Assembly: GCA_021772055.1 (NCBI GenBank) | Contig: JAETNR010000011.1 | Coordinates: 1-64,000, forward strand | Origin: Blautia sp. | Lineage (GTDB): Bacteria; Bacillota; Clostridia; Lachnospirales; Lachnospiraceae | DNA length: 64,000 nt | Reading direction: 5' to 3' | Shown: piece by piece, positions 1-64,000 of the stretch | How the letters are laid out: every line of letters starts with the position of its first letter | Position numbering within the stretch: position 1 is the stretch's first letter | The notes under the pieces: model-generated | What the model saw: the letters and a program-made list of their open reading frames with translations, nothing else | The model's database searches: none | What the model was told of the DNA's origin: nothing | Position numbers and translations under genes: made by a program

Positions 1-7
1 CGAGGTG

Positions 8-116
8 TTTTGGCATGAATATGCCAAAATCCCGAGACATACAAGCCAAAATTCCATTGCCGAAGGCAATCTGGAATGAATTTTGGCTCGTTACTGGGAA
101 CGGAGTGAACAGTAAC
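8..116. repeat. Run of three hairpins upstream of the cold-shock gene
   Basis: Three inverted repeats follow each other closely. Stem 1 pairs 8-16 with 21-29 (TTTTGGCAT / ATGCCAAAA). Stem 2 pairs 45-54 with 78-87 (GCCAAAATTC / GAATTTTGGC), with an inner stem TTGCC/GGCAA. Stem 3 pairs 90-96 with 110-116 (GTTACTG / CAGTAAC). No plausible gene overlaps them. They could be the end of an upstream transcript, a structured RNA, or one copy of a dispersed palindromic element; the window edge prevents a choice. The rest of 117-155 holds nothing recognisable. Confidence 0.5.
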
Positions 117-155
117 CAACGTTACATTTTTTGTATGAAACAATTCAGAATCAGC

Positions 156-184
156 TTGACAATTTCAAATGTTGGCGCTATAAT
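156..184 (+). promoter_or_regulatory. Consensus promoter of the cold-shock gene
   Basis: TTGACA at 156-161 and TATAAT at 179-184 with a 17-base spacer make a perfect vegetative (SigA-type) promoter. Transcription would start near 191, giving a 5' leader of about 125 bases. Confidence 0.85.
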
Positions 185-190
185 CAATAA

Positions 191-316
191 AGATTCTATA
201 TTAATTAATTATAAAATCACTAGTTTTTAGAGATTATATATTATAATATAGTCTGTAAAATCTGGTGATTTTCTCGTCCAGATAACTTTTCAACTTATAT
301 TTATGGAGGTATCATC
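191..316 (+). promoter_or_regulatory. Long structured 5' leader of csp mRNA
   Basis: The leader is AT-rich. AAAATCAC at 213-220 can pair with GTGATTTT at 265-272, enclosing a near-palindromic TATATTATAATATA core. Long leaders that refold with temperature are known from cspA mRNAs in other bacteria; whether this one is a thermosensor is inference. The ribosome site GGAGGT lies 7 bases before the ATG, outside the long stem. Confidence 0.45.
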
Positions 317-517
317 ATGAACAAAGGAACTGTAAAATGGTTCAACGCAGAAAAAGGATACGGTTTTATTACCGGTGAAGACGGAGCAGATGTTTTCGTA
401 CATTTCTCTGCAATCAATGGAGAAGGTTTTAAATCTTTAGATGAAGGACAGGCTGTTACTTATGATTTAACCGAAGGCGCTCGCGGAATGCAGGCTGCTA
501 ACGTTACTAAATTATAA
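317..517 (+). CDS. csp: Cold-shock protein (CspA family)
   Basis: The 66-residue product is a complete single cold-shock domain, the usual length for the family. The RNP1 motif KGYGFI lies near residues 13-18 and RNP2 VFVHF near 26-30. The N-terminal GTVKWFN stretch is typical. The protein should be a small cytoplasmic beta-barrel that binds single-stranded RNA and DNA and melts secondary structure in mRNA at low temperature or during growth transitions. The gene is monocistronic: a perfect consensus promoter and long leader precede it and a strong hairpin terminator follows. Which paralogue it is (CspA, CspB, CspC) cannot be told from one sequence. Confidence 0.96.
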
Positions 518-560
518 TTAAGTACATTCCCGCCTTTGTGCGTAACTAATTTAGCAGACA

Positions 561-590
561 AAAAATCCCCGGAAATCCGGGGATTTTTAC
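561..590. terminator. Bidirectional terminator between csp and the next convergent gene
   Basis: CCCC-GG-AAA-TCC-GGGG forms a short GC-rich stem flanked by an A-run on the left and a T-run on the right, so it can end csp on the plus strand and the convergent gene at 604-861 on the minus strand. Confidence 0.85.
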
Positions 591-603
591 TTTTCTTTTC
601 TGA

Positions 604-861
604 TTACTCTGCTGCTTCTGCAGAAAGCTCGGACAAATAATTATCAAGGGCCGAACTGTCAATTTCTGTCACAACCTGTTCTCCTGTATTATCAGAGGCT
701 GTTGTTTTATCATAAACGGAATATCCGATCCAGCATACTGCTACAATACATACAGCCAAAGCTCCTAGCTTTTCTAATCTCAGAATATTCTTCTCTCTTT
801 TCATAATTTTCTGTCGGTTTGCTTTTTGTTCTTTATAAGCATCCACTTTTTTCTGGCTCAT
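604..861 (-). CDS. Small single-pass membrane protein of unknown function
   Basis: The 85-residue product starts with a strongly basic stretch (about residues 1-30, rich in K and R), then has one hydrophobic segment (about 32-50, LGALAVCIVAVCWIGYSVY) and an acidic tail ending in a Ser/Glu-rich sequence. The basic side before the membrane segment predicts an N-in, C-out topology. A ribosome site AAAGGAAG sits 7 bases before the ATG. I do not recognise a family with a known job; the layout resembles small conserved Lachnospiraceae proteins. It is convergent with csp and shares its terminator. Confidence 0.75.
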   Translation of the reverse strand: MSQKKVDAYKEQKANRQKIMKREKNILRLEKLGALAVCIVAVCWIGYSVYDKTTASDNTGEQVVTEIDSSALDNYLSELSAEAAE

Positions 862-957
862 ATTTTGTCTTCCTTTCTCTCAACAGAATCCATGGCTGTT
901 TTTGGCTTATCAGCCACATGCATACATTGTATCATAAACCATGTCAAAAGGAAAGCA

Positions 958-1797
958 TTAAACTACAACAATTACACCCCCGTCATTTGCATACATACTG
1001 CTCACACCCGCAGTATCCAAAACAATAATACGATCCGGAGCGATCCGCTCCTCAATGGCATCTTTCAGTATCTGTGCCCTGGAAGGACAATTACAATGGC
1101 TGATTGCCAGGTTCTTTACTTTATTACCTCCACACTTCTCTGCGATCAGGTCTACCATCTTAATTAAAGCTTTATTCATTCCTCTGGCCTGGGCAAGCTG
1201 ACAGATACTGCCTTCCTCTGTAGATCCCATGATCGGCTTAATTTTAAGTGCACTGGCCACCAGCGCTTTTACAGAACTCAAACGGCCGTTTTTTCGAAGT
1301 GTTTCCAGATTTTCCAGAACAAAAAACGTATTCTGGCTTTTGATATATTCCTCAACATTTTTTACGACTTCCTCAAAAGAAAGTCCTGCCTCCTCACACT
1401 CCTGAATCTTCATGGCAATCAGGGTTTCCCCCACAGAGGCGGAACAGGAATTAAACACATGGATTTTTTTATCGCCAAATTCCTCCAGGTACAGGCTCTT
1501 TCCCAACTGGGCACTGTTATAAGAACCGCTCAGTTCAGCAGAAAGGGTCACTGCATATACACGCTCCGCATCACATTTGTAAGCTTTTAAGTAGCGCTCC
1601 GGTGAAGGGCATGCGGACTTGGGGCTATCAGGGCATGCGGCAACTTTCTTCAAAAAACTCTTCTGGTCAAATGTCTCATCATCAATGACGCTCTCCTCCC
1701 CCACCATAAGGGTTAAAGGTACAGACTCGATCTTCTCATCCTGCTTCCATTCGTCTAAAAGTTCTCCACAACTATCTATTACGATTTTATATCTCAA
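958..1797 (-). CDS. DegV family fatty-acid-binding protein
   Basis: About 279 residues, the normal DegV/FakB length. The N-terminal KIVIDSCGEL strand, the TLSAELSGSYNSA segment and the closing domain match the DegV fold, which buries one fatty acid and, in FakB proteins, presents it to fatty-acid kinase. SxxLSGxYNSA is the usual ligand-binding signature. The ligand and partner kinase are not shown by the sequence. Start choice: ATG at 1818 has no ribosome site, whereas a TTG at 1797 has AGAGG nine bases upstream and gives the usual MRYKIVID start. The ATG remains possible and would add seven residues. A second DegV gene lies at 51974-52843. Confidence 0.88.
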   Translation of the reverse strand: MRYKIVIDSCGELLDEWKQDEKIESVPLTLMVGEESVIDDETFDQKSFLKKVAACPDSPKSACPSPERYLKAYKCDAERVYAVTLSAELSGSYNSAQLGKSLYLEEFGDKKIHVFNSCSASVGETLIAMKIQECEEAGLSFEEVVKNVEEYIKSQNTFFVLENLETLRKNGRLSSVKALVASALKIKPIMGSTEEGSICQLAQARGMNKALIKMVDLIAEKCGGNKVKNLAISHCNCPSRAQILKDAIEERIAPDRIIVLDTAGVSSMYANDGGVIVVV

Positions 1798-1962
1798 TGA
1801 TATCGTCCTCTTTTCCATAATATGTAGTTTTAAATACCATATCTATATTAACACATACATGTATATTTGAAAAGTCTTTTTCGAAAAACTCTGTTCTTTT
1901 TTTCCATTCTGCTTTATAATAAAATAATCTGCAACAAATATGGATAAGTTAGGAGCACTGCA

Positions 1963-2466
1963 ATGCTGGCATTAAATATCATTGACATAAAAACATTCAT
2001 GAATCAACTGCTGATCGGCAATACCTTTGATTCTTTTGAAATGACAGAAACGGTCATTACTACATTTAACACCTTTACCATTGATGGGAAACTGCACCGG
2101 GATTTTTTTGATACAGATACCTGTGATATTCTTGACCAGTCAGGGATTGATTATTCCTTCTGGAAAGAAATAAAACCATATTGTTATTCCATTATCCGCG
2201 GCAAACGTACTCCCCTCTATTTCAAGATAGTATTTCAGCTTCCTGAAAAACAGGTACAAAAGCTCCTCCAGAGCCAGAACAGCCGTATTTCATCTGAGCT
2301 GGTCAGCGGAATGTTTATCAATCTCCAATATAAAAATAAAGAATTACTATGTACCACCGGAATTGCCTTAAAAACATTCATTCCAGACAAATCTCTGGAA
2401 CAGCAATGGGATGAAATGGTTCGGAATTTCTTTCTGAAGCATTCAATTTCTTTTCGCGAGATGTAA
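1963..2466 (+). CDS. DUF5721-like protein
   Basis: The 167-residue product has no signal peptide or membrane segment. It opens with MLALNIIDIKTFMNQLL and contains FNTFTIDGKLHRDFF, features I associate with the DUF5721 family of Lachnospiraceae; the family label is from memory and the function is unknown. AGGAG lies seven bases before the ATG. The gene is divergent from the DegV gene and convergent with the Spo0A-domain gene, 28 bases away, with no clear terminator between them. It is probably cytoplasmic. Confidence 0.8.
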   Translation: MLALNIIDIKTFMNQLLIGNTFDSFEMTETVITTFNTFTIDGKLHRDFFDTDTCDILDQSGIDYSFWKEIKPYCYSIIRGKRTPLYFKIVFQLPEKQVQKLLQSQNSRISSELVSGMFINLQYKNKELLCTTGIALKTFIPDKSLEQQWDEMVRNFFLKHSISFREM

Positions 2467-2494
2467 TAACCCGATATATTAACCTGAACAGATT

Positions 2495-2824
2495 CTAATT
2501 TTCGTTCTGAGACAGATAATAAGCCAGCATATCTACGAATTCACTATTTGTCGGCTTATACATCAAATGATAACCAGCGATGCGATCCATATAATTCTTA
2601 TTTACAGTCCAACAGACATTCACTACTGTTCGGATATCATGTTCAACATTCATCGGTGTTGATTTAAACTTCTTTGCCAGGCATGGATAAATATCTTTTG
2701 TAATGCGAAGAGGGCGTTCCTGGGATTCCATGGAAATCTTTACTGCTTCCGCTACAAAGTAATAACCTTTGTATTTTGATGTTGCTCCCAGTCGTCTGAT
2801 CAATCTATATACTTCTTTCATCAT
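2495..2824 (-). CDS. Stand-alone Spo0A C-terminal DNA-binding domain protein
   Basis: The 109-residue product corresponds to the effector half of Spo0A, the sporulation master regulator, without a receiver domain. Recognisable parts are the N-terminal RLIRRLGATSKYKGYYFV helix pair, an RPLRITKDIYPCLAKKF segment, and the VEHDIRTVVNVCW recognition-helix region that in Spo0A contacts the 0A box. Lacking a phosphorylated receiver, it is either a constitutive regulator or is controlled by its own level. Two 0A-box-like sites sit in its promoter. AAGGAG lies 4 bases before the first ATG and 7 before the second; the second (2821) may be the real start. The full-length spo0A gene is not in the window. 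Confidence 0.85.
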   Translation of the reverse strand: MMKEVYRLIRRLGATSKYKGYYFVAEAVKISMESQERPLRITKDIYPCLAKKFKSTPMNVEHDIRTVVNVCWTVNKNYMDRIAGYHLMYKPTNSEFVDMLAYYLSQNEN

Positions 2825-2861
2825 GCTTCTCCTTCTAAAAATCCTTTCTTTTTCTATATTT

Positions 2862-2916
2862 TACGACAAATATAGGCTTCTTTAGAATAATCTAGCAAAG
2901 TCTATCTAATTCGACA
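2862..2916 (-). promoter_or_regulatory. Promoter with two 0A-box-like sites
   Basis: On the minus strand TTGCTA (2898-2893) and TATATT (2874-2869) are separated by 18 bases. TGTCGAA (2916-2910), a match to the Spo0A box core, lies just upstream of the -35, and TGTCGTA (2868-2862), one mismatch, lies at the expected transcription start. Binding by Spo0A or by the encoded Spo0A-like domain is inference. Confidence 0.5.
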
Positions 2917-3020
2917 GTTTTAGAAAGGAAAAGAGAAACTTCGTTCCGAAACGCATACATTGTTAGAATAAAAATCTAACCTGTTTTTGTCAAGAACAGC
3001 ATTTTTCGTCAAAAAGAAAG

Positions 3021-3066
3021 AAAAACCCTCCCTGAAGGTATTCTCTCAGGGAGGGATTTCTCTTTT
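3021..3066 (-). terminator. Terminator of htpG
   Basis: CCCTCCCTGA at 3026-3035 pairs with TCAGGGAGGG at 3045-3054, a ten-base perfect stem, followed on the minus strand by a T-rich run. Confidence 0.9.
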
Positions 3067-3109
3067 AGCTGCAAATAAAAGTTTCCGCGATGTCCGGCAC
3101 TTATCTTTT

Positions 3110-5179
3110 TTATTTTGTCAACAGCAGCAAAACATCATTACTTCTCTGAACAAATTTCGTCATTTCTTCCGGTGAAAGCGGTTTGTGGCTCAGCATTGCA
3201 AGGTCATAGAGCTGCTCACAAATCATTTTTGTATGCTCTCCGTCACCATTTTCTGCCACATACTGCACAAGGGGGTGATTTGCATTCAAAACCAATGTCT
3301 CTGTTCCCCCGAACATACCCGGATCCATGCCATACATATTATACATTTTCATCATATCCTGCATACGGCGGCTCTCCTCGGAAAGCGTCATCATGGCAGC
3401 AACAGAACTGTTTTTCAGTTTTTCAACTTTCACATCCAGTTTCTCCTTGCCAAGGTGCTTGCGGAACAGTTCTGTTAATTTATCTGCTGTTTCTTTATCC
3501 GCAGTTCCGTCCTCTTTCAGTTCTTCTGTCAGATCCGCATCAATGCGCTTAAACTGGATCGTCTGGTCTTTCTGCTCCAGATGGGAAATGAACGGGCTGT
3601 CAATATTATGTTTCAGGATCACTGCATCTTTACCTGCTTCTTTAAACATATTGATGTACTGGCTCTGCTGCACTTCATCTGTAACATAGAAAATCGTTGT
3701 TTTCTCAGGTTCTTTCGTGTCATCTGTCTCAGGAGTCTTCTCCTCTGCGGTTTCCTCCACAGTCTCCTCTGCTGCCTGTTCCTCTGCCGCTTCTTTTTTA
3801 TTTTCCTCGATGCAGTCTTTTAATGTGAGGTATTTGCCATCCAGATTTTTAAAGAGCACGTAATCATTCACTTTTTCTGCAAATTTTGCATCTTTGATGC
3901 AGCCGAATTTTACAAAGGGGCTGATGTCATCCCAGTATTTCTCATAGGATTCTCTGTCTGTCTTGCACATGCCGGTCAGCTTGTCCGCTACCTTCTTCGC
4001 AATATATTCGGAAATCTTCTTTACAAATCCATCGTTCTGCAAAGCGCTTCTGGAAACGTTCAGAGGAAGGTCAGGACAGTCGATCACACCTTTCAGCAGA
4101 AGAAGGAATTCCGGAATTACTTCCTTAATATTATCAGCAATGAATACCTGGTTGTTATAAAGCTTGATTGTTCCTTCAATGGAATCATACTCTGTATTAA
4201 TCTTCGGGAAATACAGGATTCCTTTCAGGTTAAACGGATAATCCATATTCAGATGGATCCAGAACAGCGGTTCTTTATAATCCATAAATACTTTGCGGTA
4301 AAATTCCCGGTACTCATCTTCTGTGCAGTCATTGGGATGTTTCATCCACAGAGGATGAGTATCGCTCAAAGATACCGGACGTTTATGAATCTTTACTTTG
4401 TCCTTTGCAGGGGAAACCTCCACGATTTCTTTCTCGCCGTTCTCATTTTCTTTTTCTTCTGTTTTTGCTTCCTCGTGGATGTGCTCTACTACCACATCAT
4501 CCTCTTTCAGATCCGCCTCGTCAATTGTCTCATACTGCTGTTCTGCATTTGCCTTGGAAAGATAAATGTTTACAGGCATGAAAGAACAGTATTTCTCAAT
4601 TACTTCCCGCATACGGTACTCATTTGCAAACTCCACGCTGTCCTCATTCAGGAAAAGTGTGATTTCTGTTCCTACAGAATTCTTGTTGCCCTCCTGCATT
4701 TCATATTCCGTACCGCCGTCACATGACCAATGTACAGGCTCTGCTCCTTCTTTGAAAGAAAGTGTATCAATATGAACTTCATCTGCTACCATAAACGCAG
4801 AATAGAAACCAAGGCCAAAATGACCAATGATCTGATCGTCAGAAGTTTTATCTTTATATTTTTCCAGGAACTCTGTAGCACCGGAAAAAGCGATCTGCGT
4901 AATGTATTCTTCCACTTCATCCGCTGTCATACCAATACCGGTATCAATAAATTTCAAAGTTTTTTCTTCCGGATTCACAATTACCTGCACACTCGCCTTA
5001 TAATCTTCAGGGAATGTGTATTCTCCCATTACTTCCAATTTACGAAGCTTCGTAATTGCATCGCATCCATTGGAAATCAATTCACGAACAAAAATATCGT
5101 GATCAGAATAAAGCCATTTTTTAATAATCGGGAAAATGTTGTCACTGTTAATTGATAAGTTTCCATGTTTTGCAGCCAT
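3110..5179 (-). CDS. htpG: Molecular chaperone HtpG (Hsp90)
   Basis: The product (689 residues) is a bacterial Hsp90, an ATP-driven dimeric chaperone of the cytoplasm. The N-terminal ATPase motifs are clear: ELISNGCDAI (the ATP-binding Asn/Asp helix), DTGIGMT and GHFGLGFYSAFMV. A charged linker lies near residues 225-260. A second Glu-rich stretch near 450-493 interrupts the middle domain just before the IFYVTDE strand; the protein is longer than the roughly 625 residues of E. coli HtpG because of these acidic insertions. The ATG at 5179 is preferred because AAGGAG lies about ten bases upstream; the in-frame GTG at 5188 sits almost on the ribosome site. It is a single gene with its own promoter, CIRCE operator and terminator. 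Confidence 0.97.
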   Translation of the reverse strand: MAAKHGNLSINSDNIFPIIKKWLYSDHDIFVRELISNGCDAITKLRKLEVMGEYTFPEDYKASVQVIVNPEEKTLKFIDTGIGMTADEVEEYITQIAFSGATEFLEKYKDKTSDDQIIGHFGLGFYSAFMVADEVHIDTLSFKEGAEPVHWSCDGGTEYEMQEGNKNSVGTEITLFLNEDSVEFANEYRMREVIEKYCSFMPVNIYLSKANAEQQYETIDEADLKEDDVVVEHIHEEAKTEEKENENGEKEIVEVSPAKDKVKIHKRPVSLSDTHPLWMKHPNDCTEDEYREFYRKVFMDYKEPLFWIHLNMDYPFNLKGILYFPKINTEYDSIEGTIKLYNNQVFIADNIKEVIPEFLLLLKGVIDCPDLPLNVSRSALQNDGFVKKISEYIAKKVADKLTGMCKTDRESYEKYWDDISPFVKFGCIKDAKFAEKVNDYVLFKNLDGKYLTLKDCIEENKKEAAEEQAAEETVEETAEEKTPETDDTKEPEKTTIFYVTDEVQQSQYINMFKEAGKDAVILKHNIDSPFISHLEQKDQTIQFKRIDADLTEELKEDGTADKETADKLTELFRKHLGKEKLDVKVEKLKNSSVAAMMTLSEESRRMQDMMKMYNMYGMDPGMFGGTETLVLNANHPLVQYVAENGDGEHTKMICEQLYDLAMLSHKPLSPEEMTKFVQRSNDVLLLLTK

Positions 5180-5232
5180 GCTGTCCACACTCCTTTATTT
5201 AAAATTCATATCGTTTTTGATTTCTATCCACT

Positions 5233-5261
5233 ATAGTAATACGGTTCTTCTAAAAAGTCAA
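5233..5261 (-). promoter_or_regulatory. htpG promoter
   Basis: TTGACT (5261-5256) and TACTAT (5238-5233) with a 17-base spacer, reading toward htpG. It sits eight bases downstream of the CIRCE element. Confidence 0.75.
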
Positions 5262-5268
5262 GAAAAAC

Positions 5269-5295
5269 TTAGCACTCATTTTAAGTGAGTGCTAA
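5269..5295 (-). promoter_or_regulatory. CIRCE operator (HrcA site) upstream of htpG
   Basis: A perfect TTAGCACTC (5269-5277), nine-base spacer, GAGTGCTAA (5287-5295): the full CIRCE consensus bound by the heat-shock repressor HrcA. It lies just upstream of the -35 box rather than between promoter and gene, so repression could act by blocking polymerase access or an additional upstream promoter. Confidence 0.95.
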
Positions 5296-5318
5296 TAATT
5301 TTATAATTAAACAAATCA

Positions 5319-5340
5319 GGGCACTGCATTCGCAGTGCCC
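5319..5340 (-). terminator. Terminator of the surface-protein gene
   Basis: GGGCACTGC (5319-5327) pairs with GCAGTGCCC (5332-5340) around a four-base loop. On the minus strand it is followed by TGATTTGTTT. It lies between the stop of the surface-protein gene and the htpG control region. Confidence 0.8.
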
Positions 5341-5355
5341 TTTCCTGAGCAATCT

Positions 5356-8238
5356 TTATTTTTTCTTACGGTAAACTACAACACCTGCAATCAGTACAAT
5401 GGCGATAATCAAAGCAATGACAAACGGAATGATCGGAGTATCATCACCTGTCTTAACTGCGTTTTTCTGATTTGCTCCCGGTGTAGGAGTAACTGACTGT
5501 TCTGCCGACTGTACTACGCTGAAAGAAATCTTTTTGGTATCCTGTTCACCAGTGTTTACCCAATTGCTTCCATCATACTGCTGGCGGGCAAATACAACAC
5601 TCAGTGTATAGTTTCCGCTTCTCCCCATTCCAAAGCTTGCCGCATACGGTGCATCTGTCCAGGTATTGGTATTCACTACCGTCCAGTTCTTGGGAAGATA
5701 ACGTACATCCCCCTTGCGCGGGCTTTCGTTATCCATGCCTGCACCCACTGCCGTAAAGGAAATGGTAGATTTCGTAGTATATTGTCCATTGGCTTTAATT
5801 CCGGTAATGTAGTTGCCGTCTGCAGACGGTACATTTGCTGTGTAGCCATTTACAGAAACCTTCACGGACGTTACCAGGCTTACATCATTCGGGTTCTTCA
5901 CTCCGTCCGGCAAAGTAACCTTTCCTTTTACATTGAAGGACTGTGCACTGGTGCCTTTTGGATCATAGGCACAGCCTTTCACATCCCATGCAACCTTAGC
6001 TTTCATGTTTCCTTTGGTGGTTTCAATCACAACCGTTCCCGGAAGCTTCAGGGATGCTGCTTTCTTCTCCGTTCCATTGGGGAGTCCTGTGATTTCTGCC
6101 GGCTTCTGTACAGCAGTGAGTTTTACGGATGTATCCGCTTTTTTCTTAACTGTAATGTTCGCTTCTACAGAGATTTCTTCTCCCGATTCTGTTAATATAT
6201 AGATTGGCTCCAGATAGTCTCCTGCAGTCAGTCCTTTATTCGGCTGTACAGTAAATACGGCACTTTTTCCCGGTTCCAGGCTGAGCGGTGACAACTCTCC
6301 AACAAGGAAGGACTCTGCTCCTGGCTGGTAGAAATTCTCCGTTACATTTCCATCATTGGTAATGGTAACCTTCTGAGCTTTCGGAGCTTCCTTGTAGCCT
6401 TCTGTAACACTTCCGAAATCAAGAGTATCCGGCAGAATGGTCAGCTTATGCACGATTTTCTTTTCCACTTCAAAGGAAGCTTCAATCGCTGCAAGTGGTG
6501 TTTCCTCATCATCTGCACTGTAAATGGAAATTGCCTCTAAGTATGAATTTACCGGCAATCCCTCTTTGGGCTGAACGGTCAATGTTACGCTGCCCTCTAC
6601 AGGAATAACGTTTTCTGAAAATCCGGCTGTAAAATAATCGCCTTCTTCAAGCGGCGCCAGCTCAATCTCTGTTTCACAGGCATTGGTAAGCGTTATCGTC
6701 TGGGCTTCCGGCACTTCTTCGCCTTCTGTAACTTTTCCAAAATCCAAAGCGCCTGTTGAAATTTTTATTTCTTTTTTCGTGTCTGCAGGAACATCAGGAT
6801 TTTCTGGTTTCTCCGGATCTTCAGGATTTTCCGGGTCTTCAGGATTTCCGGGTTCTTCCGGATTCTCCGGGTCTTCTGGATTTTCGGGGTCTTCCGGGTC
6901 TTCCGGGTCTTCCGGGTTTTCCGGATTTTCTGGATTTTCGGGGTCTTCCGGGTTTACCGGATCTTCAGGATTTTCGGGATCTTCTGGGTTTTCCGGGTCT
7001 TCAGGATTCTCGGAAGGTTCCTGCTCTCCGTCTCCTGAAATCCCTTCACCTGCATTCTGCTCAGGATCCGTAACGCTGCTGTCACCGGGTTCCTGTGTAT
7101 CTGTTCCTTCTGTTTCTTCTTCAGCGGATGCCTCTTCCACGGTAATCTTTGCCTGGAAAGCAGCACTTGCCAGTTCATCACTCTCATAAACAATCGGAAC
7201 ATCATAAGTTCCGGCTTCGATTCCTTCTCTTGGCAGAATCCAAAGAGTTATCTCTTCACCGGGTTCCAACGGTTCCATGATGTCCTGAACCATAAAATCC
7301 TTCGGACTTAATTCATGGAAGTTCAGAGTACCGGTACCGGTATTTCTCACAGTCACATACTGTTTTTCCACATCGCCTTCGCTTCCGGCTTTAATTGTAC
7401 CGAAATCTACCACATTACTTCCATCCGGTGTAACTGCTTCAGCATTATATGAAACATAATCATCCTGCAGAGTCTCATTCATTTCTGCTGAATCCACCGG
7501 TGTCAGTTCCTCATCACCATAGTAAGCCTCTTCTCCAGTGCCCGGTTCCTCAGCAGGTGTCAGTTCCTCACCGTCATCTTCTGTATTATAGACCTGTTCC
7601 TGTACGTTTTCTTCCGGAAATTCCTCATAGGTTTCTTCCTGGGATTCCGGGAGCACTTCGGATTGCTCTTCCGGTATCTCATCATAAATTTCTTCCTGAT
7701 TCTCAGGGATCATTTCCTGGGATTGCTCTTCCGGTATTTCCTCATAGGTTTCTTCCTGTGTCTCGGGAATCATTTCCTGGGACTGGTCTTCCGGTATCTC
7801 CTCGTAAATTTCTTCCTGTAGATCAGGTGCAGCTTCCGGATCCTCCTGCAAAGCCGCCTCCGTAACCTCCTGACTGGTCACAGTGAGGGTACCTGTAAAG
7901 CCTTTGTCCTCAAGTCCTGTAATCGTAAGTACGATCTTGTACCCAAGATCATCGGCTGTTACCTTATATTTCTTTTCTTTGCTCAGATCTACCAATGGGT
8001 CATCGGCTGAATCTGAAACCTTTCTTTGCCATAGGAAACTGACATCTTCATTGGTCAATCCCTCTGGTTTTACCTTAGTATAATCTGCTTCCAATGTGAC
8101 ATCCACATTTGCCGCGCCCTTGATCTTCAGCTCACCTTCCAGGGCAGTGGCTGCTTCTGCCGCAAATACCGCTGCAGGAAGCATGGAAATCATCATAAGT
8201 ACAGACATCACAACTGCCAGGATTCTTGATTTCTTCAT
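5356..8238 (-). CDS. Large repeat-containing cell-surface protein
   Basis: 960 residues. Residues 1-27 are a signal peptide (basic start, hydrophobic core, AxA site). An Ig-like domain follows, then about four copies of a 20-residue Glu-rich unit of the type QEEIYEEIPEEQSQEMIPE (roughly 140-211), a choice-of-anchor-D-type beta domain (VVDFGTIKAG, about 275-370), a Pro/Glu/Asp/Asn tract (about 407-485), two more DFGxVTEG-type beta domains (about 490-680) and a bacterial Ig-like domain. The C-terminus has VKTGD, a hydrophobic helix and a RKKK tail, a sorting signal that departs from LPxTG. It is likely sortase-anchored with the acidic repeats as a stalk; the ligand is unknown. No sortase is in the window. 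AAAGGAGG precedes the ATG, and a TATAAT -10 lies at 8270-8265. Confidence 0.88.
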   Translation of the reverse strand: MKKSRILAVVMSVLMMISMLPAAVFAAEAATALEGELKIKGAANVDVTLEADYTKVKPEGLTNEDVSFLWQRKVSDSADDPLVDLSKEKKYKVTADDLGYKIVLTITGLEDKGFTGTLTVTSQEVTEAALQEDPEAAPDLQEEIYEEIPEDQSQEMIPETQEETYEEIPEEQSQEMIPENQEEIYDEIPEEQSEVLPESQEETYEEFPEENVQEQVYNTEDDGEELTPAEEPGTGEEAYYGDEELTPVDSAEMNETLQDDYVSYNAEAVTPDGSNVVDFGTIKAGSEGDVEKQYVTVRNTGTGTLNFHELSPKDFMVQDIMEPLEPGEEITLWILPREGIEAGTYDVPIVYESDELASAAFQAKITVEEASAEEETEGTDTQEPGDSSVTDPEQNAGEGISGDGEQEPSENPEDPENPEDPENPEDPVNPEDPENPENPENPEDPEDPEDPENPEDPENPEEPGNPEDPENPEDPEKPENPDVPADTKKEIKISTGALDFGKVTEGEEVPEAQTITLTNACETEIELAPLEEGDYFTAGFSENVIPVEGSVTLTVQPKEGLPVNSYLEAISIYSADDEETPLAAIEASFEVEKKIVHKLTILPDTLDFGSVTEGYKEAPKAQKVTITNDGNVTENFYQPGAESFLVGELSPLSLEPGKSAVFTVQPNKGLTAGDYLEPIYILTESGEEISVEANITVKKKADTSVKLTAVQKPAEITGLPNGTEKKAASLKLPGTVVIETTKGNMKAKVAWDVKGCAYDPKGTSAQSFNVKGKVTLPDGVKNPNDVSLVTSVKVSVNGYTANVPSADGNYITGIKANGQYTTKSTISFTAVGAGMDNESPRKGDVRYLPKNWTVVNTNTWTDAPYAASFGMGRSGNYTLSVVFARQQYDGSNWVNTGEQDTKKISFSVVQSAEQSVTPTPGANQKNAVKTGDDTPIIPFVIALIIAIVLIAGVVVYRKKK
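6796..7020 (-). repeat. In-frame Pro-Glu-Asp/Asn codon repeat
   Basis: Short tandem units encoding PEDPEN/PEDPED variants, about 75 codons of low complexity within the surface-protein gene. Such tracts change length easily by slippage or recombination. They produce long open frames on the opposite strand that are not genes. Confidence 0.9.
7607..7819 (-). repeat. In-frame 60-base tandem repeat (Glu-rich unit)
   Basis: Three full copies and one partial copy of a 19-20 codon unit starting QEE(I/T)Y(E/D)E, each ending in (P)E(T/N/S). Copies differ at a few positions, so they are diverged rather than freshly duplicated. Confidence 0.85.
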
Positions 8239-8271
8239 AAGTCATCCTCCTTTACCTCTTCTTTATTATAG

Positions 8272-8412
8272 TTATGTGACTCTGCATGTATTGTATCGTA
8301 TCATTCCGGAATATACAAGTGGGCATTCCTGACAACTCCCGGATATGTACCTTCGACGCTGCCATGTGATCAGCATCCTTTCCAAATCTGTCAATTCACT
8401 AAAATGAACCAT
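8272..8412 (-). CDS. Possible 46-residue Cys-containing small protein
   Basis: An open frame with ATG at 8412 and TAA at 8274-8272 fills most of the gap upstream of the surface-protein gene. The peptide has an amphipathic, charged N-terminal half (SELTDLERMLITWQRRR) and a C-terminal part with three cysteines (CQECP and NTC). Codon use looks like that of neighbouring genes. Against it: no convincing ribosome site, though TAAAAT lies about 20 bases upstream, which would make the leader very short. An in-frame stop immediately upstream fixes the ATG as the only start. It ends next to the -10 of the surface-protein gene. I do not recognise the family. Confidence 0.4.
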   Translation of the reverse strand: MVHFSELTDLERMLITWQRRRYISGSCQECPLVYSGMIRYNTCRVT

Positions 8413-8480
8413 CCGTTTTGGTAATCACTATTTTATCATATGCTCAAGGGAAAATGTAATATTTACTTTCCTTTTCCGGT

Positions 8481-8738
8481 CTACCCCTCCACGATCAGAT
8501 ATTTTCCGGAAGGAAGTGCAAATACTTCACATGCCTCTTCCAGTTCCTCTGCTGACATTCCCTCCAGATCTGCACCTGCTTCTTCAAAATATTTTTTTAC
8601 CTCTTTCAGAGAATCTGCCACCACAGCCATGCAGTCTTCCAGAAATTCCTCTGCCTCCTCATAGTTGTCAGCCACAGGCTCATCAAATAACTGTCCCTGG
8701 TTCTTTAAAAAAGTTTCCACACATTCTTTACTGTACAT
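8481..8738 (-). CDS. Small acidic protein of unknown function
   Basis: 85 residues, very acidic, mostly predicted helix (about 20-72), no signal peptide or membrane segment. It contains YEEAEEFLEDCMAVVADSLKEVKKYFEEAG and ends in LPSGKYLIVEG. AGAGGA sits seven bases before the ATG. It is 24 bases downstream of the HAD phosphatase gene with no terminator between, so it probably belongs to the maf-phosphatase transcript. I do not recognise its family and assign no function. Confidence 0.7.
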   Translation of the reverse strand: MYSKECVETFLKNQGQLFDEPVADNYEEAEEFLEDCMAVVADSLKEVKKYFEEAGADLEGMSAEELEEACEVFALPSGKYLIVEG

Positions 8739-8762
8739 AATTTTTTCCTCTTTATCCTGTTT

Positions 8763-9452
8763 TTAATTCATCTGTCCCGGTTCTTTACCCGGTCCCTCAT
8801 ATCTGTCATAAATTTCCAGCAGTTCCTCCGGTTTCTTTACAACAAGATCTGCGCCGTTTCCGGTCAGTTCCTCCAGATCGCGGAATCCCCACAGCACCCC
8901 GATCGTCAGCATTTTTGCTGCCTTTCCGGCCAGCATATCTGTCTTGGTATCTCCTATGTACATACATTCTCCGGGCAGCACTCCAAATTCCTCTGCTGCC
9001 TTCAGTAATCCGTCCGGTGCAGGTTTTCTTCGGATATCATCGCTTTGGCCAATCACCAGGTCAAAATCATCGCCAAACATTTGTGCAATTACTTTAACAG
9101 CAGCAGGATGAGGCTTATTTGAGCATACAGCCAGTTTTGCACCTCTTTTTTTCAGTTCTTTCAGAGTTTCCGGCATTCCCGGATAATGAGTCACTTTATA
9201 CATGGGATCTGCCGCAAACATTTCCCTGTAAATTTTCTGCCCTTCTTCAAATCTTTTAAGTTCAGGATCTCCGGCATCTTTCAGGCACCGCCGCATCAAC
9301 ATATTGGCGCCTTCGCCGCAATAATACCGAAAATTGTCTACCGGAAGTTCCTTCAGCCCGAATTTCTTCATAATCTCGTTAGCAACATACGCCATGGATT
9401 CCAGCGTATCTGCCAGTGTTCCATCCAAATCAAAAATACACGCTTTCATCAT
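8763..9452 (-). CDS. HAD-superfamily phosphatase (phosphoglycolate phosphatase-like)
   Basis: 229 residues. Motif I DLDGTLADT (nucleophile and acid Asp near residues 8-10), motif II AVCSNKP near 107-113, motif III KPAPDG and motif IV GDTKTDMLAG are all present, with a helical cap between I and II, as in Gph/PpaX/beta-phosphoglucomutase-like enzymes. It should dephosphorylate a small phosphorylated metabolite in the cytoplasm; the substrate cannot be read from sequence. It lies 12 bases downstream of maf, so the two are co-transcribed; pairing a house-cleaning pyrophosphatase with a HAD phosphatase would suit removal of damaged or unwanted phosphorylated metabolites. Confidence 0.92.
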   Translation of the reverse strand: MMKACIFDLDGTLADTLESMAYVANEIMKKFGLKELPVDNFRYYCGEGANMLMRRCLKDAGDPELKRFEEGQKIYREMFAADPMYKVTHYPGMPETLKELKKRGAKLAVCSNKPHPAAVKVIAQMFGDDFDLVIGQSDDIRRKPAPDGLLKAAEEFGVLPGECMYIGDTKTDMLAGKAAKMLTIGVLWGFRDLEELTGNGADLVVKKPEELLEIYDRYEGPGKEPGQMN

Positions 9453-9464
9453 CTTTTTATCCTC

Positions 9465-10055
9465 TTACTTCTTTCTCCTCAGGTCAATTCCATGCTGTTT
9501 TGCTTCATATATTAAATGTGCAACAGGCAGCCCCACCACATTTGAATAATCTCCGCAGATTCCCTTTACATAAATGCCAAAGCCGCCCTGAATGCCATAG
9601 CTTCCCGCCTTATCCATAGGCTCTCCGGTTTTTACATAATCCCTTATTTCATTTTCAGGTACAGGATAAAAGGTGACATCTGTCCGCTCTGCGAAGCTGA
9701 ACTGCTGCCATATATCACCTGCCCTTTCAAGCACCGTCACTCCTGTGTAGACCTGATGGGTATTTCCCTGAAGCTTAAGAAGCGTTTGTACCGCATCTTC
9801 CGCATCCAGGGGCTTGCCCAAAATGATTTCTCCGTATGCAACAATCGTATCAGCTCCAATAATCACTGCATCCTCTTTTATTTTTTCTGCCACAGACCGT
9901 GCTTTCTGGAAGGAAAGCTCCTTCACAATCTCCTGGGGCAGTACAGATGTAATCCGTTCTTCCTCTGTACTTGGAACAATGGAAAAAGAAATCCCCGCCT
10001 TTTCCAGCAGCTCCTTTCTTCGAGGTGAAGCGGATGCCAGAATTATTTTTCTCAT
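9465..10055 (-). CDS. maf: Maf family nucleotide pyrophosphatase
   Basis: 196 residues, the normal Maf length. The N-terminal LASASPRRKELLE signature, the GADTIV strand with the catalytic Asp, and DKAGSYGIQG near residues 146-155 identify a Maf/YhdE house-cleaning enzyme that hydrolyses non-canonical or surplus dNTPs/NTPs (dTTP, UTP or modified pyrimidines) to monophosphates and pyrophosphate. GAGGGG sits four bases before the ATG and a promoter lies at 10120-10092. It heads a transcript with the HAD phosphatase and the small acidic protein, and is divergent from the acidic membrane protein gene at 10261. Confidence 0.96.
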   Translation of the reverse strand: MRKIILASASPRRKELLEKAGISFSIVPSTEEERITSVLPQEIVKELSFQKARSVAEKIKEDAVIIGADTIVAYGEIILGKPLDAEDAVQTLLKLQGNTHQVYTGVTVLERAGDIWQQFSFAERTDVTFYPVPENEIRDYVKTGEPMDKAGSYGIQGGFGIYVKGICGDYSNVVGLPVAHLIYEAKQHGIDLRRKK

Positions 10056-10091
10056 TTTTCCCCTCTCTTTTCCTCAAATTTTACAAGGTAT

Positions 10092-10120
10092 AGTATAACC
10101 TGTCGTCCAAAAAGTAGCAA
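10092..10120 (-). promoter_or_regulatory. Promoter of the maf transcript
   Basis: TTGCTA (10120-10115), 17-base spacer, TATACT (10097-10092), about 37 bases upstream of the maf start. Confidence 0.65.
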
Positions 10121-10260
10121 CCACTTTTATTCTTCTTAAGATAACCCTTTTCTTTTTTGGAAAAACGTAGTAAAATAATGACAGTTCATTATAAAATAGT
10201 GAAGGAATCCATGAAATACCATAATGGCCACAAGCCAAAAATTGAAAGGAGTACGGTATT

Positions 10261-10647
10261 ATGGCAAAATTAAGCAAATATTGGGGGCTTGTAGCAGTAG
10301 GTGCAGCCACCGCAGCAGCAGCGGGCGCGTTAGCCGCTATTCTTATGAAAAAGAATCCTTGCACAGAGTGTGTGGGCTTTGATGATGATTTTGAGGATGA
10401 CTTTGAAGATAACACTGCCGAATCTGACGAAGCCGAAGAAACTGAGGACGCTTCAGAGGACTTCGCATCCTGGGATGAGCCTGCGGAAACAGAGGAGGAA
10501 GAAGCAGTTTCTTCTGAATCAGACGAAACTTTTCCCGAAGCAGAAGAAACCGTCTCCGAAGCTGAGATGCTTTCTAAAGAAGACGTTCCTGCAGAGGAAG
10601 AACCAGAACAGGAAGAAGCGATTTCTCCAGAGGAATCCGAAGAATAA
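10261..10647 (+). CDS. Small membrane-anchored acidic protein
   Basis: 128 residues. A short N-terminus leads into an Ala/Gly-rich membrane segment (about residues 8-28), followed by KKNPCTECVGFDDDFEDD and a long tail dominated by Glu, Asp, Ser and Ala that is probably disordered. No enzymatic motif is visible. The CxxC after the membrane segment could be structural or bind metal. AAAGGAG lies nine bases before the ATG. It is a single gene ending in a strong bidirectional terminator. Proteins of this form are common in Lachnospiraceae; the function is unknown. Confidence 0.72.
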   Translation: MAKLSKYWGLVAVGAATAAAAGALAAILMKKNPCTECVGFDDDFEDDFEDNTAESDEAEETEDASEDFASWDEPAETEEEEAVSSESDETFPEAEETVSEAEMLSKEDVPAEEEPEQEEAISPEESEE

Positions 10648-10700
10648 TTTCCGGATAGCCGAAAAAAGGAAAATGAATTTTCCTTCAGATAACCTTGGGA

Positions 10701-10743
10701 AAAAGGCTGTGTTCCGTTTTTTAATGACAGAACACAGCCTTTT
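10701..10743. terminator. Bidirectional terminator
   Basis: AAAAGGCTGTGTTC (10701-10714) pairs with GAACACAGCCTTTT (10730-10743), a 14-base stem with A and T runs on its two sides. It serves the acidic protein gene (plus) and the ferredoxin gene (minus). Confidence 0.9.
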
Positions 10744-10767
10744 CTTTTATGTATAAGATATGAGAAA

Positions 10768-11160
10768 TTATGCCTCTTTAATTTCCAGTACATCCATCGG
10801 ACATGCTTTTACACAAATTCCGCAGGCAATACATTTACTTGCGAATTCTTTTGTTTCTGCTTTTACCATTACATGGAACGGACATGCTTCCACACATTTG
10901 CCGCAGCCTACACATTTCTTTTTGTCGATCATGTATACGCCTTTTGCATTCTGGGTAATGGCACCTTCCGGACAGGCCTTGGCACATTTGCCGCACTGTA
11001 CGCATACGCTTGGCTTTGGAGTTTCGCCATCTTTTGCAACGCCGATACGGATGCAGGAATAGTCTTCTCTAAATTCTTTGTAAAATGCCTCTGAGCAGGC
11101 AATTTCGCAGGCTTTACATGCCATGCAGGCATCTTTTTTCGCCACATTCAGTTTTTTCAT
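10768..11160 (-). CDS. Four-cluster [4Fe-4S] ferredoxin-like electron carrier
   Basis: 130 residues with four CxxCxxCxxxC motifs: CMACKACEIAC, CVQCGKCAKACP, CVGCGKCVEACP and CIACGICVKACP, sixteen cysteines for four [4Fe-4S] clusters. This matches the electron-transfer subunits (HycB/HydN/CooF/AOR small-subunit type) that link a catalytic partner to ferredoxin pools. No partner oxidoreductase is adjacent, so it is an orphan carrier here and the partner is unknown. Start: ATG at 11160 with GGAGGG seven bases upstream; the longer GTG-started frame (11175) would contain that ribosome site. It has no signal peptide and is cytoplasmic. Confidence 0.92.
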   Translation of the reverse strand: MKKLNVAKKDACMACKACEIACSEAFYKEFREDYSCIRIGVAKDGETPKPSVCVQCGKCAKACPEGAITQNAKGVYMIDKKKCVGCGKCVEACPFHVMVKAETKEFASKCIACGICVKACPMDVLEIKEA

Positions 11161-11209
11161 GTTTGTACCCTCCACATTGATTCATGAGTTGTTTATTTAT
11201 AAGCAAAGA

Positions 11210-11235
11210 GAGGTTCCGGTTATCTATCGAACCTC
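11210..11235 (-). terminator. Weak terminator-like hairpin after glnS
   Basis: GAGGTTC (11210-11216) pairs with GAACCTC (11229-11235). The T-run on the minus strand is short (TCTTTGCTT), so termination may be partial. Confidence 0.4.
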
Positions 11236-11285
11236 CCTCTGATATACAGTTAGAAATTCTAAATTTCTTCCAAAACAGCCTGCAT

Positions 11286-12953
11286 TTATGCCTTTGGCAG
11301 TTTGAAGGAGCTCTTCAGGGAAACGATACGGTTAAATACCGGCGCACCCTCTTTAGAATCGTGAATATCCGTACAGAAAAAGCCGTTTCTTACAAACTGG
11401 AAGCTTTCGTACCCCTTTGCCTTCATCAGCTCCGGTTCTACATAAGCGGTTACTGTGGTAAGAGAATTGGGGTTCACATTCAGTGAGCCGTCTTCTTTAT
11501 TATATACCCCTTTTTCTTCATCTACAATATTCTCGTACAGCCGTACTTCAGCCCTGCCTGCATGAGAGGCTTCCACCCAGTGAATCGTTCCCTTCACCTT
11601 CCGACCGTCCGGTGCATTGCCGCCCTTGGTCTCCGGATCATAGGTGCAGTGGACAACATGAACCATTCCGTCATCGTCCGCTTCAAAACCGGTACAGGTA
11701 ACAAAATATGCATTCATCAGGCGCACTTCTGTCCCGGGGAAAAGACGTTTATATTTCTTTGGCGGATCGATCATAAAGTCCTCCCGCTCAATATACAGTT
11801 CTTTGCTGAATGGAATCTTACGAGTCCCCAGATCCTCGTTTTCCATATTATTCGGTGCCTCCAGGTATTCCACCTGTCCCTCCGGATAATTGTCGATCAC
11901 AAGTTTAATTGGATCAAGAACTGCCATCATTCGTGAACGTTTCAGTTTCAGATCTTCTCTGATACAATATTCCAGCATAGCATAATCCACAGAGCTGTTG
12001 GCTTTGGAAACACCGCACAAGTCTACAAACATTTTAATGGATTCCGGCGTATATCCCCTGCGGCGAAGCGCTGCGATGGAAACGAGACGCGGGTCATCCC
12101 AGCCGTCCACAATGCCGTCTTCTACCAGCTTTTTAATATATCTCTTGCCCGTTACCACATTGGTCAGATAAAGTTTGGCGAATTCGATCTGTTTCGGCGG
12201 ATGGGGATATTCCAGTTCCGTTACCACCCAGTTATAAAGAGGCCTGTGGTCCTCAAATTCCAGAGTACAAATGGAATGAGTAATTCCTTCAATGGCATCT
12301 TCAATGGGGTGTGCAAAGTCATACATAGGATAAATGCACCATTTATCTCCTGTATTATGATGTGTCATATGGGCAACACGGTAAATCACCGGGTCACGCA
12401 TATTCATATTCGGCGACGCCATATCGATCTTCGCACGGAGAACCTTGGTTCCGTCCTCATACCTGCCCTCTTTCATTTCTTCAAACAGCCGGAGATTCTC
12501 TTCTATGCTGCGGTTACGGTATGGGCTTTCCCTACCCGGCTCCTTTAAGGTTCCACGGTATTCCCTGATTTCATCTGCAGTCAGGTCACAGACATAAGCT
12601 TTCCCCTTCTTGATCAGTTTCACAGCAGCCTCATACATCTGGTCAAAATAATCTGACGCAAAAAACAGCCTGTCCTCCCAGTCAGCTCCCAGCCACTGAA
12701 TGTCTTCCTTGATTGATTCCACAAATTCTGTTTTTTCTTTTGTGGGATTTGTATCATCAAAACGCATGTTAAATTTGCCGTTATATTCTTTGGAAAGACC
12801 ATAATTCAGAAGAATGGATTTGGCATGGCCGATATGCAGATAGCCATTAGGTTCCGGCGGAAATCGAGTATGCACAGTGTCATAAACACCCTCTGCCAGA
12901 TCCTTATCTATGATATTTTCTATAAAATTCTTAGAAACAGTCTCGTTCTCCAT
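11286..12953 (-). CDS. glnS: Glutaminyl-tRNA synthetase
   Basis: 555 residues, the normal GlnRS length. It charges tRNA-Gln directly. The class I HIGH motif is seen as [11 protein letters not shown] near residue 33, and FDDTNP and [14 protein letters not shown] are GlnRS-specific. The KMSKS loop is replaced by VVTGKRY followed by [17 protein letters not shown], keeping the GWDDPR signature but not the central MSK. The C-terminal half is the two-barrel anticodon-binding domain. Start: ATG at 12953 (MENETVSK) with AGGAGGG six bases upstream; the frame is open 14 codons further but without a ribosome site. No T-box leader is present. Confidence 0.96.
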
Positions 12954-13008
12954 CTCTTGCCCTCCTAAGCATCTATTGAATTTATATCTTACCATAAAAT
13001 AAGAGATT

Positions 13009-13197
13009 TTAAAAGATTTTCCGGGAAAAATGTTTAAAAATTTCCATCCGCGAATCCGGCGTCAGTTCATCCATCCTGATAAATTCTTTAATGCGTTCAT
13101 TCGTGCAGAACGAATTGGATACATGGGTCATTGTCTTTTTTACCAGGAAGGTTCTTTCTGCCACCTGCTCATAAGAATTCAGCAAAAGAAATGTCCG
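13009..13197 (-). other. Short open frame, possible small gene or gene remnant
   Basis: A 62-codon frame lies between the tRNA gene and glnS, beginning after a TAG and ending at TAA 13011-13009. The peptide includes SYEQVAERTFLVKKTMTH, FCTNERIKEFIRMDEL and [11 protein letters not shown] and has a coding-like composition. Possible starts are TTG 13185, GTG 13164 or a late ATG; none has a ribosome site. It may be the C-terminal remnant of a lost gene. The opposite-strand frame at 13030-13302 is its shadow. The rest of the 12954-13283 gap holds only the tRNA terminator. Confidence 0.3.
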
Positions 13198-13254
13198 CTA
13201 CTGCAAACAATTATTTTTCGGATATATGCAACACGAAATGTAGCACAAAATGAA

Positions 13255-13280
13255 AAAAGTCTTGATTTCTCAAGACTTTT
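13255..13280 (-). terminator. Terminator of the tRNA-Thr gene
   Basis: AAAAGTCTTG (13255-13264) pairs with CAAGACTTTT (13271-13280) around a six-base loop, followed on the minus strand by TTTTTTCA. Confidence 0.85.
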
Positions 13281-13283
13281 GCA

Positions 13284-13356
13284 AGCTGCTGACGGGAATT
13301 GAACCCGTGACCTCCGCCTTACCAAGGCGACGCTCTACCGACTGAGCCACAGCAGC
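13284..13356 (-). tRNA. tRNA-Thr (anticodon GGU)
   Basis: A 73-base cloverleaf. The acceptor stem is GCTGCTG/CAGCAGC, the D stem GCTC/GAGC, the anticodon stem TCGCC/GGCGG with loop TTGGTAA, and the T arm ACGGG-TTCAATT-CCCGT. The anticodon GGT at 13323-13321 reads threonine ACC and ACU codons. The discriminator base is T, and CCA is not encoded. It has its own promoter and terminator. Confidence 0.97.
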
Positions 13357-13397
13357 AACTTTTATTGTGAAGCGATGTTTACCGCTCACAGTTGATT

Positions 13398-13426
13398 ATA
13401 TTACCAGATATCTGACAGATTGTCAA
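13398..13426 (-). promoter_or_regulatory. Promoter of the tRNA-Thr gene
   Basis: TTGACA (13426-13421), 17-base spacer, TAATAT (13403-13398), about 42 bases upstream of the mature tRNA 5' end, just downstream of the sigH stop codon. Confidence 0.75.
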
Positions 13427-13444
13427 TACTTAAATAAATTTTTT

Positions 13445-14047
13445 TTACTTTTTATTTTTCAGGCTCTCCCGGTAGCTTCGGATCTTTCCGCGGATGCGCT
13501 GCAGGGCATTGTCCATGGACTTGGGGGATTTTCCCAGGATTTCTCCTATCTGAGTGTAATTATAGCCTTCCAGATAATAGGAAAGGACTTTGTTTTCCAT
13601 GGGACTGAGAATTTTACTGATTTTCTCTTCCAGAATACGGGTATTTTCCCGGTCAATGATAATCATCTCCGGATTCTCTGTCCACTGCTCCCCAAGGGCT
13701 GCCTCCTCTTCCTCACTGCCGTTTAAAGAAACATAAGTGTTCAGCGGGATATGTTTCTGCCTGTTGGAGCCCTGAATGGCATTGTAGATCTGCCGATCCA
13801 CACAGATACCGGCAAATGTCTGGAAAGAAGCCTCTTTTCCAGGCTGATAATCCCGAACTGCCTTAAAAAGCCCGATCATCCCCTCCTGTATCAGATCCTC
13901 CTTTTCTCCCCCGATCAGATACAGGGCATTGGCACGCTTTCGCACAAGATCCTTGTACTTTTCCATCAGATAATCAGCAATTCCACGCTCTCCCGCCCGC
14001 AGGCGGGCAATCAGTTCCTCATCTGTCCAAGTATCATACTGACTCAT
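13445..14047 (-). CDS. sigH: RNA polymerase sigma factor SigH (stationary phase/sporulation)
   Basis: 200 residues with the two domains of a short sigma-70 protein. Region 2 (about 25-105) contains EDLIQEGMIGLFKAVRDYQ and ASFQTFAGICVDRQI. Region 4 (about 145-195) contains LSPMENKVLSYYLEGYNYTQIGEILGK as the -35-binding helix-turn-helix. In spore formers SigH directs transcription at entry into sporulation. The gene order cysS-mrnC-rlmB-sigH is the conserved Firmicute arrangement and supports SigH over other sigma factors; a separate yacP-like gene is missing between rlmB and sigH. AAAGGAG lies six bases before the ATG. Confidence 0.95.
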   Translation of the reverse strand: MSQYDTWTDEELIARLRAGERGIADYLMEKYKDLVRKRANALYLIGGEKEDLIQEGMIGLFKAVRDYQPGKEASFQTFAGICVDRQIYNAIQGSNRQKHIPLNTYVSLNGSEEEEAALGEQWTENPEMIIIDRENTRILEEKISKILSPMENKVLSYYLEGYNYTQIGEILGKSPKSMDNALQRIRGKIRSYRESLKNKK

Positions 14048-14120
14048 TACAGTCTCCTTTTCCAGGCACGGTCTCTCTTATGCTGCCTGCGCAAAACAAT
14101 GTACAGCATCCGGCTGATAT

Positions 14121-14855
14121 TCAGGCATACAGACGCTGTCTGACGATTTCATAAGCCAAAACCCCTGCTGCCACCGAGGCATTCAGAGAATCAATATCTC
14201 CCTTCATGGGAATCGATGCCATAAAATCGCACTTTTCCCGTACCAAACGGCTGACGCCCTCTCCCTCGTTTCCCACTACAAGACCAATGGGGCCTGTCAG
14301 GTTCAGGTCATACATTTTCTCCCCGCCCATATCTGCGCACACAAACCAGATGCCCTTTTCTTTCAGTTCTTCAATGGTTCTGGCAAGATTTGTCACCTTT
14401 GCAACCGGGGTATAATTCAGCGCACCTGCGGAGGTTTTTGCAACTGTAGCCGTCAGGCCTGCTGCATGGTGTTTCGGAATGATCACTCCGTGGGCACCTG
14501 CAAGATTTGCGGTCCGGATAATCGCACCCAGGTTATGAGGATCTTCAATGCCGTCCAAAACAAAAATAAAAGGTGCCTCCCCCTTTTCCTCTGCCTTTGC
14601 AAGGATCCCCTCCACTGTAGAATATTCGTATGCCGCCACCTGGGCAATCACCCCCTGGTGTGCCTTCGTCTCGCTTAAAGAATCCAGCCGTTCCCTGGAA
14701 ACATAATGAATAATCGTATCCTTTTTGCGGGCTTCCCTGGCAATGGTGCGCACAGGACCGTCCTGGCATCCATCCAGGATAAATAACTTATCTACACATC
14801 TGCCGGAGCGAAATGCCTCCAGCACAGCATTGCGGCCTTCAATCTGTTCACTCAT
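14121..14855 (-). CDS. rlmB: 23S rRNA (guanosine-2'-O-)-methyltransferase RlmB
   Basis: 244 residues. The N-terminal substrate-binding domain (IEGRNAVLEAFRSGR) is followed by a SPOUT/SpoU methyltransferase domain with the three motifs: DGIEDPHNLGAIIRTA, VVGNEGEGVSRLV and SIPMKGDIDSLNASVAAGVLAYE. The enzyme methylates the ribose of G2251 (E. coli numbering) in 23S rRNA with SAM. Its start overlaps the mrnC stop by four bases (ATGA), so the two are translationally coupled. Confidence 0.95.
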   Translation of the reverse strand: MSEQIEGRNAVLEAFRSGRCVDKLFILDGCQDGPVRTIAREARKKDTIIHYVSRERLDSLSETKAHQGVIAQVAAYEYSTVEGILAKAEEKGEAPFIFVLDGIEDPHNLGAIIRTANLAGAHGVIIPKHHAAGLTATVAKTSAGALNYTPVAKVTNLARTIEELKEKGIWFVCADMGGEKMYDLNLTGPIGLVVGNEGEGVSRLVREKCDFMASIPMKGDIDSLNASVAAGVLAYEIVRQRLYA

Positions 14856-15277
14856 AGCGTATCCTCCCCCATTCCCATACGGACAAGTTCCACCATCCGT
14901 GTGTAATCTTCCTTCAAATATAAATATCCCATCATCGCCTCAAAACCGGTTGCCCTGCGGTAATCTGACATGGTTGCATGTTTTGCCATGGTAGGAGAAT
15001 GGGCATTGCGTCCTCTTTTATAAACGCTTCGCTCCTCTTCCGTAAGCATTGGCTCCAGCTTTTCCACCATAGCCGACTGCGCGGACGCCTTTACCAGGCT
15101 GCTGGCCCTTTTGTGGAGCTGATTTACCGGACAGTTTCCTTTTTTTACTAAGATGGTACGGATGATCAGTTCATAGATTCCGTCCCCAATATAGGCAAGT
15201 GTTAAAGGAGAATAGGTCCGTAAGTCCCTATCCTCCAGCTGAAATAACTCTTTCAATTTTATTAAGCTCGTGTCCAT
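14852..15277 (-). CDS. mrnC: Mini-ribonuclease III
   Basis: 141 residues: an RNase III catalytic domain without the double-stranded RNA-binding domain. The signature LAYIGDGIYELIIRT carries the catalytic Asp, and FEAMMGYLYL carries the conserved Glu. In Firmicutes Mini-III trims the double-stranded ends of 23S rRNA precursor. The start overlaps the cysS end by 16 bases and the stop overlaps rlmB, giving one tightly coupled translation unit. Confidence 0.95.
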   Translation of the reverse strand: MDTSLIKLKELFQLEDRDLRTYSPLTLAYIGDGIYELIIRTILVKKGNCPVNQLHKRASSLVKASAQSAMVEKLEPMLTEEERSVYKRGRNAHSPTMAKHATMSDYRRATGFEAMMGYLYLKEDYTRMVELVRMGMGEDTL

Positions 15278-16671
15278 TTTACTCCTTCACGGGTATCTTT
15301 CAGAATGATTCCCTTTTCCAGAAGCAGATTTCGAATTTCATCTGCTTTTGTAAAATCCTTTGCCTTTCTGGCTTCCTGGCGTTTCGCAATAAGCTCCTCG
15401 ATCTCTTTATCAAGAATCTCTTCTTTTTTCTCCACGATCAGACCAAGCACATCGCAGAGTTTTACAATCTGTTCAAAAAGTGCAGACGCAAACTCTTTGG
15501 ATGAATTCTCGGTCACATTGGTATTGGCAAATTTTACCAGCTCAAAAACTGCTGCCAGCGCGTCCGCAGTGTTAAAGTCATCATCCATAGCCTCTTCAAA
15601 TTTTGCAGTAAAATTCTCTGCCTCACCAAGAAGTGCCTTTTCTTCTTCCCCTGCAGTTTCTGTGGAAGAAGCGGCAATACGATCCTTCAAGCGGCTGACT
15701 GCCTCCACGATTCTCTCAAGCGCATTTTTGGATGCTTCCATCAAATCTGCGCTGAAATTCAGCGGGCTTCTGTAATGGGCATTCAGCATAAAGAAGCGAA
15801 GCACCTGCAGGTCATACTGCTGACCGATCTCACGAACCGTACGGAAATTTCCAAGAGATTTGGACATCTTATGATTGTCAATGTTCAAAAATCCGTTATG
15901 CATCCAGTATCTTGCAAAAATCTTGCCGTTGCAGCATTCGCTCTGGGCAATTTCATTCTCATGGTGAGGGAAGATCAGATCTTCACCGCCTGCATGAATG
16001 TCGATTTCTTCTCCAAGGTATTTCTTTGCCATCACAGAGCACTCAATATGCCAGCCCGGACGGCCATTGCACCACGGGGAAGTCCAGTAGGGTTCTCCCT
16101 CTTTTTTCGGTTTCCAGAGAACAAAATCCATGGGATCTTCCTTCTGATCTTCGCCGGAAACCTGAAGAGAGCGGAAGCCGGACTGCAGGTCATCCAAATT
16201 TTTGTGTGAAAGCTTTCCGTATTCCTTAAATTTCTTCACACGGAAATATACCGTACCGTCTGCCGCCACATAAGCATACCCTTTCTCGATCAGCGTTCCG
16301 ATCATCTCAATCATTCCGTCAATTTCTCTGGTTGCCTGGGGGTGTGTGGTCGCAGGCAATACATTCATCCCTGCCATATCTTTCTTGCATTCTGCAATAT
16401 AGCGGGAAGAAACTTCATCAGCACTTACCCCTTCTTCAATCGCTTTCTTAATGATCTTATCATCCACATCTGTAAAATTGGACACAAAATTCACTTCATA
16501 CCCTTTGTACTCCATATATCTGCGCACTGTGTCAAAAATGATCATAGGGCGTGCGTTGCCAATATGAATCAGATTATAAACAGTAGGACCGCAGACATAC
16601 ATCCGAACCTTGCCTTCTTCCAGAGGGACGAACTCCTCTTTTCTGCGTGTGAGCGTATTAAAAATTTTCAT
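15262..16671 (-). CDS. cysS: Cysteinyl-tRNA synthetase
   Basis: 469 residues, full length. Class I motifs: CGPTVYNLIHIGNARPM (HIGH region, with a zinc-binding Cys near residue 28) and KMSKSLGN near 270. The zinc site is completed by CS in WHIECSVMA and the HHENE segment. The C-terminal DALR-type anticodon domain follows. It charges tRNA-Cys in the cytoplasm. No T-box leader is visible in the 45-base gap from ispF, so it is read through from upstream genes. GAGGAG precedes the ATG. Confidence 0.97.
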   Translation of the reverse strand: MKIFNTLTRRKEEFVPLEEGKVRMYVCGPTVYNLIHIGNARPMIIFDTVRRYMEYKGYEVNFVSNFTDVDDKIIKKAIEEGVSADEVSSRYIAECKKDMAGMNVLPATTHPQATREIDGMIEMIGTLIEKGYAYVAADGTVYFRVKKFKEYGKLSHKNLDDLQSGFRSLQVSGEDQKEDPMDFVLWKPKKEGEPYWTSPWCNGRPGWHIECSVMAKKYLGEEIDIHAGGEDLIFPHHENEIAQSECCNGKIFARYWMHNGFLNIDNHKMSKSLGNFRTVREIGQQYDLQVLRFFMLNAHYRSPLNFSADLMEASKNALERIVEAVSRLKDRIAASSTETAGEEEKALLGEAENFTAKFEEAMDDDFNTADALAAVFELVKFANTNVTENSSKEFASALFEQIVKLCDVLGLIVEKKEEILDKEIEELIAKRQEARKAKDFTKADEIRNLLLEKGIILKDTREGVKWTRA

Positions 16672-16716
16672 AACCTATCTCCTCTGTCAAATTCTATTTT
16701 CCTCTATCCAAAGCTT

Positions 16717-17205
16717 TCAGTCACGGCTCTGGCTTATTTCCTCAAGAATACAGATGGCCTGGGATGCGATTCCTTCTCCCTTTCCGGTAAAGCCAAGGCC
16801 TTCTTCTGTAGTTGCTTTTACATTCAGCCGGTCCTCCGGAATTTCCAAAGCCTCTGCCATATTTTTCCGCATCAGGGGGATATGAGGCGCCATCTTTGGT
16901 TTCTGGGCAATGATCGTGGCATCAATGTTTCCCACCTGATAACCATGTTCTTTCAGAAGTCCGGCCACGTGCTTCAGCAGAAGGATGCTGGAAATCCCCT
17001 GGTAAGCCGGATCCGTATCCGGAAAATGTTTTCCGATATCACCCAATGCTGCTGCCCCCAAAAGAGCATCCATGACAGCATGAACCAGCACATCTGCATC
17101 TGAGTGCCCAAGAAGCCCCTTTTCCCAGGGAATGTCCACGCCTCCAAGAATCAGTCTTCGGTTTTCCATCAGCTTATGTACATCATAACCCATTCCAATT
17201 CTCAT
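16717..17205 (-). CDS. ispF: 2-C-methyl-D-erythritol 2,4-cyclodiphosphate synthase
   Basis: 162 residues, the usual IspF length. The metal-binding DVH near residues 8-10 and [20 protein letters not shown] with its histidine are clear, as is [12 protein letters not shown] near the C-terminus. It catalyses the ring-closing step of the MEP pathway to isoprenoid precursors as a trimer. Its ATG overlaps the TGA of the upstream glycerol-1-phosphate dehydrogenase gene by one base. IspD, its usual neighbour, is not in the window. Confidence 0.96.
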
Positions 17206-18482
17206 CAGTATTCTCCTTCAATCTCCAGCATTTTACGGATGCGCAGTAAGCTTAATCGTCTCCGCACATAGGGAGCCAGTACAAGGCTTTGCTCGATCTT
17301 GTCTTCCGTAAGGCCAATATCGTAAACACTCCTGGTGCATCCGGCTTTTTCAAGGAGATGCTCCATTTCATCCACCTCGGGAAGATCCTCCAGAAAATCC
17401 GCAATCCGATCCAGCTTGGATTCCAGTCTTTTTTTGTCAATGCTCTCCAGAAGCTCCGGCTCATTTTCCTGCAAAATTCCCTCCAGCAGTCCCTTTCGGT
17501 CAAATGTTTCGGACAGCAGTTCTGTTTCCGGACCCTGATAGCCCACCACATGACATCTTCCCATGCGGATAGCCCGTGCTATCCGTTTATATTCTTTCAG
17601 AACCAGCATGGTACCAACGGAAACCTTTTCTCCATGAAGTGCATCCAGATGTCCGTTTATCACTTCCATTTCCCAGAGATGAGACATGTGATGTTCTGCA
17701 CAGGAAGCAGGCCTGGAATTTCCTACCATCTGCATTGCAAGTCCGGACAAGATCAGGGCATACATCAGCTTTTCACAGCTTTCTTCGTCTCCCTCTGCGA
17801 TATCCCGGAGGCAGGATCTTACTGTACGCAGAGCTTTTTCTTCCAGTTCCGCTATATACTCGCAATAATACTCTCCTGTCAGCATATTGGAAACTTTCCA
17901 ATCTGTCAGGCAGATATATTTTCCAAACAGATCAGACACTCCCGAAGCATTAAGGCGCTTCGGCGCCTTTGCGAAAATATTGGTATCGGCAAAAACTGCC
18001 AAAGGCGCAGCAGCCGGAATGGTCTTTTTCAGTCCGTTCCAGGTCATTGCCGCCACTGTGGATACGAATCCGTCCACACTTGCTGCGGTAGGCACGGAAA
18101 CGAAAGGAATTCTGTAGCGAAACGCCACATAACGGCTGATATCGTGAATCGTACCGCTTCCCACAGCCAGGATCAGATCAATATCCTCCTCCATGCAATT
18201 CTCCACAATCTCCACTGCATAGTTGTCTGCATGCAGTCCTTCCGCATCCAGAACAAGAACCTGACATCTGTCATAAATTCCTTCCATTATTTCCTCCGTT
18301 GCCTTATGTGTATTGGTATCACAGATCAGCAGCGGAGAAATATATTTTCTTAAAAAGCCATCGGTCATGGCTTCCTCCAGAGCCTCTGTGGCTCCTTCTT
18401 CAATAAGAATCTCCTTTACGTCTACGTGGTGCTCCCTGCCGCACTTACAAGGTCGGGCAAAATCATCCGCATCGACTCGCAT
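17205..18482 (-). CDS. egsA: sn-Glycerol-1-phosphate dehydrogenase
   Basis: 425 residues. The Rossmann-like NAD(P) part has [16 protein letters not shown], and the iron-containing-alcohol-dehydrogenase-like helical part has [22 protein letters not shown] and LHGEKVSVG, giving the Asp/His/His metal site. It should reduce dihydroxyacetone phosphate to sn-glycerol-1-phosphate, as archaeal EgsA and Bacillus AraM do. An N-terminal CKCGREHHV segment is a probable extra metal or structural motif. It is translationally coupled to ispF, which links glycerol-1-phosphate and isoprenoid supply. In AraM-type contexts the gene sits with arabinose genes, which are absent here. A GGAGGAG ribosome site precedes the ATG. 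Confidence 0.9.
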
Positions 18483-18658
18483 TTTCCTTCTCTCCTCCTG
18501 ATTTTTATAATATTATCCATTAAAATAGCTTTTGGATTTCTATTTTAAGATACAATAGTACAGTTTGCTATTATACACGATTTTCCCGCAAAAATCAATG
18601 ACCCTGAAAGCAAAAAGCCTTCCAATACATCTGTATCGAAAGACCCCTTTACTCCTGT

Positions 18659-19039
18659 TTATTTTTCCAGGGCTGCAATGACTTCTACTTCACAAAGAAC
18701 ATTCTTCGGAAGAGTTTTCACAGCAACACAGGAACGTGCTGGTTTATTCACAAAATATTTTCCGTATACTTCATTGAATGCTGCAAAGTCTCCCATATCT
18801 GCCAGGAAACAGGTGGTCTTCACTGCATTCTCAAAGCCGGTTCCGGCTTTTTCCAATACTGCCCCCAGATTTTTCATGACCTGCTCCGCCTGAATCTCGA
18901 TAGTATCTCCAACCACTGCTCCGCTTGCAGGATCTACCGGTATCTGTCCGGAGGTAAACACCACATCGTTTAAGATCATCGCCTGGCTGTAAGGACCGAT
19001 CGCTGCCGGCGCTTTATCCGTATGCACTACTTTCATCAT
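18659..19039 (-). CDS. ridA: RidA family enamine/imine deaminase
   Basis: 126 residues, a full RidA (YjgF/YER057c/UK114) protein. Signatures are APAAIGPYSQA, FTSGQIPVDP and the C-terminal ARSCVAVKTLPKNVLCEVEVIA, with the conserved Arg near 105 and Glu near 120 that define the active RidA subfamily. It hydrolyses reactive 2-aminoacrylate and related imines made by PLP enzymes. It acts as a cytoplasmic trimer. GGGAG is six bases before the first ATG and nine before the second. It stands alone, with no clear terminator seen in 18483-18658. Confidence 0.95.
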   Translation of the reverse strand: MMKVVHTDKAPAAIGPYSQAMILNDVVFTSGQIPVDPASGAVVGDTIEIQAEQVMKNLGAVLEKAGTGFENAVKTTCFLADMGDFAAFNEVYGKYFVNKPARSCVAVKTLPKNVLCEVEVIAALEK

Positions 19040-19128
19040 AAAAATCTCCCTTCTCTTTTTCTGATCTTTTTATTTTATAGGAAACACCTGCTGCGGTCAA
19101 GTATTTTACAAGATACAGCCATCTTCCT

Positions 19129-20559
19129 TTATAGATTCAGATAATAGTAAACCATCCTGGAAATTTCCCGGATATTATCAATCGCCGTATCCTCCTGGCA
19201 GCCCTCTGACATTACGCAAAGAATGTAGGTGGTTTTCGGGCCGTAAACAATGGCAATATCATGCTGCTGCGTATCGGTTTCCCCCGTCTTATTGGCGATC
19301 CGGATTTCATCCGGTATTCCCTCTGGAATTTTCCAGGTGCATTCCTGCTCCAAAAGGATTCCCAGCATTTCCAGTGAAGCCTCTGTACTGACACACTGTC
19401 CTCTGTAAATACGCTCCAGAATCGTTCCGCAGTCCTTCACGGACGTCACGTTTTTCCCGCCCAGGCTTACGGATTCCGAAGAGGACGGCTGCAGAACGCT
19501 CTGCACGGAAGTATCTGCATATCCTTCTCCCTCTAAATAGGTGTTGATCTGCGTTGCACCCGCAAGAAAATCGTGGCTTTCTGTCTGCAGTCTTACAGTC
19601 TCATTATAAGATTCATTGTCACTTACCGCAATCATATTCCACAAGAGATCATGGATCTTCACACTGACCTTATCATCCTCCGGAGAAACACCCAAAAGCT
19701 TTCCTTCATTTTCCCGGACATTCTCCATATTCTGATAGGCAGCCGCAAGGGTAAAAATTTTAATCAGGCTTGCAGAATAGATGGGTTTATCATTCAGCAG
19801 GATTTCCTCTTCCGTTCCCAGATTCTTTACAAAAATGCTCCATTCTCCATCGTAACCGGAAATCAGCGCTTCCAGCTGCGGTTCCAGCGTATCCATACCC
19901 AGTTCTTCCATTCCGGTCACTTTTCCGTCAGCCTCTATCGGGAATCCTTCCGGTGTCCTTCCCTCTTCCTCAAGCAGCGCACCGTTTGCGCCGCCAAAAT
20001 AATATCCTCCGTCAAACATCCGCCCATTGCAGCTCATTTTTAACATCCGGATTCCCGGTTCCCTGACCATTTTTCCATTGTCGTCAAAATAATAGTAACC
20101 ATTCAGAAGCATATCATCCAGGGTAAAATTTTCAAAATAACGGACTCTGGGCACTGCACTAAGCTTTCCCAGATTCTGCACCATATAGTATCCGTCAAAG
20201 ACTGTTTCACCGCATGTCACATTTACAAGGTGTTCCAGCCGGGCATTTCCGGCAGCAAATCTGCCATCCGGACCATGATAATAATAGCCGTTCAAAACTG
20301 TTCCGTCGATCTCCATATGATCAAAATAATGAACCGCCTGGGCTTTCTCTTTTGTACCGTCCGCATTCAGACAGTAAAAACCGTCGCTTTTCAGCAGGTA
20401 TTTTCCGCTTCCGTCTGTAAGCGGTTTGATCTGGGATTCCTCGGTGACAGAAAGAAGGCTTTCCTCCTCTGCGCCATAAGCCATCTTTGCTGATCCAAAA
20501 CACAAAAGTGCCATAGCAAACACGATCCCAAACCTTCGAAAACTTTTTCGTTGATTCAT
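19129..20559 (-). CDS. Secreted serine hydrolase (beta-lactamase fold) with wall-binding-like repeats
   Basis: 476 residues. Residues 1-29 form a signal peptide. Residues about 45-215 contain four or five aromatic/glycine repeats (DGFYCLNADG, NGYYYHGPDGRF, NGYYYFDDNGKM, GGYYFGGANG) like choline- or wall-binding repeats. The C-terminal half is a class A beta-lactamase-like/penicillin-recognising domain with the triad SLIK (SxxK, near 267), SDN (SxN, near 315) and KTG (near 435). It may be a peptidoglycan peptidase, a beta-lactamase or an esterase; the Glu166 equivalent of class A enzymes was not confidently found. It follows glmS by 19 bases without a terminator, linking it to the cell wall. 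Confidence 0.85.
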   Translation of the reverse strand: MNQRKSFRRFGIVFAMALLCFGSAKMAYGAEEESLLSVTEESQIKPLTDGSGKYLLKSDGFYCLNADGTKEKAQAVHYFDHMEIDGTVLNGYYYHGPDGRFAAGNARLEHLVNVTCGETVFDGYYMVQNLGKLSAVPRVRYFENFTLDDMLLNGYYYFDDNGKMVREPGIRMLKMSCNGRMFDGGYYFGGANGALLEEEGRTPEGFPIEADGKVTGMEELGMDTLEPQLEALISGYDGEWSIFVKNLGTEEEILLNDKPIYSASLIKIFTLAAAYQNMENVRENEGKLLGVSPEDDKVSVKIHDLLWNMIAVSDNESYNETVRLQTESHDFLAGATQINTYLEGEGYADTSVQSVLQPSSSESVSLGGKNVTSVKDCGTILERIYRGQCVSTEASLEMLGILLEQECTWKIPEGIPDEIRIANKTGETDTQQHDIAIVYGPKTTYILCVMSEGCQEDTAIDNIREISRMVYYYLNL

Positions 20560-20578
20560 GTACTTCGCCTCAGTCTAT

Positions 20579-22405
20579 TTATTCTACCGTAACTGATTTT
20601 GCCAGATTTCTCGGCTTATCCACATCCAGACCTTTTCCAAGGGAAACATAGTAACCAAAAAGCTGCAACGGAATGATTGCCAGTGAATTGGTAAAATACG
20701 AGCTGGTCTTTGGAATATAGATCACATAATCCGCAGTTTTTTCAATTTCTTTATGGCCGAAATTCGTAACTGCCATCACAAATGCGCCCCTTGTCTTTAC
20801 CTCTACAATGTTGCTGATGGTCTTGGGGTAAAGCTGCTCCTGCGTAGCCACTGCCACCACAAGGGTTCCATCCTCAATCAGAGAGATAGTACCGTGCTTT
20901 AATTCTCCTGCTGCATATGCCTCAGAATGTACGTATGAGATTTCCTTTAGTTTCAGGGAGCCCTCCAGGGCAATGGCATAATCCACGCCTCTTCCAATGA
21001 AAAACATATGGTTTGCAGCAAGATAGCGGTTCGCAAACCGCTGGATCTTTTCCTTCATGCCCAGCAGCGTTTCAATCTGCTCCGGAAGCTGTTCCAGATC
21101 CCTTTTCAGGTTCATGAATTCTTCCTTGGTAATGGCTGCACGTACTTTTGCAAATTTCAGTGCCAGAAGATATAATGCGGCAATCTGCGCGCTGTATGCC
21201 TTGGTAGTAGCAACAGAAATCTCCGGTCCTGCCCAGGTATACATTACATTATCCGCTTCCCTGGCAATGGAGCTTCCCACCACATTCACAATTCCAAGGA
21301 CACGGCTCCCATGCTTTTTTGCTTCCCGCAGTGCGGCCAGAGAATCCGCGGTTTCTCCGGACTGGCTGATAATCACCGCAAGGGTGCCATCTTCATAGAT
21401 GGGATTCCTGTAGCGGAATTCACTTGCCAGGTCTACTTCTACCGGGATCCTGGCCATTCCCTCCAGAACATACTTTCCAGTCATACCGGCATGATAGGCG
21501 GAGCCGCAGGCAACAATGGTAATTTTCTTTATTTCACGGATTTCTTCATCGCTCATTCCCAGTTCATCGATCACCACATCTGTATCTTTCAGGCGAGGAC
21601 TTAAGGTATCCCTGACGGCTTTCGGCTGTTCGTAAATTTCTTTCAGCATAAAATGCTCATATCCGCCTTTTTCCGCAGCATCAATATCCCACTCAATGGT
21701 GGATGCCTCCTTTTCCAGTTCGTCGCCGTCAATATTATAAAAACGGATATTCTCCCTGGAAAGGCAGGCGATTTCCTCGTTCTCCATGTAATATACACTT
21801 CTGGTATATTTCAAAACAGCAGGAACATCCGATGCAATAAGATTTCCCATGGAGCTGCGGCCTACGATCAGAGGGCTGTCTTTACGGGCAGCATAAATAT
21901 GATGGGGATGATCCAAAAACATGATTCCCAGTGCATAAGATCCCTCGACACGTCTCATAACCCGCTCGATTGCAGCAATGGGATCACCCTCATAATATTC
22001 TGTCAAAAGATGTACCAGAACCTCCGTATCTGTTTCGGACAGAAACTGATACCCTTTCTTCACCAGTTTCTGTTTCAGTTTTCCATAATTTTCGATGATT
22101 CCATTATGAACTACCACAATCGTATGCTCTTTATTAAAATGGGGATGGGCATTGGTATCGGAAGGGCATCCGTGAGTTGCCCAGCGTGTGTGGCCGATTC
22201 CAAGGGTACCCGGCATGGTTTCACCGCCGTGGGTCTGTTCTTCAAGAACCTTCAGGCGCCCCATAACCTTCTGCATTTCAATTTTTTCACCGTCATATAT
22301 GGCAATTCCGGCGGAATCATATCCGCGGTACTCCAGTTTGGAAAGTCCGTCCAGCAAAATCGGCGCAGCCTGACTCTCACCAATATATCCAACAATTCCA
22401 CACAT
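20579..22405 (-). CDS. glmS: Glutamine-fructose-6-phosphate aminotransferase (isomerising)
   Basis: 608 residues. The N-terminal glutaminase domain begins with MCGIVGYIG, where Cys2 is the nucleophile, followed by HTRWATHGCPS. The C-terminal half has two SIS sugar-isomerase domains (CGSAYHAG, SQSGETADS and ALEGSLKLKEISY) and ends in LAKSVTVE, the usual catalytic tail. It makes glucosamine-6-phosphate, the first step toward UDP-GlcNAc and peptidoglycan. The 105-base upstream gap is too short for a glmS ribozyme and none is seen, so metabolite control, if any, works differently. nagB, which reverses the reaction, is at 29998. Confidence 0.97.
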   Translation of the reverse strand: MCGIVGYIGESQAAPILLDGLSKLEYRGYDSAGIAIYDGEKIEMQKVMGRLKVLEEQTHGGETMPGTLGIGHTRWATHGCPSDTNAHPHFNKEHTIVVVHNGIIENYGKLKQKLVKKGYQFLSETDTEVLVHLLTEYYEGDPIAAIERVMRRVEGSYALGIMFLDHPHHIYAARKDSPLIVGRSSMGNLIASDVPAVLKYTRSVYYMENEEIACLSRENIRFYNIDGDELEKEASTIEWDIDAAEKGGYEHFMLKEIYEQPKAVRDTLSPRLKDTDVVIDELGMSDEEIREIKKITIVACGSAYHAGMTGKYVLEGMARIPVEVDLASEFRYRNPIYEDGTLAVIISQSGETADSLAALREAKKHGSRVLGIVNVVGSSIAREADNVMYTWAGPEISVATTKAYSAQIAALYLLALKFAKVRAAITKEEFMNLKRDLEQLPEQIETLLGMKEKIQRFANRYLAANHMFFIGRGVDYAIALEGSLKLKEISYVHSEAYAAGELKHGTISLIEDGTLVVAVATQEQLYPKTISNIVEVKTRGAFVMAVTNFGHKEIEKTADYVIYIPKTSSYFTNSLAIIPLQLFGYYVSLGKGLDVDKPRNLAKSVTVE

Positions 22406-22486
22406 GTCATTCTCCTCCTGCCTTTGTTTTCATCTTTTTTTTATTTCTCTGTCATTGTTCTGCCATCTTAAAGAAATATGTTCAAA

Positions 22487-22514
22487 AGTATACCGTAAAT
22501 TTTCAATCTGTCAA
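22487..22514 (-). promoter_or_regulatory. glmS promoter
   Basis: TTGACA (22514-22509), 16-base spacer, TATACT (22492-22487). The -35 overlaps the stop codon of the upstream helicase gene. Confidence 0.8.
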
Positions 22515-24871
22515 GTTTTCGTGGGTTTCACACTGTTCCAGAATTCCTGCAGCGTCTTTTCCAGATTTTCCACACGGCACCGCTTCATATCTGCCCACTC
22601 CACAGGAAATAAATTCCGGTAATCCATATTTCCGAAACGGTCGTCCAGAAGAAGAATGGTTCCCACATCCTCCTGGGTGCGGATTACACGGCCTGCAGCC
22701 TGCAGCACCTTGTTCATGCCAGGATAGCGGTAGGCATAATCAAATCCGTTTTCTCCATGTTCCTCATAATACTGCTTCAGGATTTCTCTCTCATTACCGA
22801 TCTGCGGCAGGCCGGTTCCAACCACGATAGCACCGATCAGCCGGTCTCCCATAAGGTCAATCCCCTCGGAAAAAATTCCTCCCAGCACGCAAAATCCAAG
22901 AAGAGTCTTATTCTGCACAGTAAACTCCTCCAGAAATTCCTCCCGCTCCCTTTCATTCATGGAAGCTGTCTGGCGAATACAGCGCACCCAATCCGCAGAA
23001 AATTCCTGCTCGTATACCTGGTATACATCCTCCATCAGTTTATAGGAAGGGAAAAATACCAGATAATTTCCTTTCTGCTGCCATGCTGTTCTGGCGATAT
23101 ATTCTGCGATCTTACGATATCCCTCATAATTTCTTCTGGTGTAGCGGCTGCTTACATCCATGGCAGCCAGGATACAACGCTTCCTTCTGTCAAAGGGAGA
23201 CTGCACATAAATTCCAAAATCATCCTCCCTGGTGCTGAGAAGCTTTCGATAATAAGTCATAGGAAGCAGCGTTGCGGAAAAAAACACTGTGCTGACTCCC
23301 TTTTTCAGATACGCGCTGAGATTCACGGCGGGATTTACACAAAAAAGCTTCATGCGGAATTTTCCGTCCTCTCCGTTTTCCGTATATACCACATAATTCT
23401 CATCCACAAGCTCCGCAATATTCAGAAAATCCCGCACACAGAAATAAAAATCCAGTATTCCCTCTATCAGCTCCTCCCCCGGCGGCTCTTCCAGAAGCTG
23501 ATCCATTTCTCCCTGGACTGTCATAAGAGCCAGGGGAAGAGCACCCGGATTATCTAAGACCTGAACGTTCGCGCATTCTTTTTTCAGCTCCAGAAGCTGC
23601 TTATTCACCCGCTCTAGAGCCCTGGCAAGCTTCGGGCTATACGGTTTTACCATTTTTTTGATTTCCAGCACATCTTCTTTACAAAGACAGGCACTGTACA
23701 TCTCCCGCGCCCGTTCCACCAGGTTATGTGCTTCATCTATCAGAAAAATATAATTGCCGGAAACATTCTCCCCAAAAAAACGTTTCAAATGCACATTGGG
23801 ATCAAATACGTAATTATAGTCACAGATAATGCCATCCACCCAAAGTGCAAGATCCAGGCACATCTCAAAAGGACAAACCTTCCATGCTTCCGCATGATTC
23901 CGGATGATATCCCTGTCAAAAGACTGATGTGTTGTCCACAACTCAAAAACCGCATCATTCACCCTGTCAAAATGCCCTTTTGCATAAGGGCAGGCCATGG
24001 GATTGCAGTCCGCCTTCTCAAGGAAACACAGCTTCTCTTTCGCAGTAATGGTAATTACCTGAAACTTCAGCCCGTTTTGCTGCAAAATGCGGAATGCTTC
24101 TTCTGCCACAGTTCTGGTGATCGTCTTGGCTGTAAGGTAAAAAATAGTCTCTCCCTTTCCCTCTCCCACTGCACGCACAGCAGGAAAAACCGTAGACATA
24201 GTCTTCCCCACACCGGTAGGCGCCTGGATAAATATCTGTTTTCCCCTGGAAATGCTATGGTAAACACTGCTTACCATTTTTCTCTGTCCTTCCCGGTAGG
24301 AAAAAGGAAATTCCAGTCCTTCCATGGAGCGGTTCCGCTCCTTCTGCCATGCAAGGCGGCGGGAAACCCATCTGTGGTAGGAGTCCAACAGATTCTGATA
24401 CCATGTCTCTAATTCCTCCAGAGACAGCGTTTCCCGGAAGCGACGAATTTCTTCCGAGTCCAGATTCGCATAAGTCATCTGGATCCCGATCTCAGAAATC
24501 CCTTTCATCTCTCCATAAATCCTGGCATAGCACATCGCCTGGGCACGGTGTACTGCCGCCGGACCTTCCAGGTGCTGTACATTTCCGTAAATTCCTTTGA
24601 TTTCATCAATAAACACCGTACTCTCTTCTGTAAAAATACCATCTGCCCTGCCTTCCACAAGGAGAATCAGATCTTCATATTCTGTTTCTTTTTTCAGGGA
24701 AACCTCTGATGCATAATTGCCTCCCATTTGTTTCTGTATTTTTCTGTGAAGACGTCCGCCTTTTTGCATCGCCTCTTTATCCACAGATCCTCTGGTACTG
24801 TCCAGGTCACCGCTTCTTAAAATAAACTCTACCAGATTTCGAACGGAAATACGAATAACCGGCTTTTCCAT
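22511..24871 (-). CDS. XPD/DinG-like DNA helicase with N-terminal nuclease-like domain
   Basis: 786 residues. The first 110 or so look like a PD-(D/E)XK nuclease: VEGRADGIF near 75 and FIDEIKG near 90 supply the Asp and ExK. The rest is a superfamily 2 Rad3/XPD helicase: Walker A PTGVGKT near 218, DEAH (LIDEAHN) near 378, and between them cysteines in LCFLEKADCNPMAC and VCPFEMC fit an iron-sulfur cluster. Motif VI QAAGRVIR lies near 735. It should unwind damaged or structured DNA 5' to 3' with possible nicking. Family members occur in many Firmicutes, with biology poorly known. It has a TTGCCA/TATAAT promoter. Confidence 0.9.
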   Translation of the reverse strand: MEKPVIRISVRNLVEFILRSGDLDSTRGSVDKEAMQKGGRLHRKIQKQMGGNYASEVSLKKETEYEDLILLVEGRADGIFTEESTVFIDEIKGIYGNVQHLEGPAAVHRAQAMCYARIYGEMKGISEIGIQMTYANLDSEEIRRFRETLSLEELETWYQNLLDSYHRWVSRRLAWQKERNRSMEGLEFPFSYREGQRKMVSSVYHSISRGKQIFIQAPTGVGKTMSTVFPAVRAVGEGKGETIFYLTAKTITRTVAEEAFRILQQNGLKFQVITITAKEKLCFLEKADCNPMACPYAKGHFDRVNDAVFELWTTHQSFDRDIIRNHAEAWKVCPFEMCLDLALWVDGIICDYNYVFDPNVHLKRFFGENVSGNYIFLIDEAHNLVERAREMYSACLCKEDVLEIKKMVKPYSPKLARALERVNKQLLELKKECANVQVLDNPGALPLALMTVQGEMDQLLEEPPGEELIEGILDFYFCVRDFLNIAELVDENYVVYTENGEDGKFRMKLFCVNPAVNLSAYLKKGVSTVFFSATLLPMTYYRKLLSTREDDFGIYVQSPFDRRKRCILAAMDVSSRYTRRNYEGYRKIAEYIARTAWQQKGNYLVFFPSYKLMEDVYQVYEQEFSADWVRCIRQTASMNEREREEFLEEFTVQNKTLLGFCVLGGIFSEGIDLMGDRLIGAIVVGTGLPQIGNEREILKQYYEEHGENGFDYAYRYPGMNKVLQAAGRVIRTQEDVGTILLLDDRFGNMDYRNLFPVEWADMKRCRVENLEKTLQEFWNSVKPTKT

Positions 24872-24913
24872 GTCATACGCCTGCCTTTATGATCTCTCAA
24901 TTCATTCCCGCCC

Positions 24914-24943
24914 ATTATAGCACGTAACAAAAGCCTCTGGCAA
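24914..24943 (-). promoter_or_regulatory. Promoter of the XPD-like helicase gene
   Basis: TTGCCA (24943-24938), 18-base spacer, TATAAT (24919-24914), 43 bases upstream of the ATG. Confidence 0.65.
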
Positions 24944-24965
24944 CCTGTCAAAAGAGTCTCTCTAC

Positions 24966-25001
24966 CAAAAAGAGCGCACTCTCCCCATGAGATATGCGCC
25001 C
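24966..25001 (-). terminator. Terminator of the HPr-like gene
   Basis: GAGCGCA (24972-24978) pairs with TGCGCCC (24995-25001) with one G-T wobble, followed on the minus strand by TTTTTGG. Confidence 0.6.
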
Positions 25002-25036
25002 TTGCATCTTCCTAATCTATCAAAAAATATAATTTC

Positions 25037-25264
25037 TTATGCAACTGCAAACTTTGCAATGGTTCTGTCAAAATTCTTGTCTTCTCCATAGCACTTTACA
25101 GTCATAACTTTTGTCAGGTCCATACTGAGAATTCCAAGAATTGATTTCGCATCAATGATAATCCGGTTATAAAAAATATCAATATCAAAATCGCATTTAC
25201 TTGCTGCATTTACAAATTCTCTCACATCATCTTCCGCTTGAAATTTAATCTGACATTCTTTCAT
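25037..25264 (-). CDS. HPr-like protein without the phosphorylatable histidine
   Basis: 75 residues, slightly shorter than HPr (about 88). The C-terminal half keeps the HPr signature DAKSILGILSMDL, whose Ser corresponds to regulatory Ser46. The N-terminal active-site loop with His15 is replaced by EFVNAASKCDFDIDI, with no histidine anywhere in the protein. So it cannot carry phosphate from Enzyme I in the usual way. It could act like Crh, being phosphorylated on Ser by HPr kinase and serving as a CcpA co-regulator; that is inference. GAGGAGG precedes the ATG, and it is monocistronic with its own promoter and terminator. Confidence 0.82.
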   Translation of the reverse strand: MKECQIKFQAEDDVREFVNAASKCDFDIDIFYNRIIIDAKSILGILSMDLTKVMTVKCYGEDKNFDRTIAKFAVA

Positions 25265-25355
25265 AATGAGTCATCCTCCTCACCAAATTCCCATTATTTT
25301 TCAGCAAATACTTTACTGACAGCCAAAACTCTGCAGCCGTTTTTAGCTTATGCGT

Positions 25356-25384
25356 ATTTTGCCACCTCAGGAACTTCTTGTCAA
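25356..25384 (-). promoter_or_regulatory. Promoter of the HPr-like gene
   Basis: TTGACA (25384-25379), 17-base spacer, CAAAAT (25361-25356). The strong -35 and weak -10 would leave room for an activator. Confidence 0.55.
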
Positions 25385-25476
25385 GACTGTTAAAATTCTC
25401 TTTATATTTTTCAACGGATTCCACAAAAAATTTCGTTTTATTCCAAAGGTTTCGTTACTATATCCCATGCTTTATC

Positions 25477-26247
25477 CTAAAATTCCGGCATATTTGAACG
25501 AAATTTTAACGGGAGCAGCTGCTGTTGCAGTGCAGGATTCCTCCTCTCCCGGATGGTAACGCTTTTACAAAAGCATTTAAAAAGCTCTTCGTATTCCTCT
25601 TTTTCACTTAAAAAAGTATCCTGGTCCCGGAGGAATTCCGTATTTTTCCGGATAGAGCAGGTGCCGTCCCTGGGATGAAGAAGCACCTTTTTTCTCCGCT
25701 CATCATAAATCATCCAGTTTTCTCTGGGAAACCTGTCTGCAAAGTGAGGAGCAAGCATTTCCAGAATGTCATTCTCCGGGTTAATTTTGGAAAAAAGGAC
25801 TTTTCCTCCGATTTCCCGAAAGCGGACAAATCCATAATAGCGGTGCAGTTCATGCCAGACCCTGGTCCTTAACTTCGCTACCATATTCACATCCCCGTCG
25901 GCGAGATTTTCCATCACGTGCCTGTCACACCGTCTGCCGGAAAGCGCCTGCCAAAGCACACGAAATACCAGAGTCCCCTTATCCGCATGGCAGGAAACCG
26001 CAGTATAGCACAGCGCCTCATAAACCTCCATTCCCAGCTTCTCACGGATGGTCCGCAGTACCTTCCCTGCTTTCACATGATCAGAAGCAACTTCTACGAC
26101 TGTGGTAAAAAAATCCGGGTATTCCGGTTCCTTCACGGAGATTTCCACAGCCTTTCCCCTCATGCGCCAGGACCATCCATCATAAACTGCCGTAAAGATC
26201 CCTTCCATATGATCTTCACATACCAAAATCTTTTTTTCATAATCCAT
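25477..26247 (-). CDS. TIGR03915-type putative DNA repair/metabolism protein
   Basis: 256 residues, no signal peptide. The N-terminal FTAVYDGWSWR and the segments AGKVLRTIREKLG, ALSGRRCDRHVMENLADGDV and FRWxGxKVLFSKINP-like FREIGGKVLFSKINPENDILEMLAPHFADRFP are characteristic of the family found next to radical-SAM proteins of TIGR03916 and sometimes linked to uracil-DNA glycosylase domains. The chemistry is unknown; a nucleic-acid role is inferred from context. Start: ATG 26247 with GGGAGG five bases upstream, overlapping the radical-SAM gene by 11 bases; the longer frame is its shadow. Co-regulated with the LexA-box promoter at 27576-27625. Confidence 0.88.
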   Translation of the reverse strand: MDYEKKILVCEDHMEGIFTAVYDGWSWRMRGKAVEISVKEPEYPDFFTTVVEVASDHVKAGKVLRTIREKLGMEVYEALCYTAVSCHADKGTLVFRVLWQALSGRRCDRHVMENLADGDVNMVAKLRTRVWHELHRYYGFVRFREIGGKVLFSKINPENDILEMLAPHFADRFPRENWMIYDERRKKVLLHPRDGTCSIRKNTEFLRDQDTFLSEKEEYEELFKCFCKSVTIRERRNPALQQQLLPLKFRSNMPEF

Positions 26248-27556
26248 AAGTACCTCCCGCCTGCAGCAGGCTCTGATCATCAAACAGGGAAAGCTGTCTG
26301 TAGGTGATCTCAGACGGATGCACAGGAAGCTTCTCCCTCGGATCCAGCATATTCCGTACAATATAATCTTCATCCAGCTTCGTGGGATACATCATCTTAC
26401 CGCTGCAGGTAATAAAGTAAAGGGCGCGTTTCAAAACCACCCCCATCTTTTTCAGATCAGGGAAATCCAGGGAATGGTATCTCCGTGCTCCCAAAATCCT
26501 GGAGGCAGACTTGGTCCCGATTCCCGGAACCCGAAGAAGTGTCCGGTAATCCGCAGTATTGATTTCCACAGGGAAGCATTCCAAATGGCTGACAGCCCAG
26601 TCGCACTTCGGATCAAGAAGCAGGTTAAAATTAGGATGCTTCTCTGAAACTAGCTCCTCCGCACGAAAACCATAAAAACGAAGCAGCCAGTCTGCCTGAT
26701 ACAGCCTGTGTTCCCGGAGAAGAGGCGGACCCTGGGGCAGCATGGGAAGCGTACTGTCCTGGTTCACTGCCACAAACGCAGAATAGAAAACTCTTTTCAG
26801 AGAATACTGCCGATAAAGCGCTTCCGCAACAGCCACGATCTGGTAATCACTCTCCCCTGTCGCTCCGATGATCATCTGGGTACTCTGTCCTGCAGGGGCA
26901 AACTTCGGTGCATGACTGTACAAAATCAGCTCCTGCTTATTTTCCATATGACGTACCTGGATTTGCTTCATTGGCTTTAAGATCGTCTGGCGGCTTTTAT
27001 TCGGGGCGAGACGCTTCAGACCATCCGCAGTGGGCAGCTCAAGGTTCACACTCATTCTGTCCGCCAGAAATCCTGCCCGTTCAATAAGCTCCGGAGAAGC
27101 TCCCGGGATTGCTTTCATATGAATATATCCCTGAAAATGATACTTTCCCCGAAGAAGCTCCACTGCTCTGATCATCTCTTCCATTGTGGCATCGGGGCTT
27201 CCTTTCACGCCGGAGCTAAAAAATAATCCTTCGATATAGTTCCGTCTGTAAAATTCAATGGTGAGCCTGCTGACCTCCTCCGGAGTAAAGCTGGCACGCA
27301 CCACATCATTGGATGCACGATTCACGCAGTACTTACAGTCAAAGACACACTCATTTGTATAAAGGATTTTCAAAAGGCTGATGCACCGCCCGTCCCCTGC
27401 AAAGCTATGACAGATTCCCGGATGAATGCTGTTGCCGATTCCTTTTCCATCGCCCTTGCGATCCACGCCGCTGGAAGTACAGGCGACATCGTACTTCGCT
27501 GCATCAGAAAGGATCGTAAGCTTCTCCATGATACTCATTGATTCCTGAATAACCAT
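26237..27556 (-). CDS. TIGR03916-type radical-SAM DNA repair/modification protein
   Basis: 439 residues. The radical-SAM CxxxCxxC site is CVFDCKYC near residue 93, followed by an elongated TIM-barrel part (SSGVKGSPDATMEEM, HMKAIPGASPELIERAG). Near 350-380 a helix-hairpin-helix (VEINTADYRTLLRVPGIGTKSASRILGARR region) suggests DNA binding. Near the end QLSLF (residues 421-425) matches the beta-clamp-binding consensus. The substrate is unknown. Start: ATG 27556 with GGAGGG four bases upstream; the frame is open 41 codons further but runs through the promoter. It is the first gene of a two-gene operon with TIGR03915. Confidence 0.92.
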   Translation of the reverse strand: MVIQESMSIMEKLTILSDAAKYDVACTSSGVDRKGDGKGIGNSIHPGICHSFAGDGRCISLLKILYTNECVFDCKYCVNRASNDVVRASFTPEEVSRLTIEFYRRNYIEGLFFSSGVKGSPDATMEEMIRAVELLRGKYHFQGYIHMKAIPGASPELIERAGFLADRMSVNLELPTADGLKRLAPNKSRQTILKPMKQIQVRHMENKQELILYSHAPKFAPAGQSTQMIIGATGESDYQIVAVAEALYRQYSLKRVFYSAFVAVNQDSTLPMLPQGPPLLREHRLYQADWLLRFYGFRAEELVSEKHPNFNLLLDPKCDWAVSHLECFPVEINTADYRTLLRVPGIGTKSASRILGARRYHSLDFPDLKKMGVVLKRALYFITCSGKMMYPTKLDEDYIVRNMLDPREKLPVHPSEITYRQLSLFDDQSLLQAGGTYGL

Positions 27557-27575
27557 ATTGCCCTCCAGCTTTTCA

Positions 27576-27589
27576 CAAACATTTGTTCT
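27576..27589 (-). promoter_or_regulatory. LexA-box-like operator 2 (at the transcription start)
   Basis: Minus strand AGAACAAATGTTTG. It matches the Bacillus-type LexA consensus CGAACRNRYGTTYG at all but the first base and covers about +1 to +14 of the radical-SAM transcript. Confidence 0.7.
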
Positions 27590-27596
27590 TTCCTGT

Positions 27597-27625
27597 ATTA
27601 TAAACCAAACGTTCGTTTGTGTCAA
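27597..27625 (-). promoter_or_regulatory. Consensus promoter of the radical-SAM repair operon
   Basis: TTGACA (27625-27620), exactly 17 bases, TATAAT (27602-27597): a perfect vegetative promoter that would be strong unless repressed. Its spacer is a LexA-box-like palindrome. Confidence 0.88.
27606..27619 (-). promoter_or_regulatory. LexA-box-like operator 1 (inside the promoter spacer)
   Basis: Minus strand CAAACGAACGTTTG, one mismatch (second base) to CGAACRNRYGTTYG, fully inside the 17-base spacer between -35 and -10. A bound repressor would block polymerase directly. Confidence 0.75.
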
Positions 27626-27631
27626 GGCAAT

Positions 27632-27689
27632 AAAAAAAATCCTGTCTTTTTGGGCCCCGGAAAAGCTCCGGAGCCGCAAAAGACAGGAT
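27632..27689 (-). terminator. Terminator of the aspartate kinase gene
   Basis: ATCCTGTCTTT at the right end (minus strand from 27689) pairs with AAAGACAGGAT ending at 27640, with an inner CTCCGG/CCGGGG stem, followed by eight Ts. The stem starts at the stop codon. Confidence 0.88.
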
Positions 27690-29008
27690 CAGATCTGTGT
27701 AATTACAAAAATGTCATAAATGGCTTTGACCGCACGTTCAAACTCATCATTGGATACGCCGATGATAATATTCAATTCGCTGGAGCCCTGGTCGATCATT
27801 TTCACATTGACGTTTGCATGGGCCAGCGCAGAAAAGATTCTGCCTGCAGTTCCCCTCTGGGACTTCATTCCCCGTCCCACTACAGCGATCAGTGCCAGGT
27901 CGGATTCCATCTCCACAAAATCAGGCTGCACTGCACGGTGGATTCCGGCAATTACCTGCTGCTCTTTTTCCTCAAATTCATCCTGATGCACATAAACTGT
28001 CATCGTATCAATTCCTGAAGGAACATGTTCAAAGCTGATTCCCTCGTCTTCGAAAACCTGCAGGATCTTTCTGCCGAAACCGATTTCACTGTTCATCAGG
28101 GATTTTTCAATATTGATGGAGCAGAAGCCTTTTTTGCCTGCAATACCGGTAATCACATATTTCGGTTTTTTACAGGTGCTCTCCACAATAAAGGTTCCTT
28201 TGTCCTCAGGGCAGTTGGTATTGCGGATATTGATGGGAATTCCTTCTTTTCTCACCGGGAAAATAGCATCTTCATGAAGTACGGTAGCTCCCATATAAGA
28301 AAGTTCCCGAAGCTCCCGATAGGTAATCGTGTCGATTCCCACAGGGTTCTCTACGATTCTCGGATCCGTTACAAGGAATCCGGAAACATCTGTCCAGTTT
28401 TCATATACGTCTGCACGGATTGCCTTGGCAACCAAAGAACCGGTTACATCAGAACCTCCTCTGGAAAATGTCTTTACCGTGCCGTCCTCCATAGCCCCGT
28501 AAAATCCGGGGATCACCGCACGCTCACATTTCGCAAGTCTCTTTCCAAGAAGCTTGTCTGTTTTTTCTCCGTCAAAGTTTCCCTCTTTATCAAAGCGGAT
28601 CACTGCTGCAGCATCCACAAACTCATAGCCAAGGTATGCAGCCATCACCTTGCCGTTCAGAAACTCTCCGCGGGATGCAGCATATTCCTTCCCGGCCTGA
28701 TTCTTAAAGTCTGCTTCGATCCTGGCAAATTCCTCTTCCAGGGAAAGATTCAGGTTTAAGCCCCGGATGATTTCATAGTAACGCTCTTTAATGGCATTCA
28801 GCAGCCCGCCGAAATCCTCCCCTGCAGCTGCCGCATCGTAGCATTGATACAGCATATCCGTTACTTTTGTATCATTGTCAAACCGCTTTCCGGGTGCAGA
28901 CGGTACCACATAGCGCCTGCTCTCCTCACTTCTGATAATTTGTCCAACCTTCTCAAACTGCTCCGCATTTGCAAGAGAGCTTCCTCCAAATTTTACAACT
29001 TTCTTCAT
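27689..29008 (-). CDS. Aspartate kinase
   Basis: 439 residues. The N-terminal kinase part has KFGGSSLANAEQ, the FSRGGSDVTGSLVA segment and TDPRIV; two ACT-type regulatory modules fill the C-terminal part (VVGRGMKSQRGTAGRIFSALAHANVNVKMIDQGSSELNI). It phosphorylates L-aspartate as the first step to lysine, threonine, methionine and, in spore formers, dipicolinate. The ACT domains predict feedback inhibition by an end-product amino acid; which one is not readable here. It stands alone with its own promoter and terminator, and no lysine riboswitch fits in the 166-base upstream gap. GAGGAG precedes the ATG. Confidence 0.95.
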   Translation of the reverse strand: MKKVVKFGGSSLANAEQFEKVGQIIRSEESRRYVVPSAPGKRFDNDTKVTDMLYQCYDAAAAGEDFGGLLNAIKERYYEIIRGLNLNLSLEEEFARIEADFKNQAGKEYAASRGEFLNGKVMAAYLGYEFVDAAAVIRFDKEGNFDGEKTDKLLGKRLAKCERAVIPGFYGAMEDGTVKTFSRGGSDVTGSLVAKAIRADVYENWTDVSGFLVTDPRIVENPVGIDTITYRELRELSYMGATVLHEDAIFPVRKEGIPINIRNTNCPEDKGTFIVESTCKKPKYVITGIAGKKGFCSINIEKSLMNSEIGFGRKILQVFEDEGISFEHVPSGIDTMTVYVHQDEFEEKEQQVIAGIHRAVQPDFVEMESDLALIAVVGRGMKSQRGTAGRIFSALAHANVNVKMIDQGSSELNIIIGVSNDEFERAVKAIYDIFVITQI

Positions 29009-29057
29009 AATCGTGCTCCTCGTATCACATCTTTCTCATTTCCTTAAAATCTAATTT

Positions 29058-29086
29058 ATTTTAGTGAAAATTCGAAGCTTTTGCAA
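29058..29086 (-). promoter_or_regulatory. Promoter of the aspartate kinase gene
   Basis: TTGCAA (29086-29081), 17-base spacer, TAAAAT (29063-29058), giving a leader of about 43 bases. Confidence 0.7.
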
Positions 29087-29174
29087 GTATTTCTTCTATA
29101 TATGCAAGAAAATTGTGATATTTCACAAGGCATTCCCACTGCGCTTCCTCTTCCATATAAAAAATGACTGTAGA

Positions 29175-29858
29175 TCATCTGCAAAAATCCACTACTTCAC
29201 AGACTGTCAGCACATCCTCCTCTACCCGAAAGCGCACATCTTTTCCGCAAAAAGCCAGCCCGTAAACACGTTCCGGATCCCTCTGGTAACCGGGCCGCGG
29301 GTCGCTGGACAAAACTTCTTTGAGAGGCACTCTCTTCTCTTTTGGGATCTTCAGAAGAAGCTCTTCCGGAAATACCACTTTCAGTTTTTCATAAGAAACC
29401 CGGTCTGTAAATCCCCCTGCCGCTTCAGGATGACTGTCCACGTAAGGCAGGTAAGGTTTAATATCGTAAATAGGCGTTCCATCCATCATATCCGCTCCTG
29501 TCACATGAAGGACCGGCCCCAGCTCCTGGTTCATTTCAATCCGCTCCAGTCTCACCGAGGACAATCCCAAAGGATTTGGACGGAAGGGAGAGCGGGTGGC
29601 AAATACCCCTTTCCGGATATTTCCTCCAAGTTTTGGAGGGCGGACGGTGGGCGACCAGGTATCTCTTACTGATTCGGAAAACTCCCAGATGAGCCATAAA
29701 AAAGTATATTCCTCCAAACCGCGCAGAGCTTCCAAAACCCGGTATTCCGGTTCAAAAACGATCCGGGCTTTCAGGGAATCGATCCTGCTGCTTTGATGGG
29801 GAATTCCGAATTTTGTGGGAAAATCCGTGTGAATCCGGGCAATGACCTTCATGGTCAT
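29175..29858 (-). CDS. trmO: tRNA (N6-threonylcarbamoyladenosine-37 N6)-methyltransferase TrmO
   Basis: 227 residues. The TsaA/YaeB/TrmO beta-barrel signatures are ARIHTDFPTKFGIPHQS at the N-terminus, FLWLIWEFSES, and ATRSPFRPNPLGLSSVRLERI near 95-115. It uses SAM to methylate t6A37 in tRNA-Thr that reads ACC; the window also encodes tRNA-Thr(GGU). The C-terminal extension DPRPGYQRDPERVYGLAF is typical. Start: ATG 29858 with AAAGGAGG ten bases upstream. ATG 29903 (with GGAG eight bases upstream) is a serious alternative; the longest frame runs back through the nagB terminator and is rejected. Confidence 0.92.
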   Translation of the reverse strand: MTMKVIARIHTDFPTKFGIPHQSSRIDSLKARIVFEPEYRVLEALRGLEEYTFLWLIWEFSESVRDTWSPTVRPPKLGGNIRKGVFATRSPFRPNPLGLSSVRLERIEMNQELGPVLHVTGADMMDGTPIYDIKPYLPYVDSHPEAAGGFTDRVSYEKLKVVFPEELLLKIPKEKRVPLKEVLSSDPRPGYQRDPERVYGLAFCGKDVRFRVEEDVLTVCEVVDFCR

Positions 29859-29931
29859 TCCCTGCGATCCTCCTTTTTCTTTCTGATTACCTGCACCATT
29901 CATAAAATCTGCTCCTCTCCATGCAGATAGA

Positions 29932-29972
29932 TAGAAAAAGAGACCCGGTATCACTGTTTCATACCAGGTCTC
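29932..29972 (-). terminator. Terminator of nagB
   Basis: GAGACCCGGTAT (29940-29951) pairs with ATACCAGGTCTC (29961-29972) with one mismatch, followed on the minus strand by TTTTTCT. Confidence 0.85.
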
Positions 29973-29997
29973 CTGATGATTCTGATCTTTGGGCTGC

Positions 29998-30741
29998 TTA
30001 CAGCAGACCTTTTTCTTTAATAAGAGACAGGGCTGCTTCATCGGCAACTACCACCACATCACTGTGAAGCTGCAGGATGGAAGCCGGAACCTTCGGTGTG
30101 ATCGGACCGAATAAAGATTTGTAAAGAGCGTCTGCCTTTCCTTCTCCCGTAGCCACAAGGAGAATCTTTCTGGCATCCATAATATTCTTGATTCCCATGG
30201 TGATCGCCTGCTTCGGCACCTGATCCATACTCTCAAAAAATCTGGCATTTGCCAGAATGGTGCTCTCTGTTAAATCCACAACATGTGTCTCCTTCTCAAA
30301 CACATCGGAGGGCTCGTTAAATCCAATATGTCCGTTGCCGCCGATACCCAGAAGCTGCATGTCCACGCCGCCCATACTGCGGATAATCTCATTGTACTCT
30401 TCACATGCCTGAGCGGCATCCTCTGCAAGGCCGTTGGGCACATTGGTTCTTGCTTTGTCAATATTGATGTGGTCAAAAAGATTGGTATTCATAAAGTAAC
30501 GATAGCTCTGGTCATTGTCGCCGGACAAGCCCTTGTATTCATCCAGATTCACACTGGATACCTGGGAAAAGTCAAGGTCACCGTTTTTATACCATTCTAC
30601 AAGCTTGCCGTACATTCCAACAGGAGTAGAGCCTGTTGCCAGTCCCAGCACTGCATTTGGCTTGGAAACCACCAGCGCAGCCATCACCGCAGCGGCTTTC
30701 CTGCTCATTTCCTCGTAGTCCTTTACAGCGTAAATAATCAT
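29998..30741 (-). CDS. nagB: Glucosamine-6-phosphate deaminase
   Basis: 247 residues, the usual NagB length. Signatures are LGLATGSTPVGMY near 32-44, NLDEYKGL with the catalytic Asp near 68-75, and GIGGNGHIGFNEP near 130-142. It converts glucosamine-6-phosphate to fructose-6-phosphate and ammonia, sending amino sugars to glycolysis and opposing GlmS. It is monocistronic: a TTGCCA/TATAAT promoter lies upstream and a hairpin terminator downstream. nagA and transporter genes are absent from the window. AAGGAG lies seven bases before the ATG. Confidence 0.97.
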   Translation of the reverse strand: MIIYAVKDYEEMSRKAAAVMAALVVSKPNAVLGLATGSTPVGMYGKLVEWYKNGDLDFSQVSSVNLDEYKGLSGDNDQSYRYFMNTNLFDHINIDKARTNVPNGLAEDAAQACEEYNEIIRSMGGVDMQLLGIGGNGHIGFNEPSDVFEKETHVVDLTESTILANARFFESMDQVPKQAITMGIKNIMDARKILLVATGEGKADALYKSLFGPITPKVPASILQLHSDVVVVADEAALSLIKEKGLL

Positions 30742-30826
30742 AATCTTTCTCCTTCATCATCCAAATTTTCATCTGCTTCCTCACCCTGCAGACTGAACTC
30801 ACAATATGTTATGTAGTCCTGTTCTT

Positions 30827-30856
30827 ATTATAGCCTTTGGCATACCCTTTTGGCAA
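30827..30856 (-). promoter_or_regulatory. nagB promoter
   Basis: TTGCCA (30856-30851), 18-base spacer, TATAAT (30832-30827); leader about 80 bases. Confidence 0.7.
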
Positions 30857-30875
30857 TACCCAGATACAGGAGAAA

Positions 30876-32150
30876 TCAGAGATTTTTAAAATGGAATTGT
30901 TTTTTTCCGGAAGCATAGTCTCCCACGATCTGACCGTTTCCAAAAAGCTTGTATTTATAGCTTACCAGTCCATCCAGACCTACGGGGCCCCTTGCATGAA
31001 GTTTTCCTGTACTGATTCCCACTTCTGCACCGAAACCATAGCGGTAGCCATCTGCAAAGCGGGTGGAGCAGTTCTGGTAAACGCCCGCTGAATCCACCAT
31101 ACTCATAAACAGCCGCGCATGCTCCGCATTCTCCGTCAGGATACAGTCTGTATGATGAGAACCGAATGTATTGATATGTTCGATTGCCTCTTCCACATGA
31201 TCCACCAGCCTGACTGCAATCTTATAATCCATGAATTCTCTTCCGAAATCCTCCACCTTTGCAGGAACGCAGTCAATCAGCGCCATCACTTCCTCAGTTC
31301 CCAGAATCTCTGCTTTTCCCTCCAGGGCTTTTTTCAGCTTCGGAAGGAATTCCTTTGCAATGCCTCTGTGAACAAGGAGGGTTTCTACAGTATTGCAGGC
31401 AGCTACATACTGGGTTTTGGCATCGCAGATAATCGGAAGGGCTTTTTCCTGGTCTGCCTGTTCATCCACATAAATGTGGCATACACCGTCTGCATGTCCC
31501 ATAACCGGGATTTTGGTATTGTCCATAATATAGCGGACAAAACTGTTGGATCCTCTCGGAATCAGAAGGTCCACATAGCCGGCACATTTTAAAAGCTCTG
31601 CGATTTCTTCCCTGTCTTCCAGCTGAAGGAGACAGTTCTTGGGAAGACCCGCTTTCAGGACAGCCTGATAAATCAGGCCGAACAGAGTTCTGTTGGTGCG
31701 TGCAGCCTCACTGCCTCCTTTCAGGATCACACAGTTTCCGCTTTTTACACAGAGAGTGGAGATTTGTACAAGGGCATCCGGTCTTGCTTCAAAAATGATT
31801 CCCACAGTTCCGATAGGGCAGCTTTCTCTGTATAATGTCAGGCCCTCATCCAGTTCTCTTGCAAGCTGTGTGTGAAACAGGGGATCCGGAAGCCGGATCA
31901 GATCCCGAATTCCGTTTATCAGAACCTGAAGCTTATCCTCATTCAGCTCAAGCCGTTTTAAGATCGGCGCGGACTTTCCGTCCTTTCTTGCCTGCTCCAT
32001 GTCTTCTGCATTAGCCCTGAAAATAAGCTCACGATTTTCTTCCAGACTATGCCCGATTTCTTCCAACGCCTGGTTTCGGGCATGCTCTGTCTGGGATGCC
32101 ATTCTGGCTTCTGCCTTTTTTACTTCTTTTACCCTTTCTAATACGCTCAT
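30876..32150 (-). CDS. proA: Gamma-glutamyl phosphate reductase
   Basis: 424 residues, the normal ProA length. Recognisable are SCPIGTVGIIFEARPDALVQI, GGSEAARTNRTL, the VAACNTVETLLVH segment with the catalytic Cys, and FGAEVGISTGKLHARGPVGLDGL near the C-terminus. It reduces gamma-glutamyl phosphate to glutamate semialdehyde with NADPH in proline synthesis. The partner kinase gene proB, usually adjacent, is absent here. Start: ATG 32150 with GGAG eight bases upstream; the longer frame overlaps the end of the EndoQ-UvrD gene. The gap to that gene is 100 bases and no terminator was found in it. Confidence 0.96.
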   Translation of the reverse strand: MSVLERVKEVKKAEARMASQTEHARNQALEEIGHSLEENRELIFRANAEDMEQARKDGKSAPILKRLELNEDKLQVLINGIRDLIRLPDPLFHTQLARELDEGLTLYRESCPIGTVGIIFEARPDALVQISTLCVKSGNCVILKGGSEAARTNRTLFGLIYQAVLKAGLPKNCLLQLEDREEIAELLKCAGYVDLLIPRGSNSFVRYIMDNTKIPVMGHADGVCHIYVDEQADQEKALPIICDAKTQYVAACNTVETLLVHRGIAKEFLPKLKKALEGKAEILGTEEVMALIDCVPAKVEDFGREFMDYKIAVRLVDHVEEAIEHINTFGSHHTDCILTENAEHARLFMSMVDSAGVYQNCSTRFADGYRYGFGAEVGISTGKLHARGPVGLDGLVSYKYKLFGNGQIVGDYASGKKQFHFKNL

Positions 32151-32250
32151 ATTTTCTTCTCCTGTCCTTTTGTTCAAAGCCGCGCCCATTCCAAGGCGTT
32201 GATTTATTTGCTTTATCCTATCATATCCATTGGCTGATTTCAACTCTTCC

Positions 32251-35200
32251 TTACAGGAAATCAAAAAGGCTTAACTGTCTGGCTGCCTCTATTGCCTTTG
32301 GCTTTCCTGCCGTCCTTTTTTCGATATCCGCTTCGGGAAGTTCGGCCAGGAACGGGGATGGCTCCCCTGCATAAGTGAGGATAAGTTCCTCCTTTGCGCG
32401 GGTCATTCCCACATAAAAAAGCCGGCGCTCCTCTTCCTCATCAGCCGGATTCTTTTCCCTTTCCAGAGGGATTTCTCCTTTTCCCATTCCGTATAGGATC
32501 ACGGCCGGAAACTCCAGCCCTTTTGCCCCGTGAAATGTCATAAGGGAAACAGTATCTGCCTGGTAGGTTTTTCCGCTGCAACGTTTCAGATCCCCTTCTT
32601 CTCCCAGAAGAAGAGCTTCCAGAAAGTCCGGCATTGTCTCATAGCAGACAGCCATGGCGGCAAGTCTGAAAAGCTCAGGGCAGTCTTCCTTTTCCAGGTC
32701 TTTCATCCATTCCTTCAAAAGCCTGGCAGGTTTTCCCCGCTTCCATTTCTTTTTGTATTTTTCAGCCAGATTTTCATAGATGGATTCCCCAAGTCCACTC
32801 TCCTCCAAATCCCACAAAAGCCGGATTGCTTCCTTCCGGGAACACTTCAGAACGGAACCTTCCAGGGAGCGGAAAAAGGCAATCGTTCCCTGTACCAGAG
32901 GGTGGGCAAGGAAGTCTTCTCTTCCCCTCACAACATAGGGAATACCCTCCTGGCTGAGACACTTCTCCAGGAGCTTTGCCTGGTGATGTGTCCTGTATAA
33001 AATAGCAATATCACGGAAGGAATAAGTCTTTTTATCCTCCCGGAATATCTCCCGCTGTTCTGTATCCAGCATGTCGATTCCACCCATAAGGCGGCCGACT
33101 TCTTTGGCAGCAAAAATAGCCTCGGACTTCTTGGACCTGGTACTTGCTACCTGTACGGGAACCCCTTTCTCCATGTGGGGAATCAGAACCCTCGGTTCCC
33201 CGGGATTATGGGAAATCACCTGTACTGCCGCCTCTGCAATGGAGCCTGTACAGCGGTAATTTTCCTTCAGATTAATCACCGTAAGATCCGGATAATAAAG
33301 CTTTAGCTTGTCAAAACACCGGGCATCTGAGCCGCGGAAACCATAAATGGACTGATCCGGATCCCCGATGACAAAAAGTTCTCTTCCATGAGCATTCCAT
33401 GCCCGGATCAGATTCAGCTGCAAAGGGCTGATATCCTGAAATTCATCTACCAGAAGATAGGGAAGCTGCTGCTCCTCTTCCTTTGCCTTATCCAGTGCTG
33501 TCAGCAAAAGATCATCAAAGTCGTTCCAGCCTTTCTCCTTTAATCTGGATTGATAAGCAAAAAATGCCGGCTCCGGTTCCCTGCATCCTGCTTTCCATAA
33601 GGAAACCCGGCGCAGAAGTTCTCCGGCAGGGATCTCCAATCTATACTCAGCGCAGATCTCTCCGGCAATTTCCCTGATTTCCTCCTGAGATGCCGGATAC
33701 AGATCCAATCCGCTTTTTTGAAGCAGCCTAAGGCTTATGGAATGAAAAGTCCCGATATTCATGCGCTGAATGCTTTTTCCATTTCCAAGCCTGGCTGCAA
33801 GGCGTTCCTTCATTTCTCCCGCAGCCTGATTGGTAAAAGTCACTGCTGTAATCTCAGAAGGCTTTACTTTTCGCTGCTCCAAAAGATAAAGAATCCTGGA
33901 TACCAGAGTTTTGGTCTTCCCTGTACCCGGGCCTGCGATTACCGCTACGGCACGGTCAATCGTTTCTACAGCCTGCTTCTGCCCTGCATTCAGCTCCTCA
34001 CCTGACAGAATACGTTCTTCTGCTTCATCCCCTTTTGAGATTTCTTCCCGATTGTCCCCAGCATCCGGTTCTGCCGCTGTTTCTCTATCCTCGGTCTGCC
34101 ACTGTCCCATTCCTTCAAACAGGCTCATCTGCCCGTCCGGATTTTGGATCTCATCGTTTTCAAACAGCCGGATGGTTCCGTATTCTCCGTCAAATCCGGG
34201 GCGGCGGATCACTTCCCCGGCCCGCAGGCGGCGGATTCCCTCTGCTATGAGATATCCCCCTTCCTTGCGGATATCTTCCACCGGGATTTCCCGCAAAACA
34301 GAAAACTCCGGGCCTAAGGAAGCCAGCATTCTTTCATAGTCTTCCCGCACTTTTTTGCTGGCGGAAGAACGCCCTGTGGAGGCAGCGATCACCTCAGGCA
34401 GAGGCACCAGATTCTCAAAAGGCCTGGCGTTTTCTTTCACAAAACCATCCTCCCGGTCTGAAAGCTGCACGATTCTGTGGTCCACGCCCATGGTAAGCCT
34501 TTTGCCGCAGACAGGACATTTTCCATGATACTTTTCTGCTTCTTTCGGGCTTAAGCAGATATGGCACTTCCGGTGTCCGTCATAGTGATATTTGCCTTCC
34601 TCCGGAAAAAATTCAATGGTTCCTTCCAGTCCTTTTCCTTCCTGAACAGCAGCCGCAAGTCCCTGATAGGACGGTTCAATATTCAGAAGATTCGCCTCCC
34701 GTCCAAGCTTTGCAGGAGAATGGGCATCGGAGTTGGAAATCAGCCAAAACCGATCCAGTGCGGAAATCCGCCAGTTCATCAGAGGATCTGATGACAATCC
34801 TGTTTCCAGTGCATGAATATACGGCGTCAGATCCTCAAAGCACTCTTCTATAGTATCAAACCCTGACATGGCACCAAACAAAGAAAAATGCGGTGTCCAG
34901 ATATGCGCCGGAACCAGGATTCCCTCCGGACAGATTTCCAGCATGATCTCCAGAAGGTCATGGCAATCCAGGCCAAGAATCGGTCTTCCGTCAGAATGGA
35001 TATTTCCGATGGTTTCCAGTTTTCTGGAAAGCTTTTCTGCATCCTCAAGGCCCGGAAGAAGAATCAGACTGTGGACTTTTCTTGTTTTGCCGTTCTTTTT
35101 ATAAATGGAACTGATTTCTCCAGTGACCACAAACCTTGGAGAATCTCCGGAAAAAGCCCTTGCCTCGTTAAGGACATGCTCCTCCTTCAGCTTATACAGG

Positions 35201-35385
35201 CCATCCTCCGCCATTTCCAGCTGTTCCCTTAATTCCTCCCTCCATGCAGGATGGGTAAAATCCCCGGTTCCCACAATGGAAATTCCCTTTTTTCGTGCCC
35301 ACAGATCCAGATGTTTCGGAGTTCCCTCCTTGCTGGTAGCCATGGAATATCTGGAATGTATATGCAAATCCGCAATCTGTCTCAT
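32251..35385 (-). CDS. Endonuclease Q-like PHP nuclease fused to UvrD-family helicase
   Basis: 1044 residues. Residues 1-400 look like endonuclease Q, which nicks 5' of deaminated bases: PHP-metal motifs DLHIHSRYS, GTGDFTHPAW, DCHDLL, VPAHIWTPH and SNSDAHSPAKLGREA; a four-Cys zinc site CHIC...CPVCGKR near 273-296; and STGRSSASKKV plus GEVIRRPGFDGEYG. Residues about 455-1035 are a superfamily 1 UvrD helicase: AGPGTGKTKT near 483, VDEFQDISPLQ, GDPDQSIYGFRG, LKENYRC, VSLMTFHGAKGLEF and LFYVGMTRAKEELIL. QMSLF (419-423, in the linker) and QLSLF (1037-1041, at the extreme C-terminus) match the beta-clamp motif. The start overlaps the dinB stop by four bases. Confidence 0.92.
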   Translation of the reverse strand: MRQIADLHIHSRYSMATSKEGTPKHLDLWARKKGISIVGTGDFTHPAWREELREQLEMAEDGLYKLKEEHVLNEARAFSGDSPRFVVTGEISSIYKKNGKTRKVHSLILLPGLEDAEKLSRKLETIGNIHSDGRPILGLDCHDLLEIMLEICPEGILVPAHIWTPHFSLFGAMSGFDTIEECFEDLTPYIHALETGLSSDPLMNWRISALDRFWLISNSDAHSPAKLGREANLLNIEPSYQGLAAAVQEGKGLEGTIEFFPEEGKYHYDGHRKCHICLSPKEAEKYHGKCPVCGKRLTMGVDHRIVQLSDREDGFVKENARPFENLVPLPEVIAASTGRSSASKKVREDYERMLASLGPEFSVLREIPVEDIRKEGGYLIAEGIRRLRAGEVIRRPGFDGEYGTIRLFENDEIQNPDGQMSLFEGMGQWQTEDRETAAEPDAGDNREEISKGDEAEERILSGEELNAGQKQAVETIDRAVAVIAGPGTGKTKTLVSRILYLLEQRKVKPSEITAVTFTNQAAGEMKERLAARLGNGKSIQRMNIGTFHSISLRLLQKSGLDLYPASQEEIREIAGEICAEYRLEIPAGELLRRVSLWKAGCREPEPAFFAYQSRLKEKGWNDFDDLLLTALDKAKEEEQQLPYLLVDEFQDISPLQLNLIRAWNAHGRELFVIGDPDQSIYGFRGSDARCFDKLKLYYPDLTVINLKENYRCTGSIAEAAVQVISHNPGEPRVLIPHMEKGVPVQVASTRSKKSEAIFAAKEVGRLMGGIDMLDTEQREIFREDKKTYSFRDIAILYRTHHQAKLLEKCLSQEGIPYVVRGREDFLAHPLVQGTIAFFRSLEGSVLKCSRKEAIRLLWDLEESGLGESIYENLAEKYKKKWKRGKPARLLKEWMKDLEKEDCPELFRLAAMAVCYETMPDFLEALLLGEEGDLKRCSGKTYQADTVSLMTFHGAKGLEFPAVILYGMGKGEIPLEREKNPADEEEERRLFYVGMTRAKEELILTYAGEPSPFLAELPEADIEKRTAGKPKAIEAARQLSLFDFL

Positions 35386-36641
35386 ATTTTTCCCTCTTTT
35401 CTAACAATCCTGTCTTTGACTGAACTGTTAGTATCTCTTGAATCCGGGTTATTTATATCCGAAATTTTCTTTTCTGCTTCCAGCTCGGCAGCGGTTTTAA
35501 TGATTTCGGAGCCATATTTCTGGCGCAGCTTGAACAGCTTTTCATTCAGCTTATCTTTTTTATCATTCTTCTCTATGTTTTCCATGTTCCACAGGGAAAT
35601 CTGCTCTTCCTTTGTCTGGGTAAAATTCCCTACCCCCACTCCCACAAGGCGGATGGGAGCAATGGTGATCCGATCAAGCTGCTTTACTGCTGCATGGTAA
35701 ATATCTTCCATCCGATTGGTTGGCTCTACTGTCTCAGAGCGGGTAATCCCCCGCATGGTGGCATAGGTGATTTTCAGGGTCACCGTTTGTCCGTACAGAT
35801 GGGCTGCCTGCAGCTTCAGGCTCAGTTCTTTTGAAAAGAGCAGCAGGTAGCTTTTCAGATATTCCAGATCTACGGAATCATGCTGAAAGGTATGCTCCCT
35901 GCTGATGGATTTCGCTTCCGATTCATAATAGGGAACCACTTCCCTGTCATCAATTCCCTTCGCCATCTCCACAATCTGCTGTCCCCTTTTGCCAAACACC
36001 TGGATCACCCGCTGCTGATTTTCTAAAATGTCCCGCACCCTGTAGATTTTCATCTGGTGAAGCTTCTCGGAGGATTTCGTTCCGACGCCCAGAAGCCCCT
36101 CAATCTTCCGGTCGATCACAAGCCTCTGGAAAAATGCCTGATCCGGAACCTCAAAGAAACCATCCGGCTTCTTTTCTTCACTGGCAAATTTCGCTGCCGC
36201 TTTGCTGTAGCCGATTCCCACGGAGCAGGTAAGCCCCACCTCATTCCGCGTCCGTTCCTTGATCTTCCAGGCAATTTCCGATGCGCCTCCAAAAAGCTTC
36301 ACTGTACTGGTGACATCCAGGTAGCCCTCATCCAGGGACAGGTACTCAATAACATCCGTATAAGTGCTCCAGATTTCATGAATGGCTCTTGACGCTGTTT
36401 TATACTTGTGCATATTAGGATGCATATAAATCCCATGAGGACAGCGCCTATATGCCTCCTTAATATTCATTGCTGACCGGACACCATATTTCCTGGCCTC
36501 ATAGCTGCATGTGGAAACCACCCCCCGCTCTGTGGGAAGGGCACCGATGATCAGTGGCTTTCCCACAAGGGCCGGATTGTCTCTGCTCTCTACAGAGGCA
36601 AAAAAAGCATCCATATCCACATGTATGATCTTTCTATTCAT
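35382..36641 (-). CDS. dinB: DNA polymerase IV (Y-family, translesion)
   Basis: 419 residues. Palm motifs: HVDMDAFFASVE (metal Asp near 8 and 10) and LSLDEGYLDVT with the second metal-site Asp-Glu (the usual SIDEAY is here SLDEGY). The little-finger domain follows and carries QISLW at residues 347-351, a beta-clamp-binding pentapeptide. The enzyme copies past damaged bases without proofreading. Start: ATG 36641 (MNRKIIHVDMD) with AAAGGAG 13 bases upstream, slightly far; the longer frame from 36674 has no ribosome site. The gene is coupled to the EndoQ-UvrD gene downstream and lies 33 bases after a HAD gene. No LexA box was found near. Confidence 0.96.
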   Translation of the reverse strand: MNRKIIHVDMDAFFASVESRDNPALVGKPLIIGALPTERGVVSTCSYEARKYGVRSAMNIKEAYRRCPHGIYMHPNMHKYKTASRAIHEIWSTYTDVIEYLSLDEGYLDVTSTVKLFGGASEIAWKIKERTRNEVGLTCSVGIGYSKAAAKFASEEKKPDGFFEVPDQAFFQRLVIDRKIEGLLGVGTKSSEKLHQMKIYRVRDILENQQRVIQVFGKRGQQIVEMAKGIDDREVVPYYESEAKSISREHTFQHDSVDLEYLKSYLLLFSKELSLKLQAAHLYGQTVTLKITYATMRGITRSETVEPTNRMEDIYHAAVKQLDRITIAPIRLVGVGVGNFTQTKEEQISLWNMENIEKNDKKDKLNEKLFKLRQKYGSEIIKTAAELEAEKKISDINNPDSRDTNSSVKDRIVRKEGKI

Positions 36642-36674
36642 TGTTTTCCACCAACTCCTTTCGGATCGGTACAT

Positions 36675-37331
36675 TTATCTGCAGAACTCTTTTTCCAACA
36701 TGTCTTTTACCTGCACTAAAGACGGCAGAATACAGAAAGCCAGATGTTCCATCTCCTCTGTAGGCTCTGCCAGGTCCGGAACCATGATCGGTTTCATACC
36801 CGCGCGATGTGCTGCACGGATTCCATTATAGGAATCCTCTATTGCATACGCCTGCTCCGGCTTCACATGCAGAGCTTCACACGCCTTCAAATAAATATCC
36901 GGTTCCGGCTTGCTTCTTTTTACCATATCACCGCAGATTACCTGGTCAAACAGAGCAAGCAGTCCCCCTTCCTCCAGTTCCCGGCAGACCAGTTCTCTTC
37001 TCGTGGAGGAAGCAACAGCCGTCTTTATCCCCTGATTCTTCAGAAACAGCAGCAGTTCTTTGATTCCGGGCTTCTGCGGGAGTTTTCCTCCTGCTGCCCG
37101 TTCATGAAAGAGAACCGCCATTTCTTTTTTATAAAGCTCATAGGGAAAATCCTGTCCGTAATAATTCAGAAAAATTTCCCGGCTTGCTGCAGCATTGGTT
37201 CCAAGGCAGTCCCTGCAGACATCCTCAATATGATCCATCTGATGGCGCGCCGCTACCTCCGCCCAGGTCTCCATCACCAAAGCTTCCGAGTCAAAAATCA
37301 CTCCGTCCATATCAAAAACCACTGCTTCCAT
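36675..37331 (-). CDS. HAD-superfamily phosphatase/phosphomutase
   Basis: 218 residues. Motif I is VVFDMDGVIFDSE, motif II AVASSTRRELV, motif III RSKPEPDIYLKA and motif IV IEDSYNGIRAAHRAG, with a helical cap domain, as in beta-phosphoglucomutase and related sugar phosphatases. The substrate is not predictable. Start: ATG 37331 with AAAGGAG nine bases upstream; the frame extends ten codons further. It lies 54 bases after the ABC exporter genes and 33 bases before dinB with no terminator, so it is probably co-transcribed with the exporter, dinB or both. Confidence 0.9.
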   Translation of the reverse strand: MEAVVFDMDGVIFDSEALVMETWAEVAARHQMDHIEDVCRDCLGTNAAASREIFLNYYGQDFPYELYKKEMAVLFHERAAGGKLPQKPGIKELLLFLKNQGIKTAVASSTRRELVCRELEEGGLLALFDQVICGDMVKRSKPEPDIYLKACEALHVKPEQAYAIEDSYNGIRAAHRAGMKPIMVPDLAEPTEEMEHLAFCILPSLVQVKDMLEKEFCR

Positions 37332-37385
37332 TCTCCCCTGCTCCTTTCCAACTCTTTTCACAGTTTCCCGGCCTTGCTCCCCACA

Positions 37386-39152
37386 TCAGGCAGTTTCCTC
37401 AAACTGACTGTTATACAAATGAGCGTAAAAGCCGTTCTCTGCCATAAGAGAATCATGGTCTCCCTGCTCAATAATGTGCCCCTCTTTCATCACCAGGATC
37501 ACATCTGCCTCACGGATCGTAGAAAGGCGGTGAGCAACGATAAAGCTGGTCCTGCCTTCCATCATGCGGGCAAAGGCTGCCTGAATACGGATTTCCGTGC
37601 GGGTGTCAATGCTGCTGGTCGCCTCGTCCAGAATCAACATAGGAGGCAGGCAGAGCATCACACGTGCAATACACAGAAGCTGCTTCTGGCCCTGGCTGAT
37701 ATTTCCCCCGTCTTCCGTGATGATGGTATCGTAGCCGTCAGGAAGACGTTTGATAAAGCTGTGCGCATAAGAAGCTTTTGCTGCCGCAATGATTTCCTCC
37801 TCTGTGGCATCCGGCCTTCCGTAGGCAATGTTTTCCCGGATTGTTCCCGCCTTCAGCCAGGTTTCCTGCAGAACCATGCCATAGTTCTGCCGAAGGGAAT
37901 TTCTGGTCACATCCCGGATATCCCGGCCTGCAACCTGAATGCTGCCCCCGTCTACATCATAGAAGCGCATTAAAAGGTTGATCAGGGTCGTTTTTCCGCA
38001 TCCCGTAGGCCCTACAATGGCGATTCTCTGTCCTGGTTTTACATCCAGGGTAAAGTTCTCGATCAGAGGCCTGTCAGGCAGATAGCGAAAAGATACCTGT
38101 TTCAGGCTGACATGCCCATCGCTTGCCAGAACTGCGTCCTTTTCTTCCACCTGGTCTTTTTCATCCAGAAGCTTAAATACACGGTCAGCACAGGCCATGG
38201 CATTCTGAAGCTCCGTTACCACGCTGGAAATTTCATTAAACGGCTTGGAATACTGGTTTGCGTAGCTTAAAAAAATACTTAACTGGCCTACGGTAATTCC
38301 CCCTGCCACTGCATACAATGCACCGGAAAGTCCCACAGCCGCATACACCAGATTGTTGACAAACCGGGTACAGGGATTGGTAAGGCTGGAATAAAAAACA
38401 GCCTTCAGGCTCGTCTCCTGGAGACGGGCATTTACCTCATCAAATTTTTCCAGACTCTGCTTCTCATAGCCAAAGGCCTGCACTACCTTCATTCCTTCCA
38501 CCATTTCGTTGATATAGGCCGTCTGCTCTCCTCTTACAGACGTTTGTCTCTGGAAATGCCGGTAAGTATGCTTTGCAATAAAGTTCGCCACAAAAAGGCT
38601 TAAGGGGGTCAGCCCCACCACCACCAGAGTGATCAGAGGATTCACCGATACCATAAATCCCAGAGTTCCGATAATGGTCAGCACACCGGTAAATAACTGG
38701 GTGAACCCCATCAGAAGCCCGTCTGCAAACGTATCCACATCTGCGATCACCCGGCTCACCAGATCCCCTGTAGGATGTGCATCCAGATAGGAAAGGGGAA
38801 GCCTCTGGATCTTCTGAATGGAAGCATTCCTTAAATCTCTGGATACGCAGAAGGTGATCTTATTATTGCACACTGCGATCACCCACTGAGCCAGGGCGGT
38901 AACAGCAGTTGCAGCGGCAATGGCGATTACCATTTTTTTTACGCTTTGAAAATCCACTTTTCCCATGCCGACCATCTCATCAATGGCATCACCGCAGAGA
39001 ATAGGGACCAAAAGCTGTGCTGCCACACTCACGGCAGCACATAAAAAGCTCAGAACCAAAAACGGGGAATACGGCTTAATAAACCGAAGGATCCGCTTCA
39101 TGACTTGTTGATTTTCCTTCCGTTTTTCCTGGGATATCTTCTTGCCGGACAT
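37386..39152 (-). CDS. ABC exporter half-transporter, subunit B
   Basis: 588 residues: six membrane segments in the first 330 residues, then an ATPase. Walker A is GPTGCGKTT near 382 and Walker B LILDEATSSID with the canonical catalytic Glu. The signature is degenerate, SQGQKQ in place of LSGGQ. With its partner it should form a heterodimeric MDR-type exporter; the bad signature here pairs with the partner's non-catalytic Walker B to make one degenerate ATP site, as in TM287/288 and BmrCD. The substrate is unknown. Its ATG overlaps the partner's stop by one base, and GGGAGG lies seven bases upstream. Confidence 0.93.
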   Translation of the reverse strand: MSGKKISQEKRKENQQVMKRILRFIKPYSPFLVLSFLCAAVSVAAQLLVPILCGDAIDEMVGMGKVDFQSVKKMVIAIAAATAVTALAQWVIAVCNNKITFCVSRDLRNASIQKIQRLPLSYLDAHPTGDLVSRVIADVDTFADGLLMGFTQLFTGVLTIIGTLGFMVSVNPLITLVVVGLTPLSLFVANFIAKHTYRHFQRQTSVRGEQTAYINEMVEGMKVVQAFGYEKQSLEKFDEVNARLQETSLKAVFYSSLTNPCTRFVNNLVYAAVGLSGALYAVAGGITVGQLSIFLSYANQYSKPFNEISSVVTELQNAMACADRVFKLLDEKDQVEEKDAVLASDGHVSLKQVSFRYLPDRPLIENFTLDVKPGQRIAIVGPTGCGKTTLINLLMRFYDVDGGSIQVAGRDIRDVTRNSLRQNYGMVLQETWLKAGTIRENIAYGRPDATEEEIIAAAKASYAHSFIKRLPDGYDTIITEDGGNISQGQKQLLCIARVMLCLPPMLILDEATSSIDTRTEIRIQAAFARMMEGRTSFIVAHRLSTIREADVILVMKEGHIIEQGDHDSLMAENGFYAHLYNSQFEETA

Positions 39153-40882
39153 CAGTGCACCTCCCCTTTCTTAAACTGACTTTCATAAATCTCACGGTAT
39201 ACATCGCAGCGGGTTAGAAGTTCTTCATGAGTTCCCTGATCTGCGATCTCTCCATCCTCCAGCACTAGGATCCTGTCTGCATGTTTCAGGCTGGACGCGC
39301 GCTGGGAAACAATAAATACGGTCATTTCTCCGGAAAGAGTACTTAACGCCTTCCGAAGGGCTGCGTCTGTTGCAAAGTCAAGGGCGCTGGCACTGTCATC
39401 CAGAATCAGGATCTTCGGCTGTTTTACCAGTGCTCTTGCAATGGTAAGACGCTGCTTCTGCCCTCCGGAGAAATTTCTTCCTCCCTGATCCACTCTTTCA
39501 TCCAGCCCGCGGGGCTTGCTCTTTACAAACTCTGCCGCCTGAGCAAGTTCAAGCGCCTTCCAGATTTCTTCATCGGACGCCTCCGGATTCCCCCATAAAA
39601 GATTAGAGCGGATCGTTCCGGCAAAAAGCTGCGCCTTCTGCATGACCACCCCCACAGTACTGCGGAGTTCTTCTCTGCCCCACTTCTCAATGGGTCTTCC
39701 CATAATATAAACCTCACCGGAGGTTGCATCATAAAATCTGGGAATCAGATTTACAAGGCTGGATTTACCGCTTCCGGTACCTCCGATCACACCGATGGTC
39801 TGACCTTTTTCTGCATGGAATGAAATATGGCTCAGGCTCTCTTCTCCTGCGCCGGAATAAGTCAGGCTTACATTTTGGAAGGCCACTGCCTCATTTTCTG
39901 AGAGATCCTCCCTGCTGCTTTCCTGTGCAAACTCCATGGAGGGCTCTGTATCCAGAACACCCCGGATACGGTTCATACTTGCCAGAGCCTTGCTCAATAA
40001 AACAATGGTATTGGCAAGTTTCACCAGTTCCACCAGGATCTGGCTCATATAATTTACCAGGGCAACCACATCGCCGCTTAACAAAGTGCCGTTATTAATG
40101 CTGACGGCACCCATATTCAGAATTGCAATGATGGCCAGGTTTACCACCACATATGTCAGTGGATTCATAAGGCCTGAAATGTGCCCTACATGAAGCTGCA
40201 TGGTATTCAAAAGCCCGTTGGCAGCTTCAAAGCGTTCTGCCTCCGTACGTTCTTTGCCAAATGCACGAACGACTCTTACACCGGTAAGATTTTCCCTGGT
40301 AATTCCCAGTACCTTGTCCAGGCGCCCCTGGATCATCTTATACTGGGGGGAGGTAATCTTCATGATTCCGAAAATGATCACAGAAAGTACCGGAATGGCT
40401 ACCAGAAACACCACAGCGATTTTTACATTGATGGTAAAAGCCATGATCATGGCACCAAATACAATAAAAGGGCTTCGAAGAAACAGGCGCAGGAACATAT
40501 TCAGTCCGTTCTGCACCTGATTAATATCACTGGTCATTCTGGTGATCAGCGTGCTGGTTCCCATGGTGTCAATCTCCGAGTATCCCAGCGTCTGAATGTG
40601 GGAAAATAGGGTATGGCGAAGGCCTGCCGCACATCCCACAGATGCTTTTGCCGCAAAATACTGGGCTGTAAAACTGCAGGAAATTCCCACGATTGCCAGA
40701 AGCACCAGGATCCCGCACCTGGTCAGAATATAATTCCGATCCTGATTTCCGATCCCCACATTGATGATGTTTGCAACTACAACAGGCACAAACAGGTCAA
40801 AAAAAGCTTCCAGCATTTTAAACAGCGGAGCCAGAATACTTTCTTTCTTATATTGCTTCAGATGATTCAGCAAATACTTCAT
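39152..40882 (-). CDS. ABC exporter half-transporter, subunit A (degenerate ATP site)
   Basis: 576 residues with six membrane segments followed by an ATPase. Walker A is GGTGSGKSS near 374. The Walker B region reads LILDDSASALD, with Asp in place of the catalytic Glu, while the signature SGGQKQRLTIA is intact. This is the mirror image of the defects in subunit B and marks an asymmetric heterodimer. Start: ATG 40882 with AAGGAGG eleven bases upstream; the longer frame begins upstream of the promoter start point. First gene of the operon. No MarR or PadR regulator is adjacent. Confidence 0.93.
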   Translation of the reverse strand: MKYLLNHLKQYKKESILAPLFKMLEAFFDLFVPVVVANIINVGIGNQDRNYILTRCGILVLLAIVGISCSFTAQYFAAKASVGCAAGLRHTLFSHIQTLGYSEIDTMGTSTLITRMTSDINQVQNGLNMFLRLFLRSPFIVFGAMIMAFTINVKIAVVFLVAIPVLSVIIFGIMKITSPQYKMIQGRLDKVLGITRENLTGVRVVRAFGKERTEAERFEAANGLLNTMQLHVGHISGLMNPLTYVVVNLAIIAILNMGAVSINNGTLLSGDVVALVNYMSQILVELVKLANTIVLLSKALASMNRIRGVLDTEPSMEFAQESSREDLSENEAVAFQNVSLTYSGAGEESLSHISFHAEKGQTIGVIGGTGSGKSSLVNLIPRFYDATSGEVYIMGRPIEKWGREELRSTVGVVMQKAQLFAGTIRSNLLWGNPEASDEEIWKALELAQAAEFVKSKPRGLDERVDQGGRNFSGGQKQRLTIARALVKQPKILILDDSASALDFATDAALRKALSTLSGEMTVFIVSQRASSLKHADRILVLEDGEIADQGTHEELLTRCDVYREIYESQFKKGEVH

Positions 40883-40927
40883 TTGTTGCGATTTCCTCCT
40901 TCTTTCCCAATAACGGGCGTATAATTT

Positions 40928-40956
40928 ATCATAAGAAATATATTCCAAAAAGTCAA
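40928..40956 (-). promoter_or_regulatory. Promoter of the ABC exporter operon
   Basis: TTGACT (40956-40951), 17-base spacer, TATGAT (40933-40928). Transcription would start near 40921, which excludes the longer exporter reading frame. Confidence 0.75.
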
Positions 40957-40981
40957 GCATGCAAACAAACCAAAGATGCTG

Positions 40982-41010
40982 TTGACTGGGATTGTTATCT
41001 ACTATATACT
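40982..41010 (+). promoter_or_regulatory. Promoter of the AgcS symporter gene
   Basis: TTGACT (40982-40987), 17-base spacer, TATACT (41005-41010). Divergent from the exporter promoter with their -35 boxes 25 bases apart. Confidence 0.8.
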
Positions 41011-41060
41011 AGGTAACGGACAAATGCCGACGGCAATATGACACTCAGGAGAATATTTTT

Positions 41061-42455
41061 ATGAAAATCATTACCTTTTTATATAATCTTCTATGGGGGG
41101 ATCTCATTACGCTTCCCTTACCCGGCGGAAGCTCTGTGGGACTTTCCCTGCTGGTTCTGATCCTGATTCCTGCGGGAATTTATTTTACGATCAGAACCCG
41201 TTTTCTTCTTTTTCGGCTCTTTCCGAAAATGCTGAAGATCGCCACAGAGAAAAAGAAGCTTTCCGAAAAGAATTCCATTTCCGGGATGCAGGCACTGATC
41301 ATTTCCACTGCCACGCGGGTGGGCATGGGGAATCTGGTCGGAGTGGTTGCTGCCATCTCCGCAGGAGGAGCAGGCGCTGTCTTCTGGATGTGGGTAACTG
41401 CCCTTCTTGGATCCTCCACTGCTTTTGCCGAAGCTGCCCTGGCACAGATCTATAAGGAAAAGGATCCCCTGTACGGCGGTTTCCGCGGCGGCCCTGCCTA
41501 CTATATCCATCATCTTTTTATAAAGAAGAAAAGCAAACGGAAGCGTTCCGTCATAGCAATGCTGTTCGCCGCTTCCGGTCTGATCTGCTGGTGCGGAATC
41601 AGCCAGGTAATCGGAAATTCCGTTTCTTCCGCATTTGAGAATGCTTTTCAGATCCCGCCCCTTTATACCACCCTTATCCTTGTATTGATTGCAGCCGTGA
41701 TCGTCCTTCGGAAGTATGCCACGGTAAAGGTGCTGGATGTTGTGGTGCCTGTCATGGCAAGCATGTATTTTTTATTTACCATATTTATTATTATCAAAAA
41801 TGCAGGACAGATTCCCTCTGTTTTTCAGCAGATTTTTGCAGAGGCATTCGGGCTGCGCCAGGTAGCTGCAGGCGGTTTCGGCGCTGTTCTCATGAATGGT
41901 GCAAAGCGCGGGCTGTTTTCCAATGAAGCGGGCTCCGGTTCCGCTCCCTGTGCCGCTGCGGCTGCGGAGATCAGCCATCCTGCAAAGGAAGGGCTTTTGC
42001 AGGCCTTTGGTGTTTTTATTGATACCATTGTCATCTGCAGCTGTTCTGCCATGATTATGCTCCTGGCTCCTGAGGAACTTACCCGGGGACTCATTGGCAT
42101 GGATCTTCTTCAGACAGCAATGCATTATCATCTTGGAGAATTTGGCGTTATTTTTATTGCAGTTATTTTATGGCTGTTTAGTTTTTCCACATTTATCGGC
42201 ATCCTGTTTTACGCAAGGCCCAATGTGGCCTACCTTTTCGGGGATAACTGGCTGTCTCAGACAGTATATAAGCTGCTTGCGCTGGTCATGCTTTTTATAG
42301 GCGGCCTGGCTGCTTATACCTTTGTGTGGGACCTGGGAGATATCGGAATCGGGCTGATGACCGTATTTAATATGATCGCGCTGATTCCTCTTTCCGGACA
42401 GGCGATCGACTCCCTGAGAGATTATGAGCAGACCAAAGAAATGACCGGCAGGTGA
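41061..42455 (+). CDS. Alanine/glycine:cation symporter (AgcS family)
   Basis: 464 residues with about eleven hydrophobic segments and no signal peptide. Family features are the N-terminal WGDLITLPLPGG, the GMGNLVGVVAAISAGGAGAVFWMW segment with the sodium/substrate region, GPAYYIHH, and FSNEAGSGSAPCAAAAAE. It should import alanine or glycine with sodium or protons across the cytoplasmic membrane. It is a single gene with its own promoter, and the terminator stem includes the stop codon. GGAG lies nine bases before the ATG. It is one of the few plus-strand genes in the window. Confidence 0.93.
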   Translation: MKIITFLYNLLWGDLITLPLPGGSSVGLSLLVLILIPAGIYFTIRTRFLLFRLFPKMLKIATEKKKLSEKNSISGMQALIISTATRVGMGNLVGVVAAISAGGAGAVFWMWVTALLGSSTAFAEAALAQIYKEKDPLYGGFRGGPAYYIHHLFIKKKSKRKRSVIAMLFAASGLICWCGISQVIGNSVSSAFENAFQIPPLYTTLILVLIAAVIVLRKYATVKVLDVVVPVMASMYFLFTIFIIIKNAGQIPSVFQQIFAEAFGLRQVAAGGFGAVLMNGAKRGLFSNEAGSGSAPCAAAAAEISHPAKEGLLQAFGVFIDTIVICSCSAMIMLLAPEELTRGLIGMDLLQTAMHYHLGEFGVIFIAVILWLFSFSTFIGILFYARPNVAYLFGDNWLSQTVYKLLALVMLFIGGLAAYTFVWDLGDIGIGLMTVFNMIALIPLSGQAIDSLRDYEQTKEMTGR

Positions 42456-42477
42456 ATGGCTTCCCTGCCGGTCATTT
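42439..42477. terminator. Terminator overlapping the symporter stop codon
   Basis: AAATGACCGGCAGG (42439-42452) pairs with CCTGCCGGTCATTT (42464-42477). The TGA stop lies in the loop. A and T runs on both sides also suit termination of the convergent GH78-like gene. Confidence 0.85.
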
Positions 42478-42495
42478 TCAAAAATATCCCAGTTC

Positions 42496-44079
42496 CTATT
42501 TATTCTCAGGAATATAGAACTTCCGCAGGAAATAAGTAGGGGTACAACTCCATGCGTGGCAGAAGCTGTTAATGGCTACGGAACCATAAGGGGACTCGTA
42601 CTTATTGTACGGATTGTACAATTCCCAGAAGGTATCTGCGCCGTCCCGGATCATTCCTCCCCAATAGTTCTTCATTTCCTCCAAAGCACGTTCTTTTTCA
42701 CCGGAGCGGATCAGGGCATCAATGTAATGATGGTACATATAGGGACTTACCATAGTAAACTCCGGGTTTACCTCAATGGTGCGGAGAATCAGTTCCCGGT
42801 TCTGTTCCTGATCAAACACTTTTGCAAGGATCATCCAGACCTGGGTCGCCCAGGATACCTGACGGTCTTTTCCGCTGACGAATAATCTCTGCTTTTCATC
42901 CCAGAAATGTTCTACTGCCTCTCGTTTCAGCTCTTCCAGCTTTTTCTGCAGCCAGTGAATTGTTTCCTCATCATTCATGCATTCTGCCAGACGGATTCCG
43001 TACCGCATGGAATAGATCAGAATTGCCAGAGATGCTGCCTGTGTATTCAGGCCTTCTCCCCAGTCCACAAAACACCAGAACTCTCCGCTTCTGTCCGGAA
43101 TAATTCCGTCTTCGTTGAGGTAGGTCAGGCCGATTTCAATCTGACGGATTGCAATGGGGTAAAGATCTTCAAGGGTCTTTTGATCCCCGGTCGCCCTGTA
43201 GTAATCCAGAAGAGCAGAACCGTACAATAATGCATAATCAAAAAGGTAGGTGTCATCCGGCTCAATCTCCGGCTCCAGGAAAATGCATGCCGGAATTTTC
43301 CCTTCGTTAAAGGTCAGGCCGCCGAACAGATACAGGCAGCGCTTCACCAGGCTCACATTCCTGAAGGTTCTGTAATTGGCTCTTGCCTGAAGGCGCAAAT
43401 CCCCCAGCCACATTCTCCGGTCTCTTTTCGGTCCATCCTCAAAAACAAGCTGCATACAGTTTTTCAGGGTACGGATGCTCACTTCATCAATCTTTCGAAG
43501 CATTTCATCCTCTGTTTCAAGTAACTGCACATCTTCTTCCTTTACAGCGGACACTGCCCTGGCGCTGACATTTTTGATCATCAGGGAAAATTTCAGGGAA
43601 ACATCCAGTACCCTGATTTCCAGATAACGGAATGCATAACGCCTTGGAAGCTCCAGTTTTGCAGGAAGGACATCCACATGAATGTATTCCTCCTGAAGCC
43701 AGCCCTTACTGATCCATCCGTTATATTCTGCAGTATTTACTGCAAGCTCATCCAATCGCTCTGCAAACCGCAGATAAACATATGCAGGTGCATCCTGATG
43801 GCTTCCTGCGGAAGCAAGATCCAGGGTAAGATATCCTACATAATGTGTTCCGAAATCCAGGATTACAGAATCGTCCTTTTTAAACAGCCTGTCTTTCAGA
43901 AGATCCGGAGCTTCTTCAGATACCAGGGCCGGGTCCTGATTCCCGTCCTGCTCCAGAGTCACAATGCTTACCGGAGCGATCTCCCGTTCATGCAGCTCTG
44001 GTTTCAATTCCTCTGCGATCCGCAGAAAATCGTCATTTTTATGAACTTCAAATTCATCAAGAACACAAAATGATGCCAT
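42496..44079 (-). CDS. GH78-like (alpha-L-rhamnosidase related) six-hairpin protein
   Basis: 527 residues, no signal peptide, so cytoplasmic. An N-terminal beta-sandwich part (about 1-195) precedes an (alpha/alpha)6 barrel. EDGPKRDRRMWLGDL near 215-229 aligns with the DCPxRExLGWxGD motif of GH78 rhamnosidases, with Asp in place of the usual catalytic Glu. DTFWELYNP and NSFCHAWSCTPTYFL near the C-terminus are also GH78-like. It is shorter than typical GH78 enzymes (about 900 residues) and lacks their extra N-terminal domains. It may hydrolyse an intracellular rhamnoside or related glycoside. TTGACA/TAGAAT promoter and AGGAGG ribosome site are present. It is monocistronic. Confidence 0.82.
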   Translation of the reverse strand: MASFCVLDEFEVHKNDDFLRIAEELKPELHEREIAPVSIVTLEQDGNQDPALVSEEAPDLLKDRLFKKDDSVILDFGTHYVGYLTLDLASAGSHQDAPAYVYLRFAERLDELAVNTAEYNGWISKGWLQEEYIHVDVLPAKLELPRRYAFRYLEIRVLDVSLKFSLMIKNVSARAVSAVKEEDVQLLETEDEMLRKIDEVSIRTLKNCMQLVFEDGPKRDRRMWLGDLRLQARANYRTFRNVSLVKRCLYLFGGLTFNEGKIPACIFLEPEIEPDDTYLFDYALLYGSALLDYYRATGDQKTLEDLYPIAIRQIEIGLTYLNEDGIIPDRSGEFWCFVDWGEGLNTQAASLAILIYSMRYGIRLAECMNDEETIHWLQKKLEELKREAVEHFWDEKQRLFVSGKDRQVSWATQVWMILAKVFDQEQNRELILRTIEVNPEFTMVSPYMYHHYIDALIRSGEKERALEEMKNYWGGMIRDGADTFWELYNPYNKYESPYGSVAINSFCHAWSCTPTYFLRKFYIPENK

Positions 44080-44109
44080 AATGTTAAACCTCCTAATCCA
44101 TTTGCGCTC

Positions 44110-44138
44110 ATTCTACTATATCCGTATCCCCCTGTCAA
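44110..44138 (-). promoter_or_regulatory. Promoter of the GH78-like gene
   Basis: TTGACA (44138-44133), 17-base spacer, TAGAAT (44115-44110); leader about 25 bases. Confidence 0.75.
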
Positions 44139-44176
44139 ATACTACGGTTCCTGAAAAATTTCCGACGACAAAAAGA

Positions 44177-44232
44177 GCCGGTAAAACCAGCCCCTCCATG
44201 CCTTTATCACAGAGAAAACCGACTTTACCGGC
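44177..44232 (-). terminator. Terminator of the secreted repeat-protein gene
   Basis: GCCGGTAAA (44177-44185) pairs with TTTACCGGC (44224-44232) across a long loop, followed on the minus strand by TCTTTTTGTC. Confidence 0.65.
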
Positions 44233-44247
44233 CAAATTTCTTATTTC

Positions 44248-45000
44248 TTATTCTGCTTCTGTTACAGCAGTAATGTGTGGGTTTACCCCTTCATACCAGT
44301 ACAGGAAGCCTTCCATATCGATCTTATCACCGAGTTCCAGCTCTTTTACAGCTTTGTAAACATCTGTGGTATTGTCGCACAGATAGGATTCTACTGTAAA
44401 AGTATAGGTTTCACCGTCAAGAGAAGCCTTAAAGTACAGGTCATCGCCGTCCTGCCCGGAGCCGTCCCAGTTATATAAGAATGCAACATCATTGCCTTCT
44501 TCATCCTGTCCTGCTGCTTCTACCGTAAGGCCTTTAAAGGATACAAACTGATTCTGATGGTCGATCAGCTCGTCTTTTCCCAACAGTTCTGTCACATCTG
44601 TTACAGGAGCAATGTATTCGCCATCTTCCAGCTCAAAGGTGGCATCCACGATCTCAACTTCTCCGGACCACTCACTCTTAAAGCCTGTGGCCTTGATCTT
44701 AGCGCCAGGAACCAGTTTTTCATAATCTTCTTCGGAGCACGCCATATTATAAAGGAAGTATGCACCGTCCTCATCCTGTGCATAAACGGTAGCCTTGTCT
44801 TCCCACCAGGACTGCTTTGCCTGAACGTAAGCTTCAATCACTACTTCTGTGTCAAGTTCTGCTGCCGCATATTCCTCATAAGTCATCACACCCTCGGATT
44901 TTGCCTCTGTCTGTGCAGTCTCTTCACTCTCAGCCATTACCAAGCTGCCGGGAACCAGGGTCAGTGACATGGTTAATAATAATGCGATTATTTTTTTCAT
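44248..45000 (-). CDS. Secreted two-repeat protein of unknown function (OB-fold-like)
   Basis: 250 residues. A signal peptide (MKKIIALLLTMSLTLVPGSLVMA) is followed by two similar halves of about 100 residues. Each has a strand pair ending in (Y/A)FLYN and a closing (K/E)L.LG.KI...GF motif (AKIKATGFKSEWSGEVEIV and DKIDMEGFLYWYEGVNPHI), suggesting tandem OB-like barrels. It is acidic throughout. No catalytic motif is seen. Start: ATG 45000, downstream of its own TATAAT; the longer frame to 45060 starts upstream of the transcription start. It lies behind the ABC importer operon and may bind a ligand outside the cell. The function is unknown. Confidence 0.8.
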   Translation of the reverse strand: MKKIIALLLTMSLTLVPGSLVMAESEETAQTEAKSEGVMTYEEYAAAELDTEVVIEAYVQAKQSWWEDKATVYAQDEDGAYFLYNMACSEEDYEKLVPGAKIKATGFKSEWSGEVEIVDATFELEDGEYIAPVTDVTELLGKDELIDHQNQFVSFKGLTVEAAGQDEEGNDVAFLYNWDGSGQDGDDLYFKASLDGETYTFTVESYLCDNTTDVYKAVKELELGDKIDMEGFLYWYEGVNPHITAVTEAE

Positions 45001-45042
45001 GTTTCTTCTTCCTTTCATGTAGATGTTTAAAAACACAACTTC

Positions 45043-45070
45043 ATTATACATCAAACTCACAGGAAATCAA
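45043..45070 (-). promoter_or_regulatory. Promoter of the secreted repeat-protein gene
   Basis: TTGATT (45070-45065), 16-base spacer, TATAAT (45048-45043). It lies in the short gap after the binding-protein gene, so the secreted protein can be expressed apart from the importer. Confidence 0.65.
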
Positions 45071-45077
45071 TGCTTCT

Positions 45078-46685
45078 TTATTTTTTTCTTTTCAGTTTGC
45101 CCCAGAAAAGGTACAGAATAATCAGGATCCAGGCACCTGCCAAAGCAGACAGCAGTATCACCGCTGTTCCGGGAAGCGCTCCCAGATCCGCCTTTCCCCC
45201 GAAATTCTCCCCGTTCCCTGCAGCTTTTTGGTCCAGGCGATATAAGGACGTTACCTCCTCATAAAGCTGTTCTATATAAGCATCGTCCACTTCCTGTTTT
45301 CTCCGGATGGACTTGGTCACATTTTCAATCAGCTGCCCTGCCGCATCACGAAGAGAAGCAGATCCGTTGAACACCGGAGTCACAAAGGTATGCTCCGTAT
45401 TATCCAAAAGCAGCCTGGATGCTTTGATTTTTACATCATAATAAAGCTCATTGTCCTCGCCGCATCTGGAAAGGTAATCCTGATATTCCCCGGAATCCTG
45501 TGCCTTAGAGGTAACAGGCACATATCCCTCTGTTTCCGAATAGGCGATCTGCACTTCATTTGTCAAAAGATACTGGACAAAAAGCCAGGAAGCCAGCACC
45601 TCCTGCGGATCCTTTTTATTGAATACACAAACGGATGGTCCCTGGGAGATCATCTTCGGATTTTCCGGATCAAACTGCGGAATGGGCATGACCTCTGTTT
45701 CAAACTCCACAAATTTATCTTCACTGATATCGGAAAGCGGCGCATAGGTTCCCATCCAGGTCGCCCCTGCTGTAGAATCAATGGCAAAAAGGCACTGCCC
45801 GGCATTCAAAAAATTTGCCGGATAGCTGGAAATTTTAAAGGTAGAAAAGGCTCCTGTTTTTGCATGCTCTGCAATGGTATACAAAATTTCTTTTGTTGTA
45901 TCATGAAAAAGCTCCACCTCTCCCTCTTCACTTGCGTAGCCCGCTCCCTTCTGCTTAAGCATCTGGATCATCATATTATCCGTAGACTTATAAATAAAAG
46001 GAATCATCACATTCTGCCCGTTCAGCAGATACTTTCCTTCCTCGTCCTTTTTTGCGGCAGCTTCGGAAACTTCCCAGATAAAATCCCAGGTAAGTACCTC
46101 GGGCAGGGTATATCCCAGTTTTTCCACATAGGTTTTATTGATATAGCAGGCTTCTGTAGAGCGCATAAAGGGAACTGCATAGTAATGTCCCTCAAAGGAG
46201 CACTCCTCTAAAAACTTTGGAATGATTTCCGTCTCTTTGGGAGAATCAAATTTCACTTCACTTCCCCCGAGGCCGTATTTCCCATCCTGAAACAGTTCAT
46301 CCAGCGGCACTACGCTATTGTCCCCTGTAAGGTAAGTAGCGATATGATCCGGGTAGGTAATGCAGACATTTGGGGTGGTATTGGTGGAAATATTGGTTAT
46401 CACATCATTGTAGATTTTTCCGTAGTCCGTATATAAACGCAGATTCACGGTAATATTCGGATATAAAGCTTCAAAATCCGCAATCGCCTTTTCGTAAATT
46501 TTTGTCTGGGTCTTGTTTGTATCGTTCTTTGCCCAGAATGTCAGCTCATAGTTTTTTGAATCATCAAACTCTTCCGGAATTGCAAAAGCGCTCTGTCCCT
46601 TTGTTCCATGGCATCCGGAAAGGAGCATCATACAGAGTAAAACCGACAGACCGAGAAGCCCGATCTTTTTTCCTTTTCCTATCAT
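45078..46685 (-). CDS. ABC importer solute-binding lipoprotein with C-terminal membrane anchor
   Basis: 535 residues. Residues 1-25 form a lipoprotein signal (LLSGC, Cys25). The body is a family 1 extracellular solute-binding protein (YELTFWAKNDTNKTQ, FEALYPNITVNLRLY, YYAVPFMRSTEACYINKTYVEKLG). Such proteins bind mono- or oligosaccharides or glycerol phosphates. Oddly, a second membrane helix lies near 508-528 (ALPGTAVILLSALAGAWILIILYLFWG) with a basic KLKRKK end, so the protein would be tethered at both termini and longer than the usual 430 or so residues. It overlaps the preceding permease by four bases. The ligand is unknown. Confidence 0.9.
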   Translation of the reverse strand: MIGKGKKIGLLGLSVLLCMMLLSGCHGTKGQSAFAIPEEFDDSKNYELTFWAKNDTNKTQTKIYEKAIADFEALYPNITVNLRLYTDYGKIYNDVITNISTNTTPNVCITYPDHIATYLTGDNSVVPLDELFQDGKYGLGGSEVKFDSPKETEIIPKFLEECSFEGHYYAVPFMRSTEACYINKTYVEKLGYTLPEVLTWDFIWEVSEAAAKKDEEGKYLLNGQNVMIPFIYKSTDNMMIQMLKQKGAGYASEEGEVELFHDTTKEILYTIAEHAKTGAFSTFKISSYPANFLNAGQCLFAIDSTAGATWMGTYAPLSDISEDKFVEFETEVMPIPQFDPENPKMISQGPSVCVFNKKDPQEVLASWLFVQYLLTNEVQIAYSETEGYVPVTSKAQDSGEYQDYLSRCGEDNELYYDVKIKASRLLLDNTEHTFVTPVFNGSASLRDAAGQLIENVTKSIRRKQEVDDAYIEQLYEEVTSLYRLDQKAAGNGENFGGKADLGALPGTAVILLSALAGAWILIILYLFWGKLKRKK

Positions 46686-47557
46686 CCCTTGGTTCCTCCT
46701 CTTGCCACACCGGCCATGATCTTCTTATGAAACAGCAAAAACAAAATTACAAGAGGAACAGAAATCACCACCACCGCCGCCATCATTGCCGGAATGTTTT
46801 CCCGTCCGAATCCGTTCTCCCGGATTTCCTGAATGCCGTTGGAAACCAGGAAATAAGCTTCATCGTCAGTGATCAGCCTTGGCCATACATAGGAATTCCA
46901 GCACTCGATCACTTTCAGAATGGTAATGGTCACGATAGTGGGCTTGCAGATGGGGATCAGCACCTTCCACAAGTATTTCAGATCAGGAGTTCCATCCACC
47001 TTCGCAGCATAATAAAGCTGATCCGGCACCTGCTCAAAATTCTCTTTTAACAGGTAAATATAAAAAACCGATGTTACAGACGGCAGAATCAGGCCGGCAA
47101 AGGTATTGCGCAGATCCAGATTCGTAATGGTCACATAGTTGGTGATAATCACCAGTTCATTGGGAATCATCATCAAAGAGAGAAAAATGGTAAATGCCAC
47201 ATTTTTCCCACGGAATGTAAGCCTTGCAAAAGCAAATGCAGCCAGAACCGTCACCAGCAGCATCAGCCCTGTGGTTATCACAGTAAAGATCAGCGTATTC
47301 ACAAAATATCCCGCAAGGGGCACTGCCGTAAATGCTTCCGCATAATTTTCCAGTGTGGGAGACAGGGTAATTAGCTTTGGAATATACTCCGAATTATAGG
47401 CGCTGTAACTCTTCACGGACGTAAGAACCATCCAGTAAAAAGGAAACAGCACCATGAAAGCCCAGATGGTAAGCAGGACATAGGTCATCCCTTTTCTTAA
47501 GTTTCTGCCTGTCACGGAAGACTTTTTCATTTTTTCATACTCAGTTTGTTTCCCCAT
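46682..47557 (-). CDS. Carbohydrate ABC importer permease (MalG/UgpE type)
   Basis: 291 residues with six predicted membrane segments. The EAA-loop is YYAAKVDGTPDLKYLWKVLIPICKP, the contact site for the ATPase. The N-terminal basic stretch is cytoplasmic, as in MalG-type (CUT1) permeases. It partners with the permease at 47569 and the ATPase at 48474. GAGGTGAG precedes the ATG, and it is spaced 11 bases from the upstream permease gene. Substrate unknown. Confidence 0.94.
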   Translation of the reverse strand: MGKQTEYEKMKKSSVTGRNLRKGMTYVLLTIWAFMVLFPFYWMVLTSVKSYSAYNSEYIPKLITLSPTLENYAEAFTAVPLAGYFVNTLIFTVITTGLMLLVTVLAAFAFARLTFRGKNVAFTIFLSLMMIPNELVIITNYVTITNLDLRNTFAGLILPSVTSVFYIYLLKENFEQVPDQLYYAAKVDGTPDLKYLWKVLIPICKPTIVTITILKVIECWNSYVWPRLITDDEAYFLVSNGIQEIRENGFGRENIPAMMAAVVVISVPLVILFLLFHKKIMAGVARGGTKG

Positions 47558-47568
47558 ATTCTCTCACC

Positions 47569-48462
47569 TCATACATAGTGGACCTTTTTCCTGCTGACCA
47601 GAAGATTGATACAGGTAATGGTCAAAACAATGGCAAACAATATGATTGCTGCAGCAGATGCATAGGATGGATATCCTCCGCTGTTTCCGTACAGCATATC
47701 ATAAACATAGCCCACAATGGTATTCATCCCCGCAGCGTTTAAGTCCGTGCCAAAAAGTGCAACCGCATCGCTGTATGCCTTAAATGCACCGATAAATCCT
47801 GTAATGATCAGGTAAAAAATCATGGGCGAGATCATCGGGAGGGTGATTCTGCGAAAGATCCGGAATGCGGATGTTCCGTCTACCCTGGCCGCATTGTAAT
47901 AATCCCTGTTCACAGATGCCAGCGCGCTGGTCAGAACCAGAATCTTAAAAGGCAGGACCACCCAGATGGTATAGAAACACAGCACAAACATTTTTGCCGG
48001 GTAGGGTCCGTCGATAAAATCAATGGAATTCCCCCCGAACCAGTTGATCATCAGGTTGATAAGCCCGTCCGTATAGGCTGTTTTTTTAAACAGGATCATA
48101 AATACCAGCCCCACAGCCAGAGTATTGGTCACATAGGGCAGGAAATAAATTGTCTGATAAAGATCCCGAAGAGGTTTTACAGAGCTTAATCCCACAGAGA
48201 TCAAAAGCGCAAGCCCTGTAGAAACCGGCACGGTAATCATAACCAGAAGAAACGTATTTTCCACTGCCTGCAGAAAGTAAGGGTCATGCAGAACATAGGA
48301 ATAATTGTATAATCCGGTGCCAAAGTACGTCTGGGATGCAAAGTTATAGCCTTCTTCAAAGGAATAAATAAAAACATCCACCAGAGGATACAGCATAAAA
48401 AATCCCAGAAACAGTATCCCGGGCAAAAGATACAGCCAGCCTTTCCAATTTTTTTTATCCAT
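47569..48462 (-). CDS. Carbohydrate ABC importer permease (MalF/UgpA type)
   Basis: 297 residues, about six membrane segments. It begins MDKKNWKGWLYLLPGILFLGFFMLYPLVDVFIYSF, the normal start of CUT1 first permeases. The EAA-loop is YNAARVDGTSAFRIFRRITLPMISP. It forms the membrane channel with the MalG-type partner that follows it in the operon. Spacing from the ATPase gene is 11 bases. Confidence 0.94.
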   Translation of the reverse strand: MDKKNWKGWLYLLPGILFLGFFMLYPLVDVFIYSFEEGYNFASQTYFGTGLYNYSYVLHDPYFLQAVENTFLLVMITVPVSTGLALLISVGLSSVKPLRDLYQTIYFLPYVTNTLAVGLVFMILFKKTAYTDGLINLMINWFGGNSIDFIDGPYPAKMFVLCFYTIWVVLPFKILVLTSALASVNRDYYNAARVDGTSAFRIFRRITLPMISPMIFYLIITGFIGAFKAYSDAVALFGTDLNAAGMNTIVGYVYDMLYGNSGGYPSYASAAAIILFAIVLTITCINLLVSRKKVHYV

Positions 48463-48473
48463 TTTTCTCTCCC

Positions 48474-49580
48474 CTATTTCTCAGCAAAAAAGCGGATCCG
48501 CTCTTCCGTCTCCTTATGAAAAATAAACACCTTTCCGGGCTTTAAAGCAAAACGGACTGTGGGCGAGCTTAAGTCCACCTTATTTTCCGCACTGATGATG
48601 GAACGGATCGTAGGGTTTACAGAAGCACTGTGCGTGGAAACCACGCTGATATCCCGGCCCATAACCTCCACACCGTTTAAGCTGCAGCGAAGGGGGCCGT
48701 TTTCACAAAGGACAAAGCCTTCCGGCCGGATTCCCACAAAAACCTCCTGGTCCGAAAGATCCCCGATATCCAGAATTGCTTCCTCCCCGATACAGAGCTT
48801 CCGGTCTTTGATCTTGCCCTCAAAAATATTGATTGGCGGAGTGCCCAAAAACTTTGCTACAAAGAGGTTCACCGGATCGTCGTACACTTCCTGGGGTCTG
48901 CCGATCTGCTGAATCACTCCCTGCTTCATCACCACGATCCTGTCCGAGATACTCATGGCCTCTTCCTGGTCATGGGTAACAAAAATGGTGGTGATCTTTG
49001 TTTCTTTTTGAATTCTCCTGATTTCCTCCCTGGTCTGCAGCCGCAGTCTGGCATCCAGATTGGAAAGAGGTTCATCCAGAAGAAGAACCCGGGGCATTTT
49101 TACCAGTGCACGGGCAATGGCAACCCTCTGCTGCTGCCCACCGGACAGTTCACTGGGCTTTCGCTCCATCAGGTCATCAATCTGAACCAGGCGTGCTGCC
49201 TCATTGGCTCTTTCCAGCATCCGGGCCTTAGTAAGCTTCCGGGCTCCCTTCAGATTTTCCAGAGGAAACAGGATGTTCTGTTTTACTGTGAGATGAGGAT
49301 AAAGGGCATAATTCTGAAATACCACTCCAACCCCTCTCTTTTCTGCCGGAAGATCCGTCACATCCTCCTCACCGAAAAAGATTTTTCCGCTGGTGGGTTT
49401 CAAAAGGCCGCACAGCAGATTCAGCGTGGTACTTTTTCCGCACCCGGAGGGTCCCAGAAGTCCGATCAGCTTACCGTCAGGAATCTCAAAATCAAAATGA
49501 TCCACTGCTATTACTTCCTTCTGCCCTTTTCTGCTGCGGTTCGGAAAGGTTTTTGTCAGATTCTGCAATACAACTTTCAT
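48474..49580 (-). CDS. ABC importer ATPase (UgpC/MsmK/MalK type)
   Basis: 368 residues. Walker A GPSGCGKSTT near 43, Q-loop VFQNYALYPHLTV, signature LSGGQQQRVAIARALVK, Walker B VLLLDEPLSNLD and switch His FVTHDQEEAMSISDRI form a complete ATPase. The C-terminal 130 residues are a TOBE-type regulatory domain (VFVGIRPEGFVL). It powers the two permeases that follow. Start: ATG 49580 with AAGGAGG five bases upstream; the longer frame has no ribosome site. It lies only ten bases after the RNA methyltransferase gene. Confidence 0.95.
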   Translation of the reverse strand: MKVVLQNLTKTFPNRSRKGQKEVIAVDHFDFEIPDGKLIGLLGPSGCGKSTTLNLLCGLLKPTSGKIFFGEEDVTDLPAEKRGVGVVFQNYALYPHLTVKQNILFPLENLKGARKLTKARMLERANEAARLVQIDDLMERKPSELSGGQQQRVAIARALVKMPRVLLLDEPLSNLDARLRLQTREEIRRIQKETKITTIFVTHDQEEAMSISDRIVVMKQGVIQQIGRPQEVYDDPVNLFVAKFLGTPPINIFEGKIKDRKLCIGEEAILDIGDLSDQEVFVGIRPEGFVLCENGPLRCSLNGVEVMGRDISVVSTHSASVNPTIRSIISAENKVDLSSPTVRFALKPGKVFIFHKETEERIRFFAEK

Positions 49581-49590
49581 GGTTTCCTCC

Positions 49591-50790
49591 TTATTTTTTC
49601 CGCCGCAGACAGCAAATGGTCTCAATGTGAGATGTAAAAGCGAACATCTCAATCGGCTGGATTTTTTCAACAATGTAGCCATGCCCGGAAAGATACTTCA
49701 AATCCTCGGCAAGGGATTCCGGCCCGCAGGATATGTAGATGATCTTCTCCGGCGAAAGACGTACTGCGGAAGAGAGAAATTTCTCATCACTTCCGGAGCG
49801 CGGCGGATCCATAAACACTACGTCAGCTCTCTCCCCGCTTTCCGCCATAGCCAGCATGAATTCCCCTGCGTCTCCCTGGAAGAAATCTGCGTTGGTGATA
49901 TGATTTTCTTTGGCATTCCTCCTGGCATCACGAACAGCATCCTTATTCAATTCCACACCGATCACCTTCTTCGCATGGGCTGCTGCGATCAGGCTGATGG
50001 TGCCGATTCCGCAGTAAGCATCGATCACGTTTTCCTTTCCGGAAAGTCCTGCCAGACGGATGGCAGTGCCATAGAGAATCTCTGTCTGCACAGGATTTAC
50101 CTGATAGAAAGATCCCGGAGAGATCCGGAAGGTACATCCGCACAGACGGTCCCTGATAAATCCCGGACCGTATAGAGGGATATCCCGTTCCCCCAATACC
50201 ATGCTGGTCTTTTTATCATTGATGTTCAGGACAATGGTGGTAATCTCCGGATGGACTTTGCGCAGTGCTTTTACAAAATTGTTTTTGGAAGGAAGAATGG
50301 GGGAACCTAAAACCAGGACCACCATAATTTCTCCGCTTTGAAAGCCTCTGCGCACCATCACATGCCTTAAAAGCCCATATCCGGTATCTTCGTCATAAGT
50401 TTTAATCTTAAAGGACTTCAGCATTCCCTGAATAGTATGGATGATCTCCTGGCATTTTTCATCTTCGATCAGGCAGTTTTCTACCGGAACGATATGGTGT
50501 GTGCCCGCTTCATAGGGGCCGCTGATGATATTTCCCTTCCTGTCACGTCCAAAAGCTCTGTGAACCTTATTTCTGTAATGAAGAGGATGCTCCATTCCAA
50601 TCATCGGACTGACTTTACAGAATTTTCCCAGAAGGGACTCTTCCTGCTTCTGTTTCTTTTTTAGCTGTTCAGAATATGCCATGCCCTGATACTGGCAGCC
50701 GCCGCATTTTCGGGAAACCGGGCAGGCGGCTTCGGAAACTTTCTTTTTCGGATAACTTTTTGGCGCTGCCTTTCTTTGTTCATTTTCCAT
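49591..50790 (-). CDS. rlmD: RlmD/TrmA-family rRNA or tRNA uracil-5-methyltransferase
   Basis: 399 residues. An iron-sulfur site is seen near the N-terminus (CPVSRKCGGCQYQG). The Rossmann methyltransferase part has DAYCGIGTISLIAA, FMDPPRSGSDEKFL with the DPPR motif, and ISCGPESLAEDL with the catalytic Cys. RumA/RlmCD enzymes methylate U747 and/or U1939 of 23S rRNA; TrmA-type tRNA activity cannot be excluded. There is no N-terminal TRAM domain, which most RumA proteins have. Start: ATG 50790 with AAGGAG nine bases upstream. It lies 32 bases after rsmH and is followed within ten bases by the importer ATPase. Confidence 0.9.
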   Translation of the reverse strand: MENEQRKAAPKSYPKKKVSEAACPVSRKCGGCQYQGMAYSEQLKKKQKQEESLLGKFCKVSPMIGMEHPLHYRNKVHRAFGRDRKGNIISGPYEAGTHHIVPVENCLIEDEKCQEIIHTIQGMLKSFKIKTYDEDTGYGLLRHVMVRRGFQSGEIMVVLVLGSPILPSKNNFVKALRKVHPEITTIVLNINDKKTSMVLGERDIPLYGPGFIRDRLCGCTFRISPGSFYQVNPVQTEILYGTAIRLAGLSGKENVIDAYCGIGTISLIAAAHAKKVIGVELNKDAVRDARRNAKENHITNADFFQGDAGEFMLAMAESGERADVVFMDPPRSGSDEKFLSSAVRLSPEKIIYISCGPESLAEDLKYLSGHGYIVEKIQPIEMFAFTSHIETICCLRRKK

Positions 50791-50822
50791 TTTTTCCCTC
50801 TCCTTCTCTGCTGAAAGCCGGG

Positions 50823-51872
50823 TCACGCCCGAATCGCCCACCGCATCTTTGTGGAACGGGCACGGCTGTTTCGAATACACTCCTCTTTTGACGGGCGGAT
50901 GACATCCCTGGAAATTTCACTGTAAATCCCGGCATTATAAAACTCTTTGAATGACTTTTTTACAAGGCGGTCTTCTCCGGAATGGAAGGTCAGAATCGCC
51001 GCACGGCCGCCCGGAGAAAGAATGTCCGGAAGCTTCTCCAAAAACTCATACAGCACTTCAAATTCACTGTTTACATCGATCCGAAGAGCCTGGAAGGTTC
51101 TCTGGCAGGATTTCTTTACTGCTTCTTTCCTATCCCCGGCAGGAAGGAACTCCAGCGCCTTTTCAATTGCCATTTTCAGATCTGTTGTGGTTAAAATGTC
51201 TTTTCCCCGCTTTTTCCAGGCTTCCACGGTATCTGCGATTTCTTCTGCATAGGGTTCGTCTGCGTTTTCCACCAGCATTCCCATAAACTCATCTCTTGTA
51301 CACTTTTTCAGACGTTCTGCTGCGCTGCTCCCTTTCTGAGGATTCATGCGCAGGTCCAGCGGTCCGTCAATTTTATAAGAAAATCCTCTGTCCGGATTGT
51401 CGATCTGCATGGAGGATACCCCAAGGTCTGCAAGGACAAAGTCAAACTTTCCGGATTCCACCAAAACCTGGTCAGCATTGGCAAAATTCAGCAGCTTTAC
51501 CGTAAGGATTTCTTCCCCGAATCCCAGCTTTTCCAGGCGCTCCCTGGTCTTTTCAGATTCTATGGGGTCTATGTCCAATGCATAAATATGCCCCTGGCTT
51601 TCCAGGCGTTTCAGCATTTCCAGAGTATGTCCTCCATAACCTAAGGTTGCATCCAATCCGGTCTGTCCGGGACGTATCTGCAAAAAATCCAGGATTTCCT
51701 TTACCATGATGGAAATATGCATTCCTGCCGGAGTTCCCCCTTTTCGGATAACTTTTTCAATAGTATCCGCATATTTTTCCGGCTGAAGCTCCTTATACTT
51801 TTCCTGATAATTCCTGGGATGGGTCCCTGCATATCGTACACGCCGCTTATGGGGCTTTTCCTGATAATCCAT
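50823..51872 (-). CDS. rsmH: RsmH-family 16S rRNA cytosine-N4-methyltransferase, N-terminally extended
   Basis: 349 residues, about 35 more than RsmH of E. coli. The extra N-terminus is basic (HKRRVRYAGTHPRNYQEKYKEL). Core motifs are LDATLGYGGHTLEML (SAM loop), ADLGVSSMQIDNPDRGFSY, RIDVNSEFEVL and ILTFHSGEDRLVK. The family methylates N4 of C1402 in 16S rRNA. None of the usual dcw neighbours (mraZ, ftsL, pbp, mraY) is present, so this may be a second, diverged copy rather than the dcw gene. AGGAGG precedes the ATG. Followed by rlmD, giving a two-gene rRNA methylation block. Confidence 0.88.
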   Translation of the reverse strand: MDYQEKPHKRRVRYAGTHPRNYQEKYKELQPEKYADTIEKVIRKGGTPAGMHISIMVKEILDFLQIRPGQTGLDATLGYGGHTLEMLKRLESQGHIYALDIDPIESEKTRERLEKLGFGEEILTVKLLNFANADQVLVESGKFDFVLADLGVSSMQIDNPDRGFSYKIDGPLDLRMNPQKGSSAAERLKKCTRDEFMGMLVENADEPYAEEIADTVEAWKKRGKDILTTTDLKMAIEKALEFLPAGDRKEAVKKSCQRTFQALRIDVNSEFEVLYEFLEKLPDILSPGGRAAILTFHSGEDRLVKKSFKEFYNAGIYSEISRDVIRPSKEECIRNSRARSTKMRWAIRA

Positions 51873-51906
51873 TCTGATTTCCTCCTGCTTTCCTTTTCAC
51901 ACGGAA

Positions 51907-51933
51907 GGGGATGGCAGATTATCCGCCATCCCC
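51907..51933 (-). terminator. Hairpin after the second DegV gene, possible terminator
   Basis: GGGGATGGC (51907-51915) pairs perfectly with GCCATCCCC (51925-51933). The following minus-strand bases (TTCCGTGTG) are not T-rich, so it may be a weak terminator or an mRNA stabiliser before rsmH. Confidence 0.45.
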
Positions 51934-51973
51934 TGTCATTATTCCGGTTTCTTCTGCGGCCGGCTGACGCTTT

Positions 51974-52843
51974 TTATCGTACATCTCCCATAAAGAACAG
52001 TGCCAAGGTTCCGGGACCGGAATGTGCTCCAATGGTTGCACCTACATAATTGGTAATCACTGTTTTTACAGGATATTTCTCTTTCACCTTCTCTTCCAGG
52101 AAACGCGCATCCTCTTCGCAGTCACCGTGGCTGATGAAAATCGTATCGCAGCTTTCCCTGAAGCTTCCGATTTTTTCATCCATTCCTTTGACCAGCTCAA
52201 GAATTGCTTTTTTTCGGCCCCGGACCTTTCCGATGGCCACCAGTTTTCCCTCATCATCTACATGCATGACAGGCTTAATGTTCAGCATGCCCCCAAGCAC
52301 AGCCGTCGTTTTTGACACACGGCCGCCCCGGTAGAGATGATCCAGATCATCTACGGTAAACATATGAACCACATGTTTCTTGTTCTCTTCTGCCCATGCA
52401 GCCACGGATTCCATATCTTCCCCCGCAGCCTTCTTCTGCTGTGCCAGATGAACCAGAAGCCCCTGTCCCAGAGATGCGCCCAGAGAATCCACCACAATGA
52501 TCTTTCTATCCGGATATTCCTCGGCAAGCTCCTCTGCAACGATCCGGGTGCTGTTATAGCTTCCGCTTAATCCTGAAGAAAAAGCAATATGAAGAATATC
52601 GCTGCCTTCTTTCAGATACGGCTCCATCAGTTTACGTGCGCTCTCCGGGTTTACCTGCGCCGTTGTGGGAAGGGCACCGTTTCTCATGCGCTCATAGAAC
52701 TCCTGCTCCGGAAGAAAACTGCCATAGGTGTAATCCACTCCGTCCATGGAATAACTTAAATAGGTGCAGCCAATTCCATACTCTTTATAATAAAACTCTG
52801 GAAGATCGGAATTATTGTCAGTTGTAATTACATAATCTCTCAT
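51974..52843 (-). CDS. DegV family fatty-acid-binding protein
   Basis: 289 residues. DegV features: YVITTDNNSDLPEFYY at the N-terminus, PTTAQVNPESARKL, IAFSSGLSGSYNSTRI and the GPGTLALFF end. It should bind a single fatty acid and may present it to fatty-acid kinase FakA. Only about a quarter of positions appear shared with the other DegV protein of the window, so the two are separate paralogues, likely with different acyl preferences. Start: ATG 52843 with AAGGTGG four bases upstream. A seven-base inverted repeat lies in the upstream region. Confidence 0.93.
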   Translation of the reverse strand: MRDYVITTDNNSDLPEFYYKEYGIGCTYLSYSMDGVDYTYGSFLPEQEFYERMRNGALPTTAQVNPESARKLMEPYLKEGSDILHIAFSSGLSGSYNSTRIVAEELAEEYPDRKIIVVDSLGASLGQGLLVHLAQQKKAAGEDMESVAAWAEENKKHVVHMFTVDDLDHLYRGGRVSKTTAVLGGMLNIKPVMHVDDEGKLVAIGKVRGRKKAILELVKGMDEKIGSFRESCDTIFISHGDCEEDARFLEEKVKEKYPVKTVITNYVGATIGAHSGPGTLALFFMGDVR

Positions 52844-52897
52844 ATTTCCACCTTTCTGCCCAAAATACAAACCGTTATTGCCCTAAGGCATATCATA

Positions 52898-52920
52898 ATC
52901 AGTGCAGTAGATACACTGAT
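52898..52920 (-). promoter_or_regulatory. Inverted repeat upstream of the second DegV gene
   Basis: ATCAGTG, nine bases, CACTGAT: a perfect seven-base inverted repeat spaced like a dimeric repressor operator. It abuts a TTGCAT sequence (52924-52919). The binding protein is unknown. Confidence 0.4.
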
Positions 52921-53027
52921 GCAATTCCGTCCCTATCATATCATTTCTAAGGCTTCACCGCAAGAAAAATCTCATGCTGCTTTTTGAAAATACTTTCCGC
53001 TCCGGTTACTGTTCGTACCGTTCTTTC

Positions 53028-54209
53028 TTATTTTCCCAGAACTTTCAGCGCTTCCTGAAGCTGATTATCTTCCTCATGGGAAATCTCTTCTTTATTCAAA
53101 AGATCCGGATCCAATTCTACTTCTATATCCGGTGTGATTCCCACTTTGTTAATGTTATTTCCATTTGGGGTATAATAGTTGGATGTGGTCAGTTTCACAG
53201 CACTTCCGTCACTTAGCTTACGGATAGACTGCACAACCCCTTTTCCGAAGGTAGTCGTTCCCACGATCGTTCCTGCCTCATGGTCCTGCACTGCGCCTGC
53301 AAAAATTTCGGACGCACTGGCGCTGGATCCATTCACCAGAACAGCCAGCGGTATTTCCAGCTCATTATCTCCCATAGAGCGTTCTTCCTCTCTGTTTCCG
53401 TATTTATCCTCCATATAGACAATGAGACCCTCCGGCAAAATTTCATTCAGGATATCGCATACGGATGTCAGCAGGCCTCCCGGATTTCCCCGAAGGTCCA
53501 CCACCAGGCTCTCCATTCCCTGCTCGTCCAGTTCCCGGAAAGCATCCATATACTGTTCATAGGTAACACCCGTAAATTCACTGATACGGATATACCCTAT
53601 CTCATCTTCAAGCATTTCATAAAACACACTGGGAAGTTCCACATCGGTAACGGGTACTGTAATCGTAAGCGGCTCCTCTGCGTTCTCTCTATGGACAGTC
53701 AGGGTGACGCTGCCATCGCTGCTTTTCACCATATGGGCAATTTCCGAGACAGTAAGCGACCGGATATCCGTTCCGTCAATGCTGCTGATGATATCTCCTT
53801 CTTCAAGCCCGGCCGCTTCCCCGGATCCGCCTTCATAGCACTGGATCACCTTCACGCCGCCCTCCGGATTTTCCTGCATCACAATTCCGATTCCCACATA
53901 AGCGCCTTCTGTGGAGGTGTATTCCTCTTCGTATTCTTCTGCATTATAATACCTGGAATAGGGATCGCCCAGACCATAGATCAGGCCTGCATAAATTCCC
54001 TCAGCAAGGCTTTCTTCCTCTTTTTCCTCCAGATAGTAACTGTCGATCAGGCTTTCCAGATATTCTATTTTCTGTACATGGGCTTTATCCGAAAGCACCC
54101 CTTCCTCTTTCGGTACTGTAAACATGTACCCGAGACAGCCGCCTGCTGCAATAAGCGCTGCCCCAAAAACACCTGTCAGTACCCCTTTCCAATATTCATC
54201 ACTTTTCAT
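53028..54209 (-). CDS. S41-family C-terminal processing peptidase (Ctp) with PDZ domain
   Basis: 393 residues. One membrane anchor (about 9-31) places the rest outside. The PDZ domain (about 100-185) has VGIGIVMQENPEGGVKVIQ and AGLEEGDIISSIDG. The peptidase domain carries LRGNPGGLL, GSSASASEIFAGA with the nucleophile Ser, and TTTFGKGVVQ with the general-base Lys. Ctp proteases trim secreted or wall enzymes and anti-sigma factors. It follows ftsX by nine bases; Ctp proteases next to ftsEX are common and act on wall-hydrolase regulation. The ribosome site is weak, so translation may depend on coupling with ftsX. Confidence 0.94.
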   Translation of the reverse strand: MKSDEYWKGVLTGVFGAALIAAGGCLGYMFTVPKEEGVLSDKAHVQKIEYLESLIDSYYLEEKEEESLAEGIYAGLIYGLGDPYSRYYNAEEYEEEYTSTEGAYVGIGIVMQENPEGGVKVIQCYEGGSGEAAGLEEGDIISSIDGTDIRSLTVSEIAHMVKSSDGSVTLTVHRENAEEPLTITVPVTDVELPSVFYEMLEDEIGYIRISEFTGVTYEQYMDAFRELDEQGMESLVVDLRGNPGGLLTSVCDILNEILPEGLIVYMEDKYGNREEERSMGDNELEIPLAVLVNGSSASASEIFAGAVQDHEAGTIVGTTTFGKGVVQSIRKLSDGSAVKLTTSNYYTPNGNNINKVGITPDIEVELDPDLLNKEEISHEEDNQLQEALKVLGK

Positions 54210-54218
54210 GGACTCTGT

Positions 54219-55124
54219 TTATACCTTCAAATGTTTTTTTGTTGTCACAAAGCTGCCGATAAGGCCAATTCCAATGCCAAGTGCAAGCCCGATGGGAAGC
54301 AGGACCATATAGATTTCTTCCACAGGAATAAAGGCCACCACTCCGGTAAGCACATTGAATTTCTCCAAAATATACTCTACCACACTGGTATATACAAAAT
54401 ACAAAGCCACCAGGGGGATCGCTGCTCCGATCACTCCCAGAACAATTCCCTCCAGTACGAAGGGGGAGCGCACAAAGCCATCCGTTGCACCGATCAGCTT
54501 CATAATGCCGATCTCCTCTTTTCGCACGGAAATTCCTACAGAAATCGTATTGCTGATCAGGAAAACGGAGATCAGCAAAAGTACGGCAATAATGGCAATG
54601 GAAGCATAGGAAACCAGGCGATTAAAGGAGCCCAGTGTCTTGGCTGCCTCCTCTGACTGATTGATTTCCCGCACATGATCCAGGCTCTGAATATAGGCAA
54701 CCAGCTCATTCTGTCTCTCGATCTCACTTAAATAAACATGATAATTTGCGGAATTTACCAGAGGATTGTCATCTTTAAATCCTTCTGCTGCTTCAGAGCC
54801 CTGGAAATACTGTTCCCGGAATTTCTCCCACGCCTCGTCGGCAGATTCAAACTCGATCTTTGCCACCTCGGGGCGCGCCTGAATAAGCTTACCTACTTCC
54901 TCCATTTCCTCCTGGGTGGTATCCTTTTCAAAGAAGACTGTGATCGGAACCTCCTGCTCCACCTTTCTGGCAATGTGATTCACATTATTGATAAGAGAAT
55001 AAAAAATTCCTACCAGAAAAATACAGGCTGCCATAGTAATAATGGAAGCAATGGAAAACATCAGATTTCTTTTTATATTTTTTACCCCCTGTTTCAGGGT
55101 AAACCAGATCGTACTAGGCCTCAT
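54219..55124 (-). CDS. ftsX: Cell-division protein FtsX
   Basis: 301 residues: an N-terminal membrane helix (about 22-45), a large extracellular loop (about 46-170) with VPITVFFEKDTTQEEM, and three C-terminal helices with SNTISVGISVRKEEIGIMKLIGATDGFVR. With FtsE it forms an ABC-type complex that does not transport but transmits ATP hydrolysis to peptidoglycan hydrolases at the septum or cell wall. The ATG overlaps ftsE by 11 bases, and GGGAGGG sits four bases before it. Confidence 0.96.
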   Translation of the reverse strand: MRPSTIWFTLKQGVKNIKRNLMFSIASIITMAACIFLVGIFYSLINNVNHIARKVEQEVPITVFFEKDTTQEEMEEVGKLIQARPEVAKIEFESADEAWEKFREQYFQGSEAAEGFKDDNPLVNSANYHVYLSEIERQNELVAYIQSLDHVREINQSEEAAKTLGSFNRLVSYASIAIIAVLLLISVFLISNTISVGISVRKEEIGIMKLIGATDGFVRSPFVLEGIVLGVIGAAIPLVALYFVYTSVVEYILEKFNVLTGVVAFIPVEEIYMVLLPIGLALGIGIGLIGSFVTTKKHLKV

Positions 55125-55797
55125 GGTACCCTCCCTCTTCCTCGTCGCTTATGATATTCCCTTCATGCATGGTAACCACACGCTTTTTCATGCTGTTTAC
55201 AATATCTTTATTGTGGGTTACTACCAGAACAGTAGTTCCTCTCTCATTGATCTCTTCCAAAAGAGCCATGATTTCTTCTGAAGTCTTAGGGTCAAGATTA
55301 CCGGTGGGCTCGTCTGCAAGAAGAATATCAGGACGGTTTACCAAAGCGCGGGCAATGGCCACCCTCTGCTGTTCTCCTCCGGAAAGTTCATCCGGAAAAG
55401 ACTTATACTTTCCTGCAAGACCAACCTCCTGCAAAATCTCAGGCACACGCTTTCTGATCACACGGGTGGGACGCCCGATCACCCTTTGTGCAAATGCCAC
55501 GTTTTCATATACATTCCGATCTCTTAAAAGCCGGAAATCCTGAAATACCACTCCCAGCTTCCTGCGGTATTTTGCTATACGCCTGTGCTTCATTCCCTCC
55601 AGTCGTTCCCCGCTTACGGTAATCTTGCCGGAGGTTGAATCCAGCTCTTTCATCAAAAGCTTGATCAGAGTGGATTTCCCTGAACCGCTGCTTCCTACCA
55701 CAAAGACAAACTCGCCCTTCTCCACATGCAGGTTCGCATGGTTTACAGCCGGAAGCCCTTTTCCATAGGACTTACTCACGTCAACCAAATCTATCAT
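55114..55797 (-). CDS. ftsE: Cell-division ATP-binding protein FtsE
   Basis: 227 residues. Complete ABC ATPase motifs: GSSGSGKSTLIKLL (Walker A near 36), VFQDFRLLRDRNVYENVAF, LSGGEQQRVAIARAL and ILLADEPTGNLDP (Walker B). The R-L-L-R-D-R stretch is characteristic of FtsE. It binds FtsX in the membrane and couples wall hydrolysis to division. First gene of ftsE-ftsX-ctp; AGGAGG sits five bases before the ATG. Confidence 0.97.
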   Translation of the reverse strand: MIDLVDVSKSYGKGLPAVNHANLHVEKGEFVFVVGSSGSGKSTLIKLLMKELDSTSGKITVSGERLEGMKHRRIAKYRRKLGVVFQDFRLLRDRNVYENVAFAQRVIGRPTRVIRKRVPEILQEVGLAGKYKSFPDELSGGEQQRVAIARALVNRPDILLADEPTGNLDPKTSEEIMALLEEINERGTTVLVVTHNKDIVNSMKKRVVTMHEGNIISDEEEGGYHEA

Positions 55798-55890
55798 AAT
55801 ATCCTCCTAAAAATTCTGGCCGTATTTATGCATACACAGCACCAGATCGCTATCTGCCGAATCTGCTTTTCAGCAGATCCAGCAACAAAA

Positions 55891-55913
55891 TGCTGCCGGA
55901 ACCTCCGGCAGCA
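55891..55913 (-). terminator. Hairpin between the PucR-type gene and ftsE
   Basis: TGCTGCCGGA (55891-55900) pairs perfectly with TCCGGCAGCA (55904-55913) around a three-base loop, followed on the minus strand by TTTTGTT. It can end the PucR-type transcript. Because a promoter-like sequence lies upstream of it, it may also be a leader terminator for ftsEX. A second hairpin, ATCTGCT/AGCAGAT, lies at 55861-55878. Confidence 0.7.
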
Positions 55914-55961
55914 CCTATGCACACCTTACGGACAAATGATTGTTAATATTTCTGTAATATT

Positions 55962-55991
55962 ATTGTAACATATCATTTTACCGCAATGCAA
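55962..55991 (-). promoter_or_regulatory. Candidate ftsE promoter upstream of a hairpin
   Basis: TTGCAT (55991-55986), 18-base spacer, TACAAT (55967-55962). Transcripts would cross the 55891-55913 hairpin before reaching ftsE. Confidence 0.45.
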
Positions 55992-56072
55992 CCCTTTTTT
56001 CTTATTTCACATAAAATTCATATTAATACGCAGTACTGTTCCCTTTCAGCCATTCCTGCGCAGGCTCTGGCA

Positions 56073-57161
56073 TTAATATTCCAGTGTTTCCATATATTTC
56101 ATGTAGCGGACTACCATCAATGCGATCTTAAATGTGATCGCATCCTCAAACACACGCAGATCCAGTCCTGTGCTCTTCTGCAGCTTGTCCAGACGGTATA
56201 CCAGAGTATTTCTGTGAATATAAAGCTGTCTGGAAGTCTCGGATACGTTCAGGCTGTTCTCAAAGAACTTATCAATCGTAACCAGGGTTTCTTCATCAAA
56301 GTCATCCGGGGATTTATTCCCGAAGATCTCCTTGATGAACATTTTGCACAGCGGAATAGGAAGCTGGTAGATCAGTCGTCCGATTCCAAGGGAACTGTAT
56401 GCGATCACATCCTTCTCTCCAAAGAAAATCTTGCCTACATCCAGCGCCATGCGGGCTTCCTTATAAGAACGGGAAACCTCCTTCAGTTCATTCACAATCG
56501 TTCCATATGCAATATGGGTATCTACTTCCTTATTCAGGCAAAGCGTATCCAGAATGGTGCGCGCAAGACGGTCCATCTCCGGATATCCCTCTCCATCTTC
56601 CAGTTCCTTAACAATAATAATACTCTTCTCATCTACTGCTGTAATAAAGTCCTTGCTCTTGCCGCTGAAAAGGCTCTTAACCAATTCAATAGAATTGTGA
56701 TCCTTCTCCTGCTGCATTTCCAGGATCATAACTACACGGCGAACATCTGCCTCAATATGAAGCTTCTTGGCACGGTTATAAATGTCCACAAGAAGCAGGT
56801 TATCCAGGAGCAGGTTCTTAATGAAGCTGTCCTTATCAAAACGTTCCTTATAAGCTACAATTAAGTTCTGTATCTGAAATGCAGCCAGTTTTCCTACCAT
56901 GTAAGTGTCTTCGTCGTCCCCATGAGCCACCAGAATGTATTCCAGCTGATAGTCGTCACATACCTTAAAATACTGGAATCCCTTCACAAGCTGACTGTCT
57001 GCCTGAGAATCCACAAACGCCTGAACATCCCCCTGCTGAATCAAAAAATCTGAAAAAGTAGATGCCAGAACCTTCCCCTCTGTATCAACAATACAAAACT
57101 CTGTTCTGGATATTTCTTTTAAACCTTCCAGTGTATTCTGGAGTACCTGATTTGATATCAT
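56073..57161 (-). CDS. PucR/CdaR-type transcriptional regulator
   Basis: 362 residues. The N-terminal 130 residues resemble a sugar-diacid/sensor domain (TEFCIVDTEGKVLASTF). The middle (about 135-290) resembles the GGDEF-like CdaR region. The C-terminal HTH_30 domain (about 300-355) has the typical NVSETSRQLYIHRNTLVYRLDKLQKSTGLDLRVFEDA arrangement; within it IHRNTLVYRL is diagnostic. The family controls genes for purines, sugar diacids or amino acids; target and ligand are unknown. It is flanked by ftsE and yitT on the same strand. A GGGAAGGGATGAAAG region precedes the ATG; the 57162-57306 gap has no clear element. Confidence 0.9.
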   Translation of the reverse strand: MISNQVLQNTLEGLKEISRTEFCIVDTEGKVLASTFSDFLIQQGDVQAFVDSQADSQLVKGFQYFKVCDDYQLEYILVAHGDDEDTYMVGKLAAFQIQNLIVAYKERFDKDSFIKNLLLDNLLLVDIYNRAKKLHIEADVRRVVMILEMQQEKDHNSIELVKSLFSGKSKDFITAVDEKSIIIVKELEDGEGYPEMDRLARTILDTLCLNKEVDTHIAYGTIVNELKEVSRSYKEARMALDVGKIFFGEKDVIAYSSLGIGRLIYQLPIPLCKMFIKEIFGNKSPDDFDEETLVTIDKFFENSLNVSETSRQLYIHRNTLVYRLDKLQKSTGLDLRVFEDAITFKIALMVVRYMKYMETLEY

Positions 57162-57306
57162 CTGCTTTCATCCCTTCCCACATATTTTTGTGTGATCATC
57201 TTCTGTTTTCCCCACTTTTTAATCGCGTCTAGGCTTATTTTAATACAAAATCACCAAAAATAAAAGAGGGAACCGAAAAAATTTTACAAAATTTTGTGTA
57301 TTTTTT

Positions 57307-58176
57307 CTATATATTTTCTATAAATCCCTCTCCATGGACCTCGCGCGCATCTGTGACGATGACAAAAGCGTTTTCATCAATTTCATCCACCTTCTCTTTC
57401 AGAGTAACAATTTCTTTTTTATTTACCACACAGAAAAGCATCAGTTTCTCCTCGCCGGAATACATTCCCTTTGCAGAGATTCCCGTAACGCCTCTGTCCA
57501 GCTCCTTCATCACCACCTCAGAGATTTCTTCCGGCCTGGAGGTAATGATATAGGCGGCTTTGGAGAATTTCAGTCCCTCGATCAGTCCGTCTGAAACCTT
57601 TGTCACCAAAAAGACAGCGATGATCGCGTACAATGCACGCTGAATGCCAAAAACATACATTCCTACCAGCACGATCACGCCGTCAATAAACTGCATGATC
57701 TGGGCAATGGAATAATGCCGCAGGTACTTCTGGATAATGGCGGCCATCATGTCTGTTCCTCCTGTGGTTCCCTGGCCAAGAAAAACAAGTCCCAGTCCCG
57801 CCCCCATGATCACGCCTCCAAAAACAGCAGCCAGAAGCAGATCATCACCTGCAAGGTTCACAGCCGGGAGAACTGCCAGCCAAACCGTCAGGGAACCGTC
57901 ACCGAGCAGAGCCTTCTTTACAAAAGCAAACCCTTTCAGCCGGATTGCCAGCAAAAAAAGGGGAATATTCAAAATCATATTGGTGAACCACAAAGGAACC
58001 CCTCCCCGGATAAGCCCTTTCGTCCAGGTTTTCACAAGAATGGCAACACCGGAAAACCCTCCCGTTACCAGTCCGGCAGCATCAAAACAGGAGATGATTC
58101 CCAGCGCCATAAGCCCCGTTCCTATTATGATTAAAATCGTATCCACATACCATGTCTTTTTTCTGGTCAGCTTCAT
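57307..58176 (-). CDS. YitT family membrane protein (DUF161/DUF2179)
   Basis: 289 residues. Five or so membrane segments (about 10-195) with AAGLVTGGFSGVAIL and GQGTTGGTDMMAAI glycine-rich turns, then a soluble DUF2179 domain (about 205-285, KAAYIITSRPEEISEVVM, RGVTGISAKGMYSG). YitT proteins are widespread membrane proteins of uncertain substrate. Start: ATG 58176 with GAGGAG seven bases upstream. It begins 21 bases after the VWA gene ends, so it may belong to the glnN-moxR-vwa transcript. Confidence 0.93.
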   Translation of the reverse strand: MKLTRKKTWYVDTILIIIGTGLMALGIISCFDAAGLVTGGFSGVAILVKTWTKGLIRGGVPLWFTNMILNIPLFLLAIRLKGFAFVKKALLGDGSLTVWLAVLPAVNLAGDDLLLAAVFGGVIMGAGLGLVFLGQGTTGGTDMMAAIIQKYLRHYSIAQIMQFIDGVIVLVGMYVFGIQRALYAIIAVFLVTKVSDGLIEGLKFSKAAYIITSRPEEISEVVMKELDRGVTGISAKGMYSGEEKLMLFCVVNKKEIVTLKEKVDEIDENAFVIVTDAREVHGEGFIENI

Positions 58177-58197
58177 ATAATTTCTCCTCTCAAGCAC

Positions 58198-59994
58198 TTA
58201 TGCCAGATCCTGTTCCAGCAGTTTTGTCAGATAGCGCCCCACAATTTTGGAAAAGTTGGAAATATCACGGATATAGGCAAAATCCTTGCCGAAAATCTTT
58301 TTTTCCGTTGCCAGATCCTTTTCTTCTCCTGCAAATACTCCAAGAACGCTCACCCCCAGATTTCGAAGGCGGCGTACCTCCGTTGCCGTATCGCTGACTG
58401 CGTAAGAGCCGTGATACGGCTTTGGATTCCGGGCATTGGGGCGGTTTACAATCACGTCATAAGGGCGCCCGTCACTTAGGACAATCAGGATTTTTTTCTC
58501 TTCCTCTCTTTGAAGCAGACTATACCCCACAGTCTTGATTGCCAGTCCATCCCGGTTATTGGAGGATGTTACATAATTAAAAATATTTTCATTGGTTTCC
58601 TTAGGGTCATCGTACTCCCGGAAGCGATGAAGGATCGTATAATCCCAGAAAGTACAAAAGCTCATCACCCTGTGGGGAATCTCCCCATTGCTCAGGGCCT
58701 CGCTGATAATGTAGGCCTGAAGCGCCACCTCTCCCTGGCGGCCCATCTGGGAACCGCTGGCATCGATCAGCACATCCACCACAAAATCCGATGCATCCCC
58801 TTTGATTTCCCTCTGAAAAATTCTGGCCTCGCTGCTCCTGCCCACTCTCCATAAGCGGGAGGGTACGATAATTCCTCTGTCAGAAAGTACCTCCTCGGTC
58901 TCGCTTCGAAGCACCAGAGCCTTTTTCAGCAGTTCCGAGAGGGAAGCGATGTTCCGTTTCACAATTCTGTGTTTTTCGTGGTAAAGCCAGATATTTTTAT
59001 TTTTCAGGCGTTTTGCATATTCATACTGATAATTGCGCTTTACCGGATTTCTCAGAATTCCCTCTGTAAAGTATAAACTGCAGTCACTGTGAATATCCCT
59101 GCACATCAGATAATTCATCCGTTTTTCTTCCTGGGGAGTCAGATAAGTCTTTCCATAGTTCAATTCCACATAGGTATGAGCCTTTTCCAGAGCTTCCGGC
59201 GAAAGGACGGTTACTTTATGCTGTGTTTTCCGCTTCTCCTCCATTTCCCTGGTAACTTCCAGGTTCTCAAGTCCGGTCATGCGGTTGGAAAGCTGTTCCA
59301 CATAGCTCTCCAGTGCTTCCTCATACATCTCCTCGGAAAGATAATCTTCCCACCCGTATTCCGTCAGTTCCTCCATGGTCACGGAAAGAACCCTTTCCAG
59401 GCTTCCGTGCTGCTTTTCAAAGGAAGGATCCGCCACTGTATTGTAAAGCCTGTCAATAAGCTGGATCAGTTCCATGGTATCCCTTATATTTCCTGCCTCA
59501 TACACCATCTCCCGGAAAACACCCAGGCGCTTTTCCACCGCATAATTTCCATCCTCCAGATGGTCTCTGAGAACTGCGATCTTCAATCTGCTCACCCAGT
59601 CCCCATGAGACGGCATGGTCTCAAACTCCTGCTCCAAAATATCCGCAAAAGCCTTCATGCGCATGGTTTGCACCCCTGGCCTCTCCCTGCAGAGGCGTTC
59701 TCCGATTGCCTCTTCAATACATAGCTGTGCAAGGACCGTCAGCGCCCCTTCATCTGCCTGCAGAAATACTTTTTTTACAAGATAAAGCCCCAGCATGTCT
59801 TTCTCAAAAAAACGTGCAAGGGCTCCCTGCTTAATGCCGTCATACAAGGCAATCTCCTTAGACCTTAAAAACAGCGATACATCCGGTTTCATTTCCAGCG
59901 TGTAATCTCCGCTTACTGTCCACAGAAGGTTGCGTATCCGGTTTTCCAGTTCCAGCTTATATTCCTCAATTTCCAGTTCCTCTGTTTTATGCAT
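58198..59994 (-). CDS. VWA-domain protein, partner of MoxR ATPase
   Basis: 598 residues, no signal peptide. The first 370 or so are mostly helical and charged. The C-terminal 200 residues are a von Willebrand A domain: MIDAS DASGSQ near 404-409, TSSNNRDG and VLSDGRPYD complete the metal site. The layout matches CoxE/NorD-like proteins, which with a MoxR ATPase insert metals or remodel target enzymes. Start: ATG 59994 (second ATG) with GGAAG six bases upstream; the first, at 60000, is too near. It overlaps moxR by eight bases. The target is unknown; glnN is the only enzyme gene nearby. Confidence 0.9.
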   Translation of the reverse strand: MHKTEELEIEEYKLELENRIRNLLWTVSGDYTLEMKPDVSLFLRSKEIALYDGIKQGALARFFEKDMLGLYLVKKVFLQADEGALTVLAQLCIEEAIGERLCRERPGVQTMRMKAFADILEQEFETMPSHGDWVSRLKIAVLRDHLEDGNYAVEKRLGVFREMVYEAGNIRDTMELIQLIDRLYNTVADPSFEKQHGSLERVLSVTMEELTEYGWEDYLSEEMYEEALESYVEQLSNRMTGLENLEVTREMEEKRKTQHKVTVLSPEALEKAHTYVELNYGKTYLTPQEEKRMNYLMCRDIHSDCSLYFTEGILRNPVKRNYQYEYAKRLKNKNIWLYHEKHRIVKRNIASLSELLKKALVLRSETEEVLSDRGIIVPSRLWRVGRSSEARIFQREIKGDASDFVVDVLIDASGSQMGRQGEVALQAYIISEALSNGEIPHRVMSFCTFWDYTILHRFREYDDPKETNENIFNYVTSSNNRDGLAIKTVGYSLLQREEEKKILIVLSDGRPYDVIVNRPNARNPKPYHGSYAVSDTATEVRRLRNLGVSVLGVFAGEEKDLATEKKIFGKDFAYIRDISNFSKIVGRYLTKLLEQDLA

Positions 59995-60907
59995 AGACAT
60001 CTTCCTTTGTCCATTGTTCCGGAATCCGGGTTCTCACCACATCTTCTACGATTTCCTTTTCAAAGATGTCAAAGGTCTTATTCACAACGCCCATCTTCAC
60101 AGCCAGCCAGGGGGAAAGTCCGCTCTCCACGATTTTCATGGAAGCCAGAAGTCCCCGAAGATCCAACGCCTTCGTGGAGATCTCACTATTCTGGGCCTTT
60201 AACTGAAGATCCAGAAAGACACCGATGAACTGTTCCACAGCTTCTGCCCTGGCACCGGGAAACATGTTCCCGAAAATAAACCGCAGCGTTTCTTCTGTCT
60301 GGGCAGGCATATCGATTACCAGGAAACGGGACACAAGGGCCTCATTCAGCTCCTTGGTTCCTGCATAGCCATAATTCATCGTTCCGATAAACCTGGCAGC
60401 AGGATGCAGGTCAATCTTATCATACCCCGGCACGTCAATGGAACGGCGATAATCCAGGGTCGCGTGCAGCACGGAAACCGCATCGTTTTTCGCCATATTG
60501 ATCTCATCCAATATCCCGAACCCGCCATATTCCGCACAGCGGTAAATCGTCCCCTTGCGAAGCCGCACCTCATTTTCTGCAAAAGTATCTGTACCGATCA
60601 GGTCGCCGCTGTTGGTATTTACATGAAACGACACATTATAGGAAGGCCTGTGAAAAATGTAAGCCAGGTTCTCTGCCAGAACATTTTTGCCGGTGGCCTT
60701 GGGGCCTGTAAGGAGAAGATTTTCCCCCTGCAAAAGCCCGGCAATGGCCATCTCCAGTATTTCCTTTCCGTAGAAGGGCATCGAAGGCTTTCTCACACGA
60801 TCAGCCGCCGCAGGAGGCACCTCATATGCACTTCTGAAGTTTTCCACCTGACTGATCAGCGCAGGAGAAACACCCTGCTCCTCCAAAAATCGTAATTCTT
60901 CTATCAT
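59987..60907 (-). CDS. MoxR-type AAA+ ATPase
   Basis: 306 residues. Walker A GPKATGKN near 69-76, Walker B GILDEINMA near 125-133, sensor 1 FIGTMNYGYAGTKELNEALVSRF and an arginine finger in ALVSRFLVIDMP. The family (NorQ/CbbQ/MoxR) forms hexameric rings that, with a VWA partner, mature or activate metalloenzymes. Start: ATG 60907 with AAAGGAAG seven bases upstream. Next to the VWA gene with a short overlap and 40 bases after glnN. Confidence 0.92.
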   Translation of the reverse strand: MIEELRFLEEQGVSPALISQVENFRSAYEVPPAAADRVRKPSMPFYGKEILEMAIAGLLQGENLLLTGPKATGKNVLAENLAYIFHRPSYNVSFHVNTNSGDLIGTDTFAENEVRLRKGTIYRCAEYGGFGILDEINMAKNDAVSVLHATLDYRRSIDVPGYDKIDLHPAARFIGTMNYGYAGTKELNEALVSRFLVIDMPAQTEETLRFIFGNMFPGARAEAVEQFIGVFLDLQLKAQNSEISTKALDLRGLLASMKIVESGLSPWLAVKMGVVNKTFDIFEKEIVEDVVRTRIPEQWTKEDVYA

Positions 60908-60947
60908 TAGGTATCTTCCTTTCTGAAACATGCGAAAATAGAAAAAT

Positions 60948-63062
60948 TTATACCTCGAAAATCATATCTCCATAGGAAGGCATAGGCCACATTTCCTTAT
61001 CAACCAGCATTTCCAGTTCATCTACAGGTTCCCGAAGGGCTTCCATGGCTTTGACCACATTTTCCCTGCAGTAAACAGCCCGCTCTCTTCCTTCCGGAAT
61101 CTCCGGCACTTTTACCACAATCTTTTTCAGCTTGCTCATGGCGCTGTTGGTGTTTTTCAGCAAGGCAGAAGTCTTTTTCAGAAGATCCATCTGTACACTC
61201 ACATCAATAGGTCCAACTGCTTTTACAGCATTAATGGAATCTGCCAAAACTGTAGTATAGCGGATTACAGCCGGAATGATCTGCTTGGTTGCAATATCGA
61301 TCATGGCCTTTGCTTCTATATTAATGGCTTTCGCATATATTTCGTATTGAATCTCTGCCCTTGATTCAAGCTCTGCCCTTGAAAATACGCCAAAGGATTC
61401 AAAAAGGTTCACTGCTTTTTCTGTCGTCAAGGCCGGTATGGCATCTACCATGGATGGCAGGTTGGGCAAGCCCCGGCGCTTAGCTTCTTTTTCCCACTCA
61501 GGTGCATAGCCGTTTCCATTAAATACGATTCTCTGATGGTCTGTTGCGTATTCTTTGATCAGATTATGAACTGCCATCTCCAGATCCGGAGCAGACTCCA
61601 GACGGTCACAGGCCTCTTTAAATGCTTCCGCTGCAATGGTGTTGAGAACCACATTACATGCAGAAATAGAATCTCTTGAGCCAACCATACGGAATTCAAA
61701 CTTATTTCCCGTAAAAGCAAAGGGTGAGGTTCTGTTGCGGTCCGTAGCATCCTTCATAAAATCCGGGAGGGTCTTTACGCCTGTTTCCAGTTTACTTCCC
61801 TTAATACTGTGGGTAGCAGTTCCTGTGCTGATCAGCTGTTCCAGCACATCCTCCAGCTGCTCGCCAAGGAAAACGGAAATAATGGCCGGCGGTGCCTCGT
61901 TTCCTCCAAGACGCTGATCATTTCCAACATCTGCTGCAGACTCGCGAAGAAGATCCGCATGCGTATCCACAGCCTTCAAAATACAGGTCAGAATCATCAG
62001 GAACTGGATGTTTTCATGGGGCGTTTTTCCCGGGTCCAGAAGGTTGATGCCGTCATCCGTAGTCAGGGACCAGTTATTATGTTTACCGGAACCATTGACT
62101 CCGGCAAAGGGCTTTTCATGAAGAAGGCAGCGCAGTCCATGGCGGCTTGCCACCTTTTTCAAAATGCGCATCATGATCTGGTTGTGGTCCGCCGCAATAT
62201 TTACAGGTGCATAAATAGGTGCAAGCTCGTGCTGTGCCGGAGCTACTTCGTTATGCTGTGTTTTTGCAGCAACCCCCAGCTTCCAGCATTCTTCATTTAC
62301 TTCCTTCATATAGGCAGAGATTCTCTGACGGATGGTTCCGAAATAATGGTCATCCATTTCCTGGCCCTTAGGAGGCATGGCACCGAAAAGGGTCCTGCCT
62401 GTATAGATCAAATCCTTACGCTGAAGCCATTTTTCTTTATCAATCAGAAAATATTCCTGCTCTGCTCCAACAGAGGGAGTTACCTTTTTTGAGGTGGTAT
62501 TTCCAAAAAGGCGAATGAGCCGAAGGGCCTGGATATTCACTGCCTGCATGGAACGAAGCAGCGGCGTTTTCTGATCCAGCGCTTCTCCTGTATAGGAGCA
62601 GAATGCTGTAGGAATGCAAAGAGTCCCCCCTGCTGCATCGTGACGAACAAATGCCGGTGAAGTACAGTCCCAGGTTGTATATCCTCTTGCTTCAAAGGTG
62701 GCACGAAGTCCCCCTGATGGAAAGGAGGATGCGTCAGGTTCTCCCTTAATCAGTTCTTTTCCTGAAAAGCTCATCAGGACTTTGCCGTTCTCCATAGGCG
62801 CTGTGATAAAAGCATCGTGCTTTTCTGCCGTAACTCCGGTAAGGGGCTGGAACCAGTGGCTGTAGTGTGTCGCTCCCTTCTCAATCGCCCACTCTTTCAT
62901 TTCATGAGCAACCATATCAGCGATTTCCATAGAAAGCTCTTTCCCATCTTCAATGGTCTTTTTCAGCTCTTTGTACACTTTTTTTGGAAGACGTGCCTGC
63001 ATGACAGAGTCATTAAAGACATCACATCCAAAGGTTTCCACTACATTGATATATTCTTCCAT
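60948..63062 (-). CDS. glnN: Type III glutamine synthetase (GSIII)
   Basis: 704 residues, the length of GSIII (GlnN), far above the 470 or so of GlnA. Recognisable stretches: [70 protein letters not shown] and [11 protein letters not shown], which carry the metal- and ATP-binding Glu, His and Arg residues. It makes glutamine from glutamate, ammonia and ATP. GSIII is usual in Clostridia, Bacteroidetes and cyanobacteria. GAGGAG precedes the ATG. No GlnR or PII gene is visible. It is probably co-transcribed with moxR and vwa. Confidence 0.97.
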
Positions 63063-63085
63063 CTCTTCTCCTCTTTCCTAAAAGA

Positions 63086-63997
63086 TCAACTCTTTTTGGT
63101 ACTTTTTAAATATAGATTTAACGCCTGGTGTTTATTCTCAATATCAACCTGCTGGTGACTGCCTCCAAACTCTCCATCCAGAGTCCAGGGCACTTCCTCG
63201 TTTGATTCAAACCGGATTTTTTTTGTTTTGAAGGAATAAATGAGATCTGTATTATCCTCTTCTTTTAAAAGCGAGGCAAGAATTTCCTGCAATTCCAAAG
63301 GGTTCTTCGGCCTTGTAATAAGTGTAACCTCAAAAAGACCATCATTCATATCCACATTTTTTCCCGTAAGGTTTTTAAAACCCCCAACAGAACGGGAATT
63401 GCTTACCATCCCAAAGATAAAATCATCCTCAACCTCCGTCTCTTCACCATTTCCCAGAATATCCTCAGAGGTTACTTTCATGTGGTAGGATTTCACTTCA
63501 AACAGGCGCTTCATTCCTTCCAGAAGATATGCCACATGTCCGAGAATATTTTTCAGATCCTGATCTGTCTCGTAGGATACATCTGTAAACAGACCGAATG
63601 CTGCAATGTAAATAAAAGTCTGTTCGCCAAATCTTCCCACATCACAATGGTACAACTCCTCTTCCATGATCATAGATGCTGCCTCTACCATGTCCTTTGG
63701 CATAAAAAGACTGTTTGCAAAATCGTTTGTGCTTCCGGCCGGGATATAGCCCACAGGAACGGAACTGCCGCTTGCCATAACTCCTGTTACCACTTCATCC
63801 AGAGTACCGTCTCCTCCGCTGCAAACAATCAGGTCTGCTTTATGTGCATACTCCTTTGCTTTTTCGTAAGCGTCCTTCGGATATTGGGTAGAATGAATGA
63901 CCACTTCGTAATTATTTCTGTTAAATACATCCACTATTTCCAAAAGACGGGTTTTTATCTTGCCTTTTCCGGCTTTAGGGTTGAATATAAAAAGCAT
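63086..63997 (-). CDS. YegS/DgkB-type lipid kinase, possibly truncated at the window edge
   Basis: 303 residues visible. The N-terminal FIFNPKAGKGK and the GGDGTLDEVVTG motif near 62-73 define a diacylglycerol-kinase-like catalytic domain. GSTNDFANSL and VGRFGEQTFIYIAAFG follow, and LDGEFGG appears near the end. It phosphorylates diacylglycerol or a related lipid at the inner membrane face, recycling it into phospholipid synthesis. The first visible Met is only three bases from the window end, and family members often start a few residues earlier, so the true start may lie outside. It precedes glnN by 23 bases. Confidence 0.9.
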   Translation of the reverse strand: MLFIFNPKAGKGKIKTRLLEIVDVFNRNNYEVVIHSTQYPKDAYEKAKEYAHKADLIVCSGGDGTLDEVVTGVMASGSSVPVGYIPAGSTNDFANSLFMPKDMVEAASMIMEEELYHCDVGRFGEQTFIYIAAFGLFTDVSYETDQDLKNILGHVAYLLEGMKRLFEVKSYHMKVTSEDILGNGEETEVEDDFIFGMVSNSRSVGGFKNLTGKNVDMNDGLFEVTLITRPKNPLELQEILASLLKEEDNTDLIYSFKTKKIRFESNEEVPWTLDGEFGGSHQQVDIENKHQALNLYLKSTKKS

Positions 63998-64000
63998 TTT

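Follow-up and report, generated by a model that had tools for sequence, protein, structure and literature searches.

In the parts of the literature consulted, Endonuclease Q (EndoQ) appears as an enzyme of archaea of which some bacteria have copies, and its cut 5' of a lesion leaves a 3'-OH and a 5'-phosphate (PMC4357722). EndoQ chemistry is reported there for relatives that include the Bacillus pumilus enzyme (PMC4357722, PMC6202378). PCNA binds to archaeal EndoQ at a C-terminal PIP box and stimulates the enzyme, and Shiraishi and colleagues noted that bacterial EndoQ homologues contain β-clamp consensus motifs in their C-terminal region (PMC4858679). The β-clamp consensus itself is given as QL[S/D]LF, or more generally QxxLF, with two identical sites per clamp (PMC12309361). 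In the literature searched, which was seen in part and covers few subscription journals, we found no mention of an EndoQ fused to a UvrD helicase and no biochemistry of any fused protein; a description elsewhere is possible.

Such a fusion lies in the stretch of DNA analyzed here (the window, 64,000 nucleotides). From conserved features of its sequence, we consider it probable that the encoded protein is tethered to the sliding clamp and, as a single chain, nicks and unwinds DNA to repair deaminated bases and probably AP sites, with no part for the neighboring DinB polymerase.

Results

The fusion gene (32251..35385, minus strand), delimited by its open reading frame (ORF), family matches and an AlphaFold model, encodes 1,044 residues and is joined to dinB by an ATGA in which the dinB stop overlaps the fusion start (35382..35385, minus strand, read directly from the sequence). 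Both the fusion and the overlap had been pointed out in an earlier note on this DNA, and both are borne out by the ORF, the family matches and the sequence. Residues 1–416 (34138..35385, minus strand) make up the EndoQ domain, comprising the PHP nuclease, the zinc site and the C-terminal domain, and the EndoQ fold is covered at its whole length, zinc and C-terminal domains included. The metal-binding and catalytic residues H8, H10, E76, H84, H139 and D193 of Pyrococcus furiosus (Pfu) EndoQ, mapped onto the fusion, are invariant in 44/44 fusions, and the zinc-site cysteines C274, C277, C290 and C293 are all present in the window protein (C277 is kept in 32/44 relatives); the complete EndoQ-like PHP nuclease with a four-Cys zinc site that had been claimed is thus found. 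The same holds for the claimed complete UvrD helicase, as UvrD-type SF1A motifs and the whole UvrD fold are present, in residues 462–1030 (32296..34002, minus strand). Both domains look intact. The AlphaFold model has a mean pLDDT of 85; with a pTM of 0.58, the placement of the domains is not firmly given by the model.

The EndoQ part matches TIGR00375, an NCBI hypothetical equivalog, with 170 bits and does not reach its curated cut-off of 326.6, and the helicase part likewise falls below the equivalog cut-offs for PcrA (295 bits against 911), UvrD (232 against 1144) and Rep (289 against 951). A quick maximum-likelihood tree of EndoQ domains (114 rows, with near relatives thinned and rows of short EndoQ cover left out) separates 102 rows, the fused type together with its stand-alone relatives, from 12 classic EndoQ sequences, including PfuEndoQ, with 99% support. 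As judged by score and tree, the fusion EndoQ is a clade beside classic EndoQ, outside the TIGR00375 equivalog. Along this tree the label ‘fused’ takes 9 changes, and 22 stand-alone or split rows are nested among fused ones, a pattern for which repeated loss of the helicase would be the simplest reading. For the helicase part, a comparison with PcrA (33 of 75 fused loci were chosen together with the window, and 27 rows including the window passed the Walker A pattern) gave a support of 88 for fused and split rows as one side, which is not significant.

A scan of genome contigs with the whole protein matched at least 592 stretches; among the best 80 loci, which were kept, there is a frame of more than 800 residues in 75/80 loci according to an ORF script. 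Among the remaining five, the gene is split in two (L072 and L081), one ends with its contig (L069), and two that had been dropped by the ORF filter (L064 and L079) have EndoQ and UvrD in one frame according to a second script. The lineage labels listed for fused loci are Bacillota, Chloroflexota, Calditrichota, KSB1, Spirochaetota, SAR324, Planctomycetota, Gemmatimonadota, Latescibacterota and Pseudomonadota. Two nearly identical loci, L066 and L070, are labelled Latescibacterota and Gemmatimonadetes, and one of these bin labels is probably wrong; because of this clash, and because many loci are metagenome bins, single lineage labels are unsafe. Within the window's phylum, EndoQ was detected at E 1e-30 or better in 129/299 genomes, in two clear score classes. 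The fused form was called in 37/299 genomes, by frame length first, after which a UvrD match was confirmed in all 37; beyond these, G071 and G206 have partial fusions at contig ends. The earlier note had known EndoQ as a stand-alone enzyme; stand-alone forms do occur, but this description does not cover the 37 genomes with a fused form. The survey of genomes that it had called for shows the EndoQ–UvrD pairing to be kept far beyond close relatives.

At closer range the distribution is patchy. Among 60 genomes of the window's genus, 15 carry the fusion and 18 an EndoQ without helicase (63–75% identity); the other 27 gave no match at E 1e-50, so that the fusion is dispensable. Ten stand-alone EndoQ loci inspected in the genus have no helicase within 1.5 kb downstream; in one stand-alone locus of the genus (L103) the helicase part is absent at the position of the window's helicase, and the next frame resembles, by eye, the window's proA. 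In two genomes that carry the fused gene, G060 (L155) and G334 (L156), another EndoQ gene, stand-alone but of the fusion type, is present at a distance of about 10 kb or less.

The fused form is associated with the absence of uracil-DNA glycosylase (UDG; PF03167), which was found in 268/299 genomes of the phylum and not in 31 (20 listed genomes and 11 by elimination). It occurs in 13/31 UDG-less and in 24/268 UDG-bearing genomes (Fisher p 9e-6), whereas classic EndoQ is not enriched (9/31 against 71/268; p 0.83). Five genomes were left out of these counts as uncertain (G071, G206, G247, G281 and G323); the two with partial fusions comprise one without UDG (G071) and one with it (G206), and G323 has a stand-alone EndoQ. 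When genomes were collapsed by family, the sole correction for kinship applied to this association and one in which two genomes of unseen family were counted with the others, a UDG-less genome was present in 10/19 families with a fused genome and in 12/99 others (p 2e-4), and in 9 of those 10 families the UDG-less genome is a fused one. In the eight genomes with only stand-alone fusion-type EndoQ (G323 included), UDG is present in 8/8, compared with 24/37 fused genomes, a difference that is not significant (p 0.08). Endonuclease IV (nfo) is richer in fused genomes (32/37 against 176/262 others; p 0.02), which argues against general loss of repair genes, nfo being the one further gene compared; endonuclease IV is not replaced by the fusion.

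UDG has 2 matches in the genome from which the window comes and is present in 58/60 genomes of the genus, this one included, so that the fusion there is not the sole route for uracil and is rather an addition. Because Endonuclease V (EndoV) was not found in that genome at E 1e-10, the fusion may perhaps serve mainly hypoxanthine there. EndoV is rare in the phylum (5/299 genomes), and none of the five genomes bearing it has EndoQ at E 1e-30; the idea that EndoV replaces or accompanies EndoQ was dropped, as five genomes are too few.

A feature that appears to be a new observation is that the fusion carries two conserved β-clamp-binding-type motifs, likely hooks for the clamp, supported in each case by alignment, pattern counts and low pLDDT: QMSLF in the linker after EndoQ (residues 419–423; 34117..34131, minus strand) and QLSLF (residues 1037–1041; 32263..32277, minus strand) within the C-terminus RQLSLFDFL. 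Both lie in predicted disorder (AlphaFold pLDDT <50 in 418–462 and 1030–1044), and the fusion thus satisfies twice the pattern of a β-clamp client, QL[S/D]LF or QxxLF in an accessible (low-pLDDT) segment. In alignment A2, which spans the labelled lineages with 44 rows, the C-terminal Q1037 is Q in 43/43, L1040 is L or F in 43/43 and F1041 is F in 40/42; in the linker, Q419 is Q in 42/44, L422 is L or F in 43/44 and F423 is F in 35/44, within flanks that are mostly variable save for G418 (37/44) and E412 (38/44).

Pattern counts agree with this conservation. QxxLF/L occurs in the last 14 residues of 76/80 distinct complete C-termini of fused proteins (82 before identical sequences were merged) and at the C-terminus of 12/13 fetched later, one of which (L205) is without its N-terminus; overall, 88/93 distinct fused proteins have the C-terminal pattern and 5/93 are without it. 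A stricter form is found in 57/71 complete C-termini, as against a mean of 0.13 and a maximum of 2 in shuffles. The linker pattern, sought within residues 396–470, is present in 100/113 distinct fused rows (shuffles: mean 5.6, maximum 13) and missing in 13/113. By comparison, C-terminal QxxLF/L is found in 0/30 PcrA proteins (taken from 30 of 57 matching genomes), 0/12 classic EndoQ proteins and 1/23 stand-alone fusion-type EndoQ proteins, the one case being L103, where the stretch lies inside the EndoQ end; no such motif was seen by eye at the C-termini of three other UvrD-matching proteins of the window's genome. A general UvrD-helicase trait is therefore rejected as far as PcrA is concerned. 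Since B. subtilis DnaE has a QMGLF that fits the consensus yet binds the clamp weakly (about 78 µM; PMC12309361, seen in part), the motif alone is no proof of strong binding. The two split loci add to the picture, as EndoQ and UvrD are encoded there by adjacent separate genes, 6 and 9 bp apart in L072 and L081, whose ends read GQTMLF and KQMKLF in L072, and GQGTLF and PQMGLF in L081; each gene thus ends in its own motif, which suggests one motif per enzyme.

UvrD-family helicases act as accessory replication motors, and the protein might instead be mainly a replication-fork or collision helicase, with the clamp-tethered UvrD as the main activity and EndoQ as a lesion-triggered entry device for fork clearing. 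The C-terminal clamp-type motif is in line with this idea, and the rarity of that pattern in stand-alone fusion-type EndoQ suggests that motif and motor go together. On the other hand, EndoQ persists without the motor in all 23 of those stand-alone rows, and the enrichment of the fusion in UDG-less genomes points to base repair; we regard a primary role at the fork as unlikely.

No widely conserved neighbor was found among the fused loci. In the window, family scans of the neighbors identified dinB, proA, a HAD hydrolase and ABC transporters. Some recurrences deserve mention in their own right. The Endonuclease III gene nth lies directly 3' of the fusion in three loci (L009, at 9193-9852, L010 and L014), and the L009 protein passes the TIGR01083 cut-off. 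A gene for an MntP-family manganese efflux pump adjoins the fusion in three others (L042, L060 and L073; a BLAST cluster), and an MntP-like gene is also seen by eye beside EndoQ in L103, a recurrence that may be chance. About 5 kb from the fusion, a DUF4130 protein (PF13566) adjoins a 480-aa ORF (window 25480-27679, minus strand), which we take to be the DNA modification/repair pair called ‘radical SAM linked to UDG’. Scans of the window for promoters (14 against 9.6 in shuffles) and terminators (18 against 11.0) were not used.

This neighborhood also bears on the idea that the fusion defends against phages or other elements with uracil- or hypoxanthine-containing DNA. A possible antiviral role of bacterial EndoQ is mentioned in the part of one paper that was consulted (PMC8307549); the helicase part matches PADLOC GajB models (best 246 bits), as UvrD-type helicases may, and patchiness within the genus would suit a defence gene. 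However, the GajB matches are confined to the helicase part and no GajA-like gene is present among the scanned neighbors, which led us to reject Gabija (GajAB), and carriage by phages or plasmids was rejected after searches of 50,697 phage records with the EndoQ domain (E 1e-10) and of 72,556 plasmid records with the entire protein (E 1e-60), neither of which gave a match. With no conserved neighborhood either, a defence function seems decidedly improbable.

The neighbor dinB (35382..36641, minus strand) encodes DNA polymerase IV, as shown by PF00817 (IMS), PF11799 (IMS_C) and a score of 356.9 bits for NF002677, which exceeds the cut-off of 256. DinB polymerases bind the clamp, and a pattern match places a clamp-binding-motif-like QISLW in this one (35589..35603, minus strand). 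The fused rows that extend 900 bp or more upstream number 116 and stand for 112 distinct loci (flanks up to 1.5 kb or 6 kb); the window is the one locus among them in which dinB and the fusion abut. In the nearest relative (L060, 82% identical) it lies 620 bp upstream with mntP (PF02659) between and the ATGA overlap absent, and in the alignment L060 has about 600 bp where the window has about 50. The stand-alone EndoQ locus L103 of the same genus has dinB ~1 kb upstream, with an MntP-like frame between by eye, and L073 has a 26%-identical dinB homologue 2 kb upstream. Given the separation in L060 and L103, the ATGA overlap appears to have arisen recently by a local deletion, presumably on the window's side. 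No LexA-box-like pattern was found near dinB; GAACNNNNGTTY occurs seven times in the window against 3.45 expected, at no site close to this gene, and SOS control via such sites was rejected. The position of dinB beside the fusion seems to be a local accident and does not justify positing a system coupled to DinB; the earlier note's inclusion of DinB in such a system fails on adjacency, whose lack of conservation that note had itself named as a refutation. An operon supplying recognition, strand opening and translesion filling from one transcript is very improbable: the same-strand ATGA overlap in the window's genome and the clamp-type motifs in both proteins would favor it, but the two genes abut in a single locus, mntP intervenes in L060, no neighbor is widely conserved, and the template after a 5' cut would be the undamaged strand, making translesion synthesis needless.

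Discussion

What survives of that earlier proposal is its recognition and strand-opening part: with EndoQ and UvrD fused, intact-looking and widely conserved, nicking followed by unwinding is a sound deduction, and translesion filling by DinB is set aside. For the fused protein itself, we infer dU/dI chemistry, helicase activity and its direction, clamp binding and the hand-off between domains. On that footing, the clamp-tethered nick-and-unwind enzyme that we favor would work as follows. The EndoQ domain would flip out dU, dI, dX or an AP site and incise 5' of the lesion, so that the damaged strand is left with a 3'-OH and a 5'-phosphate. The nick would then be handed to the fused UvrD motor, which, moving 3' to 5' along the intact strand, would displace the damaged strand as a flap, starting at its 5' end. 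With one clamp motif behind each enzyme, the protein could dock on both sites of the β-clamp dimer, which would place the fusion at newly made DNA, beside the polymerase extending the 3'-OH; ordinary enzymes would then remove the flap and ligate.

More broadly, and tentatively, many bacteria, among them lineages with no PF03167 UDG match, may possess a glycosylase-free, replication-coupled form of deamination repair, performed by a nickase/3'-5' helicase seated on both clamp sites. It would be a bacterial counterpart of archaeal EndoQ–PCNA repair that uses another kind of clamp peptide, and would at the same time resemble the MutL–clamp–UvrD system compressed into one chain. If this reading is true, bacteria own a second complete route for removing uracil and hypoxanthine, and the fate of DNA after EndoQ incision could be addressed with one purified chain and DnaN. 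The occurrence of the fused form in 37/299 genomes of one phylum and under nine other lineage labels widens the archaeal-centred picture of EndoQ.

Compared with the Endonuclease Q of P. furiosus, Thermococcus and B. pumilus, the window protein differs by its fusion to UvrD and by a second clamp-type motif, and its type is set apart from classic EndoQ by the branch with 99% SH-aLRT support and by the TIGR00375 score (170 bits against the cut-off of 326.6). With PcrA, UvrD and Rep it shares a UvrD-type motor over the whole fold; it lies far under their equivalog cut-offs, and its C-terminal clamp-type motif is absent from 30/30 PcrA proteins. Alternative excision repair by Endonuclease V likewise begins with a nick beside a deaminated base and without a glycosylase, but that enzyme cuts on the other (3') side and belongs to a different Pfam family. 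In MutH-less mismatch repair, a clamp-activated nick by MutL is likewise followed by UvrD unwinding (PMC8744996, seen in part). Family scans of the fusion revealed no MutS or MutL homology, and the arrangement also differs from the MutL pathway in that the lesion itself would be the signal, the nick would be made at the lesion, and nickase and helicase are one chain.
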